The notes beneath the pieces are model-generated. The model was not told the origin of the DNA, searched no databases, and was given only the letters and a program-made list of their open reading frames with translations. Made by a program: the position numbers and the translations under genes. Shown here piece after piece: positions 1 through 64,000 of a DNA stretch of 64,000 bases. Position 1 is the stretch's first letter. The number at the start of each line of letters is the position of its first letter. The DNA is from Thermococcus chitonophagus (GTDB lineage: Archaea; Methanobacteriota_B; Thermococci; Thermococcales; Thermococcaceae), in NCBI RefSeq assembly GCF_002214605.1, contig NZ_CP015193.1, forward strand, positions 1,840,978 through 1,904,977, given 5' to 3'.

Positions 1-1
1 G

Positions 2-280
2 GAGAAGATAATTGAGCTACTCTTGGAGAGGGACTACAGCGTTAGCGAGCTTGCGAGAATTCTAGGACTTAGGGGAAAGGGATCAAAGAAGGCGATCATT
101 GAAGACCTAAAGGTCATAGCAAAGATAGCGAAGAGGGAAGGCATGATCCTCCTGATAAAGCCCGCCCAATGCAGGAAGTGCGGCTTTACATTCAAGCCAG
201 AAATAAACATCCCCTCAAGGTGTCCAAGGTGCAAGAGCGAGTGGATAGAAGAGCCGAGGTTCAAGCTCGAGAGGAGGTGA
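2..280 (+). CDS. Transcriptional regulator, HTH plus Zn ribbon (5' partial)
   Basis: The frame is open from base 2, so the gene starts upstream of the window; a TTG at 23 lies inside it and is unlikely to be the real start. The visible part begins with a winged-helix-like segment ([21 protein letters not shown]) and ends with a four-cysteine zinc ribbon (CRKCG...CPRCKSEW). This matches the small archaeal family of predicted regulators with an HTH fused to a Zn ribbon (COG3357 type). Target genes are unknown. Its 3' end overlaps the convergent RNase III-like gene by about 20 bp. Confidence 0.75.
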
Positions 281-632
281 GCCTCTCGCTTATTACCTTG
301 AGGAGAGGAGCCAAAGCCTTTCCTATGGCCTCCTTCTTCTTTGAAAAGTCTAGAACGTCCTCACTCAAGTTTGCCTTTATTATCTCAACAGCCTCCCTCT
401 CCGTTATTAAGCCCTTAAGCCACGCCTCCGCAATTAAGGCTTCGGCATAATCCCCCTTCGCATGCTTGTCCATTCTCCTCAGCCCCTTTGAAAGCCCTGC
501 TAAGTCTAAAGCAATAGCTAAGGACGCGTTAGGAACCCTGTCACCAGTTGGCTTCCCCAGGAACTCCGTTAGGGCAAGAGAATAAAGGAAGTTGATAAGA
601 GAATCTCCAAACTTCGCCAATCCCTTGTCCAT
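261..632 (-). CDS. RNase III-like helical domain protein
   Basis: A protein of about 123 residues. The segment [15 protein letters not shown] resembles the RNase III signature (FLGDSVL) and [15 protein letters not shown] resembles the second acidic motif (D-x2-EA), so a bare RNase III fold without a dsRNA-binding domain is likely; this is inference from motifs. I chose the ATG at 632 because it follows the alcohol dehydrogenase stop as TGAAATG with GGGGAG just upstream; a GTG at 644 is the alternative. It is probably translated together with the upstream dehydrogenase gene. The RNA substrate is unknown. Confidence 0.65.
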
Positions 633-633
633 T

Positions 634-1764
634 TCACTCCCCACGGAAGGCCTTCAGATAGATCTCTTTGATTTCATCTACCGTTGGCTCCACTGGGTTG
701 AAGTTCACTAATGGATCTTCATACGCCTTTTTAGCCATCTCATCGAGCTTCTCCATGAACTCCTTTTCATCGACGATCTCGGAGAGCTTGGGAACTCCAA
801 GCTTCTCGTTGAGCTCAATAACCTTGAAGTAAAGCTCCTCAACGTCCTTGAAGCCGAGTTCCTTCGCGAGGGAATCGTACCTTCCCGGAGCCCTCTTTAT
901 GTTGTACTCCATAACGTAAGGTAATAGGATAGCGTTAACTAACCCGTGAGGCCCTATCCATGCCGCCTTGTGGCTCATTGCATGAACTAGGCCAAGCCTT
1001 CCATTGAGAAAAGCTATACCCGCCATGGTCGCGGCGTAGTGGATCTTTTCTCTGGCCTCCCTATCCCCACTGACGCTCCTCTCCAAGTACTCAAAGACCG
1101 TCTTTGCGGCCTTAATCGCGTAGGCATCACTGAAGGGGGTTGCGACCTTTGAAACGTACGCCTCGATTGCGTGAACCAGGACATCCAATCCAGAGTTTCT
1201 GGCAACTTCCCGGGGCATCTTCTCCGGCAACCTCGGATCAAGAATTGCATAGTCTGGACAGAGCTCAGGGCTCACGAGGGTATACTTTGTATCGCCCTTC
1301 TTTATGACGCTCGCGGCTGAAACTTCGCTTCCAGCCCCGCTCGTTGACGGGATAGCTATGAGCTTAGTCTTAAGCTTTGGAATTGGGTTTACCTTTTGAA
1401 ACCTGCTGAATATAGCCACATCGTCGAAGTTAAGGTCCGGAACATCATAGAAAACTTTAACGGCCTTCGCAACGTCTATAACGCTTCCACCACCGATTGC
1501 AATAAACGTTTCAGGCCCAAACTCTTTAACCTTTGGAAGTATCTCTTCCACAGCCTCTAGGGTTGGTTCAGCTGGAACGCCTATTATGGTCTCGTAAACT
1601 GCCCCGGCTTCTTCAAGGTACTTGGTAACTTCCCCCAGGAAGCCAAGCTTATCCATTGACCTTGATGAGAACACGAGAACCCTTTCGTTTTCATTCACAA
1701 TCTTTTCAACGTTCTTCAGTGAGCCCTCTCCAAGAAAGAGGGTAGTTTTAAGGAAGAATCTCAT
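634..1764 (-). CDS. Iron-containing alcohol dehydrogenase
   Basis: A 376-residue group III (Fe-dependent) alcohol dehydrogenase that would oxidise alcohols or reduce aldehydes with NAD(P)H in the cytoplasm. The nucleotide-binding [11 protein letters not shown] lies near residues 91-101, [10 protein letters not shown] near 140, and metal ligands are expected in [12 protein letters not shown] (D, H near 194 and 198) and GLVHAMSH...GPHG (two His near 262-276), all present. Length fits the family. The ATG at 1764 is preceded by GGTGAG. It lies directly after a zinc-finger protein gene (stop to start gap 2 bp) and before the RNase III-like gene, so the three are probably cotranscribed. Confidence 0.93.
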
Positions 1765-1766
1765 GC

Positions 1767-2435
1767 TTACTCACCTTCAAAGCTGTCCTTTATAAAGTCC
1801 TGGGCCTCCTCGCTGAACTTGTCCATGGGAACTTCCTTTCCAAACTTATCGTAAACCTTCTTCTCGACGAAATTTATCTCGAGTACCTCATACTTCTCTT
1901 CACTCCACTCCTTCACATCCTCACCATGGTTTTTCATGTGCCTGGCAAGGCTGTCTATATCTACGTACTTTCCACAGTGCTTGCACTTGTAGAAGGGCCA
2001 GAATACGTAGTCCCTCCCGTTAACTAAGCCCTGCTTTAAGTGTTCTATCAGCCTTCCGCCAAGGTAGTCATATATATCCTCCTGCTCCAGCCCCCCATCC
2101 TTCTCAATAACCTTAAAGCCGGCCCAGACTATGTGATCTGCTATATCCTGAACCGTGGGTCTTAAGAACTTCAGGGACATTATGAAGGCTCCGTTGTTGA
2201 CGTAGAAGGTTCCCTTCCCAGGGATCACTATAACATCTAGAACTCCGGGCTCCTTTTCCTGGGCTAGCTTGTCAGCTTCCTCCTTGCTACCCGCTATCCT
2301 CACCTGTAGTTTCATCCCGCTCTTCTTGTGAATTCCGATTATGGTGTTATCGTCAATGTGCCAGTGGAACTCGTCAATTGTTCGTATCTTTGCGTAAACT
2401 TTTTTCATTTTTTCATCTAAGCTCTCAAACTTCAT
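1767..2435 (-). CDS. C2H2-type zinc-finger protein, function unknown
   Basis: About 222 residues. I do not recognise a named family beyond one clear C2H2-like finger near residues 150-170 (CKHCGKYVDIDSLARHMKNH, Cys-x2-Cys-x12-His-x3-His). The N-terminal half is a mixed alpha/beta region with no motif I can place. The start is taken as the ATG at 2435 rather than the GTG at 2441, because GGTGGGTG lies just upstream. It is the first gene of the operon with the alcohol dehydrogenase. It may bind nucleic acid or be structural; the sequence does not decide. Confidence 0.7.
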   Translation of the reverse strand: MKFESLDEKMKKVYAKIRTIDEFHWHIDDNTIIGIHKKSGMKLQVRIAGSKEEADKLAQEKEPGVLDVIVIPGKGTFYVNNGAFIMSLKFLRPTVQDIADHIVWAGFKVIEKDGGLEQEDIYDYLGGRLIEHLKQGLVNGRDYVFWPFYKCKHCGKYVDIDSLARHMKNHGEDVKEWSEEKYEVLEINFVEKKVYDKFGKEVPMDKFSEEAQDFIKDSFEGE

Positions 2436-2512
2436 GCTCACCCACCAGAAAAAGCTGGAATTAAAAATTAATAAAGCTTCGCGGAAAAGCTTTTAAACCG
2501 AGCCAGGAGGCT

Positions 2513-3688
2513 CTACTTTTCCCTTGTTAGAACCATAAGGATCATTGCTAAGGCGTTCATGGCCGCGGCATATAGGAAAGCATATGTTAGGGAGTAAGTC
2601 TGCCAAAGTATCCCAGCTATTACAGAAGCAGGGAGCACGAAGATCCCGAAGACCGTATGGTATGCCCCTATAACAGTGCCCTTCTCGAACTCCTTTGCTA
2701 GATCTGCCATATAGGCTCTTGGAATCGTATCCTCTATCGCGATGTATATCCCATAGAGCACGAAGGCTAGGGCAAGCTCTAGGGCATTCCTTGCGAATGC
2801 AAAGGCTATCGAAGCTAAAGCTGCTATTCCAAAGCCAATAGTTATGAGCTTCCTCTTCCCTATCCTGTCCGAGTATGCCCCCAGGGGATATGCCGAGAGG
2901 GCATAGATGAGATTGAAGAGAGCGTAGAAGCCCAAGCCCTGCATAACCGTTAGTCCAAGCTCCTCAGCCTTCCAGAGGGTAAAAGCATAGCTGTACCTTC
3001 CCAAGGCACCTATTGCAATTATGAGAAGGAAAAGCTGAAGGCTTCTTGATCTTAATGCTGATATTCCCTTAATCTTCTTCTTAACCTCCCCGCCCTTATC
3101 GACGACGAAGAGGAGGACTATGAGAACACCTACCAGTCCTGGGATCGCTGAGATTATGAAGATCCTCTTGTAAGCAACGACCTTCGGAAGTTGGGAAAAT
3201 ATTGCTAGGAGCCCTATAGCAGCTAAGGGGCCGGCAACGGCCCCCAGGGTGTCCATCATCCTGTGGAAGCCAAAAGCCTTTCCCGTTTTACCCTTCTCGC
3301 TTGATTCGGCAATTAAAGCATCCCTGGGGGCCGTCCTTATTCCCTTGCCGATCCTGTCCACTATCCTAAGGGCAACGAACTCCCACCAGCTACTTATGAA
3401 CGCCAGAGAACCCTTAGCTACAGCTGAGAGCATGTAGCCCAGTGCAACGAAGGCCTTTCTCTTCCTGAACCTATCGCTGAAGTATCCAAACAGAACCTTG
3501 AACAGTGAGCTTAAGCTCTCTATAAGACCCATTATTGAACCGCTGAGAGCCTTTCCTATGCCCAGGATATCGGTGAGGTAAGTAGGAACTATGGGCATTA
3601 TCATCTCGCTACTCATATCGTTGAGGAAGCTGACAATTCCTAGGAGGAAGACGTTCCAGCTTACCCCGAATATCTTCCTCTTCTTCAT
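2513..3688 (-). CDS. MFS transporter (12 TM)
   Basis: A 391-residue major facilitator protein with about twelve hydrophobic segments, and the MFS loop motif after TM2 (GYFSDRFRKRKAF). RIGKGIRTAPRDALIA between TM4 and TM5 is typical of the drug-exporter-like subgroup. The substrate is unknown. Its start overlaps the stop of the PadR regulator gene by 4 bp, so the two form one transcript, and PadR-type proteins often repress a neighbouring multidrug exporter. Efflux of a toxic compound is therefore the most likely role (inference). Confidence 0.9.
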   Translation of the reverse strand: MKKRKIFGVSWNVFLLGIVSFLNDMSSEMIMPIVPTYLTDILGIGKALSGSIMGLIESLSSLFKVLFGYFSDRFRKRKAFVALGYMLSAVAKGSLAFISSWWEFVALRIVDRIGKGIRTAPRDALIAESSEKGKTGKAFGFHRMMDTLGAVAGPLAAIGLLAIFSQLPKVVAYKRIFIISAIPGLVGVLIVLLFVVDKGGEVKKKIKGISALRSRSLQLFLLIIAIGALGRYSYAFTLWKAEELGLTVMQGLGFYALFNLIYALSAYPLGAYSDRIGKRKLITIGFGIAALASIAFAFARNALELALAFVLYGIYIAIEDTIPRAYMADLAKEFEKGTVIGAYHTVFGIFVLPASVIAGILWQTYSLTYAFLYAAAMNALAMILMVLTREK

Positions 3689-3981
3689 TCACATCCCTCC
3701 AGAAGTTCTTTGCAGAGCTCTCTAACTCTTTCACGACCCTCTTGGAGAGCCTTCACGCCCTTTTCCGTTATCTCGTATACGCGTATCCTCCTCCCCTCTC
3801 TAACCTCCCATCTGCTCCTTAGCAGTCCCTCTTTCTCCATTGAGTGAAGTAAGGGATAGATAGTCCCCGGGCTGACTCTGTAGCCGTGTCTCTCCAGCTC
3901 TTTCATTATAAAAACTCCCGTAATCCCCCCTTTTTCCGCGTGGTGGAGTATGTGCAGGATTAGAAAGTCTCGGTACTTCAT
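3685..3981 (-). CDS. PadR family transcriptional regulator
   Basis: 98 residues with the PadR winged helix: an N-terminal HTH (DFLILHILHHAEKGGITGVFI), then GYRVSPGTIYPLLHSMEKEGLL, the family's signature wing region, and a basic wing (REGRRIRVYEITEKG). The ATG at 3981 is probably leaderless, because a TATA-like TTTTTAAGG lies about 30 bp upstream at 4012-4020. Two overlapping palindromes sit between that TATA box and the start codon, which points to autorepression. It heads an operon with the MFS transporter gene. Confidence 0.92.
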   Translation of the reverse strand: MKYRDFLILHILHHAEKGGITGVFIMKELERHGYRVSPGTIYPLLHSMEKEGLLRSRWEVREGRRIRVYEITEKGVKALQEGRERVRELCKELLEGCE

Positions 3982-4009
3982 ATCGAATCCCGATATCGAA
4001 ACTCGATAT
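3980..4009. promoter_or_regulatory. Probable PadR operator: two overlapping ATATCG-N5-CGATAT palindromes
   Basis: The copies ATATCG-aatcc-CGATAT (3980-3996) and ATATCG-aaact-CGATAT (3993-4009) overlap by 4 bp at the shared CGATATCG, so the whole site is nearly symmetric. It covers the stretch from the PadR start codon back towards its TATA-like box, and lies about 45 bp ahead of the divergent hypE start. Blocking by a dimer pair would shut off padR and the MFS gene. Binding by this PadR is inferred. Confidence 0.7.
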
Positions 4010-4055
4010 TGCCTTAAAAACGTTTCTTTATTAAGGTACCAAAACCTGAGTATGA

Positions 4056-5078
4056 ATGGGGATGGACATGAAGATAAGGCTCGAGCACGGTGCCGGTGGA
4101 GAGCTAATGGAGGAACTGATTAGGGATGTGATACTGAAGAACATAAGGCTGAACTCCGCTGGTGGAATAGGACTTGAAGCTCTTGATGACGGAGCTACAA
4201 TACCCCTAGGGGACAAGCATTTAGTGTTTACAATAGATGGACACACCGTTAAACCCCTCTTCTTCCCTGGGGGAGACATAGGTAGATTAGCTGTAAGTGG
4301 AACGGTCAACGACCTAGCCGTTATGGGGGCCAGACCATTAGCCTTAGCGAGCTCCCTGATAATTGGGGAAGGATTCGACGGAGCTGATTTAGAGAGAATT
4401 CTGAAGTCAATGAATGACACCGCGGAGGAGGTTCCCGTTCCAATAGTTACCGGAGATACTAAGGTCGTTGAAGATGAAATTGGAATATTCGTGATTACGG
4501 CCGGAATTGGAATTGCAGAGAGGCCGATAAGCGATGCTGGAGCCAGGGTTGGCGATGCCGTTCTGGTTAGCGGAACGATAGGAGATCACGGAATAGCCCT
4601 GATGAGCCACAGGGAGGGCATCTCATTCGAGACCGAGCTTAAGAGTGATGTCGCACCGATATGGGATGTAGTGGAAACGGTGGCAAAGACAATAGGCTGG
4701 GAGAACATCCACGCAATGAAAGACCCGACAAGGGGAGGGCTCAGCAACGCCCTAAACGAGATGGCGAGAAAGGCCAGCGTTGGAATTCTAGTCAGGGAGA
4801 GCGACATACCGATAAGGCCAGAAGTAAAAGCTGCAAGTGAGATGCTCGGGATAAGCCCCTACGAGGTCGCCAATGAAGGAAAGGTCGTAATGATCGTTGC
4901 CAAAGAGTACGCCGAGGACGCCCTCGAGGCCATGAGGAAGACCGAGAAAGGCAGAAATGCGGCAATCATAGGGGAGGTAATAAAAGACTATCCCGGGAAA
5001 GTCATCCTTGAAACCGGCATTGGAGGAAAGAGGTTCATGGAGCCTCCAATTGGCGATCCCGTTCCGAGAGTTTGCTGA
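4056..5078 (+). CDS. hypE: [NiFe]-hydrogenase maturation protein HypE
   Basis: 340 residues, AIR-synthase (PurM)-like fold. HypE dehydrates the carbamoyl group placed on its C-terminal cysteine by HypF to a thiocyanate and passes CN to the HypCD complex for the NiFe centre. The N-terminal RLEHGAGG, the ATP-site residues (DDGATIPLG, FTIDGHTV, TGDTKVV) and the essential C-terminal PRVC are all seen. In-frame ATGs at 4056, 4062 and 4068 are all possible; the last has GGGG at a good distance. No other hyp gene lies in this window. The 3' end overlaps the convergent Mut7-C gene by 44 bp. Confidence 0.95.
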   Translation: MGMDMKIRLEHGAGGELMEELIRDVILKNIRLNSAGGIGLEALDDGATIPLGDKHLVFTIDGHTVKPLFFPGGDIGRLAVSGTVNDLAVMGARPLALASSLIIGEGFDGADLERILKSMNDTAEEVPVPIVTGDTKVVEDEIGIFVITAGIGIAERPISDAGARVGDAVLVSGTIGDHGIALMSHREGISFETELKSDVAPIWDVVETVAKTIGWENIHAMKDPTRGGLSNALNEMARKASVGILVRESDIPIRPEVKAASEMLGISPYEVANEGKVVMIVAKEYAEDALEAMRKTEKGRNAAIIGEVIKDYPGKVILETGIGGKRFMEPPIGDPVPRVC

Positions 5079-5535
5079 TTTCCCTGATCCTTTTATCTAT
5101 CTTTACCATCTCCCTCCACTGCCTTCCGGGCCAGTAGACCTGACCGCAGTTTAGGCAGATGTAAAACTCATTGTAGATCTCGTAGACCTTCTTAGGAACT
5201 TTGTCCCTTATCTCCTCCTTATTGACCCTAACTATTGGGCCATTGCACTTTGGGCACCTTGCATTTTCGGGAAATAGTTCGTTGAACTGTATTCCCTCCC
5301 CCATCAGTTGCCTAACTTGATCCTCGAAGGAGTTGGACTCTATTAAAATAACCCCCACCCCAAGCTTCTTGGCTCTCTCAGCAAGGCCAGAGTCCCGCGT
5401 AAGTATTATCCTACCCTCTTTTTTAGCGACTTCAAGGATTTTGTCATCCTCTTTAATCCCGTACAGTGTATCGTAACCGTAGAGCCTCAGCCACCGAGCG
5501 AGCCTGCCAAGCATCATATCGGCTATGAACTTCAT
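5035..5535 (-). CDS. Mut7-C RNase domain protein (PIN-like plus Zn ribbon)
   Basis: 166 residues. The N-terminal MKFIADMMLGRLARWLRLYGYDT and RIILTRDSGLAERAKKLG carry the conserved acidic and basic residues of the Mut7-C (DUF82) domain, a PIN-like nuclease fold. A four-cysteine ribbon follows (CPKC...CLNCGQVYWPG), as usual for the family. The substrate is not known; RNA cleavage is inferred from the fold. It is separated by 12 bp from the deoxyhypusine synthase gene upstream, which suggests a shared transcript. Confidence 0.88.
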   Translation of the reverse strand: MKFIADMMLGRLARWLRLYGYDTLYGIKEDDKILEVAKKEGRIILTRDSGLAERAKKLGVGVILIESNSFEDQVRQLMGEGIQFNELFPENARCPKCNGPIVRVNKEEIRDKVPKKVYEIYNEFYICLNCGQVYWPGRQWREMVKIDKRIREISKLSERDRQLEAP

Positions 5536-5547
5536 GCAGCATCACGT

Positions 5548-6582
<1,035 letters not shown>

Positions 6583-6631
6583 TTAATAATTACCTTTAAA
6601 ATTTGTTTTGGTATTTAGCTAGGGAGAGAGG

Positions 6632-6892
6632 ATGAGCGAAATCTTAGTATCTATTCCCCAAGACTTGGCCAGAATCCTTAAGGTTAATGAAAGGGAGCTC
6701 CCAAAACTTGTGAAGGTATACCTAGCGATTAAACTCTACCGTGAGGGAATAGTTAGCCTTGGAAAAGCAGCCGAAATAGCTGGAGTTAGCAAATGGGAAA
6801 TGATGGAGATTCTAGCTTCAAAAGGTATACCTCTTCAGTATAGTGAAGAGGATCTAAGGGAAGATGTGAAAACCTTGGAGAGATTACTATGA
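6632..6892 (+). CDS. UPF0175 family antitoxin-like HTH protein
   Basis: 86 residues. The helix-turn-helix KLYREGIVSLGKAAEIAGVSKWEMMEIL and the tail LREDVKTLERLL are the UPF0175 hallmarks. It overlaps the following DUF3368 PIN gene by 4 bp (ATGA), the usual layout of this predicted toxin-antitoxin pair. A TTTAAAAT box at 6594-6601 lies about 30 bp upstream. A paralogous pair is found at 12684-13375. DNA binding and autoregulation are inferred from the family. Confidence 0.85.
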   Translation: MSEILVSIPQDLARILKVNERELPKLVKVYLAIKLYREGIVSLGKAAEIAGVSKWEMMEILASKGIPLQYSEEDLREDVKTLERLL

Positions 6893-7353
6893 GGGTAGTC
6901 TCTAATTCAGGGCCCCTAATAGCCCTAGCTAAGATTGGAAAGTTAAAAGTTCTAAAGGAACTTTTTGGTGAGATAATAATTCCGAGAGCTGTCTGGTATG
7001 AAGTCGTTGAAAAAGGGAAAGGAAAACCGGGATCCATGGAAGTTGAAAATGCAAAGTGGATTAAGGTCGTTGATGTAAAAGATAAAATTGGCGTTGAAAT
7101 TCTCAAAAAAGAAGTTGAGATTGGCGAAGCTGAAGCAATAATTTTGGCTAAGGAAATTAACGCTGATCTGCTTATCCTCGACGAGAAAATTCCAAGGATC
7201 ATTGCAAAATCCCTTGGATTGAATGTAGCTGGGACTCTTGCAATTCTTTTCATTGCAAAGAAGATAGACATACTTATAAACATGCCGAGAACAAAAGGTG
7301 TCTACTTCAGCGATAAAGTCCTCAAAGAAGTAAAGAGGATGTACCAAGTTTAA
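6889..7353 (+). CDS. DUF3368 PIN-domain protein (predicted toxin)
   Basis: 154 residues of the DUF3368 branch of PIN nucleases. The opening VVSNSGPLIALAKIG has Asn where classical PIN toxins have the first Asp, as in other members of this branch; EIGEAEAIILAKE and LLILDEKIPRIIAKSLG supply further acidic positions. It is probably an RNase toxin held in check by the UPF0175 partner upstream (inference from gene pairing). Its stop overlaps the convergent methyltransferase gene by 4 bp. Confidence 0.82.
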   Translation: MRVVSNSGPLIALAKIGKLKVLKELFGEIIIPRAVWYEVVEKGKGKPGSMEVENAKWIKVVDVKDKIGVEILKKEVEIGEAEAIILAKEINADLLILDEKIPRIIAKSLGLNVAGTLAILFIAKKIDILINMPRTKGVYFSDKVLKEVKRMYQV

Positions 7354-8096
7354 GCCTTGACCATAACGGCCCAAAACCTCTTAGCGTTCTCCCTGAGCTT
7401 CCTTTCGTAGTCAGAGTACACCCTTACTTCCCCAAAGACTTCCCCTCCCAGAAGTTTAATCTCCCTGGGAGTGTATATGTTGAGCTCATCGCTGACGAAG
7501 AACGCCCTAACTTCACCGTTCGGCCTTAAAATCTGCACGAGCCTCTTGAACCTTACCTTCTGCACTCCAGGCAAAACCTCTCTCCAGTCCGTGATTATAA
7601 GCCTCTCTTCTCCATGAACCTCGTCCCACACGAAGGGACCTAGATTCCTCACCACGAACCACTGGGGAAAATCAGCTATGAACACTCCGCCCGGCCTTAG
7701 AGCTTCGTGAACTTTTCTAAACAGTATCATTAGCTTCTCCTCGTTAAAATAGGTGATGCTCGAGAAGAGCATCGTTACAGCATCGAACTCTTCCCTGAAG
7801 TTAATCTCAAGGGCATTTCCTTGAATGAACTTAACCTTGTCGGTTTTCCTGCGGGCAACTTCAAGCATCTCCTCGTGGAGGTCAATGCCGACAACGTTGT
7901 AACCCCTATTTGCAAGCTCAACTGTTGGTATTCCCGTCCCGCAGGCCAAATCTAAAACATCTCGAACTTCCCTCTTAGCGTCTTCCCTGAAGACCTCTTC
8001 AAGGAAGGCAACTTCCCTCGATATCTCCTGGGCTCTCCTCCTGTATATTGAGTCGTAATACTTGGCCAAAACCGTATAAAGCTCGTGCATGTGCAT
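7350..8096 (-). CDS. Class I SAM-dependent methyltransferase
   Basis: 248 residues. The glycine-rich motif I VLDLACGTGIPTVELA near residue 46, the acidic end of beta-2 (VVGIDLHEEMLEVARRK) and GNALEINFREEFDAVTMLFSS identify a Rossmann-fold methyltransferase of the Methyltransf_25/11 type. The acceptor substrate is unknown. The start is an ATG at 8096 with no ribosome-binding site but an ATATTTAAAG box about 20 bp upstream, so the transcript is probably leaderless. It stands alone, between two TA pairs. Confidence 0.9.
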   Translation of the reverse strand: MHMHELYTVLAKYYDSIYRRRAQEISREVAFLEEVFREDAKREVRDVLDLACGTGIPTVELANRGYNVVGIDLHEEMLEVARRKTDKVKFIQGNALEINFREEFDAVTMLFSSITYFNEEKLMILFRKVHEALRPGGVFIADFPQWFVVRNLGPFVWDEVHGEERLIITDWREVLPGVQKVRFKRLVQILRPNGEVRAFFVSDELNIYTPREIKLLGGEVFGEVRVYSDYERKLRENAKRFWAVMVKA

Positions 8097-8232
8097 GAAT
8101 AAAACTTCATCTTTAAATATCTTTGGCCTTAAAATCTGCCCGAAACATTTTGCACTCCCGTAAAAAGAGGCAGTTGGTTATACAAAAATGTTTATATATG
8201 TGTAATTCAATTATGTATTCAGGTGTCGTATT

Positions 8233-8454
8233 ATGGAAGTTGTTAGTTTTAGGATCCCAAAGGAGCTTAAGAGGAGCATGAAGGAAGTTGACATTAACTG
8301 GAGCGAGGAGATTAGGAAGTTTATTGAGGCTAAGGTCAGGGAGTACAAAAGGAGGAAAGCATTGGAAGAAATTGATGCAATGCTCTCAAACCTTCCAAAA
8401 GCCGAAAAAGGAACTGCAAAAAATTACGTGAGGGAGGACCGTGATAGTAATTGA
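8233..8454 (+). CDS. VapB-type antitoxin (RHH)
   Basis: 73 residues. VSFRIPKELKRSMKEVDINWSEEIRKFIEAKV is a ribbon-helix-helix DNA-binding domain; the tail AMLSNLPKAEKGTAKNYVREDRDSN is the usual toxin-wrapping C terminus. It overlaps the next gene by 14 bp. The promoter is TTTATATATG at about 8191-8200, and GGTG precedes the ATG. It should repress its own operon together with VapC. Confidence 0.87.
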   Translation: MEVVSFRIPKELKRSMKEVDINWSEEIRKFIEAKVREYKRRKALEEIDAMLSNLPKAEKGTAKNYVREDRDSN

Positions 8455-8848
8455 TGCATCTTCCCTTGCCAAGTACATACTAAGGGAGGGAAACTGGGAG
8501 AAAGTTAGAGAATACCTCCTAGATGAACCCTATTCCCTAACATTAGCCTTAGCCGAAGTCTCAAATGCCATTTGGAAGCATCACACACTATACAAGAGGA
8601 TTTCCAGAAAAGAAGTTGAGATAATGTTTACCGCGTTGAAAAAGCTCAGAGAGGACGTGGTGATTTTTGAACCGTTCGAGAATTATCTTGGCATGGCAAT
8701 GGTCATGTCAATGAGCGAGAGGATTCCTATTTATGATGCTCTCTATTTAGCCCAGGCGAAGAGATATGGAGTTCTCCTTTTAACAAGTGATGAAAAGCAA
8801 TGGGAGGTTGCGCTCAAACTTGGGGTTAAAGCTAGGTACATTGAATAA
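8441..8848 (+). CDS. VapC-type PIN toxin
   Basis: 135 residues. The PIN core MIVIDASSLAKYIL starts with the conserved Asp, a Glu follows in ALAEVSNAIWK, and PIYDALYLAQAKRYGVLLLTSDEK holds the later Asp pair, so the catalytic acidic set is intact. The start is a GTG at 8441, inside the antitoxin gene, after GGGAGG. It is an RNase by family knowledge; the target is unknown. The 3' end overlaps the convergent aminotransferase-like gene by 17 bp. Confidence 0.88.
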   Translation: MIVIDASSLAKYILREGNWEKVREYLLDEPYSLTLALAEVSNAIWKHHTLYKRISRKEVEIMFTALKKLREDVVIFEPFENYLGMAMVMSMSERIPIYDALYLAQAKRYGVLLLTSDEKQWEVALKLGVKARYIE

Positions 8849-9797
8849 CATCTTTCAAAACCTTAATGAGGATATCGTTCTCCTCAGGCCTCCTAACGGA
8901 GAACCTTACGAATTCTGGAAGGCCGAAGCTACTGCAGTCCCTAACCAAGATGCCCCTAGGCTTAACCCTCTCGACGAATTCTTTAGCGTTTCCAACCCTC
9001 ATTATAAAGAAGTTAGCATCGCTTCTAACTCCCAGTTCCCTCTCCAACCGAGATTTCTCCTTCCATATTAGAGGCATTGTCCTCTTCAGGTGCTCAAACC
9101 CATCCTCCAACAGGAACTCAAGGAAGGCAACTCCCGTGGAGCCTATGCTCCAAGGCATCCTGACGCTCCTGAAGTACTCCGGGAAGCCGATGACGTAGCC
9201 CACCCTAATCCCAGGTAGCCCGTAGCTCTTTGTGAACGTCCTTAACTTTACTATGTTCTCTCCCTGGGGACTTTCGGGCTTTTTAACGAAGTCTATGAAG
9301 GCTTCATCTAGGATTAACAGAGAATTTGTATCTTCAACGGCATCAATTAAAGGCTTCAGCTCCCTAACCCTGTAAAATTTCCCATCCGGATTATTGGGGT
9401 TGCAGAAGAATACTATTGAACCTTGAGTCACAAGCTTGGCAAGCTCCCCAGGATCGTTTGGCCCCTTCACTATTCTCGCTCCAAATATCCTCGAGACCCT
9501 CTCGTACTCTTCATAGGTGTGCCTCGGAATCACAACTGTTTTACCTTTAAGGACTGGGCCCAGGAGGTACAGAGCTTCGGTTATCCCGGCCGTTACCGTT
9601 ACCTCTTCCCCAGCGAGATCACTAAGCTTCCCTTCAAGCTCGTCCCAGTAAGGATACCTCCCGCTTATCTCCTTGGCCCTCTCGAACATCTCCTCCACCC
9701 ACTCCGGAGGATAGGGATTCACAGAGGCCGAGAAGTCTATCAGGCCTTCCTCCCTCGCCCCGCCGTGCTTGGCCCTGAAGTTTACCGGCTCGAGCAT
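8832..9797 (-). CDS. CobD-like PLP enzyme (threonine-phosphate decarboxylase or HisC-like)
   Basis: 321 residues from the ATG at 9797, which has a strong GGAGG eight bases upstream; a longer frame to 9824 would run into the ATPase gene and is rejected. It is a fold-type I aminotransferase-like protein: GLIDFSASVNPYPPEWV is the opening of CobD/HisC relatives, and RTFTKSYGLPGIRVGY carries the PLP lysine. The setting beside CbiB, CobZ, CobS and CbiP favours L-threonine-O-3-phosphate decarboxylase, which makes the aminopropanol linker of cobalamin. A histidinol-phosphate aminotransferase cannot be excluded from sequence alone. Confidence 0.8.
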   Translation of the reverse strand: MLEPVNFRAKHGGAREEGLIDFSASVNPYPPEWVEEMFERAKEISGRYPYWDELEGKLSDLAGEEVTVTAGITEALYLLGPVLKGKTVVIPRHTYEEYERVSRIFGARIVKGPNDPGELAKLVTQGSIVFFCNPNNPDGKFYRVRELKPLIDAVEDTNSLLILDEAFIDFVKKPESPQGENIVKLRTFTKSYGLPGIRVGYVIGFPEYFRSVRMPWSIGSTGVAFLEFLLEDGFEHLKRTMPLIWKEKSRLERELGVRSDANFFIMRVGNAKEFVERVKPRGILVRDCSSFGLPEFVRFSVRRPEENDILIKVLKDVIQCT

Positions 9798-9798
9798 G

Positions 9799-10857
9799 CT
9801 ATCCCTCCTTAAATATCCTCTCAATCATCGGGTCAAAAATGTAGTACCTACCTCCCCTCTTTTCAACATAGCCAGACTTTACGAGGTTCTCTAAGAGCTT
9901 TGAAAAGTTTGAATCGTTTATATAGCCGAGCTTAAGCGTTACATAATCCTTTATATCCCTCCACCGGGAGTACCCAAGGGCTATCGCCTTGAGTATAACC
10001 TTATAGCGAGGGCTGTATGAGAAAAGCCTCGAAAGTTCGCTCTCGACTATCGCCTTAGCCTCCCTGAAGACTTCTTCCAAAGCCTTACCGTGATCTAGCC
10101 CTCTCGCCACCCTTAGGTAGCCATAGAGGGTCAGCCAGCCAACAACCCCATCAAATGTGTTAACTGCATCTTCAAGCTCTCCCTCCTTAATTCTCATGCC
10201 AGCCTCCCTGAATCCACTCTTCAAGAATTCAAGGCTTAAATCCCGGGAGAACCTGCTTAAAACCACGTCATGATGGTACCTACCGAAGAGGGGAGCTCTC
10301 GGATCCTCAAACCTAAGGAAGTCAAAGAGCATTCCAACCTCAGAGCCAGTCAAGATAAAGGTCAGATTCTCGAGGTTGTCAACCGCGTAAGCCAAAATAC
10401 CATCGTAGCGGGTTGCTCCCCCAAATCTTAAGTACTGAGCCTCGTCAAACGCTATAATGAATCTTCCATACTCATTTAGGGCCTCAAGCAACTCGACTAT
10501 TGAGAAATCCTTCGCAATCTCAACTCTAACGCCAGAAACTGAGAGGCCTTTAACGTTCCTCTTTAATTCCTCTAGGAGCCTCTTCCTGCCACTGAGCGAT
10601 GAAAGTAGCATCCTGCCAATCACGTACCTGTTCACGGAGGAGAACTCGGAGTAGGTTTTTCTAACGTCGACCTTTATTGATGGATACTCAATTTCATTAA
10701 GCGTGACGTTCAGCAGTGAGCTCTTGCCAAGTCTCCTGGGGCCCAGGATTAAAATAAGCCTTTCTCCCATATCAACGGCCTTTATAACATCTTCCAGCTC
10801 ATTTTCTCTGTCAAATAGCTCTTCCCTTTTTGTTTTTGGGTACGGGAAAAACAACAA
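9799..10857 (-). CDS. Archaeal P-loop ATPase with C-terminal winged helix
   Basis: 352 residues of the Archaeal ATPase family (PF01637 type). The usual start (LFFPYPKTKREELFDRENEL) leads to Walker A GPRRLGKSS near residue 44 and Walker B FIIAFDEAQ near 138; a winged-helix-like region (RWRDIKDYVTLKLGYINDSNF) and the terminal FDPMIERIF follow. The start codon is TTG at 10857. Two tandem 19-bp palindromes sit directly upstream, next to a TATATTAA box, suggesting that the protein or a partner binds its own promoter. It lies inside the cobalamin cluster with no evident metabolic link; function unknown. Confidence 0.85.
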   Translation of the reverse strand: MLFFPYPKTKREELFDRENELEDVIKAVDMGERLILILGPRRLGKSSLLNVTLNEIEYPSIKVDVRKTYSEFSSVNRYVIGRMLLSSLSGRKRLLEELKRNVKGLSVSGVRVEIAKDFSIVELLEALNEYGRFIIAFDEAQYLRFGGATRYDGILAYAVDNLENLTFILTGSEVGMLFDFLRFEDPRAPLFGRYHHDVVLSRFSRDLSLEFLKSGFREAGMRIKEGELEDAVNTFDGVVGWLTLYGYLRVARGLDHGKALEEVFREAKAIVESELSRLFSYSPRYKVILKAIALGYSRWRDIKDYVTLKLGYINDSNFSKLLENLVKSGYVEKRGGRYYIFDPMIERIFKEG

Positions 10858-10900
10858 CTTGCACCCCTCAAAGTTACTTGTACCCCTGCAAGTTAATATA
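10857..10900. promoter_or_regulatory. Tandem 19-bp palindromic units plus TATA box of the ATPase gene
   Basis: Units ACTTGCACCCCTCAAAGTT (10857-10875) and ACTTGTACCCCTGCAAGTT (10876-10894) follow each other without a gap; each has ACTTG and CAAGT/AAAGT arms. On the minus strand TATATTAA (10893-10900) precedes them, so the units cover the expected transcription start and reach the TTG start codon. This looks like an operator for autorepression. Binding is inferred; the repeats are seen. Confidence 0.65.
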
Positions 10901-10913
10901 GGTTTCGATAAAC

Positions 10914-11156
10914 CTAGGCTTCATACTCTAGCTCCTGTAGATCCTTTGATGGAACTTTCCCGAGTATTCCTTAGAGATATATCTTGTGGTAGTTTTGACG
11001 ACTTGTCGGCCCAAACAGGAAATTTAAGGGGAAAGGGTCAAGAGAAATCTCACTAATTTCTTTGGGTATCCATTTAATTTCACTCTCCTTCCACTTTCGG
11101 TAGTCTTCATCATCCTTGAACCTTCCCCTCCACCATGGATTGAAGTGTTCAATCAT
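10914..11156 (-). pseudogene. Remnant of an AAA-type archaeal ATPase gene
   Basis: The frame opens at ATG 11156 with MIEHFNPWWRG, then DDEDYRKWKESEIKWIP and LNFLFGP, the N terminus of the AAA_14/DUF4143-like archaeal ATPases just before Walker A. One base is then missing: in the shifted frame the text reads RQVVKTTT, a damaged GPRQVGKTT. Stops follow by about 10914, so some 60 of an expected 400 or more residues remain. Its own promoter with paired palindromes (11158-11204) is still recognisable. The remnant lies between the intact ATPase and cbiB. Confidence 0.7.
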
Positions 11157-11157
11157 G

Positions 11158-11204
11158 TTGGTAATTGCACTACCAATATTTTAAATTGGTAGTCCAACTA
11201 CCAA
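11158..11204. promoter_or_regulatory. Paired 19-bp palindromes flanking a TATA-like spacer
   Basis: TTGGTAATTGCACTACCAA (11158-11176) and TTGGTAGTCCAACTACCAA (11186-11204) are separated by the A/T spacer TATTTTAAA, which serves as a TATA box for the minus-strand ATPase remnant starting at 11156. The second unit has perfect 8-bp arms around CCA. It also encodes the last residues of CbiB (LVVGLP), so the operator overlaps a coding end. The design parallels the operator at 10857-10894 but the sequence is different. Confidence 0.65.
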
Positions 11205-12050
11205 CTCCTTTAAAAGCAGAACAAGGAGTAACCACTCAGTCACAGCTATCCAGTAAAACCTCAGGGCCCTCTTCACGTCTTCAAGCTGAGGCTCCCTTCC
11301 AGGGAACCTGTAATAGCTAGGCTTTTCAAGCCACACCCCAAGAACAGCCGACATCACGGCTATCGGTTTATCCGAGTTTATCTTGTACTTGGCGAGCTTG
11401 TAGTGCCTTACAACCTTCCTGGGGCCAAAAGGAAGAAAGAGCAAAACCGTAATCCTCGCGGGGATGAAGTTTAGGGCATCGTCAAGTCTCGCAGAGAATT
11501 TACCGAAGTACTCGTACTTCTCGTTCCTGTAACCAATCATTGCATCGAGAGTATTCACCGCCCTGTAGATTAAGGCCCCAGGAAGGCCAAACAGGAGGTA
11601 GTAGAATAGGGGAGCAACTACAGAATCGTTCAAGTTCTCGGCGAGGCTTTCGATCGAGGCCGAGATTAAGTGAGGCCTGTCAAGGGACTTAACATCCCTA
11701 CTCACGATCATGGACACTGCCTTTCTCATCTCCTTTACATCCTTGGTAATCGTCCTTGCCACGTGCTCATAGAGACTTCTTATGGCGAATGAGGACTTAA
11801 GGAGGTAAACCGCTAGGAAGTAGTTCAGGGGGTATGGGAGATACTTGGGAAGGAGCGAGAGAGCAAAGGCAAAAGCGATAACGGCTAACGCAACCAAAAA
11901 TCCGGCAAAGAAGTCAAAGATAGGCCTTCTGCGCTTCCATCTTTTGTCAAGTGAACTAATTAAGTGACCAAACCACACAACCGGGTGAAGCTTGGCGGGA
12001 GGCTCACCTAGGAGCAGATCCCAGAGTAGCGCGAAGATTAAAATATCCAT
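11181..12050 (-). CDS. cbiB: Adenosylcobinamide-phosphate synthase CbiB
   Basis: 289 residues from ATG 12050 ([23 protein letters not shown], the canonical CbiB start); a frame extending to 12158 adds an atypical hydrophobic leader and overlaps the divergent gene. It is an integral membrane protein that attaches aminopropanol phosphate to cobyric acid. [38 protein letters not shown] and [22 protein letters not shown] are the conserved loops. The last seven codons lie inside a palindromic operator, so the original C terminus may have been replaced. Confidence 0.93.
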
Positions 12051-12093
12051 GATGGAGAATATATCCCACAGGTTATAAATTAAGGTGATAGTT

Positions 12094-12264
12094 ATGAACG
12101 AGTTAGAGAAGCGCATAAAGGAGGCAATGGAGTTTGAGAGGATAATAAAGAAGATCAAAATAAACGAAGAAGAAGCTGAAGCCCTTAAGAGGGAGATAGC
12201 GAAGGCTGTAGCAAGATACTACGGAGTGATCCAAGATGAAGGAGAGAATCCTCAAGAGACTTGA
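12094..12264 (+). CDS. Small charged helical protein, function unknown
   Basis: A 56-residue frame ([16 protein letters not shown]..., ending GENPQET) preceded by AAGGTGAT and a TTATAAATTAA box at about 12072. It is rich in Glu and Lys and predicted to be helical; no known family is recognised. It overlaps the start of cobZ by 29 bp, which suggests translational coupling within the cobalamin operon. The alternative is that it is only a leader peptide of cobZ. Confidence 0.5.
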
Positions 12265-12655
12265 AGAGAAAGGAATAACCCTACAGGCGATCATAGACAC
12301 TGCCCTAGAGCTCTACATAGGAGAAGAAAAAGATAACATCAAGGAAAAGCTACACTCCCTACTCCTCGGGTACCTTGAAGATATAAACGTTCAAGCCCTC
12401 CTGCTTTCCGCAATCCTCCTTGAGGAGAACTTTGAAGTTGAGGGAGATCCCGTTAATCTCATTGCTGACGAACTAATAGGGATAAATATAGCCGAGTACA
12501 TTGGGGGAAAGTTCGCCCTCTTCAACTTCTTCTACTACGACACAAGAAAACCGGGGATATTAAAGGAGCTCCCACCGTTTCTCGACGATGCGATAGGAGG
12601 TTTAATAGCTGGATGTATGACTAAGCTCTTCGAAGATAAAGCTGATAAAAATTGA
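12236..12655 (+). CDS. cobZ: Alpha-ribazole-5'-phosphate phosphatase CobZ (PgpA-like)
   Basis: 139 residues. The C-terminal part NLIADELIGINIAEYIGGKFALFNFFYYDTRKPG...LPPFLDDAIGGLIAG has the PgpA (PF04608) pattern, seen also in archaeal CobZ, which removes the phosphate from alpha-ribazole phosphate or adenosylcobalamin phosphate. The position among cbiB, cobS, cbiP and cobT supports CobZ rather than a lipid phosphatase. The ATG at 12236 has GGAGTGAT upstream. Confidence 0.82.
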   Translation: MKERILKRLEEKGITLQAIIDTALELYIGEEKDNIKEKLHSLLLGYLEDINVQALLLSAILLEENFEVEGDPVNLIADELIGINIAEYIGGKFALFNFFYYDTRKPGILKELPPFLDDAIGGLIAGCMTKLFEDKADKN

Positions 12656-12683
12656 ACGTCACAACAAAGATTGGGTGAACAAT

Positions 12684-12920
12684 ATGGAGATACCAAAGGA
12701 CATTAAAGGACTGCTGGGACCCAAGCCTGAAAAAGAAATAATGTTGCTTGCCGCAATTGAACTATATAGGGAAAGAAAGCTTAGTCTAGGAAAAGCTGCT
12801 GAATTTGCTGGTCTCACTGTTAGGGAATTCCTATATGAATTAAGAAAGAGAAAGATTCCAATTAACTACCCTGAAGAAGAGGCAGAAAAAGACGTAAAAA
12901 CTGTTGAGGGTCTTGTATGA
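12684..12920 (+). CDS. UPF0175 family antitoxin-like HTH protein
   Basis: 78 residues from ATG 12684 (GGTGA five bases upstream; a GTG at 12675 is less likely). IELYRERKLSLGKAAEFAGLTVREFLYELRKRKI and [11 protein letters not shown] match the paralogue at 6632. It overlaps the PIN gene by 4 bp. The pair sits between cobZ and cobS, with no link to cobalamin, so it probably inserted into the cluster. Confidence 0.84.
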   Translation: MEIPKDIKGLLGPKPEKEIMLLAAIELYRERKLSLGKAAEFAGLTVREFLYELRKRKIPINYPEEEAEKDVKTVEGLV

Positions 12921-13375
12921 TCGTTGTTTCTAATACAAGCGCGCTTATTAGACTATCAAATATAAGACATCTTGACATTTTGCAGAAACTCTTCGAGGAG
13001 ATAATAATACTGCCCGCTGTAGCCGAAGAATTCGGAGAAAAACTCTCAAGCTGGGTTATTGTAAGACCAGTTTCAGACGAAAAATTCGTGAAAGTACTCT
13101 CTTACTCACTTGGAAAAGGAGAAGCAGAAGCCATTGCACTAGCCCTCGAGTTGAATGCTGATATTATCATCCTTGATGACTTAAAGGCCAGGAAGTTTGC
13201 AGAGGATCTTGGCCTCAATATCATTGGAACTGCAGGTGTAATATTACCCGCAAAAAAGAGAGGAATTATTAAACAGGTATTTCCTGTTCTAAAGGAACTG
13301 AGAGAGAAAGGATTCTGGATCTCCGACGCAATAATCAGACACATTACGAAGTCCGCTGGAGAAGAGGTAGAGTGA
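12917..13375 (+). CDS. DUF3368 PIN-domain protein (predicted toxin)
   Basis: 152 residues: [52 protein letters not shown] and [15 protein letters not shown], as in its paralogue at 6889. It is the predicted RNase partner of the upstream UPF0175 protein. Its stop lies 2 bp before the chosen cobS start, so cobS expression may depend on this TA transcript. Confidence 0.82.
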
Positions 13376-13377
13376 CT

Positions 13378-14061
13378 ATGAGAAACCTGACTCCATTCCT
13401 AACGAGGATTCCGATTAAAGGTGATTTTGAAAAGGCTAGGGAAGAGGTTTGGGCCTTTCCGCTCGTTGCAGTTATAACCTCCCTTCTGCCGACTCTAATC
13501 CTGTACTTCAAACTGCCGAGAGGAAATTTGCTTGGAGTTTTGGCCCTCTACTTCACCATTGGCTTACTTCACCTTGACGGCCTTGCGGATTGGGCCGACG
13601 GAATAATGGTCAAGGGGGATAGAGAGGGGAAGATAAAGGCGATGAAAGACGTAAATACTGGGATAGCCGGAATTTTTGCCGTAGTAGTTGTTTTGTTAGT
13701 TCAAGTGTACTCGCTTGAAGGGGCTCCATTCTACTCGATGTACCTAGGAGAGCTGAACTCAAAGTACGCGATGCTGCTAGCTTTGGCAACCAAAAAGCCC
13801 TTAGGAAGAGGACTAGGGGCGTACTTCATGGAGGGTATGAATAGAAAGAACATGGTAATTGGAACGGCCCTATACGTCCTCCTCATGATCCCCGTTTTAG
13901 CGTTATATCCCAAGGCCATAGTTTCACTCCTAGGCTTGGCTATAGGAGCCTACACCATACACATCTCCCTTAAGAACTTTGGAGGGCTTAACGGAGACTG
14001 CATAGGAGCAGTTGCCGAAATAACTCGGGCGGGAACCCTCCTGATTATAGGTACGTTTTAG
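13378..14061 (+). CDS. cobS: Adenosylcobinamide-GDP ribazoletransferase CobS
   Basis: 227 residues, polytopic membrane protein that joins adenosylcobinamide-GDP with alpha-ribazole (phosphate) to give adenosylcobalamin (phosphate). The signature [27 protein letters not shown] near residue 60 is intact, as is the terminal [18 protein letters not shown] use the ATG at 13378, eight bases after GAGGT; a GTG at 13372 overlaps the PIN stop. It belongs to the cobalamin cluster. Confidence 0.94.
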
Positions 14062-14099
14062 CAGAAAGAGATATATCCTTCCCAAATCCACTCCAATCG

Positions 14100-14303
14100 A
14101 TGAAAGTTAAAGAATACATAAAAGGAATTGCCCTGCTAATGCTTGCCGCGATAATAGTGGTCTTATTCTTAGTGGGTATCCTAGTCCTAATGGCCGGTAT
14201 CCTTGTCCTATTAGCTTTGGTTCTGGTTTACATTAAATACAAGATGTGGAGGCTGAAAAGGAGACCACCAAAGATCCTTGAAGGGCCAGAGGACTACTAT
14301 TAA
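14100..14303 (+). CDS. Small membrane protein, function unknown
   Basis: 67 residues: a hydrophobic stretch of about 45 residues (roughly two TM segments, [20 protein letters not shown] and onwards) followed by a basic tail ([13 protein letters not shown]). An ATATATCC box about 27 bp before the ATG suggests a leaderless transcript of its own. It overlaps the convergent cbiP end by 4 bp. No family recognised. Confidence 0.6.
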
Positions 14304-15757
14304 AGTTCCTCAAGTATCCGCTCCATGTCAAAGTTCTTCTCAACGATTCGAGCGAACCTCTCAATTTCCTCCTCTATGCTCCACTCCCCAATTGATATCG
14401 GCTCTAAGCCTTTCTCCCTCCTTAGAAAGTTCAGGAAACGCTCTGTGAAGGTGAAGTTGTGGAATATTCCATGAAGGTAAGTTCCAAACGCCCTCTCGCC
14501 AACGGCACCTTCGGGCTCTAAAGCCTTTGCCCCGTTGACAGATGTTATTAAGGAGAAAGGTCTCTCAGAGGTGCTCCTACCAAACCTTATCTCGTAGCCC
14601 TCCACGTTCATGCCCTTAGCAGGCCCCCACAGGACTTCAGCCTTAAGGTGGTTCGTCCTCTTTACCTTCGAGAATACTGTTTCTGCGGGCAAAAGACCAA
14701 TGCCCATAATAACTCCGCGCTTGGATTCAACGTTGTCAATTATCTTCTCCCCAAGCATTTGAAAGCCACCGCAGATTCCAACTACGAAGGAGCCCTCGCG
14801 GTGGGCCTCTATTATGGCATCCTCAAAACCCTCCTCCCTCAACCAGAGCAGATCCTCAACGGTGTTCTTACTCCCCGGGATTATTATCAGGTCACCCTTA
14901 ATTTCCTCAGGCCTAGTTACGTAGTCAACTCCATTGGCCCAATGCAGGGGTTCAAAATCTGTGAAGTTGCTCATGTGAGGGAGCCTGATTATCTGAATGT
15001 GGAGCTCGCCCTTAACCTTCGGGAACTCAGCGAGAGAGTCCTCCTCGGGAAGGCGGTGCTCCACGTAGGGGATAACTCCCAGGGTTGGTTTCCCGTAGCG
15101 TTTCTCCAAATATTCAAAGCCCGGCTCGAGGAGTGAGGGATCTCCTCGGAACTTGTTGAAGACGAACCCTATTATCGCCTCCCTCTCCTCCGGTTTTAGG
15201 AGCTCCATTGTGCCAACTATTGACGCAAAACTGCCTCCCCGATCTATGTCCGTAACGAGGATTCCCTTTGCCTTGGCGTGGAGCATGACTCTAGTGTTCG
15301 CTATGTCATAGTCCTTGAGGTTTATCTCAACTGGACTGCCTGCCCCTTCAATTATCACGAGATCGTGCTTCTCCTTAAGCTCATCTAGAACGGCCATGGC
15401 CTTCCTGAAGAGTTCTTCCTTCTTTGAGAGCATATACTCGCGAGCGGAAACGCTCCCAATTGGCTTTCCCATGAAAACCACCTGACTCCTCATGTTCCCC
15501 TCTGGTTTGAGGAGAATGGGATTGAACTTTACGGAAGGCTTCTTTCTGCAGGCAATCGCCTGCAAATACTGGGCCCTGCTTATCTCCCCTCCCTCTATTG
15601 TTGGCGCGGAGTTGAGGCTCATGTTTTGGCTCTTGAAGGGGACAACGTCATAACCCATATTCGAGAAAATCCTGCATAGGGCAGTAGCCAAGAGAGATTT
15701 TCCAGCTCCAGATGAAGTCCCCAGGATCATTAAAGCCCTTCCCATCTGTATTCCCAT
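14300..15757 (-). CDS. cobQ: Cobyric acid synthase CbiP/CobQ
   Basis: About 485 residues. It amidates adenosylcobyrinic acid a,c-diamide to cobyric acid with glutamine. The N-terminal P-loop-like [25 protein letters not shown], then [23 protein letters not shown], and a C-terminal glutamine amidotransferase with the nucleophile in [13 protein letters not shown] and the His in [12 protein letters not shown] frame running to 15904 would overlap cobT and lacks support; ATG 15757 or 15745 are the plausible starts, with TTTATATT at 15776-15783. Divergent from cobT. Confidence 0.93.
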
Positions 15758-15813
15758 AAGGTAATGCGGGTAAGGAATATAAATTCTTGGATAATTTCTC
15801 CAACGGTGGTGGT

Positions 15814-16818
15814 ATGAAGAGCCTCTTCGTTCTAGTCCTGGGGAACACTGAGATAAGCCTAATTCCTGGGATAAGCGTTGCAGGAGCAACTCCCGAGCTG
15901 ACAAAGCTTACTCCTCCGGCAGATGCTGAGTATCTCTTCTATGAAAAGCCCAGGATTATAGATGCGATACCAGTAACCCCCGAGGGGCATCCGACCCCAG
16001 CTATAATAACCAAGGCAGCAAGGGAACTTGCCAAGTTTCCAATTCTAGTGGTTAGGGGAGGAACTTACCTGCCCCCGATGCTCCCCCACGTTCACATCAG
16101 CGACAAGATTGGGAGGGACTTCAGGGAGGAGCCTGCACTCCCAGAAGTTGAGGAAATAATTGAGAGGGCCAAGTTACTTGGAGAAGAGCTGAACAAGACG
16201 AACATAGAGGAGCTGGTAATAGGGGAGTCAACTCCGGGAGGAACAACAACAGCTCAGGCCGTTCTATGGGCTCTAGGTTACGAAGCAAGAACATCTTCAG
16301 CTTCACCATCAAATCCCCAGGAACTTAAGAGGAAGGTAATAGAAGAGGGATTCAAGAGGGCAGGCGTGGAAAAAGGGAGCCTGAAAGATGACCCAATAGA
16401 GGCTATAAGGCAGTTCGGAGATCCAATGATGGCCACGGTTGTTGGATTATCGCTAGGATTCAGGAAAAACGTGGTGCTCGCCGGAGGAACCCAGATGCTG
16501 GCCGTCGCTGCCGTGTTAAAAGCCTTGGAGGAGAGTATGGACAGGTTCATGATTGCCACAACCAAGTGGATAGTTCAGGATAAAAGCGCAACCTTTGTTG
16601 AGACTGCAAGGGAGATAGGGATAATAACTTACTCGGCCGACTTAGACTTCTCGAATAGCAAGTTTAAAGGGTTACAGGATTACGAGAGGGGCTACGTGAA
16701 GGAAGGTGTTGGAGCAGGAGGAGCAACTTGGTTAGCGGTAAAGGCAGGATTTTCGCCTGAGGACGTCTCAAGAAAGGTTGAAGAACTGTACGAGAGGCTT
16801 ATGAAAATGAAGGGTTAG
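15814..16818 (+). CDS. cobT: Archaeal CobT-like nicotinate-nucleotide:base phosphoribosyltransferase
   Basis: 334 residues from ATG 15814 (GGTGGTGGT directly upstream). It activates the lower-ligand base as alpha-ribazole phosphate. [35 protein letters not shown] and [21 protein letters not shown] are typical of the archaeal branch (UPF0284/TIGR00303 type). It lies between cbiP (divergent) and cbiZ (convergent, 4-bp overlap). Confidence 0.9.
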
Positions 16819-17396
16819 AGTTCGCTCCACTTCTTTATGCTTTCCTCCAAAGCTTTCCTCACTGCTTTTCCAATGTTTATCCCAAGCCTAGTTGCAGTTC
16901 CGGCCCACTCAATGTCCCCTTCAAACGCGAAAACCCCGATTCCATCGCTCGTCGTCCCAGTGGCCTTATAGCCCATCGTCAAGAGGGTGTAGGTTTTTGC
17001 CTCTGTAGCTGTCATCACCGCGTTCACGAGGGCCCCAACTGTTAGTCCTTCCTCTATTACCACGGCAATATTTATGGTTCCTGGGCTCCAAGGAGGAGGT
17101 TCCTCACCAGCTATTGCCGGATTAGTTATTCCGGCCGTAATGTAAGCTGTAACACTCCCCCTCTTCGCCACCGCGAGTACCTTTTCCACGTCAGCCGCTG
17201 TCATGAAGCCAACGAAGTTCTTGAGGTTGTGCTCCTCTTCGAACTTTCTGCAGTCCTCCTTGTAGTTTCCGGAGTAGTTCTTGTGAACCATCATGAAGAA
17301 GAAGCCGTTAGCCTTGGTTAGCCCTCCCCTGTAGGGGGCGTTGCTTAGGGCTATCATTGGCTCCTTAAAGGATTTTATGAAGTGGCTGAACTTCAT
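16815..17396 (-). CDS. cbiZ: Adenosylcobinamide amidohydrolase CbiZ
   Basis: 193 residues. It hydrolyses the amide bond of adenosylcobinamide to adenosylcobyric acid, so that scavenged corrinoids can re-enter via Cbi[41 protein letters not shown] and the metal/active region [28 protein letters not shown] agree with the family. Its presence marks this cluster as salvage rather than full de novo synthesis. Confidence 0.92.
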
Positions 17397-17401
17397 TAAA
17401 A

Positions 17402-17782
17402 TTACCCCTTTATAAGATAGATCTCAAACCCCATATCCCTCAAGACAGTGAAGTCTTCGTCCATTGTTATTAACGCCAAATTATTGGCGATTGCTATGGA
17501 TGCTATAAACAGATCTCGGAAGGATAAAGGCGTTCCCCTTTCCCGTAACTTTCTATGTATATAGGAAGCTACTTCGGCACATTTGCCATCAAAAGGAAGC
17601 TCAGGAAGTAATTCTAACCACATTAGTTCGTCCTTTCTGGGGAACCCTATAAGAACTTCAAATTTTGTTATAGAAGTTATGTAAAAAGTATTGTCAATAG
17701 ACGATATTTTCTCGAAAATATCACTTCCTTGACCTTTTCTACCAAGCTCGAGTATTATGTTCGTATCAAGGACTGCCCCCAT
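17402..17782 (-). CDS. VapC-type PIN toxin
   Basis: 126 residues: MGAVLDTNIILELGRKGQG opens with the PIN Asp, ITSITKFEVLIGF holds the Glu, and SFRDLFIASIAIANNLALITMDEDF the C-terminal Asp residues. The catalytic set is complete. It overlaps its antitoxin gene by 28 bp. RNase by family. Confidence 0.88.
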   Translation of the reverse strand: MGAVLDTNIILELGRKGQGSDIFEKISSIDNTFYITSITKFEVLIGFPRKDELMWLELLPELPFDGKCAEVASYIHRKLRERGTPLSFRDLFIASIAIANNLALITMDEDFTVLRDMGFEIYLIKG

Positions 17783-17991
17783 TTCTCAAACTCCTCCTCA
17801 ATCTCTTTAAGTCTCTTCTTTGTTTCCTCATACTCCTCTTCACTGAAGATACCGCAAATATGCTTCAAAACATCTATATTTCCCTTCCTCTCTCTGAGAA
17901 GATCTCTAAGCAATTCACTAAATGATCTATTCCCCTTTATCCTAACCAGCTCTTCATACACATCATCAGATATTGTTATAGTTTTCACCAC
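17755..17991 (-). CDS. VapB-type antitoxin (DUF217 family)
   Basis: 78 residues from tandem GTG codons at 17991/17988 (VVKTITISDDVYEELVRIKGNRSFSELLRDLLRERKGN). A frame to 18036 would begin inside the TATA box (TTTAAATA, about 18028-18035) and is rejected. The N terminus is the AbrB/RHH-like binding region of DUF217 antitoxins and the C terminus is a coiled acidic helix. Confidence 0.82.
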   Translation of the reverse strand: MVKTITISDDVYEELVRIKGNRSFSELLRDLLRERKGNIDVLKHICGIFSEEEYEETKKRLKEIEEEFEKWGQSLIRT

Positions 17992-18045
17992 TTTACTGCA
18001 CCCAGTACACTGAACACATGCATCATATTTAAACATTACCCAGCA

Positions 18046-18238
18046 TTAATCATGAAATTCTTTTCTAAGCCTCTCTCCTCCAACCAACACAAGGTCCTGA
18101 GGGATTTTTCCGGTGAGAGCCTTATAATATCCCTTCGCATAGTTCAAAGCTCTCTCAATGACCTTCTCTCCTTTCGGGATAATGCTCAACGTACTTTCGG
18201 GCCCACTCTACCATAACATTTACGAAGCTTTCGTTCAT
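18046..18238 (-). pseudogene. Frameshifted small gene, function unknown
   Basis: Reading from ATG 18238 gives MNESFVNVMVEWARKYVEHYP and then a quick stop; removing one C from a CCC run near 18180 restores a continuous frame (GEKVIERALNYAKGYYKALTG... to LRKEFHD, stop at 18046), about 63 residues. A TTTATATT box lies upstream. The restored protein looks helical and matches no family I know. Decay or a sequencing slip are both possible. Confidence 0.5.
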
Positions 18239-18266
18239 TATCAACACTATGCAAAAAATATAAAAA

Positions 18267-19760
18267 TCAGAGGTACCTCTCCCTAACCCACCTAATGAAG
18301 TACTCCGCATCCATCTCTTCCCCGATGGCCTTCTTAAGTAGCTCCTTCGGCGGATAAATTGAGCCCCACCTGTGTATTTTCTCCTTGAGCCAAGTCTTTA
18401 TCGGCTCGAAATCTCCCTCAGCAATTTTTGTCTCAACGTCCAGATCCTTTTTCATATGGTAGTAGAGCTGTGCCGCAAGTATTGTCCCTATGCTGTAAGT
18501 GGGGAAGTAGCCTATGCTACCGTGGGCCCAGTGTATGTCCTGAAGTATTCCCTCCACGTACGTCTTTGGCCTTATCCCGAGCAACCTCTCCATCTCCTCG
18601 TTCCAGAGCTCAGGGAGATCCTTGGCCTTGACCCCCTCGTTGAGCATAATTCTCTCGAGCTTGAACCTCAGGATTATGTGGAAGTTGTAGGTGACGACGT
18701 CAGCTTCAGTCCTTATGAAGTCGGGCCTCACCATGTTGAAGTACAGGTAAACATCCTCAGGGGTGTACTTATCCATGAAGGGCAGGTTCTCCTTGAGTAC
18801 TGGGTAAAGTAGCTCGACAAACTCCCTTGAGCGGCCAATTATGTTCTCCCAGAACCTGCTCTGGCTCTCGTGTATTCCTAAACTAACTCCTCCCGCGATG
18901 GGAGTGAACATGAACCTCTCGTCCTGCTGAAGCTCGTAGAGGGCATGTCCAAACTCGTGAATCGTGCTGAGGACAGTCCTCCTGAAGTCAAAGCCTTCGT
19001 ACCTCGTGGTGATTCTTACATCCTTAATTCCAAACTCTGTGGTGAACGGGTGGGCTGAAACATCTATTCTAGCCCTCACGCCGAGCGGGAAGCCGAACTT
19101 CTTGAGAATCCAGAGGTTAACCTTTTCCATCCACTCCCTCTCGTACTTCTCCTTCTCTAAGGGATGCTCCCTAGGGACTTTACCTTCCTCAAGGATTCTA
19201 TCAAGGAGGGGCTTGAGCTCCTTCTCGAGCTTATCAAACATCCTGATTATATCCCTCGTCCTGAGGCCTTCCTCGTATAAGTCAAGCAGGGCATCATATG
19301 GCTCCTCCTCATAGCCCAGGTAGTCAGCGGCCCTCTTTGCTAAGTCAATTATCTTGTCGAGCCAAGGCTCAAACTTGGAGAAGTCATCCTTGGCCTTGGC
19401 CTCCTCCCAGGCCTTTGTGGCCTGAGCGGTAACTTCGCTTACCTCCCTCAAGAACTCGGGTGGAAATGCCTTAATTATTCTAATTGATCTGTCGAGAACC
19501 CTGACAACTCCCCTCTCGTACTCGTTGAGCTCCTGATCCTTTGCCTTTTCCACCAACTCGAGGAAGTCCGGCCTTAGTAGGAGCTCCTGGGAGAGAACTG
19601 ATAGCTCGCCCTGGGCTACAGATCTCTCCATGATGCCCTCTTTGGGCATGTTTACTTCAAGATCCCAGCCGAGAACGCTCTGCGCATGACCTATAGCCCA
19701 AATTCTTCTGTATCTAGCCAAAATCTCCTTAATTATCTCGTTCTGGAAGATACTTTCCAT
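18267..19760 (-). CDS. M32 family carboxypeptidase (Taq-type)
   Basis: 497 residues, metal-dependent thermostable carboxypeptidase that removes C-terminal amino acids, broad specificity. The zinc site TIHEFGHALYELQ, then GGVSLGIHESQSRFWENIIGRS and DIHWAHGSIGYFPTYSIGT are the M32 signatures. The start ATG 19760 follows GGTGGT; the extra three codons to 19769 are not needed. Close to the well-known Pyrococcus enzyme in length and motifs. Confidence 0.96.
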   Translation of the reverse strand: MESIFQNEIIKEILARYRRIWAIGHAQSVLGWDLEVNMPKEGIMERSVAQGELSVLSQELLLRPDFLELVEKAKDQELNEYERGVVRVLDRSIRIIKAFPPEFLREVSEVTAQATKAWEEAKAKDDFSKFEPWLDKIIDLAKRAADYLGYEEEPYDALLDLYEEGLRTRDIIRMFDKLEKELKPLLDRILEEGKVPREHPLEKEKYEREWMEKVNLWILKKFGFPLGVRARIDVSAHPFTTEFGIKDVRITTRYEGFDFRRTVLSTIHEFGHALYELQQDERFMFTPIAGGVSLGIHESQSRFWENIIGRSREFVELLYPVLKENLPFMDKYTPEDVYLYFNMVRPDFIRTEADVVTYNFHIILRFKLERIMLNEGVKAKDLPELWNEEMERLLGIRPKTYVEGILQDIHWAHGSIGYFPTYSIGTILAAQLYYHMKKDLDVETKIAEGDFEPIKTWLKEKIHRWGSIYPPKELLKKAIGEEMDAEYFIRWVRERYL

Positions 19761-19786
19761 GATTACCACCGCTGAATTCTGAAAAC

Positions 19787-20863
19787 CTAATTTTTATATC
19801 TCTTTCGATGGACATCTGAACGAGAGGTCATTCTCTTAAGTATCGGAAGAGGAAGTATAGCCAAGAGCATGAAACCGACCCCGCAAACTTTCCCCTTGGC
19901 AGTTGATGTTCCCAGAGTGGAATAATTGGAAGACGAATAGGAGCTCACGGGAGAAAATGTTGTCGTAGTGTTCTTCCCAATGGCTGTGCCTGTGGTCGTT
20001 TTCTCAATATAAGGAGAATTGGCTTTACAGATCGTTACGTTAACTATTTTGACCTCACTCGGAAACCAGAAGCCCTTTATAGCATTCGTGATATTGACGT
20101 AGAAGAGAGTAATGTTTCTCGTCCAATTACCTTTCCTCAGCGTGAAATAGACTGGAAATTGAGTCCAGTTGACCACCAAGGGGCGCTGATGGGAGAATAT
20201 CAAGCGGCAGTACTTTGAATTTTCAACAGTGCGGTTTGGAACGATAAAGAAGTCCGCAGAAGGTGGAATCTTCATAGCCGTTTCGTTAGAAATCCGAACC
20301 CAAGTGCCGTTAATGAAAACCTGCTTAGCCTGAAACTGTCTTGGAATTTCAATCTTCCAGTAGTTAATGGTATATTTCATCCCCCTCGGAAACCCAGAGA
20401 GGTAGATATTGGCCCGCTCAATGCAGAAGTTCCTTGTGTCGAGCTTGAAAACATGGTTCAAGTTTACACCCTCCTGAGAGTCCGCGGAGTAAGCGAAAAC
20501 GCTCACGTTAACGTACCAAGAACCGTTCACGTAGTCTACTGCATTGAAGTGAACCCAACTCACGTTCCTCGGCGCGTAGGGTGGAAGGGCCGAGAGCAAT
20601 GCTGGGGTAAAGTTGAGGAGGTAGAGCTGAGAACCATCAAAGAGCAGGAGGTAGTTGTAACTGTCGTAAACCTCGGCCCAGCAATTGTCCATACCACAGG
20701 TTATGCCATAATTGTCAACCTCAGCATTAATTAGGGCAGTTGTTCCGTTTGAAAAGACCGAATACCTTACCTCGTAGAGAAAGCCTCCTTTGTCCACATA
20801 ATATGTTGCAGAGACGGGAACGGCGAGGAAGAGGAGGACGATTAGAATTACTAGCCGGGACAT
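19787..20863 (-). CDS. Secreted protein with Thr/Ser-rich linker and CGP-CTERM-like anchor
   Basis: 358 residues from ATG 20863 (GAGGTGAT upstream). Layout: signal peptide (LVILIVLLFLAVPVSA), an extracellular domain of about 270 residues with many N-x-S/T sites, a Thr/Ser-rich linker (TTTTFSPVSSYSSS), then KVCGVGFMLLAILPLPILKR. That tail resembles the Thermococcales CGP-CTERM surface-sorting signal, but with Cys-Gly-Val in place of Cys-Gly-Pro. Motifs such as YLLLFDGSQLYLLNFTPA and FPVYFTLRKGN recur in the neighbouring truncated gene. Function unknown. Confidence 0.75.
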   Translation of the reverse strand: MSRLVILIVLLFLAVPVSATYYVDKGGFLYEVRYSVFSNGTTALINAEVDNYGITCGMDNCWAEVYDSYNYLLLFDGSQLYLLNFTPALLSALPPYAPRNVSWVHFNAVDYVNGSWYVNVSVFAYSADSQEGVNLNHVFKLDTRNFCIERANIYLSGFPRGMKYTINYWKIEIPRQFQAKQVFINGTWVRISNETAMKIPPSADFFIVPNRTVENSKYCRLIFSHQRPLVVNWTQFPVYFTLRKGNWTRNITLFYVNITNAIKGFWFPSEVKIVNVTICKANSPYIEKTTTGTAIGKNTTTTFSPVSSYSSSNYSTLGTSTAKGKVCGVGFMLLAILPLPILKRMTSRSDVHRKRYKN

Positions 20864-20875
20864 TTTTATCACCTC

Positions 20876-21012
20876 TTCGGTTTTTCAATAGCGCGGGCTG
20901 AACCGAAACTGGCGACGGGAGTAGGTGATGGGCCCGCAAACCAATGAACCCCCTGAAGGGCAGGGTAATGACACCCAAGAGGAACCCCCGCCCCTCAGGG
21001 CGAGGAGGTCAG
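20876..21012. mobile_element. Relic of an IS200/IS605-type element end (hairpin-rich)
   Basis: This G/C-rich non-coding block contains several small hairpins: CCCCGCCCCTCAGGGCGAGG near 20986-21005, CCCCCTGAAGGGCAGGG near 20950, and GCGGGCC/GGCCCGC-type arms near 20895-20940. The outer border CTGACCTCCTC (minus strand) is repeated at 45860 on the plus strand. Such hairpin ends are typical of IS200/IS605 elements in Thermococcales; no transposase frame remains. It abuts the truncated 3' end of the next gene. Confidence 0.45.
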
Positions 21013-21702
21013 ACTCCTGACCAGATTTTCCTTTTTATTTTCCTTTTTCAGGAGGAAGTAAACAGGAAAGACACTTGAGTTAACGATCTCAGTCGGGCCG
21101 GGAGACCATCTCAATGCTTCCTTGCTCATCGTTACCCAGGTGTCACTGACATTGGCTTGGCCCCATTTTTCAGAACTCTTCGATTGAAGTACTATTTTCC
21201 AGCCATCAATACTGTCTTTGAGTTCTCCTGTAGGGAGTTGGGGCCAGCTTATGTTCACAGGTTCGATACAGAATTTGCCCGGATTGAAGCGGTAAACGCC
21301 AGTAATCTCTGCCAGTGGAGGATAAAACGTGATGTTGATATACCAGCTTCCGTTTATGAAGCGCGCATCATGGAGCTGTAAGTCCAGAAGTGAGTAATAG
21401 TTGGGGTAGAGCGCTATGACCGCTGGTGTGAAGTTGAGAAGGTAAAGCTGGGAGCCGTCAAAGTAGAGGAGGAAACTACTGCCACCAAGAACTTCTCCAG
21501 TCGTGGCATTGTGGCAGTCTATTCCCGAGAGGGGCGGACAGTATGGCACGTACGTTAAAATATCAAGAGGGATAAGAGCGTCACTCCCGTTGGACATTAC
21601 GGCGTACCTAGTCTCAAGAATTTCTCCCTGAGCGGAGGCTAGTGATGAGAGCATGAGAAGTGCAAGTATGAGAGGAAAAAGATAACCCACCAGTTTGGAC
21701 AT
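20995..21702 (-). pseudogene. 3'-truncated paralogue of the upstream secreted protein
   Basis: 235 residues with signal peptide (LILALLMLSSLASA) and the same blocks as the 19787 gene: RYAVMSNGSDALIP, FLLYFDGSQLYLLNFTPA, FINGSWYINITFY, KFCIEPVNIS and FPVYFLLKKEN. Similarity stops where the hairpin relic begins; the last residues (SLTSSP) are encoded by the relic, and the Thr/Ser linker and membrane anchor are missing. It may still be secreted as a soluble protein. GGGGTGAT precedes ATG 21702. Confidence 0.65.
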
Positions 21703-21999
21703 TTTTAATCACCCCTTTAGATGTTTCCCAAAACAATAAACTCGCCCTCTTCTGTACTCGGGCTTCAACTTTTGTATCATGATGTTACACGGTCCAAAAA
21801 TATATGGTGCGAACTTTGTCAATAGATACTGCCATCACAGGTTACTGTTGAGATATTATAAAAGTTTATTGTATTAAAATTGCAATATTATGTTTAAATG
21901 TGCAGGGTAAAATCGATTACTCAATATCTAGTTCTTCTCATATATTGAGCAACTGTAAGGTCGTGAATCCAACAAGAGCAGGAGATAGCTAAAAATAGT
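21703..21999. other. A/T-rich intergenic region
   Basis: About 300 bp between the two minus-strand secreted-protein genes. It must hold the promoter and ribosome-binding site (GGGGTGAT) of the gene starting at 21702. I see no coding frame, repeat or RNA gene in the rest; A/T content is clearly higher than in the surrounding genes, as in decayed or acquired DNA. Confidence 0.4.
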
Positions 22000-22902
22000 T
22001 TAGGCCCTCTTCTTTAACACAGCAACAAGCACTATAAGCAGGATAAGGAACGCTCCAACCACCCAAGAATTCCAACCCCTACAACTGGAAAATTCCACAG
22101 TTCTATCCACAACGATATCTGGCATTAATTCTGAGTTTCGGTACGTTATCCTGTAAAGCGGGAAAGCTTTCAATTCTTTTCCGTCATAGAAAAATATCGA
22201 CACGGGAGGCAGTTCATCGATCCTCGCTATCTTCACCCTAGATAAGTTTTCAATATCAGGGAGCACGACATAAGGGTAGCCCCAGTCCTTACTGCCCATG
22301 TAGGAAGCTGGATATATCAAAATGCCATTCTTAAGAAATACGGCCCTAAGATCCTCAACGCCGAGAATTGTGTAGTTGAGGAGTTTGTATAAAGGAATTG
22401 CATACATCCTTGAGCCGTTAGAAAATACTACGTTGCCGTCCCTAATCTCCCCAGGAACCCCTTGGATTGGCTTAAAAACTTTAGAACGATTTCCCAAGGG
22501 AAGTACACACTTCTTATTAATGTCCAATAGGTAGTAGTTAGCGTTATGCCCAATTTTAGGAGGATTCTCGCCATAGAGGTAGACGAGCTCTGAACCGTTA
22601 AAGCTTATTAGGGAATCGGTATTTGAAAGCTGTGGTAGGTAGAGGATAGAATTTCCGTCAAAGTAAAAGGTGTAGTAAGTGAAGTTAATTGGGTCTAGAG
22701 AACAATTTGAGATGTTTCTCTTGAGGCCGGGGCACTGTCCATATGCCCCTATAGCCCAAGCAACCACGATAAATGCACTGCTGTTATCCGCGGGATAAAC
22801 ATTTATTGATGTTATAAAGCCATCTCCCATGCTAGCCAAGGAAAAAGCTGGATAGATAATCAAAAGAATACAAGAAAAGCAGAGTATGAGTTTATTAAAC
22901 AT
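22000..22902 (-). CDS. Secreted, C-terminally anchored protein of unknown function
   Basis: 300 residues from ATG 22902 (GGTGAG upstream, overlapping the stop of the preceding gene). Signal peptide KLILCFSCILLIIYPAFSLA, an extracellular beta-rich region with many N-glycosylation sequons, and a terminal helix WVVGAFLILLIVLVAVLKKR just after SSCRGWNS. The FYFDGNSILYLPQLSN block recalls LLLFDGSQLYLLNFTP of the neighbouring paralogues, so it may be a distant member of the same set. The overlap implies coupling to the DUF4855-like gene. Confidence 0.65.
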   Translation of the reverse strand: MFNKLILCFSCILLIIYPAFSLASMGDGFITSINVYPADNSSAFIVVAWAIGAYGQCPGLKRNISNCSLDPINFTYYTFYFDGNSILYLPQLSNTDSLISFNGSELVYLYGENPPKIGHNANYYLLDINKKCVLPLGNRSKVFKPIQGVPGEIRDGNVVFSNGSRMYAIPLYKLLNYTILGVEDLRAVFLKNGILIYPASYMGSKDWGYPYVVLPDIENLSRVKIARIDELPPVSIFFYDGKELKAFPLYRITYRNSELMPDIVVDRTVEFSSCRGWNSWVVGAFLILLIVLVAVLKKRA

Positions 22903-23844
22903 ATGGCTCACCAAACTTAACGTTACAATAATTTTGCAGTTTATCAATGACTTCAAGGGCAACGCTGAAGTAGTAGGCTCTATGCTGGAATTTTCTTCCA
23001 ATAACATCCTTTTGGACACTTACATAATCTCCTGCGTACTTAGTTGCCAGTGTTGGATCTGATACTCTACAGTTTTCCCAGCAAACTCCTATATTACATC
23101 TCATATTTTCAGGGCAATCCTGGTCACTATTACAGTCTATTCCCAAAACTGTCCTATCAGCCTCCATTTCGATATATAGGTCATTTTCATATAACCATTT
23201 GGGAATAGTTTTAAACTGATCATGGGAGTATGGAACTTGATAATAATTTGGTTGTGGGAAGATATAATCAAAGTACTCTTTTATACTATCCTCATTTTCT
23301 CCCAAACTTGAATTATTATCCAAATAATCAACACTACGTCCCCTAAGTGCTGGTATCCAGATAAATTCAAGGCCATGGTCTTTAATATACTCTGACATTT
23401 CTTTAATTAACTCAGCGCTAACTTTCTTTCCTTTATCATATCCATAAGTTGTCTGGATTACACTTTCAAGACTCCAATAAAAGCCCACAAAATTTTGAAG
23501 ATGGAGAGTATCTAAAAAGCCATCAATCCATTTTTGCCAATAAGAATTTTGAAATCTACCTTCTGAGTCATCTCTTGGAATTTTGCTATGATACCTATAA
23601 AAGGGTATAGGAGCATAAAATTTACTGTCACCAATTTCTTTTTTAAGAATTTTGCAAGTTGCCGGCCATCCTCGTATCCATCCTTTGTAAAGTTACATTG
23701 TTTTCCTTCCCCATCTAGGGCAATAAGACAGTCAAAGCCCCTTTCCTTAAAATCTTCTGTGATTGCTTTTTTATCTCCAAGTTTCATTCTTGATTCATAC
23801 GTTGTTCCGTTCCATCTAAACCACCATAAACTAAAAGTTGTCAT
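22895..23844 (-). pseudogene. Gene split by a -1 frameshift at A AAA AAG (DUF4855-like)
   Basis: Two frames, 23512-23844 and 22895 to about 23640, join into one protein of about 316 residues if the ribosome slips back one base on A-AAA-AAG near 23640. Joined text: WWFRWNGTTYESRM..., then KEIGDSKFYAPIPFYRYHSK, DTLHLQNFVGFYWSLESV, YFDYIFPQPNYYQVPYSHDQF and a Cys-rich segment (CNSDQDCPENMRCNIGVCWENC). The GFYW and PQPNYY blocks recall DUF4855 (tentative). No signal peptide is seen. Loss of one A from an A7 run, a sequencing error, or programmed frameshifting would all explain it. Confidence 0.6.
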
Positions 23845-23859
23845 TTTCTATTCACCTAT

Positions 23860-23906
23860 AATTATTACCTGATAATTAATTATTACATGATAATTGAGCA
23901 TATAAA
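23860..23906. promoter_or_regulatory. Tandem 18-bp palindromes and TATA box of the split-gene operon
   Basis: AATTATTACCTGATAATT (23860-23877) and AATTATTACATGATAATT (23878-23895) are adjacent and differ at one base; each has AATTAT/ATAATT arms. On the minus strand they follow a CATTTATA box (about 23901-23908) and precede ATG 23844, so they cover the expected transcription start. Likely an operator for the 22000-23844 genes; the regulator is unknown. Confidence 0.6.
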
Positions 23907-23980
23907 TGTTTTTCCATCTTATTTCAAACATAGATATTAAATTAGGGATAATAGAAAGTAGGATATTATATCCTACAGTC

Positions 23981-24169
23981 CTATCTCGCCCGCACCTCGA
24001 TTTTCCTGCCAAGAACCAGCTCGACAGCCTTAACTGCTGCTCCACCTGTCCCAACTGCAATCCTAACTTGATCCCTGGGGACGTAAACTATTATCTTCTC
24101 TCCATCGAACTCTAAGTCGATTATATCAACCCTTAGCATCTCCCTTAACCTTTTGTACATCTCCTCCAT
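23981..24169 (-). CDS. Small KH-domain-like protein
   Basis: 62 residues from ATG 24169 (AGGTGGT upstream). IIVYVPRDQVRIAVGTGGAAVKAVELVLGRKIEVR is a KH-type core in which VGTGGAAVK replaces the usual GxxG loop, close to the KH part of NusA-like archaeal proteins. It probably binds RNA. It follows the NMNAT gene by 9 bp and belongs to that operon. Confidence 0.7.
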   Translation of the reverse strand: MEEMYKRLREMLRVDIIDLEFDGEKIIVYVPRDQVRIAVGTGGAAVKAVELVLGRKIEVRAR

Positions 24170-24178
24170 TCCAACCAC

Positions 24179-24736
24179 CTAATACTCTGGGATCCTTATT
24201 GGGGCCTGAAGCTCCTTCTCCGAGGACTCCAAGTTGGTTGCAAGCATTCTAATCCTCTCAACACCCTTGATCTCCTTTATGTATTCGGCCACGCTCTTGG
24301 GGACTAGATCCTCCCAGGGCTCTCCCTCAATCATCCTCCTCCTGATTTCGGTTGCTGAGAGTATGTCCTTTCTAAACATTGGCTGCACTATAACCTTGTA
24401 TCCCCTCTCCCTGAAGAGCTCGGCAACTAGTGAATTTCCCGTGAAAACAACCTCAAACTTTGGAACCATCGCTTCAACATACGGAACCCATATGGAGTTG
24501 AAATTTATATCAGGTAGGGGTACGAGGTAGTACCTCTTCTTGAAGCCGGCCTCATCTAGGGCCCTGATCAACATCTCCATCCTCTCTCCCGTCGTAAAGG
24601 GATTTTTGATGGTGTGGCTTGCTTGAGCACTCCCGATTCCAATTATCACTTCATCCACTTGAGAGAAAACGAATTCCAGAGCCTTTATGTGGCCATTGTG
24701 GACGGGTTGAAATCTACCAACGAATAAACCCCTCAT
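24179..24736 (-). CDS. Nicotinamide-nucleotide adenylyltransferase
   Basis: 185 residues from ATG 24736 (GGAGGTGAGAAA upstream). It forms NAD from NMN and ATP. MRGLFVGRFQPVHNGHIKAL has the HxGH-type nucleotidyltransferase motif (HNGH), followed by IIGIGSAQASHTIKNPFTTGERMEM and, near the C terminus, ILSATEIRRRMIEGEPW (ISTATxIR-type motif). Standard archaeal length. It overlaps no gene but sits 4 bp after the SAM hydrolase. Confidence 0.95.
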   Translation of the reverse strand: MRGLFVGRFQPVHNGHIKALEFVFSQVDEVIIGIGSAQASHTIKNPFTTGERMEMLIRALDEAGFKKRYYLVPLPDINFNSIWVPYVEAMVPKFEVVFTGNSLVAELFRERGYKVIVQPMFRKDILSATEIRRRMIEGEPWEDLVPKSVAEYIKEIKGVERIRMLATNLESSEKELQAPIRIPEY

Positions 24737-24740
24737 TTTC

Positions 24741-25541
<801 letters not shown>

Positions 25542-25587
25542 TCACAAACTTTATTAAATGTCACTCCAAAAATCATGTGGTGAAGTT

Positions 25588-27180
25588 ATGAAATATTTAA
25601 AGCTTATTGTGGTAATCCTGATATCACTCTCATTTGGATGCCTCATAAAGCCTCCCGCCGAGGTTAAGTTTGAGCTAGATACAAATGTTATAGAGCCAGG
25701 GGGCATTTTCCATATCATAGTCACGATAAATAATACGGGAAAAGTCGGAATAGTGGGGGCAGACTTGCAGATTGAAGGGGATGATTTTGTAATAGTTCAG
25801 TCCCCAAAGTTCCCTTCACCCCTGAAGGTAGGGGAGTCAACTACACTCATATGGACCCTCAGAGGTCCTATGATCCCAGGAACGTACACCTTAAGAGCCT
25901 ACTTGGATATAATAGATGAGCTTCACAGAACCTGGAAGGGCAACATATACGAAGTCACGATAAAGGTTGTCAAAGGAGGAGAAAACTCCGAAATTAACAT
26001 CAGCTTACCTGGTCAAAATGTAACATACGGTGGCAAGGTAGTTGAGATGCCTCTGATTATTAAGAACAACCTTGAAGCCGAAGTTAGGATCACAGATATT
26101 GAGGTAAATTCCGGAGATTTAAAGGTTTTAAAGTTGCCAAAAACGCCAATTATTGTTCCTCCTTCCTCAACTGTTAAAGGGGTCATATCCTTAGAAACAC
26201 CTCCAAAATTTGAGAAAACAAAGATATTCATAATATTAGAGTACAGCTCCAAGTATGGACGTGGGAAGAAAGTGCTGGAGAAAGATGTAACCGTACTTTG
26301 GCAACCATGGATGCTTTCAGAAGAAGAAATAATAGTTGCTTACGGAAACATCAGTAAGTGGATATTCATGAACTCCGTTGTCGATGAGTATTGGGAAAGG
26401 TTCTACGGATCAAACTCAACAATTAACAGGAGAGAGCTGAGAAACGATGTAGTGCCTTTAATAAATGGATCTAAATCTGACATAGAAGCCGCTAAAGCAA
26501 TATTTAACTACATCGTTACTCACTTCACGTTTGAAGAGAGGGGCATAACAACCCTCAATCCTCAAATTATTCGGAGTTCAGCCACTATATCCCCCATCGA
26601 AGCAGACATCCTGGCGGTTGCCTACTTCAGATCAATAAACATCCCAGCTAGGCTTCTTGCAGTGTACAATGGTGTTGATTGTACCAAATACCCCTTCGTC
26701 GAGGTGTACCTCTCCGGAAGGTGGTATGTCATAGATTTCAAGCACCTATTCTTTGGCACTAGAGAGGATTACATTTCAAGTAGATGGTATCCTGCAGTGT
26801 ATCAGGAAATTGGCATATTTGGAAATGAACTTGTTGCCCTGAAGCCTGATGGAAAAGAGCACAGCCACGAAGACTTAACAAGTGTGTATGTCTCGAACAC
26901 AGAAAAAACCCTTATGGTCGCCCTTTACAATAAAGTCGACCCTGAGACGTATAAAAAAATAAAGAACGTGCTAGCTCTACTAGATTCAAAGAACGAAAAG
27001 ATATTTGCACTCTTTCTATTTAACTCCGGGGATCCAAGAGAAGTTGAAGATTTACTAAGTAAGGTAAATGCTCAGAAACTTAGCGGAACAATAAAGGCAT
27101 TTTATGAGTTCTACTACGACATAAAATGGGAGGAAGACTTTAGAGTCTACTGGGAGAAGCTACTTATGACGTATAGGTGA
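25588..27180 (+). CDS. Lipoprotein with Ig-like domains and inactive transglutaminase-like domain
   Basis: 530 residues from ATG 25588 (GGTGA upstream). The N terminus [15 protein letters not shown] has a lipobox cysteine, so it is probably lipid-anchored outside. Two beta domains resembling CARDB/Ig folds follow (about 25-240; [20 protein letters not shown]). The C-terminal half has a transglutaminase-like core ([23 protein letters not shown]...[14 protein letters not shown]), but the catalytic Cys position holds Pro/Ile and the His position Tyr, so it is likely non-catalytic. Role unknown. Confidence 0.8.
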
Positions 27181-27185
27181 TACCC

Positions 27186-27782
27186 ATGATAGTCGTGCTG
27201 AGGCTCGGCCACAGACCTGAAAGAGACAAGAGGATAACTACCCACGTCGCGTTAACGGCCAGGGCCTTCGGAGCTGATGGAGTAGTTATAATAAGTGAAG
27301 AAGAGGACGAGAAGGTAAAGGAAAGCGTGGAGGATGTAGTCAGAAGATGGGGGGGTCCGTTTTTCATTGAATTTGACAGAAGCTGGAAAAAGAGGATTAA
27401 GGAGTTCAAAGGGGTTAAAGTTCACCTGACAATGTACGGGTTGCATATAGATGACGTCATTGAGGAGCTTAAAGACAAGCTAAGGGAAGGGCAAGACTTT
27501 ATGGTCATAGTAGGAGCAGAGAAAGTCCCCAGGGAAGTTTACGAGCTGGCAGACTACAACGTAGCCATAGGAAATCAGCCCCACAGTGAAGTTGCAGCTT
27601 TAGCTGTCTTCCTCGATAGGCTTCTAGAGGGTCAGGGACTCAGAAAGGAATTTAAAAACGCAAAGCTGAAGATAATTCCACAGGCGAGGGGCAAGAAGGT
27701 CGTGGAGGTTAAGGGGAATGCTGAGCAGACTAAGACCGATGGCGAAGAAGTACCTAGAGGGGATAGCAAGCCCCCTGGCTAA
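27186..27782 (+). CDS. tRNA (cytidine(56)-2'-O)-methyltransferase aTrm56
   Basis: 198 residues from ATG 27186 (AGGTGAT upstream). It methylates the ribose of C56 in the T-loop of archaeal tRNAs and has a SPOUT fold. [84 protein letters not shown] are the family motifs. The last 65 bp overlap the phosphatidyltransferase gene. Confidence 0.95.
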
Positions 27783-28278
27783 GGCTGGGATAACACCAAA
27801 CCAGCTAACGGTTATTGGACTTTTAATAACCCTGCTTTCTGCTTATGAATTCTATCTCGGCAATCAAATTCTCGCAGGCTTAATATTGATCTTTGGATCA
27901 TTTGTTGATGCCCTCGACGGTTCCCTAGCAAGACTCACAGGTAAGGTTACAAAGTTCGGAGGTTTCCTAGACTCAACTCTCGACAGGATAAGCGATGCGG
28001 CAGTTTTATTTGGAATAGCCCTTGGGGGATTAGTTGACTGGAGAGTAGCTTTTCTAGCTCTTATTGGATCGTACATGGTTAGCTATACTAGATGCAGAGC
28101 AGAACTTGCCGGCTCTGGAACACTAGCCGTGGGAATAGCCGAGAGGGGAGAGCGATTAATAATACTAATGGTGACGGCCCTAATAAATAGGGTTTGGATT
28201 GGGGTGTACATGGTTGCAGTACTCGCATGGATAACGTTTATACAGAGGGTGATTGAAGCAAAGAAAAGGCTGGAATGA
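27718..28278 (+). CDS. CDP-alcohol phosphatidyltransferase (archaetidyl transferase)
   Basis: 186 residues, about six TM segments. The catalytic motif D-x2-DG-x2-AR-x8-G-x3-D-x3-D is present as [19 protein letters not shown] followed by [11 protein letters not shown]. It transfers an archaetidyl group from CDP-archaeol to an alcohol; archaetidylinositol phosphate synthase is likely, but the acceptor is not fixed by sequence. ATG 27718 lies inside trm56 after GGAGG. The stop codon overlaps the C box of an sRNA candidate. Confidence 0.9.
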
Positions 28279-28326
28279 TGAAATTTGCTACCCCTGAAAG
28301 GTGATGAGCCCTGCCGTTACTGACCG
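28272..28326 (+). ncRNA. C/D box sRNA candidate
   Basis: All four boxes occur in order at archaeal spacing: C ATGATGA (28275-28281), 12-nt guide, D' CTGA (28294-28297), C' GTGATGA (28301-28307), 12-nt guide, D CTGA (28320-28323). It would guide 2'-O-methylation at two sites, five bases upstream of D' and D; I could not assign targets. The C box overlaps the stop of the phosphatidyltransferase gene and the D box the end of the convergent HAD gene. Confidence 0.7.
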
Positions 28327-29018
28327 CCGAGCTCCTCCACTATCTTTAAAACCTCCCTTAGGTCAGAAATCACGAACTCGCACTCCTTCCAAAGCTCCCT
28401 CTTTTCCCCGGTCCTATCCACTAGAACTGAAAGCATGTCCAGTTGTCTAGCTCCCCCACAGTCCTTAACTGGGTTGTCTCCAACGTATATAGCCTCCTCT
28501 CCCTTGACTCCAGCCTTCTTCAAAGCAACTTCAAAGACCCTGGGATGGGGTTTAAAAAATCCTGCTTCCTCACTCGTCGTTATTGAATCGAACAGATCAA
28601 GAATGCCTAAGGCCTCGAGATGAGCTTTGAGGTAGTCATTGTCGGAGTCAGTAATTAGGCCGACATGATAACCCCCACTCTTCAATTCTTTAAGAACCTC
28701 AACAACCTCGGGATAAAGCTTACCGTAGGTTTGGTGCATCCTTAAGTGTATCTCCCAAAAGTCCTCAGGAAACTTTATTCCAAACTCCTGGGAAAGTCTC
28801 TCCATGATTTCCTCCTCTATGACCCTTATCGGCTTGAAGGGCTTCCCTGCATAGCTTGAGAAGGCTTCTCTCGTTAACTTTTCATACTTCTCTAGGAGTT
28901 CCTTCGGATCCACATCGGTTCCCCTTGCAACTTCCTCCATTATCTTGAGGTGAGTTTCAGCTTCAGCTTCATTGCTGAGTAAAGTCCCCACAAAGTCAAA
29001 GAACACTGCCTTGATCAT
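28317..29018 (-). CDS. HAD superfamily hydrolase
   Basis: 233 residues. Motif I is unusual: FFDFVGTLL has the Asp nucleophile but Val where D-x-D enzymes have the second Asp. Motif II GLITDSDND, Lys in FFKPHPRVFEVALKK, and motif III YVGDNPVKDCGGARQLDMLSVLVDR are present, with a helical cap in between (dehalogenase/phosphatase type). The substrate is unknown. GGTGGTG precedes ATG 29018. Confidence 0.88.
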   Translation of the reverse strand: MIKAVFFDFVGTLLSNEAEAETHLKIMEEVARGTDVDPKELLEKYEKLTREAFSSYAGKPFKPIRVIEEEIMERLSQEFGIKFPEDFWEIHLRMHQTYGKLYPEVVEVLKELKSGGYHVGLITDSDNDYLKAHLEALGILDLFDSITTSEEAGFFKPHPRVFEVALKKAGVKGEEAIYVGDNPVKDCGGARQLDMLSVLVDRTGEKRELWKECEFVISDLREVLKIVEELGGQ

Positions 29019-29057
29019 AGCACCACCAGAAATGATAAAGAAAAGGAAGTATTTAAA

Positions 29058-31019
29058 TCAAATGCTCCAATCCACGCCAAGCATCTGACTATAAGCATCG
29101 AGAACTTTCTTAAGGTACTCCCTTGCTGTTCCTATCTTGTCCTTCTCGAATTTCTCAGCCCACTTCTCGTTACCGAACTCCTTGCTACCCGCGGCCACGA
29201 GGTCGATAACCCTCATACTGTCCCAGAAGACTGGGGTGTAACCTGCTTTTCTGGCATAGTCTATTAGTCTCCTGAGCTGCTTCTTGGCATGCTCCTCCAT
29301 ATCAACGTTAACTCCATAAGCTTCCATGAACAGAGCCTTAAGGACTGGCTTCAGCCACCTTCTGTGGAACCTACACCAACCAATGTTGTCATACCAGAAT
29401 TCTCCAAGAGCTGAGGAGATTATCTTGCTTGCAAGCTCCTCTGGCTCAAGGAAGACGCCAAACTCATAGAACGTCCAGTACCTTCCCTGTATCGGTAGAG
29501 GGATGTAGTTTCCAATTGCCCAGTACATGGTTGGGTTGATTTCACCATCCTCCCCAAGAGGCGTGAAGACTGCGTAGTCCTTGAATGACTCTCCGTAGTT
29601 AAGCCTGTCTTTGAACTTCTCGTCAAGGATTGCACTTGCCTTCCTCTTACCGAGACCAATGATCTTTGCTATTTCGGTCTTCGCAAAGGCAACCGCATGG
29701 GCCAATTCAGCTACAAGCTTAGCGTTAAGCTCACTCGTCTCAATGGGGTTCTGAATCAAGGCATCTTTTGTAAACTCGGGCTTGGCGCTAATTCCGACTT
29801 CTTCAGGCTTGAGCAGTCCCCTATAGACGAGCTCAAGAACCCATGCTGCAGTTCCACCGAACTCTATCGCATCAAAGCCCATAGCATCGACAGCATGGAC
29901 GCTTATGTCGCTGGCGTGTAGGGCAATGCTACCGCTAAGGGGACCATTGGCTTCATAGGGCTCATACTCAACGTGGTGGCCTTTCCTGTGCTTCTTACAG
30001 ACAACGGGACAGGGCTCTCCACACATAGTCCAGTTCTTGGGCTTAATAGCTTCTTCATTGAAGGGTTCCCAGTAGTGCTTCATTATGAGCTCGTGGATTT
30101 TTATCCTGTCTTCCTTCGGTATGTAGGGCATCTGCCAGTTGAGGATGGGTACTAGATCACCCTCTGCTGGATAGTTTCCACCGAAGGTACCACCAGTATT
30201 AAGCTTAGGATTGAACCTGTACTTAACTGTCGCATTGGTTATAACTTCATTGTAGGGCTTCTTATGAACTCCCTCAACGATGCTCTTTGCGTTCTTGAAG
30301 TTGCCTATGTCTTCCTTTGGAAACTCCCTCTTCCTCTTCTTTCCACCGAAGATTATCGCGACAACGTTGTGTGCCCTTAAAAGGACGCTACCTGAACCTC
30401 CTCTCGCCGCCCAGTCCTCACTACCAACCATTCTCTTTCCATTTCTCAGTGCCTGGGAGAAAATTGCTCCATAGTTACTGTTCAGAGCGGCCGGGCCAAC
30501 TACGGCAATCCTGAATTCCATTCCCTTGAACTGCTCGGCGAAGTTATCAAGGAGGTACTGAGTTAAAGCATAAACACCTTCCTCGCCCTTATAGTCCTTC
30601 CATATCTCCATGACCTTTTCAAGATCCATCTCATAGAAGTCAACGCTCAAGTTTTCGCCATCGTTCTTGAGTATTATAACCACGGGCTTATCTGCCTTAC
30701 CGTGGATTTCAACGAAGTCAACACCAACGTACTGGAACTGATATGCCGCACCACCCATTGCTGATGGGAAGAGCGTTCCATATAGTGGAGATCTGAAGAA
30801 GAACATCAACCTGTGGGATCCTGGAAGGGCCGAACCTGCAAAAGGCCCCCTCCCCATTATTACAATGTTCCTTGGGTCATAAGGGTCTATCTCGTACGTC
30901 TTGAGTTCATTGTGAACGTGTATTCCGTAGTCGATTATACCGTAGACGTCTTCCTTCTCGAACTCCTGGAATTCTACTTCCTTCTTTCCCACATCGAGCT
31001 TCAGAACTGAGAACTTCAT
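29058..31019 (-). CDS. gor: Glyceraldehyde-3-phosphate:ferredoxin oxidoreductase (tungsten enzyme)
   Basis: 653 residues. GOR oxidises glyceraldehyde 3-phosphate to 3-phosphoglycerate with ferredoxin, replacing GAPDH in the Pyrococcus glycolysis. It belongs to the AOR family: FRSPLYGTLFPSAMGGAAYQ and WAARGGSGSVLLRAHN at the tungstopterin site, C-x3-C-x3-C in CGEPCPVVCKKH with the fourth Cys in IGWCRFHR for the 4Fe-4S cluster. The N terminus MKFSVLKLDVGKKEVEFQEF matches GOR rather than AOR or FOR. A TGM-like site lies in its promoter. Confidence 0.96.
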   Translation of the reverse strand: MKFSVLKLDVGKKEVEFQEFEKEDVYGIIDYGIHVHNELKTYEIDPYDPRNIVIMGRGPFAGSALPGSHRLMFFFRSPLYGTLFPSAMGGAAYQFQYVGVDFVEIHGKADKPVVIILKNDGENLSVDFYEMDLEKVMEIWKDYKGEEGVYALTQYLLDNFAEQFKGMEFRIAVVGPAALNSNYGAIFSQALRNGKRMVGSEDWAARGGSGSVLLRAHNVVAIIFGGKKRKREFPKEDIGNFKNAKSIVEGVHKKPYNEVITNATVKYRFNPKLNTGGTFGGNYPAEGDLVPILNWQMPYIPKEDRIKIHELIMKHYWEPFNEEAIKPKNWTMCGEPCPVVCKKHRKGHHVEYEPYEANGPLSGSIALHASDISVHAVDAMGFDAIEFGGTAAWVLELVYRGLLKPEEVGISAKPEFTKDALIQNPIETSELNAKLVAELAHAVAFAKTEIAKIIGLGKRKASAILDEKFKDRLNYGESFKDYAVFTPLGEDGEINPTMYWAIGNYIPLPIQGRYWTFYEFGVFLEPEELASKIISSALGEFWYDNIGWCRFHRRWLKPVLKALFMEAYGVNVDMEEHAKKQLRRLIDYARKAGYTPVFWDSMRVIDLVAAGSKEFGNEKWAEKFEKDKIGTAREYLKKVLDAYSQMLGVDWSI

Positions 31020-31037
31020 GAGGCCTCCCTCCGATTA

Positions 31038-31054
31038 TACCACTCCCAGTGACG
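31038..31054. promoter_or_regulatory. TGM-like site (TrmBL1/Tgr) in the GOR promoter
   Basis: TACCAC-tccca-GTGACG matches the Thermococcales glycolytic motif TATCAC-N5-GTGATA at 9 of 12 arm positions. On the minus strand it lies downstream of an A/T box (CATTAAAATC, about 31055-31065) and upstream of GGAGG and ATG 31019, the position where TrmBL1 represses glycolytic genes. Confidence 0.5.
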
Positions 31055-31059
31055 TGATT

Positions 31060-32118
31060 TTAATGGAAGTGTTTAAAAGTTTTTGTGCTCAACTTTGCCA
31101 AATAGCCATACATGTGCAGCGCAAAGTAAAAGAGGGCCAAGAACCAGAGCACTATCGGGAAAAGGAGAGCTTCAATGACTTTTCCGCCCTCAAATATAAT
31201 CGGAAGGAGCATTGTAAAGACTTCAAACGCTATAAAAGCTAACAGGAATATAAATTCACCTTTTGTTAAGAAAATTATCGGAAGGAGAATATCGAGGAGT
31301 GCAATGAAGTCCCCGAGGAGCAACATAGTATAGTCCCTAAGCTCGAGGTGAGCGAGATCCCCTAGAAACCACCTCTTCCTCTGCTCCCACAGCTCTCTAA
31401 GAGTTATCGGCATTCTCGTGAAAAGCTTGGCCTTTGGAGCATAAACCACCTTCCCAAACTTCTTCAAAGCTTTTGTTGTCGCGTAGTCTTCGACTTGACT
31501 ATCCACAATTCCGCCTATCTTGAGCAAAGCATCCCTCCTGTATGCGGATAGGGGCCCTGGGGCCAAGGTTAGATCATCAAGCTCCCTCGCCCTCCTGTAC
31601 ATCGCGATCCTTAGATGCTCTATGTCCTGAACTAACGTAAGGAATGACTCAACGACGACCCTTATCTGGCCGCCAACAGCTAAAACATCCTGAGAGTAGA
31701 ACCTCTCAAGCAACCTCCTTACGGCATCCTTCGCCATGAAAGAGTCAGCATCAGTAGTAACTATCACATCCCCAGTAGCGAGCTTGATACCATGATTAAG
31801 GGCCCATGCCTTCCCCCCGTGCTCAACTCTGATTACCTTGACCCTGGGATCCCTAACTGACCTAGCTTTCTCGTACGTTCTATCTTCGCTTCCATCGTCA
31901 ACAACTATGACCTCCTTAACGGGGTAGTCCTGGTCAAGAACGGCCCTTATAGCTCTCTCTATGTTTTCCTCCTCATTATAAGCCGGAATCACTACGGAGA
32001 CTGTAGGATTCCACTCCACAGTTTTGTAACCTCTAAGCAAACCCAGGATATAGCGGAGGAAGAAGTAGCCATCCCATATAAAAACTATCAAAAGGAGGAG
32101 AAGCTCAATCCTCAACAC
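31060..32118 (-). CDS. Membrane glycosyltransferase, family 2
   Basis: 352 residues. One N-terminal TM, a GT-A domain (VSVVIPAYNEEENIERAIRAVL, VIVVDDGSEDRT, VTTDADSFM as the metal-binding D-x-D, GPLSAYRRDALLKIGG, EDYATTKAL, and the Q-x3-RW-like EQRKRWFLGD), and about three TM helices at the C terminus. The Q-x2-RW and ED motifs fit processive polysaccharide or cell-surface glycan synthases. The start is GTG 32118, overlapping the preceding gene by 14 bp. Confidence 0.9.
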   Translation of the reverse strand: MLRIELLLLLIVFIWDGYFFLRYILGLLRGYKTVEWNPTVSVVIPAYNEEENIERAIRAVLDQDYPVKEVIVVDDGSEDRTYEKARSVRDPRVKVIRVEHGGKAWALNHGIKLATGDVIVTTDADSFMAKDAVRRLLERFYSQDVLAVGGQIRVVVESFLTLVQDIEHLRIAMYRRARELDDLTLAPGPLSAYRRDALLKIGGIVDSQVEDYATTKALKKFGKVVYAPKAKLFTRMPITLRELWEQRKRWFLGDLAHLELRDYTMLLLGDFIALLDILLPIIFLTKGEFIFLLAFIAFEVFTMLLPIIFEGGKVIEALLFPIVLWFLALFYFALHMYGYLAKLSTKTFKHFH

Positions 32119-32365
32119 TTACCCCCGCCATCTCGTATATCTTCCTCGCTATCTCCTCAGCCTTCTTCTCGTCCCTAAGCTCCTTGATTATTATCTTGCC
32201 ACTTGGGTAAACGCTAACCTCGTAGCCCTCAAATTCCGCAACGAGCATTATCCCAGGGATTAAGGTCTTCACCTTGTAGCCTTTGGCTTTCATTTCGTTT
32301 GCGAGCTTTGAGACGTCAAGCTTTATCTCCTTCCAGAGGTACAGCTGAACCAGAACTCCCCCCAT
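32105..32365 (-). CDS. Small protein with a single TBP-like repeat
   Basis: About 86 residues; the start is unsure (ATG 32365 lies within the lon 3' end; no good ribosome-binding site). [28 protein letters not shown] followed by a helix ([13 protein letters not shown]) resembles one half-repeat of TATA-binding protein (beta strands then helix), tentatively. It overlaps lon and the glycosyltransferase gene, so it is coupled to both. No function is known to me. Confidence 0.55.
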
Positions 32366-35273
32366 GCTCGTGCACGGCTTCGCCACCAGCATTTCCGGCA
32401 ACCCCCATGGGAAGGCTATTCCTTACCTTCTCAATCAACTTCCTCTTCTTCTCGCTCTCCACGAGGGCTATCTCCAACACTTCATCAATCCTCTCAACCG
32501 GGATTATCTTAATCTTTGCCCTCTTGTCCGAACTTAGGAAGACATCCTTCTCGTTAGCCTTGGGTATTATTACCTCCTTTATTCCAGCTTCTATTGCTGC
32601 TTCAATCTTGGGAGTTACACCACCAACCGGCAGGACTTCGCCCCTTACGCTCAGAGAACCTGTCATTGCAACGTCCTGCCTCACAGGAATTTCCTCTAAA
32701 GCTGAGATTACCGCGGTGGCAACGCTTATGCTCGCCGAATCACCTTCAACGCCCTCGTAGGTTTGCAGGAACTGGACGTGGATGTCGTAACGGCTTATAT
32801 CCTCACCCTTGTACCTCTTTATTATAGCGGAAACGTTCTGGACTGCCTCCCTAGCGATCTCGCCAAGCTTTCCTGTTACTATTATCTTACCCTCCTCCTT
32901 GCTCGCAGCTGGAGCGACTATTGCCTCTATCGGAAGAACGATACCGCTCATCTCCCCAATTACGGCCAGACCATTGACCCTACCTACCTCACCGCCCTCA
33001 ACCCTGATTACTTGGTACTCCTTCTTCCTCTCTATGTACCAGTCCGCGAGCTGCTTCTCGAGAGGCTTAGCGAGCTTAAGAGCCTCAAGAACATCTTCCC
33101 TAGTCACGTACTTCTTGCCCTTCCTCACCGCTATGTCACCTGCGGCCCTAACAACACCACCAAGGTCTCTGAGCCTTAAGGTGAGGTGGCCCTTCCTTCC
33201 CGCTCTCTTTTGGGCCTCCCTGATTATCTCCTCCACAGCATCCCTAGTGAAGTGCGGAATCCTCCCGTCCTTCTTGACTTCCTGGGCGACGAACTGGACT
33301 AACTTCCTTCTGTTCTCGGGAGTGTCAGGCATTGTAGTCCTCATGTAAACTTCATAACCGTAACCCCTTATCCTTGAGCGCAGAGCCGGGTGCATCTTCT
33401 CTATTGTATCGAGGTTGCCCGCGGCAACCAAGATGAAGTCGCATGGCACTGGCTCAGTTCTAACCATTGCTCCACTTGAGAGCTCGCTTTGGCCGGTAAT
33501 CGGGAACTTCTTCTCCTGCATAGCGGTGAGCAGGCTCTGTTGCATCTTCAGGCTCAAGGTCGCGATCTCATCTATGAAGAGGACTCCCTTGTGGGCCCTG
33601 TGGATCATTCCGGGCTCGACCCTCTCGTGGGCTGGGGTTCCCAATCCTCCTGAGTTCTTAACGAGCAAACCATTGGCCAAGAGGTTGCCGGTCTCTGTTG
33701 TTACGTTGTATGTTTCTGAGACCTGGACTTCAATATCGACATCCTTGAAGTTATCTCGGATTGATTTTATGTATTCAAGCCCCCGAACTAGTTTCTCCGC
33801 TTTTTCTTTGTTATACATTGGCAGTAATTCTTTCAGGAATACCTCCACATTCTTTGGTTTATGGCTAATTAATAGCCTTAAGAGGACATTACCCCTCTCT
33901 GTTTTCTTCTCAGATATAGAGTTTGCCTTTATGCCCAGAACCAACAATAACAGTTTTATCTCTTCAAGGAATTTTCTCCTGTTTTCAACTAAATTGGGAG
34001 TCGTTGCTATGCTAAAAGTGAGAGTCCCCTCAAGGTATCTCTTTTTGCCATAATTATAAACACTACCGTCTGAGTCGAATAATCCTCTCAAAAATTCCCT
34101 TATGGTATCTTTTGACACCATAACAAATGGAGGAACTTTTATCTCCTGGGTTGTTTTTTTACCTACAGGAAATCCTAATGCAACGAAGAACCTTATTATC
34201 CTCCTATCCGTCGTTCTAAAGATGTAACTGGTGCCTCTAGCAGAGTCATTTTTCCTTATTTCATAGGGAAACCCCCCAAATATATCAGCGAGATCCTCCT
34301 TAATCTTGTTTAATGTATCTACATTCGAAGAGATTATCGAGAAGGTATTCATTCTAATGTCAATACTACCATCGCCAAGAGCGTATCCGTAAAGCCGTGC
34401 TATTTTTGGTAACCTGGGGTCATTTGAATATAAGGGTATCAAATCAAGCTTCTTTAACTCTTCAAGCAATTGCACGCTCTTTGGCTTCATTCCTTGGTAC
34501 CACCATCTTAGGGTGCTTTCTTTTATTTTCAAGATCTTAGCAGCTCTCTTATATCCGACCTTAGGGTTCCTTTCCCTGAATTCGAGCCATAGTTTGTACT
34601 GCCTGAACTTTGTAAGCTCCTCATTACCATAAGTTCTAACTATATCCTCCTCTGTTAGAACTGGGAACTCTGTATATATAAGGGGCTCTCCTGAATAATC
34701 TCTAGCCTCGATTAGTCCTTTTTCTGAATATACCTTATGTTCGGGGGTCAAGATGACTACTTTCCCATTGTACTCCACAGGGACAACATTAAATTCTCCA
34801 ATTCTCTTATTTACTGCAAGTACCTTCGTTTCTTTGAGTTTTCCATTTTCATAGGTATAGACGTAATAGTTCTTATCCCTAATGTCAACTCCTATGTACT
34901 TAACTCCATTAATCTCCAGCTCCCTAACCCTGTCTTTGTATTTACTGATTATTGAGTCCACGAAGTCCCCAATCTTCATTAATCTTATACCTTGTTCCGA
35001 TTTTATCAACACTATGTCACTTACCACGAACGATTGGAAAGGATCGTGACGCACGTCGCCAAGGAGAGCGCCCGCATGGGCTCCTGTAGCGTCGACAAAG
35101 GGCGCTTTCTTCCTTCCACAGTTGTCAACCAACAGCTTTGGAACTAGAGCTTGAGTCTTGAACCTCATGTTAGCTACAGCCATTAAAGCCACGAGAATCA
35201 CAAAAACTCCAAGGAGGATTGTGTTTGGATCTCCCTTACTCATGAATATTGCCATTGCGACTACGAAGAACAC
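32316..35273 (-). CDS. lon: LonB protease with intein, N terminus missing
   Basis: 985 residues including a 460-residue intein. LonB is the membrane-bound ATP-dependent protease of archaea. Two TM helices (residues about 1-35), sensor/Walker B region ([12 protein letters not shown]), and the Ser-Lys protease domain ([27 protein letters not shown]) are present. The N-terminal part with Walker A (usually GEPGTGKS) is missing: Lon likeness begins only at about [15 protein letters not shown] in the frame just before GTG 35273, next to the broken XPB gene. ATPase activity is therefore unlikely unless the assembly is wrong here. Confidence 0.85.
33654..35033 (-). other. Lon intein with LAGLIDADG homing endonuclease
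   Basis: 460 residues inserted between DVRHDPFQ and [12 protein letters not shown]. It starts with Ser ([10 protein letters not shown], block A), has TPEHKVY (block B), two dodecapeptide motifs ([13 protein letters not shown] and [11 protein letters not shown]) of a LAGLIDADG endonuclease, and ends [10 protein letters not shown] before the Ser +1 residue. The penultimate residue is Lys instead of the usual His, which could slow Asn cyclisation. Lon inteins at this site are known in other Pyrococcus. Confidence 0.9.
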
Positions 35274-35292
35274 GAAGAACAGCAGGTAAGAT

Positions 35293-35967
35293 TTAATGCT
35301 CTCCTGCTCCTTTGCTTGGTAGTAAGGTGTGAAGGTTATCCGCCCTCTCGGGAAATGCGGTTAATCCCAACCTATAAGGAGCGGCACTCATCTGGGCTAT
35401 ATTCCTGTAGGCCTCTGAGGGAAGGTGGTGGCATTCGTCAAACACTATAAGGAAGAACTTATCCCCCAGGATTTCAGCGTTTATGTAGGCTGAGTCATAA
35501 GTTGTGACCGTTATAGGCTTCAGCTCCTTTTTCTTTCCCGAGAATTCTCCAACTTCACCGAAAATGCTGAGCCTCTCCTTCCACTGCTCCAGCAGAGCAA
35601 GGGTCGGGACGACTACTAGCGTAGATAGTGACAGCCTTCTTATGATCTCCATGGCAATTATTGTCTTCCCAGAGCCCGTCGGCAGAACTATTATTCCCTT
35701 CTTCTCCTTCATCCACTTCTCGACAGCTTCAACCTGGTAATCCCTAAGCTCAAACTCAACCTCATCGTACACGGGAGAAGGAATTGCATTCTCGAAGACG
35801 TGATCCTCGAATTCAATATTTTCCTGGGTTAGAAACTCGACTATGTCTCTATACCTGTAACCTAGAGCCCTGTAGCACTTACACCTAGGATCCCACTTGG
35901 CGTGAGGTACGTAGCCTTGTCCCTCTACCCTTATCGTTCCTTTGTCGTAGTAGAGCTTCATCCTCAT
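35293..35967 (-). pseudogene. XPB/Ssl2-type helicase, C-terminal half missing
   Basis: 224 residues. N-terminal damage-recognition region ([25 protein letters not shown]), then helicase domain 1: [14 protein letters not shown], Walker [20 protein letters not shown] and [18 protein letters not shown]. Family members continue for about 230 residues with helicase domain 2; here the frame leaves the family at about 35310 and ends with SKGAGEH, read from lon-derived DNA. It is thus a fusion point, not a natural stop. Divergent from the partner gene bax1. Confidence 0.8.
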
Positions 35968-35999
35968 AACCTTTAACTAGCCCAAATTAAACTTTTAGC

Positions 36000-37133
36000 A
36001 TGCTTCCAAAGGATCTCCTAGATGCGAGAAGGAGAAGTGGTAGGATTTACCTAAATTTCGCAACCCAGGATCACCTAAAATTGGCCAAAGCAGTCATAGT
36101 TGCCTTTAAATCAAGCATTGGTCAAAGCTATGGGGAGCTGCAGGAGAAGTTGAGCCACATGGAGAGGGCCGAAAACTATAGGAAGGTCAGGGGATTTGCT
36201 AGGATTATAGAGAGGGAGTGCAGGTTCGAAAGGCCAACCTCCCTTGATCCCCCAAAAGTTAGGAAGTTGCTTTGGGAGAGGGGGTACGTTACAAGCGAGC
36301 TTGAGAGGGCTAAGGTTCTCCACGAGGTCGCTGAAAGCTTGGGGGTCAGTATTGAGGAAGTTGAAAGGGCTATGTTCGCTGATCTTGACGAGGAGAAGGT
36401 ACTAGCGGAGGTTCCCGACATCTCGCCGGAAGAGCTCATAAGGAGATACAACCTCTCCTTACTGCAAACGCTGATGTTCAACGCCCTAAGGATGACCTTT
36501 AAGATCTCATCCAACTTTAAGGAGGTCTTTAGGGCCATAAAGAGGCTCGGATTAATGTACGAGATTTACGGAGAGAAGATAGAGGTTACCGGACCGGCCT
36601 CCCTCCTAAAGCTCACGAGAAAGTATGGCACCTCGCTCGCAAAGCTGATCCCAGGAATAGTGAAGGCCGAAGAATGGTGGATTTTTGCTGAAGTGCTCGA
36701 GGATAAGAGAATTTATAGGTTCGAGCTCTCAAGCGAGGATGAAGTTTTACTGCCCAAGATGGAAGTTGAGGTGGAGTATGACTCCTCACTCGAGAGGGAG
36801 TTCGCCGGAAAGATTAAGAGGATCCTGGGGGCCAACGTAATTTACGAGCCTGGGATACTTAAGGCTGGAGACTACATTTATATTCCAGACTTCTTGATCG
36901 AGAAGAATGGGAGGAAAGTGTACATCGAGATAGCCGGCTTCTGGACGAGGGAGTACATAAGGAGAAAGCTGAAGAAGCTCAAGGAGTTGGATGAGCCTTT
37001 GATAATAATAGCAAATGATGAGCTGTTGGCAGAGAAGCTCTCCAAGGTCGGTAAGGAAGTAATACTCATGAAGAAGGGCAAGATCCCCTATAAGGAGGTC
37101 ATCATGAAGATAAAGGAATATCTCAAATCTTAG
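36000..37133 (+). CDS. bax1: Bax1 nuclease (DUF790, XPB partner)
   Basis: 377 residues. Bax1 binds archaeal XPB and cuts DNA as a structure-specific nuclease in a presumed repair complex. MLPKDLLDARRRSGRIYLNF is the usual start; the C-terminal restriction-like core has YIYIPDFLIEKNGRKVYIEIAGFWTREYIRRKLKKL (PD-x-E-x-K-like, E-I-AGFW). It shares a 32-bp divergent promoter with the XPB gene. Its partner is broken in this sequence. Confidence 0.92.
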   Translation: MLPKDLLDARRRSGRIYLNFATQDHLKLAKAVIVAFKSSIGQSYGELQEKLSHMERAENYRKVRGFARIIERECRFERPTSLDPPKVRKLLWERGYVTSELERAKVLHEVAESLGVSIEEVERAMFADLDEEKVLAEVPDISPEELIRRYNLSLLQTLMFNALRMTFKISSNFKEVFRAIKRLGLMYEIYGEKIEVTGPASLLKLTRKYGTSLAKLIPGIVKAEEWWIFAEVLEDKRIYRFELSSEDEVLLPKMEVEVEYDSSLEREFAGKIKRILGANVIYEPGILKAGDYIYIPDFLIEKNGRKVYIEIAGFWTREYIRRKLKKLKELDEPLIIIANDELLAEKLSKVGKEVILMKKGKIPYKEVIMKIKEYLKS

Positions 37134-37695
37134 GCTCCATAATTCCCCTCTTCTTCAGCTCCTCATATGCCTTCCTGAGAACTTCCCTTATCTTGTACCT
37201 CTTGTTGAGCCCACCAAGCTTCATTGCCGCCTTTCTAAGGCTGCCCTCCTTTAAGAACAGCTTCAACAGGGCAATCTCCTCAAAGCTCAGGTTATCCAAG
37301 TGCTTTAATGCGAGCTCAGCTATTTCAATCGGATTGTTGCCCTCGTAGGGATAGTCTGCTGAGAGGATTGGCTTGTCAAGTACTTTAACCATCTCAAACT
37401 CCACTATCGTTGCCGGGGAGTTAGGCTTAACGAACTTGTAGTGCTGTCTTAAGGCCTCAATTAATTCCTCCCTATTCCTGAAGCCGTCCTTCCTTGCATC
37501 TTCATCCGTTAGTTCAGCTACTGTCTTTGTTTCAACCCTAGTAATCTTGGCCTTCCCTAGGACGTATCCTCCGGCGTGAACCAAAACTTCTTCTCCTGGC
37601 CTTAGGTTTATCTTCTTGCCCAGCCTTATCGTGGCCTTCTTTCTCCCCGAGAGTATGTCATCCTTGTACCTTCCGTCGAACTTCAGGTTCTTCAC
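37123..37695 (-). CDS. ASCH-domain protein with C-terminal helical domain
   Basis: 190 residues. The N-terminal ASCH (PUA-like) fold: [50 protein letters not shown], a proposed RNA-binding module. The C-terminal 80 residues form helices ([26 protein letters not shown]) like an HTH. The start overlaps the next ASCH gene by 4 bp, so the two are a pair. Role not known. Confidence 0.85.
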
Positions 37696-38033
37696 TTTTT
37701 ACCCCTCCCCAGGATCCTGAACTTTATTGCGAGAACTCCATAGCGGTACTCCTTCCACTTGGGGTACATGTTATGGAACCTCTTTAGGGCCCTCTCGAAG
37801 CTCGGCTCGTCGGGGAAGATCTTATCTATGGGTTCCTCTCTGAGTACCTGCCTAAAGGTTTCATAGTGCTTGACCTCTAAGACCTCAGCCGGTATTAGGT
37901 CGTTGAATATGATTTTATCCCCCTTCTTCATTCCCTTAAGCTGAGGATAGGCAACTCTAACCTCTATTCTCTTCTTTCCGGACTTTACCATCTCCAAATA
38001 TTCATCCCTAAGGTAGAGGCGGTAAACTCTCAT
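37692..38033 (-). CDS. ASCH-domain protein
   Basis: 113 residues from ATG 38033 ([43 protein letters not shown]). A longer frame to 38099 overlaps the prepilin peptidase gene and has no support; a TTTTTAACTTTA box upstream suggests a leaderless start. A single ASCH domain, probably RNA-related. Confidence 0.85.
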
Positions 38034-38065
38034 CGCGCTAAACTTTGCAAATAAAGTTAAAAATG

Positions 38066-39256
38066 CTATGCCAGGCCTGAGACCTTCAGGATCAACCACC
38101 AGAGAATGTCACCAAAGAAGTAGCTCGTGAGAAAGCCCAAGAATAGTGCTGGAGCGAATGGCATGGCCTTTCTAACCAGAAACTCGTTCTCAAGTTTGCC
38201 TTCTTTAACTAAAGCACTTAATTTCTCAATCTGTTCCCTAGTTAGACCCTCAACGCTAAATCCAGCGATTTCCTCACCTTCTATGCTTTCATATTTGCCC
38301 TCTTTAAGTAGCCTCGAGAGCTTATCAAAGAAGTCCCGCCTGTCTCTAATGACTTCACCATTCACCTTAACTATCCTCTCCCCCAGCACGTCACCTTCCC
38401 GGAGCTCTTCAACCCTCTTTACGTCAACGAGGACCTCCTTTCTCAAGAGCTTAACCGAGGAAAAGAGCAACTTAAACCCGTACAATGTCAAAAACAACTT
38501 AGCTAGAGGGTAGACAAAGGATGTTCCAAGGGCATAGAACCCGTAACCCACCGCCAATGCCCCCAAAATATCACCAACTAACCTGAACTTCGCGAATATC
38601 GCCAAGAGCACGAAAGTGAGAACCCACCTTATGGCAGGGTAGAGAGATATGCCCATCTTAACCTGCAGGAATACAAAGAGGATTATCGAGAAGACTATCC
38701 ACAGAGCCAGCTCGACCACTAACCTTGAACCCTCCTTAAATAGAAGGAGTAGGTTTCGGACTTTGCCTTTTATTACGAGGCCAAAAAGAGCGTACACAAA
38801 CAGAAGGGGAAAGATAAGGAGGAGAGAATTGAAGAGTATTGTGAGAGCATTTAGGGGAAGCAGGGCCGCATAGGGTGCGGGATATTTGGCTGAAGGAGGA
38901 GCAAACGGAAGGAGAGCAGAAAATGCAGCTAGTATCACCACATCCCCACTCGCCCAACCACCGGTGTAATAGAGGAGCATGCCAAGAAGTGCTCCAACGA
39001 AGAGACCAATGATTGGAGAGAGAGCGTGCAACACATTGCCTTCTCTCAACCCAGCTATGATGTAGTAGAGGATCCCAACCTCCACTAGGGGAATGAAGGG
39101 TCCTTTGATTTCGTATTGACAGCCTCTCCTCTTGCACCACCACTTTGACAACACTGCAACGCTCGGAAAGAAGTGCTCCTCATAAATATAGCTTGTCCTT
39201 ATGTCGGTATAAGAAGTGACAAGCCCAACTAACACCCCCAGGATTAAAGGAAGCAT
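38066..39256 (-). CDS. Type IV prepilin peptidase (A24 family)
   Basis: 396 residues, multi-spanning aspartic protease that removes class III signal peptides from archaeal pilins. The first catalytic Asp is in [12 protein letters not shown] at the N terminus, the second in [13 protein letters not shown] (GxGD-like). An extra soluble domain of about 110 residues (about 270-370, [27 protein letters not shown]) precedes the last helices, as in Thermococcales relatives. The pilin gene ends 17 bp upstream, so substrate and enzyme are cotranscribed. Confidence 0.9.
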
Positions 39257-39273
39257 TAGTTCACCCCCGCTGA

Positions 39274-39438
39274 TTAAAGGTTCTCGAGCAGCTTTCTCCT
39301 CATGACCCTAGCGTACTCATCAACCGAATTGCTCAGCGTTTTTATGCTGTCCATGACTACCCTTAACACTATCGCAACTAAGATCAGGGTAGCGGCGAGC
39401 ATTAGGAGGTATTCTATTGCCGTTTGAGCCCTCTTCAT
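39274..39438 (-). CDS. Class III signal peptide pilin
   Basis: 54 residues: MKRAQTAIEYLLMLAATLILVAIV, with basic residues, the Q-x-A-x-E-Y-L cleavage/alignment motif (QTAIEYLL) and a hydrophobic helix, then a short soluble tail ending RRKLLENL. Processing by the downstream peptidase between Ala and Gln is expected. Such short pilin-like proteins may act as minor pilins. Confidence 0.85.
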   Translation of the reverse strand: MKRAQTAIEYLLMLAATLILVAIVLRVVMDSIKTLSNSVDEYARVMRRKLLENL

Positions 39439-39491
39439 AACTCCTCAAATTTTATTAGGCGAACTTGAATATAAGGATTTTGGAGGTTAAA

Positions 39492-40151
39492 ATGAGACTC
39501 ATAAAGCAGGGAGCCGAGGCTAAGATTTACCTTGCAGAGTTTTCCGAGCTCTATTTTGACTATCCGCTCAAGGTCATAGTGAAGGAGAGAGTTAAGAAGA
39601 GGTACAGAATCCAAGAAATAGATGTGAAGCTGAGGAAGGAGAGAACCATAAGAGAGGCAAGAATTCTCCACAGGGCAAAGGAGTTTGGTGTCAACGTTCC
39701 CTATGTTTTTGAAGTTGACACTAAGAATATGGTAATAGTGATGGAGTACATCGAAGGAGAGAGGTTAAAGGAGCTCTTGGAGAGAATTCCACTTAAAGAG
39801 AGGCTTGAAATATGCAGGGAAATTGGCAGGCAGATAGGAAGACTGCATGAAGCTGGAATAGTTCACGGTGACTTAACTACCTCGAACATGATAATGAGGG
39901 AAAGGAAGATATACCTCATAGACTTTGGTCTCGCAGAGTTCGATGATACGCTGGAGGCCCAAGGGGTCGATCTGCACCTCCTCAAGAGGGCTATGGAGAG
40001 TACTCACTACAGATGGTTCGAAGAGGGATTTAGGGCTGTCCTAGAGGGTTACGCTGAAGTTAGAGGGGAAAAGAAAAGAAAAGAGGTTGAGGAGAAGATA
40101 AAGGAGATAGAACTAAGGGGTAGGTACAGGGAAAGAAAGTGGCTAGACTAA
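39492..40151 (+). CDS. KEOPS complex kinase/ATPase Bud32
   Basis: 219 residues from ATG 39492 (GGAGGT upstream). Part of KEOPS, which makes t6A37 in tRNA. Minimal kinase motifs: [15 protein letters not shown], Lys in [23 protein letters not shown] (catalytic Asp and Asn) and LIDFGLAEF; the C terminus RGRYRERKW is the conserved basic tail. Kae1 is separate here. Linked in function with Sua5 at 49567. Confidence 0.94.
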
Positions 40152-41432
40152 CTCTCTAACTTGTTCCTCATGCTCTTTGCTCAGCTTGAACTTGCTAACA
40201 TGCTCCATGAGGACATTAACGAGCTTCTCGAACTCCTTAACGCTCTCTCTAACTTCGTTAAGTGCTGCGGTCTGCTCTTCAGCTGCAGCGCTGACCTGCT
40301 CAGCTGCAGCCGTGGTTTCTTCAGCGCTCGCGGCAAGGTTCTCAAGGAACCTCAAACCTTCCTCAATCTTCTCTCCCTCTTGGATGACCTTCTCCTTAAG
40401 CTCAGCGGCTTTGGCTTCCATCTCCTCCATCATGTCCGCTATCTGGGTTAGGTAGGCGACACTCTCCTTAATGACCTCTGTTGAAGTTCCAACTACCTCG
40501 GCACCCTGCTGGGTTACCTCAACGCTCTCTCCAATCTTGTCAACTATTTGCTTGATCAAGTCTCTAATGTCTTCAGCGGCCTTCTTGCTCTCCTCAGCGA
40601 GCTTTCTAATTTCATCGGCAACTACTGCGAATCCCTTTCCCGCCTCTCCAGCCCTAGCAGCCTCAATTGCCGCGTTTAATGCCAGAAGGTTGGTCTGCTC
40701 AGCTATGTTGCTTATGACGTTGGTTATGTTCTCTATGTTCTTACCCATCTCCGCGACTCCCCTTACCGTTTCTTCTATCTTGGCCATCATCGTCCTTATC
40801 TCCTCTATCTGGGTCACTGCTTCCCTGCCCTTTTCTCCACCTTCTTTAGCTAGGCCTGCCATCTCCCTCATCGAGGCCTCAAACTCCTCCATTGTTGTTA
40901 CGGTCTCCTTACCGATTTCATCTATGTACCTCATCGTGTCTGTCATCTTGTTTATGTTCTCCTGCTCCCTCTGCGCCTCAATGCTAACCTGGTTTATTGC
41001 CTCAGCCACCTGGTTAATTGCATCTGCGATCTGCTCAATGTTCTCCCTGATAACCTTAGTGTGGTTCTTAACATCAATGGCCGCGTTCTTGATATCAAGG
41101 ATTAATTTGCTTAGAGACGTCCTAAGCTTTTCTATAGCTTGCCTAACCCTTGCAAGTTCACCTGTTGCCGCTGTATCTTCAACACTTAGATCTCCCTGGG
41201 CTATCCTCTCAATTATTGCGACGACTTCGTCTATTCTCTTCTCTAATTGCTCTTTGAACTCTTCAAGATCTCCATAAACTACCTGCGTAGTTGATTCCCT
41301 TTTATTAAGGTATATTGCCACACCTGTTCCTATTATTCCCCCCACTGCAGCTCCTACTAGATTCCCAACTGCGGCAGGAACTATCGTTAATATGAAGGGG
41401 ATTACGGGAGAAACAAGGGAGACTCTCACCAC
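40143..41432 (-). CDS. Methyl-accepting chemotaxis protein without extracellular sensor
   Basis: 429 residues. A short hydrophobic, glycine-rich N terminus ([31 protein letters not shown]) leads straight to a HAMP domain ([28 protein letters not shown]) and a signalling coiled coil with the hairpin [40 protein letters not shown]. There is no sensor domain, so it probably reads an internal or membrane cue or works with a partner. The start is GTG 41432 after GGAGGT. No cheA or cheW lies nearby. Confidence 0.93.
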
Positions 41433-41493
41433 TTAACACCACCTCCTTGTCAAAATTTGTGCAAAAAATTATTAGTAAGTTTTGTGTAGGTAC

Positions 41494-43197
41494 CTATGTA
41501 TGCTCGTTCTTGGTTCCATTTCTGAACCTACCTAACACCCTTAGTAATATCTCCTTCTCTTCTCCCCTCCCTTTTTTCGCAAGCCTCTCAACTATAAGCT
41601 CCGGGGTGCTCCTTCCAATTACTCCAAACTTTGGTTGCCTATTGACTATCAGATTTAAGTTTTCATCAAGCCCACTAGCCTCTATTCCGTCAACCCTCGC
41701 AAAAGGAAGCTCTTTCTTGAGATCCTCTCCCAAATGGGAAACTATTATCACGTAGAAGCCCTTTTCATGGGCTATTCTAAGCATCTCAGCTAAGATTTTA
41801 ACGGCAGCCCCTGGCTCGGTTATAGCTTCGAACTCATCTATTAATATCAACTTCCTCCCTTTACCTTTTAGTGATCTAACCAAGGCTTTAAGCGAATTTT
41901 CAAAGGCACCAGCTCCGTAAACTGCCCTTTTCCTCTTGAAAAAGAAGACTTCGTCCAAGGGCTCAATCCAAGCCTCTTTAGCTGGAACTGGAAAGCCCAT
42001 GTGAGCAAGTATTACTACCTGCAGGGTGAGCTCAAGTAGGGATGTTTTACCACCGCTATTTGCACCAGTTAAAACCACGATATTTGCTTCCTGAATTCCA
42101 TTAAATGGGTCTTTGGCTTTACCTATAAAATAGCTCACCGGCTGTGGGTTCTCTATGAACAGGTTCCTTCCCTCAACGAACCCTATTCCGCCTTCCTCTA
42201 TCCTGGGGAAGACAAAACCCCGAGAGAACTCCTTTACGGCGAGGAAGAATTCGAGCTCGTAAGCCCTCTTAATTTCCTCTTTTAACTTTGGAAGAAGGGG
42301 CAGAATTTCCTCAACTATCTCCCTAGACTTGAGGTACAGCTCGATCTTCACTTCTCTTTCAAGCTCCCTCCTTATTCCCTCCACAATGTCAGGGCTAACC
42401 TCTATGGGATACTCCCTGGGGAAGACTTCAACGTAAACTCCCAACTTCTCGCTTATCCTCTCCTCAGCCTTCCTAATCTCATCAAGTATCTCATCATTTA
42501 GGCTTGAGAACTTCGAGAGTAAAAAATCCACATCTCCAGACTTCAAGGCCTTTAAAAATTCAACGAGATCCCTACCGCTCAGCGTTAGCTTGAACTTCTC
42601 GAGTTTTTCCTCTATGGCCTCATTTAATCTCCTCTCCTCCTCGGCTATAAACTCCTCGATCCTCTCAATGGCCTCCTTCTTTCTCATGACCTCTTCGAGT
42701 GGTTCTAAGGCCTCAAGTATCTTTCCAGCTACACCCCCAGGGAAAAGTTTTGCCAAAGCCTCAAGGACATCCCGGTTCTCCCACAGGGGCATTACGTAAA
42801 GTTCGGGAGCAACGTCATAGGGCTTTAACTCCACCTCAATGCCGTAGCCAATTGTGCTTAAGACAAAGTCGTAACCTTCAACTGGCTCCGTAGAGACCAT
42901 GCAGAGGCCCAGCTTTTCGGCTTCCTCAACTTCCTCCTCGCTGACTATGAGAACCCTATCGTGCAGGTAGTCTCTCCTAAACCTTATCGACCTTATCTTC
43001 CCTATGTACTCTTTAACCTCCTCACTTACATTTTCCATTCCTTTCCTCAAATACTCCTGCCTTCGCAGGATTTCTTCTTTATTAGAGGTTGGAGCAAAAT
43101 CATCGAGAAGCTTTTTCGCTTCTTCATGCTTGATTTTATCGAGGATTATTTTCCTTATCGCCTTGTAGATCTCCCTTGCATCTCCCCTGAGCTTCAT
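41494..43197 (-). CDS. MutS-like DNA mismatch repair ATPase
   Basis: 567 residues, MutS family without the N-terminal mismatch-binding domains (MutS2/MutS5-like). A coiled clamp region (about 150-340) precedes the ATPase: TGANSGGKTSLLE (Walker A), RKLILIDEFEAITEP (Walker B), FYVIIVSHLGE. It may act in recombination or repair. ATGA overlap with the gene upstream marks an operon of three. Confidence 0.9.
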   Translation of the reverse strand: MKLRGDAREIYKAIRKIILDKIKHEEAKKLLDDFAPTSNKEEILRRQEYLRKGMENVSEEVKEYIGKIRSIRFRRDYLHDRVLIVSEEEVEEAEKLGLCMVSTEPVEGYDFVLSTIGYGIEVELKPYDVAPELYVMPLWENRDVLEALAKLFPGGVAGKILEALEPLEEVMRKKEAIERIEEFIAEEERRLNEAIEEKLEKFKLTLSGRDLVEFLKALKSGDVDFLLSKFSSLNDEILDEIRKAEERISEKLGVYVEVFPREYPIEVSPDIVEGIRRELEREVKIELYLKSREIVEEILPLLPKLKEEIKRAYELEFFLAVKEFSRGFVFPRIEEGGIGFVEGRNLFIENPQPVSYFIGKAKDPFNGIQEANIVVLTGANSGGKTSLLELTLQVVILAHMGFPVPAKEAWIEPLDEVFFFKRKRAVYGAGAFENSLKALVRSLKGKGRKLILIDEFEAITEPGAAVKILAEMLRIAHEKGFYVIIVSHLGEDLKKELPFARVDGIEASGLDENLNLIVNRQPKFGVIGRSTPELIVERLAKKGRGEEKEILLRVLGRFRNGTKNEHT

Positions 43198-44024
43198 TGC
43201 AAGTCCCTCGGCGGAACTATAATCCCGAGCTCTGTTATTATCCCCCTTATGAACCTCCAGGGAGTCACATCAAAGAGAACGTTTCTAACTTCAAACTCAC
43301 CCCTCCTGAGCGGCCTCTCCAGCAATTCCACGTCTTCAGCTTTCTGACTTGGGTGGAACTTGTAAGTTTCGGCTGCGACGTAGAAGGGAACGCCATTTTC
43401 GTGGCAAGCTAGAGCCAAGAGATAAGTGCCGGCTTTGTTAACAACGTAGCCATCTTTGGTCACCATATCCGCTCCAACCAACGCGAGCGTAGCCCTCTTG
43501 CAGAACAGGCCTATCTGTGAGTCTGTTATTATCTCGAAATCTATACCCAGGGATTCTAACTCTTCAGCCAGCTTCAGTCCTTCATAATCAGGGGCGCTCT
43601 CGGTGAGGATAACCTTAAACTCCTTCCCGCGGATTTTTGCGAGCTTAAATATCTCAAGAACCGCTGAAGACAGCGAGTGGGTAATCACCACATCCCCAGG
43701 ATCGATGAGCTGAGCCCCTATAGAGGCAAGCTCCCTCTTTGCCTCCTCTATCCTCCTGAGGAACTCCTCGGCCCTTGCAATTATCTTCTCCCTGTCATTG
43801 GTTACCGGAAAGAACCTGACGAGATTATGTAGGGAAGCCATGCTGGGGTTTACCCTCACGATCTCCTCCTTAAGCTCCCTGATTGCATCCTCCAAGAGGG
43901 ACTCATCGATCTCCCTCGCGAGAACGAGAAAGGCTTCGGCACCTCTCTTTGCTAGCCAGCTCGCTCCCTTTATCCTCTCTTCCATCATCTCCTTGAGTAT
44001 TGAGAGAACACTATCCGGAAGCAT
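43194..44024 (-). CDS. eIF2B-like / ribose-1,5-bisphosphate isomerase family protein
   Basis: 276 residues. PGDVVITHSLSSAVLEIFKLA, FKVILTESAPDYEGLKLAEEL, ALVGADMVTKDGYVVNKAGTYLLALACHENGVPFYVAAETYKF are the IF-2B family blocks. A true translation-factor role is doubtful in archaea; enzymatic relatives are sugar-phosphate isomerases. Cotranscribed with the MutS-like gene. Confidence 0.85.
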   Translation of the reverse strand: MLPDSVLSILKEMMEERIKGASWLAKRGAEAFLVLAREIDESLLEDAIRELKEEIVRVNPSMASLHNLVRFFPVTNDREKIIARAEEFLRRIEEAKRELASIGAQLIDPGDVVITHSLSSAVLEIFKLAKIRGKEFKVILTESAPDYEGLKLAEELESLGIDFEIITDSQIGLFCKRATLALVGADMVTKDGYVVNKAGTYLLALACHENGVPFYVAAETYKFHPSQKAEDVELLERPLRRGEFEVRNVLFDVTPWRFIRGIITELGIIVPPRDLQ

Positions 44025-44026
44025 GG

Positions 44027-44785
44027 CTACCAGCCTTCCATGAACCTTATCCCCTTGCCCTCCATGAACTCCACGACTTCTTTAACTTTAGCCTCGTCCT
44101 CGGCGAATATTATTATCCCAATGAACTTGCCGAAACCCTTTGGGGAGGAGTGGATCTTAACCCTAAACCTCTCAATGGCCTCATTCAGTATGGGAGCAAG
44201 CTTGCTCTCATCTGTTATCTCTGCCAGAAACTTCTTCTGGATGAACTTCCTCTCTCCTATCCTGGGGAGGACTTCCCTCTCAAGCATAGCCTTCATTTCC
44301 CTGGGCATCCCGGGGAGGACGAAAATCTTAACCCCTTCATATTCTATGTACGCTCCAGGGGCAGCTCCTTCAGTGTTCTCTAGAGGAGTGGCACCCTCCG
44401 GGAGGTAGGCCATCTTCTTTCTCGCCTCGTTAAGCGTTGGATCGTCAATTAAGCCATTCCTGTGAAGTTCTTCATAAAACTGCTTTATCCTCTCCAAGCA
44501 ATCCTCGCACAGTACAAGATCTCTACCCAAGGCCTTTGCAACGGCGAGCATGGTTACGTCATCATGGGTCGGCCCTAAACCTCCAGAGATTACGAGAACT
44601 GAAGGCTTCCTGTTAAGTATCTCCCTTATAACACTCATTATTTCCCCAACATCATCACCAACAGTAGTTATCCTCCTAACCCAGTAGCCCCTCTCGGTCA
44701 GCCTTTGAGCTATATAAGCGGAGTTGCTATCAATTGTATTTCCAGTTAAAAGCTCATCACCTATCGTGAGAACCTCAGCGATCAT
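44027..44785 (-). CDS. CinA-like molybdopterin-binding domain protein
   Basis: 252 residues. EVLTIGDELLTGNTIDSNSAYIAQRLTERGYWVRRITTVGDD and VISGGLGPTHDDVTMLAVAKAL are the MoCF-like (CinA N-terminal) signatures; EGAAPGAYIEYEGVKIFVLPGMPREM follows. Bacterial CinA-type proteins include NMN deamidase, ADP-ribose pyrophosphatase or molybdopterin roles; the C-terminal deamidase domain is absent, so the role is open. First gene of the operon. Confidence 0.88.
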   Translation of the reverse strand: MIAEVLTIGDELLTGNTIDSNSAYIAQRLTERGYWVRRITTVGDDVGEIMSVIREILNRKPSVLVISGGLGPTHDDVTMLAVAKALGRDLVLCEDCLERIKQFYEELHRNGLIDDPTLNEARKKMAYLPEGATPLENTEGAAPGAYIEYEGVKIFVLPGMPREMKAMLEREVLPRIGERKFIQKKFLAEITDESKLAPILNEAIERFRVKIHSSPKGFGKFIGIIIFAEDEAKVKEVVEFMEGKGIRFMEGW

Positions 44786-44842
44786 AGCACCACCATCCTA
44801 TTTTAGGCAAGAGCTTTATAATCCTTTGAGGAACCTAAGCTT

Positions 44843-45613
44843 ATGATATTCAAGGCCAAGTTTGGGGAGCCTAAGAAGGGATGGGTAGTTATAGTGCATG
44901 GCCTAGGAGAGCACAGCGGGAGGTACGCGAAGCTCGTTGAGATGCTAGTTGAGAGGGGCTTTGCGGTATATACATTCGACTGGCCTGGGCATGGAAAGAG
45001 TTCAGGGAAGAGAGGACACACAAGTGTTGAGGAGGCAATGGAGATAATTGACGAAATTATTGAGGAGATCGGGGAAAAGCCGTTTCTATTTGGGCACAGC
45101 TTAGGCGGGCTAACTGTCATAAGGTACGCAGAAACAAGGCCCGAGAAAGTGAGGGGAGTTATAGCTTCTTCACCGGCGTTGGCAAAGAGTCCAAATACCC
45201 CAGGATTCCTAGTTGCGTTGGCGAAGTTCTTAGGTGTGGTGGCCCCAGGAATTACGTTTTCTAATGGGATCAACCCGAGCTTACTCTCAAGGAACAAAGA
45301 TGCAGTGAGGAGGTACATAGAAGATCCCTTAGTTCACGACAAGATAACGGCGAAGCTTGGAAGGAGCATATTCATAAACATGGAGCTTGCCCATAAGGAG
45401 GCCAAGAAAATCAAAGTGCCAATCCTACTCTTAGTAGGAACCCAAGACGTCATAACGCCCCCCGAAGGAGCCAGAAAATTGTTTGAGAAACTTAGAGTCG
45501 AAGACAAAGATATTAGAGAATTCAAGGGAGCTTACCATGAGATATTTGAGGATCCAGAGTGGGGAGAAGAATTCCATAGGGTGATAGTGGAGTGGCTGGA
45601 GAAGCGCAGTTGA
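44843..45613 (+). CDS. Alpha/beta hydrolase (monoglyceride lipase-like)
   Basis: 256 residues. IVHGLGEHSGRYAKLVEMLVERGFAVYTFDWPGHGKSSGKRGH is the monoacylglycerol lipase/lysophospholipase entry; nucleophile in FLFGHSLGGL, Asp in VGTQDVITPP and His in GAYHEIFEDPE complete the triad. A TTTATAAT box about 24 bp ahead of ATG 44843 suggests a leaderless transcript. Cytosolic esterase or lipase, substrate not defined. Confidence 0.92.
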   Translation: MIFKAKFGEPKKGWVVIVHGLGEHSGRYAKLVEMLVERGFAVYTFDWPGHGKSSGKRGHTSVEEAMEIIDEIIEEIGEKPFLFGHSLGGLTVIRYAETRPEKVRGVIASSPALAKSPNTPGFLVALAKFLGVVAPGITFSNGINPSLLSRNKDAVRRYIEDPLVHDKITAKLGRSIFINMELAHKEAKKIKVPILLLVGTQDVITPPEGARKLFEKLRVEDKDIREFKGAYHEIFEDPEWGEEFHRVIVEWLEKRS

Positions 45614-45717
45614 TCGATACATTCCAAACGTTCCTAGGGTACTGGGATGGGACGAAGGAAGGATAGTTAAGGTACATTACCAGGTATCCTGAACTATTTG
45701 AGAAGATAACATGGGAC

Positions 45718-46349
45718 TATGAAAAGGTATAAAATCAATTGGAGAGAATACCTCGAAATTGTGACCAGAAAGATAGAGATCGAGAAGTTAAAGGCTGCCC
45801 ACAATACCCTTATGTCTTCCCTAAAGGAAGTCCTACCCAAGGCACATGCAATGTTTGATCTGACCTCCTCCCCGCCCTGAAGGGCGAGGCTTTCAAAAGA
45901 AAAATGTAAACCAGCGATTCTCTTCGGACTCGAAGCAATAGCAAATCTCAATTGGACTGAAAGAATAAAAGGCCTAATAGCTCATGAATTCGGACACTTA
46001 CTTCACTGGCTAATTAGGGGAGAGAACATAGAGGAAATAGAGGACGAGCAGATAATGTGGCTCTACACTGAAGGATTCGCCCAGAGGAGTGAAGATATCC
46101 TCACTGGCAGACCATGGCACTTAGAAGAGAGGGAGTGGTTTAAGTGGTGTGAAAGGAACGAAAAAATGATAAAATCAGGAGTTCTTAAGGAGAATTAAAA
46201 ATGGAGAACCTTTAAATCCATTCTTTGGCTCATGGTACCAATTATTTGGGAAGCAATTTTGGGATACTATTTAGGATATAAATTTATCTTGTGGCTTGAA
46301 CGCCAGTATGAGCTAATGGAAATAGCAAGACTAGAGAAAACACGATAAA
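45718..46349 (+). pseudogene. Broken zinc metallopeptidase gene (HEFGH)
   Basis: The N-terminal part reads MKRYKINWREYLEIVTRKIEI... to KAHAMFDL, where the hairpin scar at 45860 interrupts it. Beyond the scar another frame reads PAILFGLEAIANLNWTERIKGLIAHEFGHLLHWLIRGE, with the zinc motif HEFGH and a downstream Glu (YTEGFAQ). A further frameshift near 46195 separates GEPLNPFFGSWYQLFG, and another near 46260 separates YYLGYKFILWLERQYELMEIARLEKTR. Just upstream (45614-45717) lies a decayed fragment of a second gene (RYPELFEKITWDYEKV). Dead gene. Confidence 0.75.
45860..45895. mobile_element. IS200/IS605-like hairpin scar
   Basis: CTGACCTCCTCCCCGCCC followed by TGAAGGGCGAGGCTTTC forms a GC-rich hairpin (CGCCCT/AGGGCG) in an otherwise A/T-rich decayed region. 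The same CTGACCTCCTC plus hairpin occurs, inverted, at 20985-21012. No transposase gene is nearby. It sits exactly where the metallopeptidase frame breaks. Confidence 0.5.
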
Positions 46350-46428
46350 AGAGAGGATCATGGAATTTTTAACCTAGCTAAGCTAAATTATTTATACTGC
46401 CCACGGAAAACTTAAAGAGGTGGTTATA

Positions 46429-46608
46429 GTGGAAGAGAGAAGACATCTAAAATGTCCCCTCTGCGGGGGAACTAGCTTCAGGGTCGAGGAAGGAAAGCTC
46501 GACAGCAAGTGGGGATTTACAGCCCATAAAGTAAAGATAGTTATCTGCGAAAACTGCGGCTACGTGATGCTATTCTACAAAGGAAGGACTATATGGGACT
46601 TCGACTGA
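46429..46608 (+). CDS. Small zinc-ribbon protein
   Basis: 59 residues from GTG 46429 (GAGGTGGT upstream; a GTG at 46420 is the alternative). RRHLKCPLCGGTSFRVEEG and IVICENCGYVMLFYKG give two C-x2-C knuckles. TTTATACT at 46391-46398 is the TATA box. It lies about 10 bp before the ATPase gene and shares its promoter. Function unknown. Confidence 0.75.
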   Translation: MEERRHLKCPLCGGTSFRVEEGKLDSKWGFTAHKVKIVICENCGYVMLFYKGRTIWDFD

Positions 46609-46618
46609 GGTGTTTTCT

Positions 46619-47614
46619 ATGTTTTTTAACAGGGAAAAGGAGCTAGAAGAGCTTGAGAGGTTAACTAGGAATGAACCCAACTTGATAACCTTCGTCTATG
46701 GTCCAATAAACTCTGGGAAAACATCCCTAATGCTAAAATTCACGAAGAGGGTAAAAAGAGAGCATGTTCCCTTTTACATAAACCTCAGAAGATCCCCAGT
46801 TGCAAGCTACGATGACTTCCTTGAAATTTTATTCTCCATAGACTTTGAGGATAGGGTGAACGTTAGCGAGATAACATCATTAGCTGTCTCAATGGCGGGG
46901 GAGCTGTTCGGAATACCCATTCCGAGAGATATTCTTGAAAAGATAAGGAAGGAAAAGAGGCCGAAGAATGCATTTGAGTACGTTGCTAGGGTTCTTGAGG
47001 GTGTAAAAAGAAAAGGAAAGATGCCAATTTTGATTCTCGACGAACTGCAGGTGATAAAAGATCTAAAGGTCAACGGGCCTCTGATATATGAGCTCTTCAA
47101 CTTCTTCATTCACCTGACTAAAGAAGTTCATCTTGCTCACGTTTTCGTAGTAACAAGCGACAGCCTCTTTATCGAAAAGGTTTACAATGAGACGATGCTC
47201 CAGGGGAGATCAAGGTACTTCTTAGTTGATGACTTCGATAAGAAAACGACGATAGAGTTTCTCACTATGAACGGCTTCACAAAAGAAGAAGGTGAGCTCG
47301 TCTGGAGTTACATCGGAGGAAAACCTGCCTTGCTCGTCGAAGCGGTAAACAACAGGGAAAAGTTGAAAGAATGGTTAGAGACAATACTGAGGCTCTCAAC
47401 GTACAGAGTTAAGGCCCTATTAAAGGAGAAAGAGGAATACAGAGAAGTCCTAGAAAAGTTCATAGAGGAGGAAGAGATGCCCTTCGAAGGTTACATTGAA
47501 GAGGAAATTAGAGAGCTAATTCAGGCAAATATCCTATTCTTGGATCCATTAAAAGGGGTAATAAGGCCCCAGGGAAGGCTCGAACTTTTGGCGATAAGGG
47601 AGGCTCTCAGATAG
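46619..47614 (+). CDS. Archaeal P-loop ATPase
   Basis: 331 residues from ATG 46619 (GAGGTG upstream). [14 protein letters not shown] is the family start, Walker [14 protein letters not shown] near 30, Walker [14 protein letters not shown] near 140, and a C-terminal winged-helix-like part. Unlike the ATPase at 9799 it has a zinc-ribbon partner and no palindromic promoter. Function unknown. Confidence 0.85.
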
Positions 47615-48626
47615 TGTCTCTCCTGTCTATTATGTGCTCAAGCTCCGGGCCGGTCTTTATCAACCCAACTGGAACACCAACTTTCTCCTCTATCTCCTCG
47701 ATGAACTCTTTAGCCTTCCTTGGGAGCTTGTCGTAGTCCGTAACACCAAATGCCTCCTTATCGTACTTGTCGAGCATTGTAACAGCAAGCATCGTTGCCC
47801 CGTTGACCCTCGCGGAGTAGCGGGCCATCTCAAAGTCAAACCAGCCCACCCTCCTCCTTCTTCCAGTAACGGTTCCGTACTCAACCAAGCCAAGCCTATC
47901 AGCTTCCTCCATGGGCATCTCCGTTGGGAAGGGGCCGGCACCAACCCTAGTAGGGAAGCTCTTGAACACTACTATAACCTCATCAACCCTCGTCGGCCCT
48001 ATTCCTACATCCGCAGCTATCGAAGAGGCAGAAACATCCTTGGAGGTCACGTACGGATAGGTTCCGTAGTATAGGCTCAGGCCAAATCCCTGGGTTCCCT
48101 CCACTAAAACCAAAGCACCCTCATCAAGAGCATCATTCACCTCAGCAGCAACATCCGTTAAGTAGGGCTCGAGCTCTTTGATGTCCTTTGCCTGTTTAGC
48201 CTTCCTCATAACCCTATCGGCATTTGCGGGGCCGCAACCCGAGCCCGTGGTTCCTATCTTCCCGTGGAGGTATCCATTGCTCCTGTCGAGTTCCTTGTGC
48301 TTCGGCTCGATTATTGCACAGCGGTAGTCAATGCCAACCCTCTCCTTGACGTTGAAGTCCTTGAGATGCTCAAGCTCATGGAAGAAAACCTCAGGATCTA
48401 CCAAAACTCCGGCACCAACCAAAAGCCTTGCCTTCCTCTGCATAAACCCTGTGGGAAGTTGCCTTACAGCGTATTTCTTTCCGTTTATAAAAACGCTGTG
48501 TCCAGCGTTCGTTCCAACACCGCCCCTCGCTATGATTTCAGGCTCGTCATGCAGGGCGAGGTAGGCTATTATTGAACCCTTACCCTCATCTCCCCATTGA
48601 CCACCAACAACTATCATGCTTGGCAT
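47607..48626 (-). CDS. purA: Adenylosuccinate synthetase
   Basis: 339 residues, the short archaeal form (bacterial enzymes have about 430). It makes adenylosuccinate from IMP, aspartate and [22 protein letters not shown] is the P-loop with catalytic Asp; [11 protein letters not shown] the catalytic His; [54 protein letters not shown]. It overlaps the convergent ATPase gene by 8 bp. Confidence 0.96.
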
Positions 48627-48716
48627 GGTTCTTACCCAACCCTAAGTCAATAACACCCTTAAAACGGTTGCGGATTTGACACTAACATTTAAATCTTGGG
48701 AGTGCGAGGAGTGGAT

Positions 48717-49466
48717 ATGCACTATAGGAGAGTTGAAATCTTAATGAAGAGAGCGGAAGTATTTTGGAGTGCAAGGAGAATATATGATGAAGCAGGAATA
48801 TTATGATATCGTTGCTTTTAACTTTGAACAAGCAGTTCAGCTGAAGCTGAAGGCGATTCTACTTGAGTTCACAGGTGATGTCATCAAAACGCACTCCATT
48901 AGAACATTGCTTGATGCCCTTGGAGAAGTCTTAGGCAGAAGAGAGGAGGTCAGAAAGTTCATAAGGGAGCATAGGAATGACATAAAGGTGTTAGAAGATG
49001 CCTACGTTGAAACTAGGTACGAAGCAGTCATATATAGGGACTATGATGCGGAGGCAATAATGAAATCCGCAAAGTTAATACTTGACTTCGTTGAAGAACT
49101 GGTGAGGAAAATGGAGAACATTCAGAGGTGGCTAATAAGGAAGATGGGAAAGAGGTATCAGATGATAAAGAATTACCACAAGTTTCTTCCCCAGATAAAG
49201 GAGGCATGTATGGATATCTTTGGCGAGTGTGAAATTTACGTCTTTGGGAGTGTCGTCGAGGGAAAGTTTACAGCTGAGAGCGACGTTGACATTCTGATTG
49301 TTGTGGAGAGTGTTCCAGAGAGTTTAATGGAGAGAGCCAAGCTTAAGGTGGAAATAGAAGAGAGAGCAGGATTGCCGGAGGTCATCCCTTCGAATTCCAC
49401 ATAGTGGACAAAGAAGAATTTGAGTGGTATAAAGATGTCCTGAAGGTTAAGCTTAAGCCTGTGTGA
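48717..49466 (+). pseudogene. HEPN-nucleotidyltransferase (HepT/MntA-type) gene with two frameshifts
   Basis: The first frame reads MHYRRVEILMKRAEVFWS; the sense then continues in the frame of 48769-49404 with YMMKQEYYDIVAFNFEQAVQLKLKAIL, a HEPN domain with R-x5-H in RKFIREH, and runs without a stop into a minimal nucleotidyltransferase (YVFGSVVEGKFTAESDVDILI: GS...DxD). The end shifts again: HPFEFHIVDKEEFEWYKDVLKVKLKPV, stop at 49464-49466. In intact systems MntA AMPylates the HepT RNase toxin. Here both ends are out of frame, so it is probably dead. Confidence 0.7.
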
Positions 49467-49566
49467 TCTGCAGATGAAAAAGGATGAAGAGAAAGAAGAG
49501 AGCCAAGCAAGTACGGGGGCATCTACAAGAGGAGAAAGATTTAGGAGCCTCAGTGAGCTGAGTCAA

Positions 49567-50589
49567 TTAAACCCGCACAATTCTATAGCCAGCCGCCTTT
49601 CTCAACCTGTTCATAACGGCCAACCCCAGCCCCTTCTCCTCTACCCCTTCAGCCAAAACAACATCAACCCCAGCCCTGTCCATATGCCTTAAGGCCTTGA
49701 AAAGGTTCCTAGCTACGTCTTCAACGGTGTTCCCCAGGAAGAAGAACTCGTCAGCATTATACCTCCCAGAACCAATAACTCCAACCCTCTTACCTTTCCT
49801 CTTAAACTCCGCTATTAGCTCCCTTATCTTCTCTTCGACTTTCTCTCTGGGCCCTTCAATCACTATTACCTCGGCATTGGGAGCGTAGTGCCGGTACTTC
49901 ATTCCTGGGGCCTTTGCTAAGTCCACTTTCTTTCCGTAAACGGCTGGGTGAATCCTTACCTCACCAATGACCTTCTCAATTTCCTCCAGCGGTAAACCTC
50001 CAGGCCTGAGAAGCACGGGAGGCCATTCGGTTAAATCTATGACTGTCGACTCAACACCAATCCTCGTTTCGCCACCATCTATTATACACTCTATCTTCCC
50101 GTAAAAGTCATCTACAACATGCTCAGCGGAAGTGGGACTTGGCTTACCGCTTATGTTTGCTGAAGGAGCAGCTATCGGCCTTTCGCTCAGCTCTATGAGC
50201 TTTAAGGCTATTTCATGGGCAGGCATCCTTATGGCCACGGTATCGAGGCCACCAGTCGTTACTTTTGGAACTACCTCCCTCCTAGGAAGGACAATCGTTA
50301 AGGGGCCCGGCCAGAACTTCTTTGCCAGCATCTCAGCTTCTTCGGGAACCTCTCTAGCTAGCTCATGCACCTGGGAGAAGTCCGCTATATGGACTATCAG
50401 GGGATTATCGGCAGGCCTTCCCTTGGCCTCGAATATCCTCTTCACTGCCCTCTCATTTAGGGCATCAGCGCCTAGCCCATAGACTGTCTCGGTGGGAAAT
50501 GCTACAAGCTTCCCCTCCCTTATTAGTCTTGCAGCTACCTTGAGCTTCCTCTCGTCGATTTTATCCTTCATGTTTATGATGATCGTCAT
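49567..50589 (-). CDS. Threonylcarbamoyl-AMP synthase Sua5
   Basis: 340 residues: YrdC domain (GKLVAFPTETVYGLGADALNERAVKRIFEAKGRPADNPL, RPIAAPSANISGKPSPTSAEHV) and the Sua5 C-terminal domain (PGMKYRHYAPNAEVIVIEG). It makes threonylcarbamoyl-AMP used by KEOPS for t6A37. Starts with ATG 50589, overlapping the stop of the glycosyltransferase gene. Operon with a TrmO-like gene. Confidence 0.95.
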   Translation of the reverse strand: MTIIINMKDKIDERKLKVAARLIREGKLVAFPTETVYGLGADALNERAVKRIFEAKGRPADNPLIVHIADFSQVHELAREVPEEAEMLAKKFWPGPLTIVLPRREVVPKVTTGGLDTVAIRMPAHEIALKLIELSERPIAAPSANISGKPSPTSAEHVVDDFYGKIECIIDGGETRIGVESTVIDLTEWPPVLLRPGGLPLEEIEKVIGEVRIHPAVYGKKVDLAKAPGMKYRHYAPNAEVIVIEGPREKVEEKIRELIAEFKRKGKRVGVIGSGRYNADEFFFLGNTVEDVARNLFKALRHMDRAGVDVVLAEGVEEKGLGLAVMNRLRKAAGYRIVRV

Positions 50590-51572
50590 CTCACCACCTC
50601 CTCGTAAACCTTCTCGACTTCTCTACACGCCCTCTCAAGTGAATAAAAGGTAGAAATCCTCTTTCCAATCGTGCCCCTTTTAACTCCCTCCTTCCCCTCA
50701 AGTAGCTTACTTAAAAACTCAACTGCCTCCTCTAGGGTACTAAAGAGGTAACCGTTTTTACCGTGCCTTATCAACTCCCTTATCCCACCAACAGCTCTCC
50801 CCAAGACGGGAATGCCAAAGGAGTTTGCCTCGAGAATTACAAGGCCGAAGCCTTCCCTTCTTGAGGGGAGAACTAAGATCTTTGCCCTGCTCAAAACTTC
50901 CTCAGCCCTGACATACCCCAGGAACCTCACATTCTCTGGGGCCTTGATCCTGGATCCCTCACCGGCAATTATGAACTCTTCATTGGGGAAGTGCTCTGCG
51001 AGCCTTATGAAGTCATTTACACCTTTATACTTAGCAATCCTACCTAGGAACACGATCGCCTTTCCCTCGGATCTTCCGCTGAGGGTCGTCCAGTTGGGAA
51101 CAACCTTAACTTCCCTCGCACCTAGAGCTAGGGCCTTCTTAGCCAAGTAGTGGCTAACGGCTATCACTCTATCGGCCTTGATCAGGGACTCCTTGACGAA
51201 GTACCTGCCCAACGGAAGCTTGGACATGAACTCAAGATCGCTTCCATGAGCTGTAATCACCACCGGCCTGACGCCAGAGAGGATAGCGGAGTAGCTTGTG
51301 GTTCCCACGTAGTGTGCATGAATTACGTCGTAGGCATTCTTTTCGTGTAGCCTCCTTATAACCTTCGAGGCCAGCAAAACAAAGGATACCCCCCTAAGCC
51401 CAAAGACGTTGGGGACTTTGACCGAGTAGACTTCTTCCTCACTAACGTTAACCGTCCCATATGTTAGAACGTGAACCTCATGCCTCTCCCTAAGGCACTC
51501 AACTAATTCCTTGACGTGCCTCGCAACACCTCCCCTGTGGGGGGGATAGTGGCCCACCATCAGGATTTTCAC
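50586..51572 (-). CDS. Glycosyltransferase family 4
   Basis: 328 residues from GTG 51572, overlapping the TrmO stop as GTGA with GAGGTG ahead. GT-B fold: MVGHYPPHRGGVARHVKEL, ITAHGSDLEFM, VVPNWTTLSG, VFLGRIAKYKGVNDFI and PSRREGFGLVILEANSFGIPVLGRAVGGI with the E-x7-E motif. Nucleotide-sugar dependent; acceptor unknown. Confidence 0.92.
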   Translation of the reverse strand: MKILMVGHYPPHRGGVARHVKELVECLRERHEVHVLTYGTVNVSEEEVYSVKVPNVFGLRGVSFVLLASKVIRRLHEKNAYDVIHAHYVGTTSYSAILSGVRPVVITAHGSDLEFMSKLPLGRYFVKESLIKADRVIAVSHYLAKKALALGAREVKVVPNWTTLSGRSEGKAIVFLGRIAKYKGVNDFIRLAEHFPNEEFIIAGEGSRIKAPENVRFLGYVRAEEVLSRAKILVLPSRREGFGLVILEANSFGIPVLGRAVGGIRELIRHGKNGYLFSTLEEAVEFLSKLLEGKEGVKRGTIGKRISTFYSLERACREVEKVYEEVVR

Positions 51573-52195
51573 TCCAGGCACCTCAGCTTGTCCTTGATCT
51601 CAACGGGTAGTTCCTCATAAATGTCTTGGAGAGCCCTAATTAACCTGCATAATTCCTCAGCTGAAAGAACGGTAGTTTTGGGGCCGAGCTCAACTATCAA
51701 AGCCTCAAACTCCTCCGGTGATACCTCCTCAAGCTCGTCTAGATGCTCTGATTTCCTAGGAATCAAGTTTATCTCCCCTACCTGAAGGCCCCTGCTTATG
51801 TCAACCTCCCTCTCCTCGACCTCACTCGGACAGTCAAGCCTCTCGACGAATATCCTTATATCGAGGACGGGGGTTCCGTCATAAGCATCGACCCAGGAAA
51901 TGTAAAGCCTATTCCCCTCAATCCTCTCTATTCTAACCGTGTATAGTGCAAAGGGATTTGGCCTCAATGGGGAGCGAGTGGCAAAGACCCCGGTTAGGGG
52001 GTTCTTCGGGTTACCGTACGGATGAACCTTCAATATCTTCCTCTTCTCTGGATTGTCGCTTTCGTGAAGCCACGCCACTACCTTTATCCAGTCCCCCTCC
52101 CTTAATCCATCCACCGCCTCCAAGAACTCGGGGAGTATCTCGATGAACACTTCACTTTCCTTTCTAATGTACCCTATTGGATAGACTGTGAACAA
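51569..52195 (-). CDS. TrmO-like tRNA t6A37 N6-methyltransferase family protein
   Basis: 208 residues from TTG 52195, which has GGGAGGTGG five bases upstream and follows the previous stop by one base. FTVYPIGYIRKESEVFIEIL, ATRSPLRPNPFALYTVRIERIE and VDAYDGTPVLDIR are the UPF0066/TrmO motifs. TrmO methylates t6A37, so the gene fits with Sua5 two genes downstream. A C-terminal extension of about 70 residues is of unknown use. Confidence 0.88.
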   Translation of the reverse strand: MFTVYPIGYIRKESEVFIEILPEFLEAVDGLREGDWIKVVAWLHESDNPEKRKILKVHPYGNPKNPLTGVFATRSPLRPNPFALYTVRIERIEGNRLYISWVDAYDGTPVLDIRIFVERLDCPSEVEEREVDISRGLQVGEINLIPRKSEHLDELEEVSPEEFEALIVELGPKTTVLSAEELCRLIRALQDIYEELPVEIKDKLRCLE

Positions 52196-52196
52196 G

Positions 52197-52949
52197 CTAC
52201 CACCTCCCAACTATGAAGCCCTTGTTTAACTTTTTCGAGAAACAGATGATCTTTTCAACCTCAACGAAGGGGCCTGACCTGGGTCCAAGCTCGTAAACCT
52301 CAACATCATCAGAGAGCGAATAGGAGAGAGCTCCTTCAAGGATCCTGGGAAGGGAGTCTATGATCTTAACGTAGCCGTCCCTACATTGAAGTGGCCCCTT
52401 TAAGTAGCCCAGGAAAAGCTCCCACTTCATGAGCTCTCCAGCTATCCTCCAAGGAGCCCCTGTCTTCTCAAGGATTCTCCTAGCCGAGGATACAAGATAG
52501 GGGAAAAGCCTGTCCTGAGGGCTTATGTCGGCACCTAAATTGAAGAGGGGATCTCTAAAATTCTCATACTTTGGAGATTTAGTTGCTAAAAAGAGGTAAG
52601 GCTTAACTATCCTGTTGCTCCAGATGAGTATTTCCCTTGGCCGGCCAAATCTTCTATCAAGGGAAAAACCCCTCGTAGGGTTAAGATTCTTGAGCAGGTT
52701 CAACTGCAGAAGACCCGCTCCCAGGAAGAGATTCCTATCCCTTAAAAACTCCAAAACACTCAAAAACTCCTCATAGGCCTTCTCAACTTTTTCATCTTCC
52801 TCATTGGAGAAGAAGATTAGGGATGCATCGGCCAAGCTCTTTATAACGTTGGACTGAAGCAGAAGGAGAGAGTACTCACTAACATCCCCTTCCCTTATCT
52901 CCCTAAATGTATCGATTGCCTGCTTTAAGAAGTGCTTTCCGAGATCCAT
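52197..52949 (-). CDS. Conserved hypothetical protein
   Basis: 250 residues from ATG 52949. Mostly helical N terminus (FLKQAIDTFREIREGDVSEYSLLLLQSNVIKSLADASLIFF), then an alpha/beta part (ELGPRSGPFVEVEKIICFSKKLNKGFIVG). I recognise no family. It is the first gene of an operon with TrmO, GT4 and Sua5, so a link with tRNA modification is possible but not shown. Confidence 0.65.
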   Translation of the reverse strand: MDLGKHFLKQAIDTFREIREGDVSEYSLLLLQSNVIKSLADASLIFFSNEEDEKVEKAYEEFLSVLEFLRDRNLFLGAGLLQLNLLKNLNPTRGFSLDRRFGRPREILIWSNRIVKPYLFLATKSPKYENFRDPLFNLGADISPQDRLFPYLVSSARRILEKTGAPWRIAGELMKWELFLGYLKGPLQCRDGYVKIIDSLPRILEGALSYSLSDDVEVYELGPRSGPFVEVEKIICFSKKLNKGFIVGRW

Positions 52950-52985
52950 CAAATGTTAATAAGAAAAGGGGGATAAGAACTTTCC

Positions 52986-54305
52986 TCAGATGAAGAAGTA
53001 CCTCTCAAGCTCCCACTCGGTGACCCTCTTGGTGTCCTTCGGAAGGTGCTTGCTCTCAAGGTAATCCAAGTACTCCTCCCATTCTGCCTTCTTGTACTCG
53101 ATGAAGTTCCTGTAAGCTCCTCCTAGGGCCTCCTTGACAACCTTGTCCTTCTCAAGCTCCCCAAGGGCCTCTCCTAGGCTGCTTGGCAAGGTGTCAATTC
53201 CAAGCTGGGCCCTCTTCTCGTCGCTCATCTCGTAAACGTTCTCCTCAACATAGGCGAATGGATCAATCTTGTTCTTGATTCCGTCAAGTCCCGCCTTCAG
53301 GATTGCTGCAAATGCAAAGTAGGGGTTGGCACTTGGGTCTGGGCACCTGTACTCAATCCTTGCTCCGTTGCCCCAGAATGCCGGAACCCTAATGAGGGCA
53401 CTCCTGTTCCTGTAGCCCCAGCTTATGTACACTGGGGCCTCATAACCTGGGACGAGCCTCTTGTAGCTGTTCACGGTTGGGTTCGTGATGGCGGTTAGTG
53501 CTTTGGCGTGCTTCAGTATTCCGCCGATGAAGTGGAGGGCAGTTTCACTTAATCCCTCCTCTCCCTTGAATGCATTCTCTCCATCCTTCCAGAGGCTTAT
53601 GTGGAGATGCATTCCATTGCCAGGCATTCCGTAGATCGGCTTTGGCATGAACGTGGCGTATAGCCCGTGCATTTCCGCAACAGCCTTAACAACGTACTTG
53701 AAGCTTATGATGTTGTCTGCAGTCTTCAAGGCTTCATCGTACTTGAAGTCGATCTCGTGTTGGGCTTTTCCAACCTCATGGTGGAGTACTTCCGGAGTAA
53801 GACCGAAGGCTGGCATGTACTCGGCTATCTCCCTCTTTATCTCCTTCGCCTTGTCTAGGGTTAAGATGTCAAAGTACCCTCCAACGTCCGGAATTTCAAG
53901 TTCCCATGTACCGTTCTTCTTGAAGAGGTAGAACTCGGGCTCAGGGCCTATGTATGCCTTAAAGCCCTCCTTGGCAAGCTCATCTAAGACGTTCTTGAGG
54001 ACGCCCCTAGGATCTGCAGGGTAGGGCTTGTCGTCCTTGTAGATGTAACCGTATACCCTAGCGACGTTGTCCCATGGAACCTCAACGTAGGTGTTTGGGT
54101 CTGCCTTGAATATTAGATCGCTGTCCTCAATACCCTGGAACCCTGGGATTGAAGACCCATCGAAGGATATTCCGGTTTCTACTGCCTCTTCAAGCCTGCT
54201 AATTGGCACTTCCATCCCCTTAGGCACTCCGTTTATGTCGACAAATATCAACTGTACAAACTTGGGCTTCCTCTCAAACTTGTTCATGGCAGCACTAACG
54301 TTCAT
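52986..54305 (-). CDS. glnA: Glutamine synthetase (GSI-alpha)
   Basis: 439 residues. It makes glutamine from glutamate, ammonia and ATP. FVDINGVPKGMEVP, DGSSIPGFQGIEDSDL, GPEPEFYLF, HHEVGKAQHEIDF, GNGMHLHISL, NPTVNSYKRLVPGYEAP and NRSALIRVP are present. The NLYDLP adenylylation site is absent (ENVYEMSDEKR instead), as in GSI-alpha. GGAGGTGAAATAA precedes ATG 54305; a CCTTATATTGG TATA box lies near 54372-54382, and the heptamers GTTCACT and GTTCACG flank it. Confidence 0.96.
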   Translation of the reverse strand: MNVSAAMNKFERKPKFVQLIFVDINGVPKGMEVPISRLEEAVETGISFDGSSIPGFQGIEDSDLIFKADPNTYVEVPWDNVARVYGYIYKDDKPYPADPRGVLKNVLDELAKEGFKAYIGPEPEFYLFKKNGTWELEIPDVGGYFDILTLDKAKEIKREIAEYMPAFGLTPEVLHHEVGKAQHEIDFKYDEALKTADNIISFKYVVKAVAEMHGLYATFMPKPIYGMPGNGMHLHISLWKDGENAFKGEEGLSETALHFIGGILKHAKALTAITNPTVNSYKRLVPGYEAPVYISWGYRNRSALIRVPAFWGNGARIEYRCPDPSANPYFAFAAILKAGLDGIKNKIDPFAYVEENVYEMSDEKRAQLGIDTLPSSLGEALGELEKDKVVKEALGGAYRNFIEYKKAEWEEYLDYLESKHLPKDTKRVTEWELERYFFI

Positions 54306-54457
54306 TTATTTCACCTCCCCTCTGAATATCTATCTAATTTTCACCTGCACTCAGTGAACGTTTATCCAATATAAGGTTTTAGTCGTGAACATTAAACAAT
54401 AGACAAAATGTGCACGTTGAGATTGCACTATACAAGAAGATGTTCAAAATAGGCTGT

Positions 54458-54733
54458 TTAATGTCCAAATATTGACGAGTATATGATGAAAATTCCAGCG
54501 AGAAAAAGGGAGATGTAGGCAAGTAAACTTAGCTTGTAAATTCGAGAATTCCAGAAATGCTCCCGAACTATAAGGCCAACTATCATGAGCATTAGACCAT
54601 ATAAAGTTGAAAATATACCCACGGCCAGCTTAAGATTAACCCTCATGAGTAGGAGGATTCCAAAGACAGCCCCCGCAAATATCGTCACATGAGGAATCGT
54701 GAATGCATAATACCTCAATAGAGTTTTATCCAT
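54458..54733 (-). CDS. Small membrane protein, three TM segments
   Basis: 91 residues with about three hydrophobic helices (IPHVTIFAGAVFGILLLMRV, LAVGIFSTLYGLMLMIVGLIV, LSLLAYISLFLAGIFIIYSSIF). No family recognised. It follows the DUF61 gene by 3 bp and is likely its operon partner. Confidence 0.65.
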   Translation of the reverse strand: MDKTLLRYYAFTIPHVTIFAGAVFGILLLMRVNLKLAVGIFSTLYGLMLMIVGLIVREHFWNSRIYKLSLLAYISLFLAGIFIIYSSIFGH

Positions 54734-54736
54734 AGG

Positions 54737-55147
54737 CTACCACTCCACTATGAATGCATGAACAGTCGTTGTGGGGAGTTTCCTCCTTATCCTTGGGAGA
54801 TAATACCTAGGAAGTCTCAGCACTGTTCCTTCCTCATACCCCTCTTCCATCCCAAGTACCCTCTTTATTACTCTAACCTCAACTCTTCCCCTAACTATAA
54901 AGCTCCCCCTGTCAACTGTACTTATCTCAAGCACTATTGGTAGCTTAAGCTTTTCAGCATCTTCCTCATCTAGAATCGACCTTAGAAACATGAGCTCGTC
55001 CCGCTTAAAGTAGTGATAGCTACCGTCTCTCAGCTGTATCCTAGGATCGTCCATTGAAATAAGCCTCAAAAGACTTTCTCTTCTCCTGGGTAAGTGGGAG
55101 TTAATTCTCGCTATCTCGAACTCAATTATCTTCTCAACTCTCTCCAT
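54737..55147 (-). CDS. DUF61 (UPF0216) family protein
   Basis: 136 residues. IIEFEIARINSHLPRRRESLLRLI, LRDGSYHYFKRDELMFLRSILDEEDAEKLKLPIVLEI and SFIVRGRVEVRVIKRVLG match the archaeal UPF0216 family. Function unknown. Three bp downstream of the secreted protein gene. Confidence 0.85.
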   Translation of the reverse strand: MERVEKIIEFEIARINSHLPRRRESLLRLISMDDPRIQLRDGSYHYFKRDELMFLRSILDEEDAEKLKLPIVLEISTVDRGSFIVRGRVEVRVIKRVLGMEEGYEEGTVLRLPRYYLPRIRRKLPTTTVHAFIVEW

Positions 55148-55150
55148 GTT

Positions 55151-56710
55151 TCACTTCCTCCCCAGTGGAGATTTTCTCTTTGGCTTTTTCCTTTTTCTCC
55201 TCTTTCTCTTTGGATCATTGAACCAGCTGTATCCAGCCACAGCACCTATTACAACGACTATAACCAACACTACTATGATGCTCTTCTTAGAAGACGATGC
55301 CACAGCTGCCATGGAAGTCGAAGTTGTTGTATTGGCATATGTCACTAGGGTCTCCGAGGTAGTCGTTTTTTCAGAGGAAGTGGAGCTAACCGAACTCGAA
55401 GTTGTCGGTTGAAGTATTGACCCAATACCCTTGACTTCAACCTCCCTTCCTAGAACATCTAAGATAATAAAGTACCTGAAGTTCCCTCTCTTCGAAAGGT
55501 TTACCTGGAAATTGAACTCACCGGGAGGTAGCATAAGCGTTTCAACTCCCTTAACAACTGATCCATCGCTCCAAATTATACGATACTCGAGAGTTCCAGA
55601 TAATGAAATTGTATTCGGGTTCGTAATAACTACGGTTAGTACTTTACCATTTGCTGAGGCATTGAGAGTAGGAAACCCTACAACGAGGTAGCTTCCAGAG
55701 GACTCCCCTACCTTCAGCCCTTTGTATAAAACGCTAACAGTGATATCATGCCTTCCGGGTTTTTCAGTGGGAAGTCTAAGCTTTAGAATGTTAGATCCAG
55801 GGGCCACATCATATGTCGTTGAATTTGAGAAGGAGAAATCTGGGGCATAAACTCTCAACTGCACTTCAACCGTAGAATATCTGTCCGAAGAAACTACTAA
55901 GTATGCAAAATTTTCCTCCCCTTGAAGGACATTGGTACTTTCTATCGACATATTAACGAGGGAAATACCAATCTCAACCCAGTACTGCTTAGAATACTCA
56001 TACACCCCCCTCTCATATGATATTTCGTATTTTAACTCATAGACACCGGGAGGCAGGGGATCTGGAATTTTTATCTCGAATCTAATAACATTGTCCCCAG
56101 GTTCTATTTTTTGCGTAGCGACTCTCGAGACCACTACTTTGCCAGTCTGAGACAGCAACTGAGCCTTAGCGGTGACATTTATTGGGACGCTTGCCAGATT
56201 TCTAACATGAGAGTACACAACAATTGTGTCACCTGTTAAAGCGACTTTTGAATTTGGCTTCTCTTTTATGAAAGACATTGCTTCATAAAATACCAGAGGC
56301 CTACTCTTTACTTCCACGGGAACATACGCAGAGATAAGATAGAGTTGCCCAGTCTCAGTAAATCCCCACATGAACAGGTACAGTGTGTAATCTCCGGGTT
56401 CAACATTCTTGTCTACGTAGAGGGAGTATCTAATCGGCTTCTTTTCATCGGGAGACCAGAATCTTATTATCATATCTTGAAACTCTATGTCAAATCCTTC
56501 AACTTCATTTCCAGCGCTGTCAAAAAACTTAACCTGCTTTATTGAAACATATGAAAACTTTACCTTAAGACTATTAACTAGGTAAAACTCCCCCGAAGTA
56601 GTGGAGCCAGTAAGCCCTATAACTTCTCCTTCACACTTAAATTGGCCAAATTGTGCACTTACGAAAGGCATTAAAATAAGAATGATAAGTATGAGCAGAG
56701 CCCTCCTCAT
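55151..56710 (-). CDS. Secreted Ig-like repeat protein with C-terminal TM anchor
   Basis: 519 residues from ATG 56710. Signal peptide (ALLILIILILMPFVSA), four to five beta-sandwich domains resembling CARDB/archaeal adhesion modules (VEPGDYTLYLFMWG, IPDPLPPGVYELKYEISY, LPTEKPGRHDITVSVLYKG), a Thr/Ser-rich linker (SSVSSTSSEKTTTSETLV), one TM helix (SIIVVLVIVVVIGAVAGYSW) and a strongly basic tail. An S-layer-associated surface protein is likely; ligand unknown. Confidence 0.82.
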   Translation of the reverse strand: MRRALLILIILILMPFVSAQFGQFKCEGEVIGLTGSTTSGEFYLVNSLKVKFSYVSIKQVKFFDSAGNEVEGFDIEFQDMIIRFWSPDEKKPIRYSLYVDKNVEPGDYTLYLFMWGFTETGQLYLISAYVPVEVKSRPLVFYEAMSFIKEKPNSKVALTGDTIVVYSHVRNLASVPINVTAKAQLLSQTGKVVVSRVATQKIEPGDNVIRFEIKIPDPLPPGVYELKYEISYERGVYEYSKQYWVEIGISLVNMSIESTNVLQGEENFAYLVVSSDRYSTVEVQLRVYAPDFSFSNSTTYDVAPGSNILKLRLPTEKPGRHDITVSVLYKGLKVGESSGSYLVVGFPTLNASANGKVLTVVITNPNTISLSGTLEYRIIWSDGSVVKGVETLMLPPGEFNFQVNLSKRGNFRYFIILDVLGREVEVKGIGSILQPTTSSSVSSTSSEKTTTSETLVTYANTTTSTSMAAVASSSKKSIIVVLVIVVVIGAVAGYSWFNDPKRKRRKRKKPKRKSPLGRK

Positions 56711-56778
56711 CACTTCCCCTCCAGATTCATATCTCAGAGATTTAGGCTAAAATAGTTTATGGACAAGAGGCGAGGAGA

Positions 56779-57891
56779 ATGAAGTATGACGTGCTGATAA
56801 TCGGAGGGGGTCCTGCAGGTAATTACCTCGCAGGGTTACTAGCAGGAAAAATGGATGTTGCAGTAATAGAGAGAAAAGGTTCATTCGGAGGAAAGGCATG
56901 TACGGGAATAATTGGAGCGGAAATGTACGAAGCTCTGGGATTACCCGAGAAGGCCGTGTTGAACGCATTTAATGGTGCATTTTTTATTTCCAAAAAAACA
57001 GTATTTGAAATAAAAAGGCGAACACCTCAAGCCTATTTGGTTGATAGAAAGACCTTGGAGAGAGAACTTGCAAAGAAAGCTATGAGAAAGGGCGCTGAAT
57101 ATTATCTGGCAACTAATTTTCTAGGGTTCAGGGATGGAAAGGCCATAGTTCAGCATCTTGATTCAAAGTTTGCAATTCGGGCAGACTTCTATGTGGGGGC
57201 AGATGGCATAAATAGCACTGTCGCAAGGGAAATTAACGCCAAAACAGAAGGAGAAGTCCTAAGAGGGTGGGAACTAGAAGTGTTAGGCAACTTCAGGAGA
57301 GATAAGGTCGAAGTTTGGGTCAACAAGGAAATAAACCCAGAGTTTTTCCTCTGGGTAGCTCCGATAAACGAGGAAGAAGCTAGAGTTGGAACGTTCGGCC
57401 CAATAGATTCATTAGCTAAATTCCTCAAACTCAGGAGACTAGAGGGAGGGAAAATACTTGAATTTAAAACAGGTGCTGTAATTTTAGGATGGCGGAAACC
57501 CTGGGTTAAGGAAAACGTTGCCCTTTTGGGAGATGCAGCTCTCCAGATAAAACCCACAACAGCTGGAGGGATAGTTTTTGGAGCGTATTGTGCTAGGGTT
57601 CTTGCACGGGAGATATTAAAGGGGGATATCTCAAAATACGAAAAAGAATGCTCGTGGGTCAGAAACCAGATCAGCTTTGGGTTAAGAGTCAGGAAACTGT
57701 TTGAGAAAATGTCCCAAGAGAGTATAGAGGAAGTTTTTGAAATTCTTGGAAGTGAAGAAGCAAGGGAAATCATAGAAAAAAGTGCTAGTTTTGATGATCA
57801 TGTTCAGACGATAAAAGCCATTTTAAAAAGCCCAAAGCTTTTAGCCAAGCTCATTAGGATAAGCCCAATGATACTAAGAATGCTACTATAG
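56779..57891 (+). CDS. Geranylgeranyl reductase family FAD-dependent oxidoreductase
   Basis: 370 residues. Rossmann FAD site DVLIIGGGPAGNYLAGLLA, middle ADFYVGADGINSTVAREI, and VALLGDAALQIKPTTAGGIVFGAYCARVLA near 250-280. Such enzymes reduce isoprenoid double bonds of archaeal ether lipids; this copy may be a paralogue with another substrate. Monocistronic. Confidence 0.88.
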   Translation: MKYDVLIIGGGPAGNYLAGLLAGKMDVAVIERKGSFGGKACTGIIGAEMYEALGLPEKAVLNAFNGAFFISKKTVFEIKRRTPQAYLVDRKTLERELAKKAMRKGAEYYLATNFLGFRDGKAIVQHLDSKFAIRADFYVGADGINSTVAREINAKTEGEVLRGWELEVLGNFRRDKVEVWVNKEINPEFFLWVAPINEEEARVGTFGPIDSLAKFLKLRRLEGGKILEFKTGAVILGWRKPWVKENVALLGDAALQIKPTTAGGIVFGAYCARVLAREILKGDISKYEKECSWVRNQISFGLRVRKLFEKMSQESIEEVFEILGSEEAREIIEKSASFDDHVQTIKAILKSPKLLAKLIRISPMILRMLL

Positions 57892-58045
57892 ATGGATTCC
57901 AGACTATGAATGTGCACGTGAGAGAACATGCTCTTCTTTATCTGATAAGGATTACATAAGCCTTCTTAAAGTGCTTCTCAAGCAGAATGATCAAGCTTGG
58001 AAGAGAATATTCAGAATGGCTAAAGACCTAGGATTCCAGAGGTGA
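57892..58045 (+). other. Coding-like fragment without start
   Basis: The frame ending at TGA 58043-58045 reads WIPDYECARERTCSSLSDKD then YISLLKVLLKQNDQAWKRIF and DLGFQR, which looks like a protein C terminus, but no start codon or promoter is seen before it. It may be the remains of a deleted gene. No family recognised. Confidence 0.35.
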
Positions 58046-58099
58046 TTCCCATGGTAGTCAATATATACTCAATAGTGGCACACAAATTGGTGGGTCAAA

Positions 58100-58310
58100 G
58101 TGGGCAAAGTGGCCACTCCAGAAAGGGGCTCTCACAAAAGATGTTTTGGCAAAAAGAGGCGAAAGAAACGCTTACATATCACCCTCGATGAGGAGGTGGT
58201 CGGTGCCATGGAGAGTTTTGCTCTAAACAAGTCCAAATTCATAAACCAAACGTTGAGGTGGATTTTCTTTGGAGAAGATCCTCCAGAAGTTGTTATTGAG
58301 AGAATTCTGG
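58100..58310 (+). pseudogene. RHH-like protein gene cut off at tRNA-Glu
   Basis: From GTG 58100 the frame gives a basic N terminus (SHKRCFGKKRRKKR) and a ribbon-helix-helix-like core (LHITLDEEVVGAMESFALNKSKFINQTLRWIFF). The frame then runs through the antisense of tRNA-Glu to 58555, which cannot be natural. TATATACT at about 58062-58069 is a possible promoter. It is probably a fragment of an element integrated at the tRNA 3' end. Confidence 0.45.
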
Positions 58311-58385
58311 TGCCCCGGCCGGGATTTGAACCCGGGGCGCGGGCTCGAAAGGCCCGCATGTTTGACCGGGCTACACCACCGGGGC
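58308..58385 (-). tRNA. tRNA-Glu (UUC), CCA encoded
   Basis: Minus-strand cloverleaf: acceptor GCCCCGG/CCGGGGC, D stem GTGT/ACAT, anticodon stem CGGGC/GCCCG with loop CTTTCGA (anticodon TTC), T arm CCGGG-TTCAAAT-CCCGG, discriminator A and genomic CCA at 58308-58310. No intron. A TTTTTAAAT box about 30 bp upstream is its promoter. Confidence 0.95.
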
Positions 58386-58440
58386 AGCCCATTAGCATCT
58401 CCCCTAAAACCGATTTAAAAAGTTTTCGAATAAAAATAGA

Positions 58441-59829
<1,389 letters not shown>

Positions 59830-59859
59830 AGACAGTAAAAAATTTAAATCTTTGCTCGG

Positions 59860-59916
59860 TGTCAGGGGCCGATTAGCTCATCACAGCTCAGCTACCTACC
59901 CTTTCTTCATCCACCA
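59860..59916 (-). ncRNA. C/D box sRNA candidate
   Basis: On the minus strand: C-like GTGGATGA (59907-59914; one extra base compared with RTGATGA), guide of about 15 nt, D' CTGA (59888-59891), C' GTGATGA (59878-59884), 12-nt guide, D CTGA (59862-59865). The C box overlaps the stop of the signal peptidase gene. Weaker than the candidate at 28272 because of the imperfect C box; targets not assigned. Confidence 0.5.
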
Positions 59917-60371
59917 AGACCGAATATTTCCCTAAGCTTTATCGATATCCATCCTATCTTAGGAATTACGAGAAGAGCTTTAGCCTCTATCGCCTGCTGG
60001 GGCACACAATCCAAAACTCCTGCGGGTGTTGGATATAAGTCTGGAATGGGATTATTATCCCCCCATGTTACGAAACACAACTCCTCCCTACCATTAACTA
60101 CTATCTCCTTAATCTCCCTGACCCTATGGATTATTGGATATTTTGCTAGGGGGCTTTTATACACGACAACATCACCAATCTTAACATCTTCAGGCTTTAC
60201 TCCCTCAAGAACGACAACATCCCCCCTATAGAAAACAGGTTCCATAGATCCACTAACCACAACTACCAAAGGCATGTTAGTATGAAGAACGAGCCTAAGG
60301 CCAGAGTAAAGCCCAAGGGCCACAAGGATTATTAGAGCCGTGGATATAACTTCCTTAACTGCCCCCTCCAT
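59907..60371 (-). CDS. Type I signal peptidase (archaeal, Ser-His type)
   Basis: 154 residues. N-terminal TM (VISTALIILVALGLYSGLRLV), the nucleophile in VVVSGSMEPVFYRGDVVV, His in YPIIHRVREI in place of the bacterial Lys (ER-type Sec11), and FVTWGDNNPIPD. It removes Sec signal peptides such as those of the surface proteins in this window. Its start overlaps the DUF531 gene by 40 bp. Confidence 0.93.
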   Translation of the reverse strand: MEGAVKEVISTALIILVALGLYSGLRLVLHTNMPLVVVVSGSMEPVFYRGDVVVLEGVKPEDVKIGDVVVYKSPLAKYPIIHRVREIKEIVVNGREELCFVTWGDNNPIPDLYPTPAGVLDCVPQQAIEAKALLVIPKIGWISIKLREIFGLGG

Positions 60372-60901
60372 TTTAAAGCCTCCATCAGCGTTCTAATTTT
60401 TGCAGGGATTATACCTATAGCAGTACATGTTTCAAGACTGACTCCTTTTCCGTCAGTTATGTCAAGGTGATACCTTGACATCTTAAGTATTTCCTTTGGT
60501 AAACCATGTCTTCCCAACCCTATTATCAAGAAGAAGCTTTTTCCACGGAGTGCATCCTCTGCAACTTTCAGAGCACTTATACTCTTTTCAGAGGAAGGAG
60601 AAGAGGTTGTAGCAATGGAGATCCCAAATTGAGGTGGAAAGCCCCTCCTGGGAAATTCTAAGATGTGAAATTTATTTGATTTAGAAAGCTCCAGTAAATA
60701 CCTACCGCCCTCTCCTATGGTCGTAGTAGAAGCTACATTCTCCGCTATTATTTTCGGATCATCTTCATTGAAGGGAAATCCAATCAGTGCCAAATGAAAA
60801 TTAAAAGCATAAGCGACAGGAGCAGCTCTAGCTATTGCCCTTATATGAGCTTCATGAAGCTTTTTTGTATCATAAGTGTTGTAAAGACCAATCGTCAGCA
60901 T
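60332..60901 (-). CDS. DUF531 family protein (SPOUT-like)
   Basis: 189 residues from ATG 60901. MLTIGLYNTYDTKKLHEAHIRAIARAAPVAYAF is the DUF531 start; the C-terminal FFLIIGLGRHGLPKEILKMSRYHLDITDGKGVSLETCTAIG resembles the trefoil knot of SPOUT RNA methyltransferases, so RNA methylation is a plausible but unproven role. Upstream partner of the signal peptidase gene. Confidence 0.82.
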   Translation of the reverse strand: MLTIGLYNTYDTKKLHEAHIRAIARAAPVAYAFNFHLALIGFPFNEDDPKIIAENVASTTTIGEGGRYLLELSKSNKFHILEFPRRGFPPQFGISIATTSSPSSEKSISALKVAEDALRGKSFFLIIGLGRHGLPKEILKMSRYHLDITDGKGVSLETCTAIGIIPAKIRTLMEALKWRGQLRKLYPRL

Positions 60902-60970
60902 CACCCATTAGTTCACAAATAGAACTTAAAGCTTACCGAAGGAGAAGTATTTAATAACTAGAACTGCCAA

Positions 60971-62011
60971 ATGAAAAGCATGGACATTAAGGAAATTGTA
61001 AATATGATAGAGAAGGGACTTATTGAAGAGGCATTACAATACCTCGATGTGCTTGAAGACATTGAAAAAGTCATTGTCCTAGCTAAAGCAAGCATGGTAA
61101 CTGGAAACTTTGAGCTTATTGATGATGCTCTTTATATTCTGGAGAAGTCTATCAAAAAACCTGATGACAAGATAATTGGATATTCTGAAATAGCGATGGC
61201 TCTGGCCAAAATGGGAGATTATGAAAGCTCAACTGAGTATTTTAATAAAGCCATCGAGCTTTTAAATAAACTTGATCAGTATAGCGCCGCAGTATCTGCA
61301 ATGCTCATTGGTAATCGACTAGCAAAAGCGGGTTTTTATGATTCCGCATTTGAAACATTTGAATATTCATTCGACCAGATAATAGACCTGGATATTGAAG
61401 TTTCGAGGAAAACAGACCTCATATTGAGCTTAGCAGATATAATAGAAAAAACTGGTGACGAATTGCCTTCAGATATTGCACTCAAATTTTATGAGAGGGC
61501 TTATGACATATTCGATAAGCTGAAGGTAGGTCAAAGAGCAGGTGTTCTAGAGAAGAAGATAAGGCTCGCAAAGATATTTTCATTAACTAGGGATCCAGAG
61601 ATAAGGAAGCTAAGCTATGAAGGAAGATTCAAACAGGCAATTTACAAAGCCCATGAGAGGTTTAGCAGAGATAAGAGGGGTATTGTCCTTTTGGAAATGA
61701 CACTTTGGGCAAAAGAAAATAACATGCCAATAAAGCATGAACTACTCGAAATGGCGCTTAAAGAGCTTGAAAATTCAAATACTGAGGACAAGGATATGAA
61801 AAGAGCAGTTGAGATTCTTACTGAACTAGACGAATTCCAGAAAGCGATTGAATTCGCAGAAAAGATAAGAGATCCAAAGGTAAGAGATGAGGCCCTTGCA
61901 AAAATAGCTGAAAAACTAGCTGAACTAGGAGAAGTCAAGGCAGTTAGGGAGATAATAATACCAAGAATAGAAAGCGAAGAGGTTAAGAGGAGGCTGTTTT
62001 CAAAGCTTTAA
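60971..62011 (+). CDS. TPR-like helical repeat protein
   Basis: 346 residues of paired helices; clear TPR units around residues 60-110 (IIGYSEIAMALAKMGDYESSTEYFNKAIELL) and again near the C terminus (RAVEILTELDEFQKAIEFAEKI, ALAKIAEKLAELGEVKAVREII). No enzyme domain or membrane segment. A TATTTAATA box about 25 bp ahead suggests a leaderless transcript. Scaffold role assumed. Confidence 0.8.
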   Translation: MKSMDIKEIVNMIEKGLIEEALQYLDVLEDIEKVIVLAKASMVTGNFELIDDALYILEKSIKKPDDKIIGYSEIAMALAKMGDYESSTEYFNKAIELLNKLDQYSAAVSAMLIGNRLAKAGFYDSAFETFEYSFDQIIDLDIEVSRKTDLILSLADIIEKTGDELPSDIALKFYERAYDIFDKLKVGQRAGVLEKKIRLAKIFSLTRDPEIRKLSYEGRFKQAIYKAHERFSRDKRGIVLLEMTLWAKENNMPIKHELLEMALKELENSNTEDKDMKRAVEILTELDEFQKAIEFAEKIRDPKVRDEALAKIAEKLAELGEVKAVREIIIPRIESEEVKRRLFSKL

Positions 62012-62013
62012 AC

Positions 62014-62856
62014 ATGGAGGAGAAGACAAGAGCTTCACTAATCCTCCTTAGTCTCTCGGTAATCTGGGGTTCAACGTTTCCTATAATGAAGGTAGCTGTC
62101 GCTAGCTTCCCTCCACTTACTTTCATAGCCCTAAGATTTTGGACAGCTTCAGTAATAATGTTCATTTCCCTAAGAAAGAAGTTGAAAAGACATCAAGTAA
62201 TTCCTGGGTTAATTTTGGGGATAACCCTATTCCTAGGGCATGGTTTTCAGATCGTTGGACTAAAGTACACTACAGCTTCAAACTCGGCCTTTATAACTTC
62301 CCTCTACGTCGTTTTTACCCCTTTTGTCGCTTATTTAATCCTAAGGAAGGGAATAAAGGCCGAAGATTCCATTGCTCTATCTTTAGCCATCATTGGCCTT
62401 TACCTAATTTCCAACGCGAGGCTGTCCTTAAACTATGGGGATCTCCTTACAATGATAGCGGCATTAAGCTTCGCCTTCCAGATAGTTCTCGTGGAGTATT
62501 TCAGCAGGTATGGAATAGGAATAGCCTTTTGGCAGGTCTTTTGGAATGCCATGCTTTCGACGTCCTACGCTCTAATTGTTGAAGGCTTACAAATGCCAAA
62601 GGAGAGCGTTCTCCTTGCAATCCTTTACACCGGAATATTCGCCACGGCATTAGCGTTCTTCGCTCAGGTTAAGTACCAGCCCAAGGTTGAACCCTATAGA
62701 GCGGCAATACTCTACTCTGCCGAACCTGTATTCGGGCATTTATTCTCCCTTATAACCCTGGGAGAGGTTCTTTCAATAAAAGGCTACTTAGGGGCACTCC
62801 TGATAATGTCGGCAATATGGATAGAATTGTACAAAGAAAAGCTTAATAGGGATTGA
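62014..62856 (+). CDS. EamA/DMT family transporter (10 TM)
   Basis: 280 residues with two EamA repeats of five TM each; SVIWGSTFPIMKVAVASFPPLTFIALRFWTA and KYTTASNSAFITSLYVVFTPFVAYLI in the first, AALSFAFQIVLVEYFSRYG and RAAILYSAEPVFGHLFSLITLGE in the second. Likely a metabolite exporter; substrate unknown. Two bases after the TPR gene. Confidence 0.9.
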   Translation: MEEKTRASLILLSLSVIWGSTFPIMKVAVASFPPLTFIALRFWTASVIMFISLRKKLKRHQVIPGLILGITLFLGHGFQIVGLKYTTASNSAFITSLYVVFTPFVAYLILRKGIKAEDSIALSLAIIGLYLISNARLSLNYGDLLTMIAALSFAFQIVLVEYFSRYGIGIAFWQVFWNAMLSTSYALIVEGLQMPKESVLLAILYTGIFATALAFFAQVKYQPKVEPYRAAILYSAEPVFGHLFSLITLGEVLSIKGYLGALLIMSAIWIELYKEKLNRD

Positions 62857-62882
62857 TGCAATTAGGTTTTGGTGATACCGTT

Positions 62883-64000
62883 ATGAGTGGCATCGAATGG
62901 AATGAGAAGACCTTTACAAAGTTCGCATATTTAGGCGACCCCAGAACCAAAGGCAATCTAGCGGCCTACGTACTAACAAAGGCGAACCTTGAAAGCAACA
63001 AGTACGAGAGTACGATAGTAATTGAAGACCTAGAAACTGGAAAGAGAAAGTACATAGAGAACGCCTCAATGCCCAGGATCTCCCCAGATGGAAAGAGAAT
63101 AGCGTTCATGAGAGCCAACGAGGAGAAAAAGAAAAGCGAAATCTGGGTTGCCGACATAGAGACCCTTACCGCAAAGAAAGTCCTCGAGGCTAAGAACGTA
63201 AAGTCAGTAGAGTGGAACGAAGATTCAAGGAGGCTCCTAGTTGTAGGGTTCAAGAGGAGGGACGATGAAGACTTCGTATTTGAGGATGACGTTCCGGTGT
63301 GGTTTGACAGGCTAGGCTTCTTTGATGGGGAGAAGACAACGTTCTGGATCTTAGATACCGAAGCAGAGGAGATAATAGAAGAGTTCGAAAAGCCCAGGTT
63401 CTCATTAGGAATATGGCATGGAAATTCGATAGTTGTCAACGTTCCGCACAGGAAGGGAATTCCACAGTACTTCAAGTTCTGGGACATATACATCTGGAAG
63501 GATGGAGAAGAGGAGAAGATATTTGAGAAGGTTTCGTTCCAAGCTGTAGACTCCGACGGCAAGAGAATTCTCCTCTACGGAAAGCCAGAGAAGAAGTACA
63601 TGAGCGAGCACGACAAGCTTTACATCTACGAAGACGGCAAGGTTACCGGAATAATGGAGGAGATCGACAGGGAAGCAGGGCAGGCAAAGATTAAGGATGG
63701 AAAAGTCTACTTTACGCTGTACGAGGAGGGTAGCGTTAACCTTTACGTCTGGGATGGTGAGATTAAGGAGATAGCAAAAGGAAAGCACTGGATAATGGGG
63801 TTTGATGTTGATAAGGTAGTTGTCTATCTAAAGGAAACAGCTACAAGGCTAAGGGAGCTCTACGTCTGGGACGGAGAAGAGAGACAGCTAACGGACTACA
63901 ACGGGCTGATATTCAAGAAGCTCAAAACGTACGAGCCAAAGCACTTCCGCTTTAAGTCGCTCGACCTTGAGATAGATGGATGGTACATAAAGCCGGAGAT
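62883..64000 (+). CDS. Acylaminoacyl peptidase (S9C), 3' partial
   Basis: 372 residues to the window edge, of about 620 expected. N-terminal beta-propeller of a prolyl-oligopeptidase family exopeptidase releasing N-acylated amino acids: MPRISPDGKRIAFMRANEE, KSEIWVADIETL, GFFDGEKTTFWILDTE, KHWIMGFDVD, ELYVWDGEERQLTDYNG and FRFKSLDLEIDGWYIKPE just before the hydrolase domain, whose Ser-Asp-His lie outside. GGTGAT precedes ATG 62883. Confidence 0.92.
   Translation, partial: MSGIEWNEKTFTKFAYLGDPRTKGNLAAYVLTKANLESNKYESTIVIEDLETGKRKYIENASMPRISPDGKRIAFMRANEEKKKSEIWVADIETLTAKKVLEAKNVKSVEWNEDSRRLLVVGFKRRDDEDFVFEDDVPVWFDRLGFFDGEKTTFWILDTEAEEIIEEFEKPRFSLGIWHGNSIVVNVPHRKGIPQYFKFWDIYIWKDGEEEKIFEKVSFQAVDSDGKRILLYGKPEKKYMSEHDKLYIYEDGKVTGIMEEIDREAGQAKIKDGKVYFTLYEEGSVNLYVWDGEIKEIAKGKHWIMGFDVDKVVVYLKETATRLRELYVWDGEERQLTDYNGLIFKKLKTYEPKHFRFKSLDLEIDGWYIKPE

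Follow-up and report, generated by a model that had tools for sequence, protein, structure and literature searches.

The assembled chromosome of Pyrococcus chitonophagus GC74 (NZ_CP015193) contains a locus at which the gene for the XPB helicase, read on the minus strand, passes directly into that for the membrane-bound ATP-dependent protease LonB, such that neither gene is complete. Does this junction reflect the state of the living chromosome, or was it created when the genome was sequenced and assembled? The features on which the answer depends are as follows, numbered by position in the window (the whole 64,000-nucleotide stretch of DNA that was analysed):

35293..35967, minus strand: XPB 5' fragment, 217 native residues followed by 7 read out of frame; no helicase domain 2
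35315..35318, minus strand: deletion-type junction, at which XPB codon 217 runs into LonB residue ~109 in a different frame; 1453 bp missing compared with relatives
32316..35316, minus strand: LonB 3' fragment, beginning at residue ~109; neither start nor Walker A retained
33654..35033, minus strand: intein in LonB, 460 aa, Ser1...Asn, LAGLIDADG type, between DPFQ and SGGLG; outside the break
36000..37133, plus strand: Bax1 endonuclease, the partner of XPB; intact, with divergent transcription; PF05626

The junction and the missing block

The XPB reading frame opens with the ATG at 35967, continues as far as [18 protein letters not shown], after which it shifts out of frame into LonB, reaching a stop at 35293 after 224 aa, the final seven of which (SKGAGEH) are novel. 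LonB homology begins at 35314-35318 in a frame other than that of XPB. In blastn alignments with G003, the closest relative compared (DNA identity 89-92%), matches end at window position 35318 (G003 402040) and restart at 35315 (G003 403494) with 2 bp between, and G007 gives the same breakpoint distance; these positions locate the frame switch within a few bases that an earlier note had described. When full-length proteins of relatives served as queries (tblastn), XPB residues 1-217 of 449 matched 35967-35317 and LonB residues 109-1124 of 1124 matched 35318-32319. The break is precise to the base between flanks that are otherwise intact, and both gene fragments are free of frameshifts, given which the base quality near the junction looks good.

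Relative to the XPB-JAMM-LonB arrangement of relatives, a single block is absent from the window, comprising the C-terminal half of XPB (232 residues), a gene for a 128-aa JAMM protein, the lonB upstream region, and ~108 N-terminal residues of LonB, which include the Walker A motif GEPGTGKS. A comparison of gene order, proposed in the earlier note, identified five Pyrococcus relatives with the XPB-JAMM-lonB layout (G003, G007, and three further genomes), in which XPB and LonB occur in identical order at nearly equal spacing, ~1.45 kb apart; this bears out the suggestion that one deletion-type event accounts for both truncations. The losses originally listed, namely the XPB and LonB halves, are correct, and a third, the JAMM gene, had been overlooked. 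In relatives, this gene sits between xpb and lonB on the strand opposite to both, and its product carries an HSHP-x6-SxxD motif and a Prok-JAB domain (PF14464) and is related to AfJAMM (PDB 1oi0/1r5x). A JAMM protein of this Prok-JAB/AfJAMM type is expected here by synteny, yet it is wholly absent from this genome.

Of 74 Thermococcaceae genomes with a completeness of 90% or more, 73 have the LonB N-terminus with Walker A and 73 have the JAMM gene between xpb and lonB, the sole exception in both cases being this genome. The search for second copies that had also been advised found the XPB C-terminal half, the LonB N-terminal part, and the missing DNA to be absent across the complete 1,961,979-bp genome: the missing block as a DNA query returned zero matches, and protein queries with strong matches in complete relatives recovered here only distant paralogues or nothing. 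We therefore rejected relocation of the gene halves as an explanation.

Two other differences between the window and G003 were recorded. At 45595-46374, the counterpart of a 267-aa G003 ORF is divergent (51-64%) and matches in two frames, possibly through a frameshift or natural decay, and 19761-23983 is a lineage-specific island of ~4.2 kb, compared with 1.5 kb in G003, with five window ORFs lacking a G003 match.

The gene remnants and the age of the event

The XPB fragment, which is 94.9% identical in amino acid sequence to residues 1-217 of G003 XPB, resembles archaeal XPB (NF045503; the partner of Bax1) in retaining the damage recognition domain (XPB_DRD, PF18458) and helicase domain 1 (ResIII, PF04851) and differs from it in its out-of-frame ending and in the lack of helicase domain 2. 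As the earlier note had it, this last domain is gone: Helicase_C and ERCC3_RAD25_C (PF00271/PF16203) were detected by Pfam in G003 XPB and were absent from the window copy, and helicase domain 2 was not found elsewhere in the genome at the level of an orthologue. Bax1 is intact, as had also been stated, scoring 609 bits against NF053694 (cut-off 500).

The LonB fragment corresponds to archaeal LonB (TIGR00764 lon_rel; Haloferax volcanii HVO_0783) from residue ~109 to the end, retaining hydrophobic (transmembrane-like) segments, the remainder of the AAA+ region, and the LID and S16 protease domains (PF20436 and PF05362 in Pfam). The window copy differs in having no start, upstream region, or Walker A segment (about 108 residues). 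Its match to the NCBIfam model lon_rel begins at position 117 of 608, compared with position 1 for G003 LonB, and the P-loop is therefore absent, in agreement with the original observation; the AAA+ module with Walker A that characterizes a functional LonB is thus lacking, and the segment was not found elsewhere in the genome. The first usable start in the fragment is a GTG at 35273.

G003 LonB carries an intein at the matching site. The 460-aa Ser1 intein of the window is strongly unlike the 476-aa Cys1 intein at the identical G003 insertion point, and the exteins of the two proteins are 96-98% identical (98% in the C-extein), a combination that points to turnover or replacement of the intein within Pyrococcus. 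Intein homing was considered as a cause of the junction and rejected, since the intein lies ~280 bp away and is normally inserted, which leaves no link between the two.

The condition of the remnants bears on when the genes were broken. Values of dN/dS are 0.042 for the XPB fragment and 0.021 for the LonB C-extein (dN 0.0098 vs dS 0.47), with intact neighbours at 0.011-0.073 and Bax1 at 0.062 relative to G003. At 385 LonB columns invariant in four other aligned sequences, the window has one specific change, and the 985-codon LonB frame contains no stops or frameshifts. The relaxed selection and disabling mutations of an old pseudogene pair were thus not observed (dN/dS 0.02-0.04, no stops). 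By a rough estimate that compares dN 0.0098 with half the dS of 0.47 and charges all LonB amino-acid changes to the loss, neutral drift could span only ~4% of the branch. Such undecayed remnants imply that the event was very recent or never happened in the organism. An old loss, fixed in the P. chitonophagus lineage and leaving the fragments as decaying pseudogenes, has nothing in its favour except presence in the species' representative genome, and we find it scarcely credible in view of the low LonB dN, the open frame, and the ~4% bound on drift.

The same data could be read to mean that the truncated genes are functional, either as an ATP-independent, membrane-anchored LonB peptidase together with an XPB of DRD and helicase domain 1, or as a frameshifted XPB-LonB fusion. 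Consistent with this, the LonB frame stays open from the hydrophobic segments across the intein and through the S16 domain, and what is left of the genes is under purifying selection; however, recency fully accounts for the selection signal, lonB has lost Walker A and its upstream region, an XPB without domain 2 is no helicase by the known mechanism of its superfamily, and the reading frames differ at the junction. We judge this reading very improbable; even taken together, an old loss and functional truncated proteins claim only a small part of our confidence. If the junction were real, a LonB product could be started only inside the first hydrophobic segment (at the GTG) and would lack the P-loop, its expression would need read-through from the xpb promoter, and XPB would consist of DRD and helicase domain 1 only; both truncated products would be expected to be inactive as ATPases.

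Assembly error or recent deletion

For the record in question, Newbler, Velvet, and MIRA were used to assemble Ion Torrent data and 100-bp Illumina reads, in a study in which each genome was obtained as 1-6 contigs that were then joined by PCR, at very high nominal coverage (PMC5823998). The genome analysed was identified as this record by two features: its diacetylchitobiose deacetylase shows 100% identity across 267 residues with that of P. chitonophagus (PDB 8bgo), described in PMC9779004, and its integrated plasmid is bounded by 46-bp direct repeats, the att sites, exactly at the coordinates (start 1137169, end 1159084) published for NZ_CP015193 (PMC6972569). In this genome carA lies at 713 kb, and in the Papadimitriou 2016 genome its tag is CHITON_1946; unless the tags of the Papadimitriou genome do not follow gene order, the place of carA shows that genome to be a different assembly from this one. 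We take LN999010 to be that genome, an assembly of the type strain, DSM 10152, made independently of CP015193. LN999010 is cited for P. chitonophagus (PMC10025317). A literature search found no paper with the locus tag A3L04 or tying chitonophagus to LonB.

As far as can be seen, the junction is confined to this one assembly of GC74, and a recent event seen in one assembly is likelier to be a sequencing or assembly error than a trait of the organism. We thus lean toward the view that a misjoin during assembly or finishing produced the junction and that the living chromosome does not carry it; PCR or bridging products that were chimeric or shortened could, for example, have introduced it when contigs were joined. 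The absence of full-length LonB and XPB, earlier attributed to the cell, applies to this assembly only. Speaking for an artefact are the uniqueness of a loss that affects two near-universal genes, the lack of decay, the reliance on short reads and manual joins, and a second junction 50 kb away. This is another clean, repeat-free, out-of-frame deletion (genome G000:C1 1925907-1925932; ~460-480 bp relative to G003), which fuses the start of the first archaellin gene to an archaellin C-terminus and breaks the gene. It can also be counted toward a real deletion, as a second clean gene-breaking deletion in the same record.

Several causes of a false junction were examined. Dropout through base composition was rejected, the missing segment having 48% GC, similar to its flanks. 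The earlier note had mentioned an assembly collapse; as a collapsed repeat, this does not fit, because no direct repeat of at least 12 bp is shared by the two breakpoints and microhomology is at most 2 bp. Across ~337 kb of alignment with G003, clean indels occur in both directions at similar frequency, mostly at gene borders, from which it follows that the assembly is not generally full of such errors. A high background of gene-breaking deletions was also rejected, the archaellin gene being the only other clear out-of-frame break among the indels read closely. At a further junction, at 1729396, the breakpoints likewise fall within two G003 ORFs.

Other considerations weigh against an artefact. 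An overlap assembler needs molecules that span the junction, whether chimeras, PCR products, or a real deletion, and without shared breakpoint sequence there is no overlap on which a false join could form, so that some spanning molecule must have existed. Very high coverage should outvote chimeras, the fragments are free of frameshifts, and indels elsewhere are balanced in direction. These points leave room for a deletion that really took place, very recently, in the laboratory culture used for sequencing, and perhaps only in part of its polyploid chromosome copies; we hold this to be quite plausible, at somewhat less than even confidence. The resulting cells would have no functional LonB, no XPB, and no JAMM protein from this locus. 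As a mechanism, breaks 1.45 kb from each other would have been sealed by illegitimate end joining, with at most 2 bp of homology.

True deletion molecules are the simplest origin of reads over a repeat-free junction, and the base-clean junction with otherwise intact flanks also counts in favour of a deletion. Thermococcales are polyploid (PMC12713403). A second JAMM gene (166-aa frame) remains at 1476 kb of the genome, as does a further protein that has an S16 (Lon-type) protease domain but does not match the ATPase part of LonB. Additionally, XPB is dispensable: its deletion in T. kodakarensis causes only marginal damage sensitivity (PMC4471258), and two complete Pyrococcus genomes (G008 and G005) lack any XPB and retain the JAMM-LonB pair. 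The loss of XPB is therefore unremarkable, and it is the loss of LonB that is striking. That loss, unique among the 74 genomes, argues against a real deletion, as does the reported essentiality of LonB in H. volcanii (PMC4343526, PMC9263693); no study testing whether LonB is essential in Thermococcales came up in a literature search.

Implications for LonB in Thermococcaceae

If the junction is the misjoin that we favour, a reference genome for comparative work is falsely without LonB, XPB, and a JAMM gene, and the record deserves a flag. That P. chitonophagus GC74 truly grows without LonB, XPB, and one JAMM protease is, in our estimation, rather unlikely. Were it so, GC74 would, of the Thermococcaceae compared, be the first to lack LonB naturally, and a membrane-bound ATP-dependent protease would prove dispensable in a hyperthermophile. 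The cultured strain would then offer a ready test of the need for LonB in Thermococcales, the protein being essential in Haloferax.
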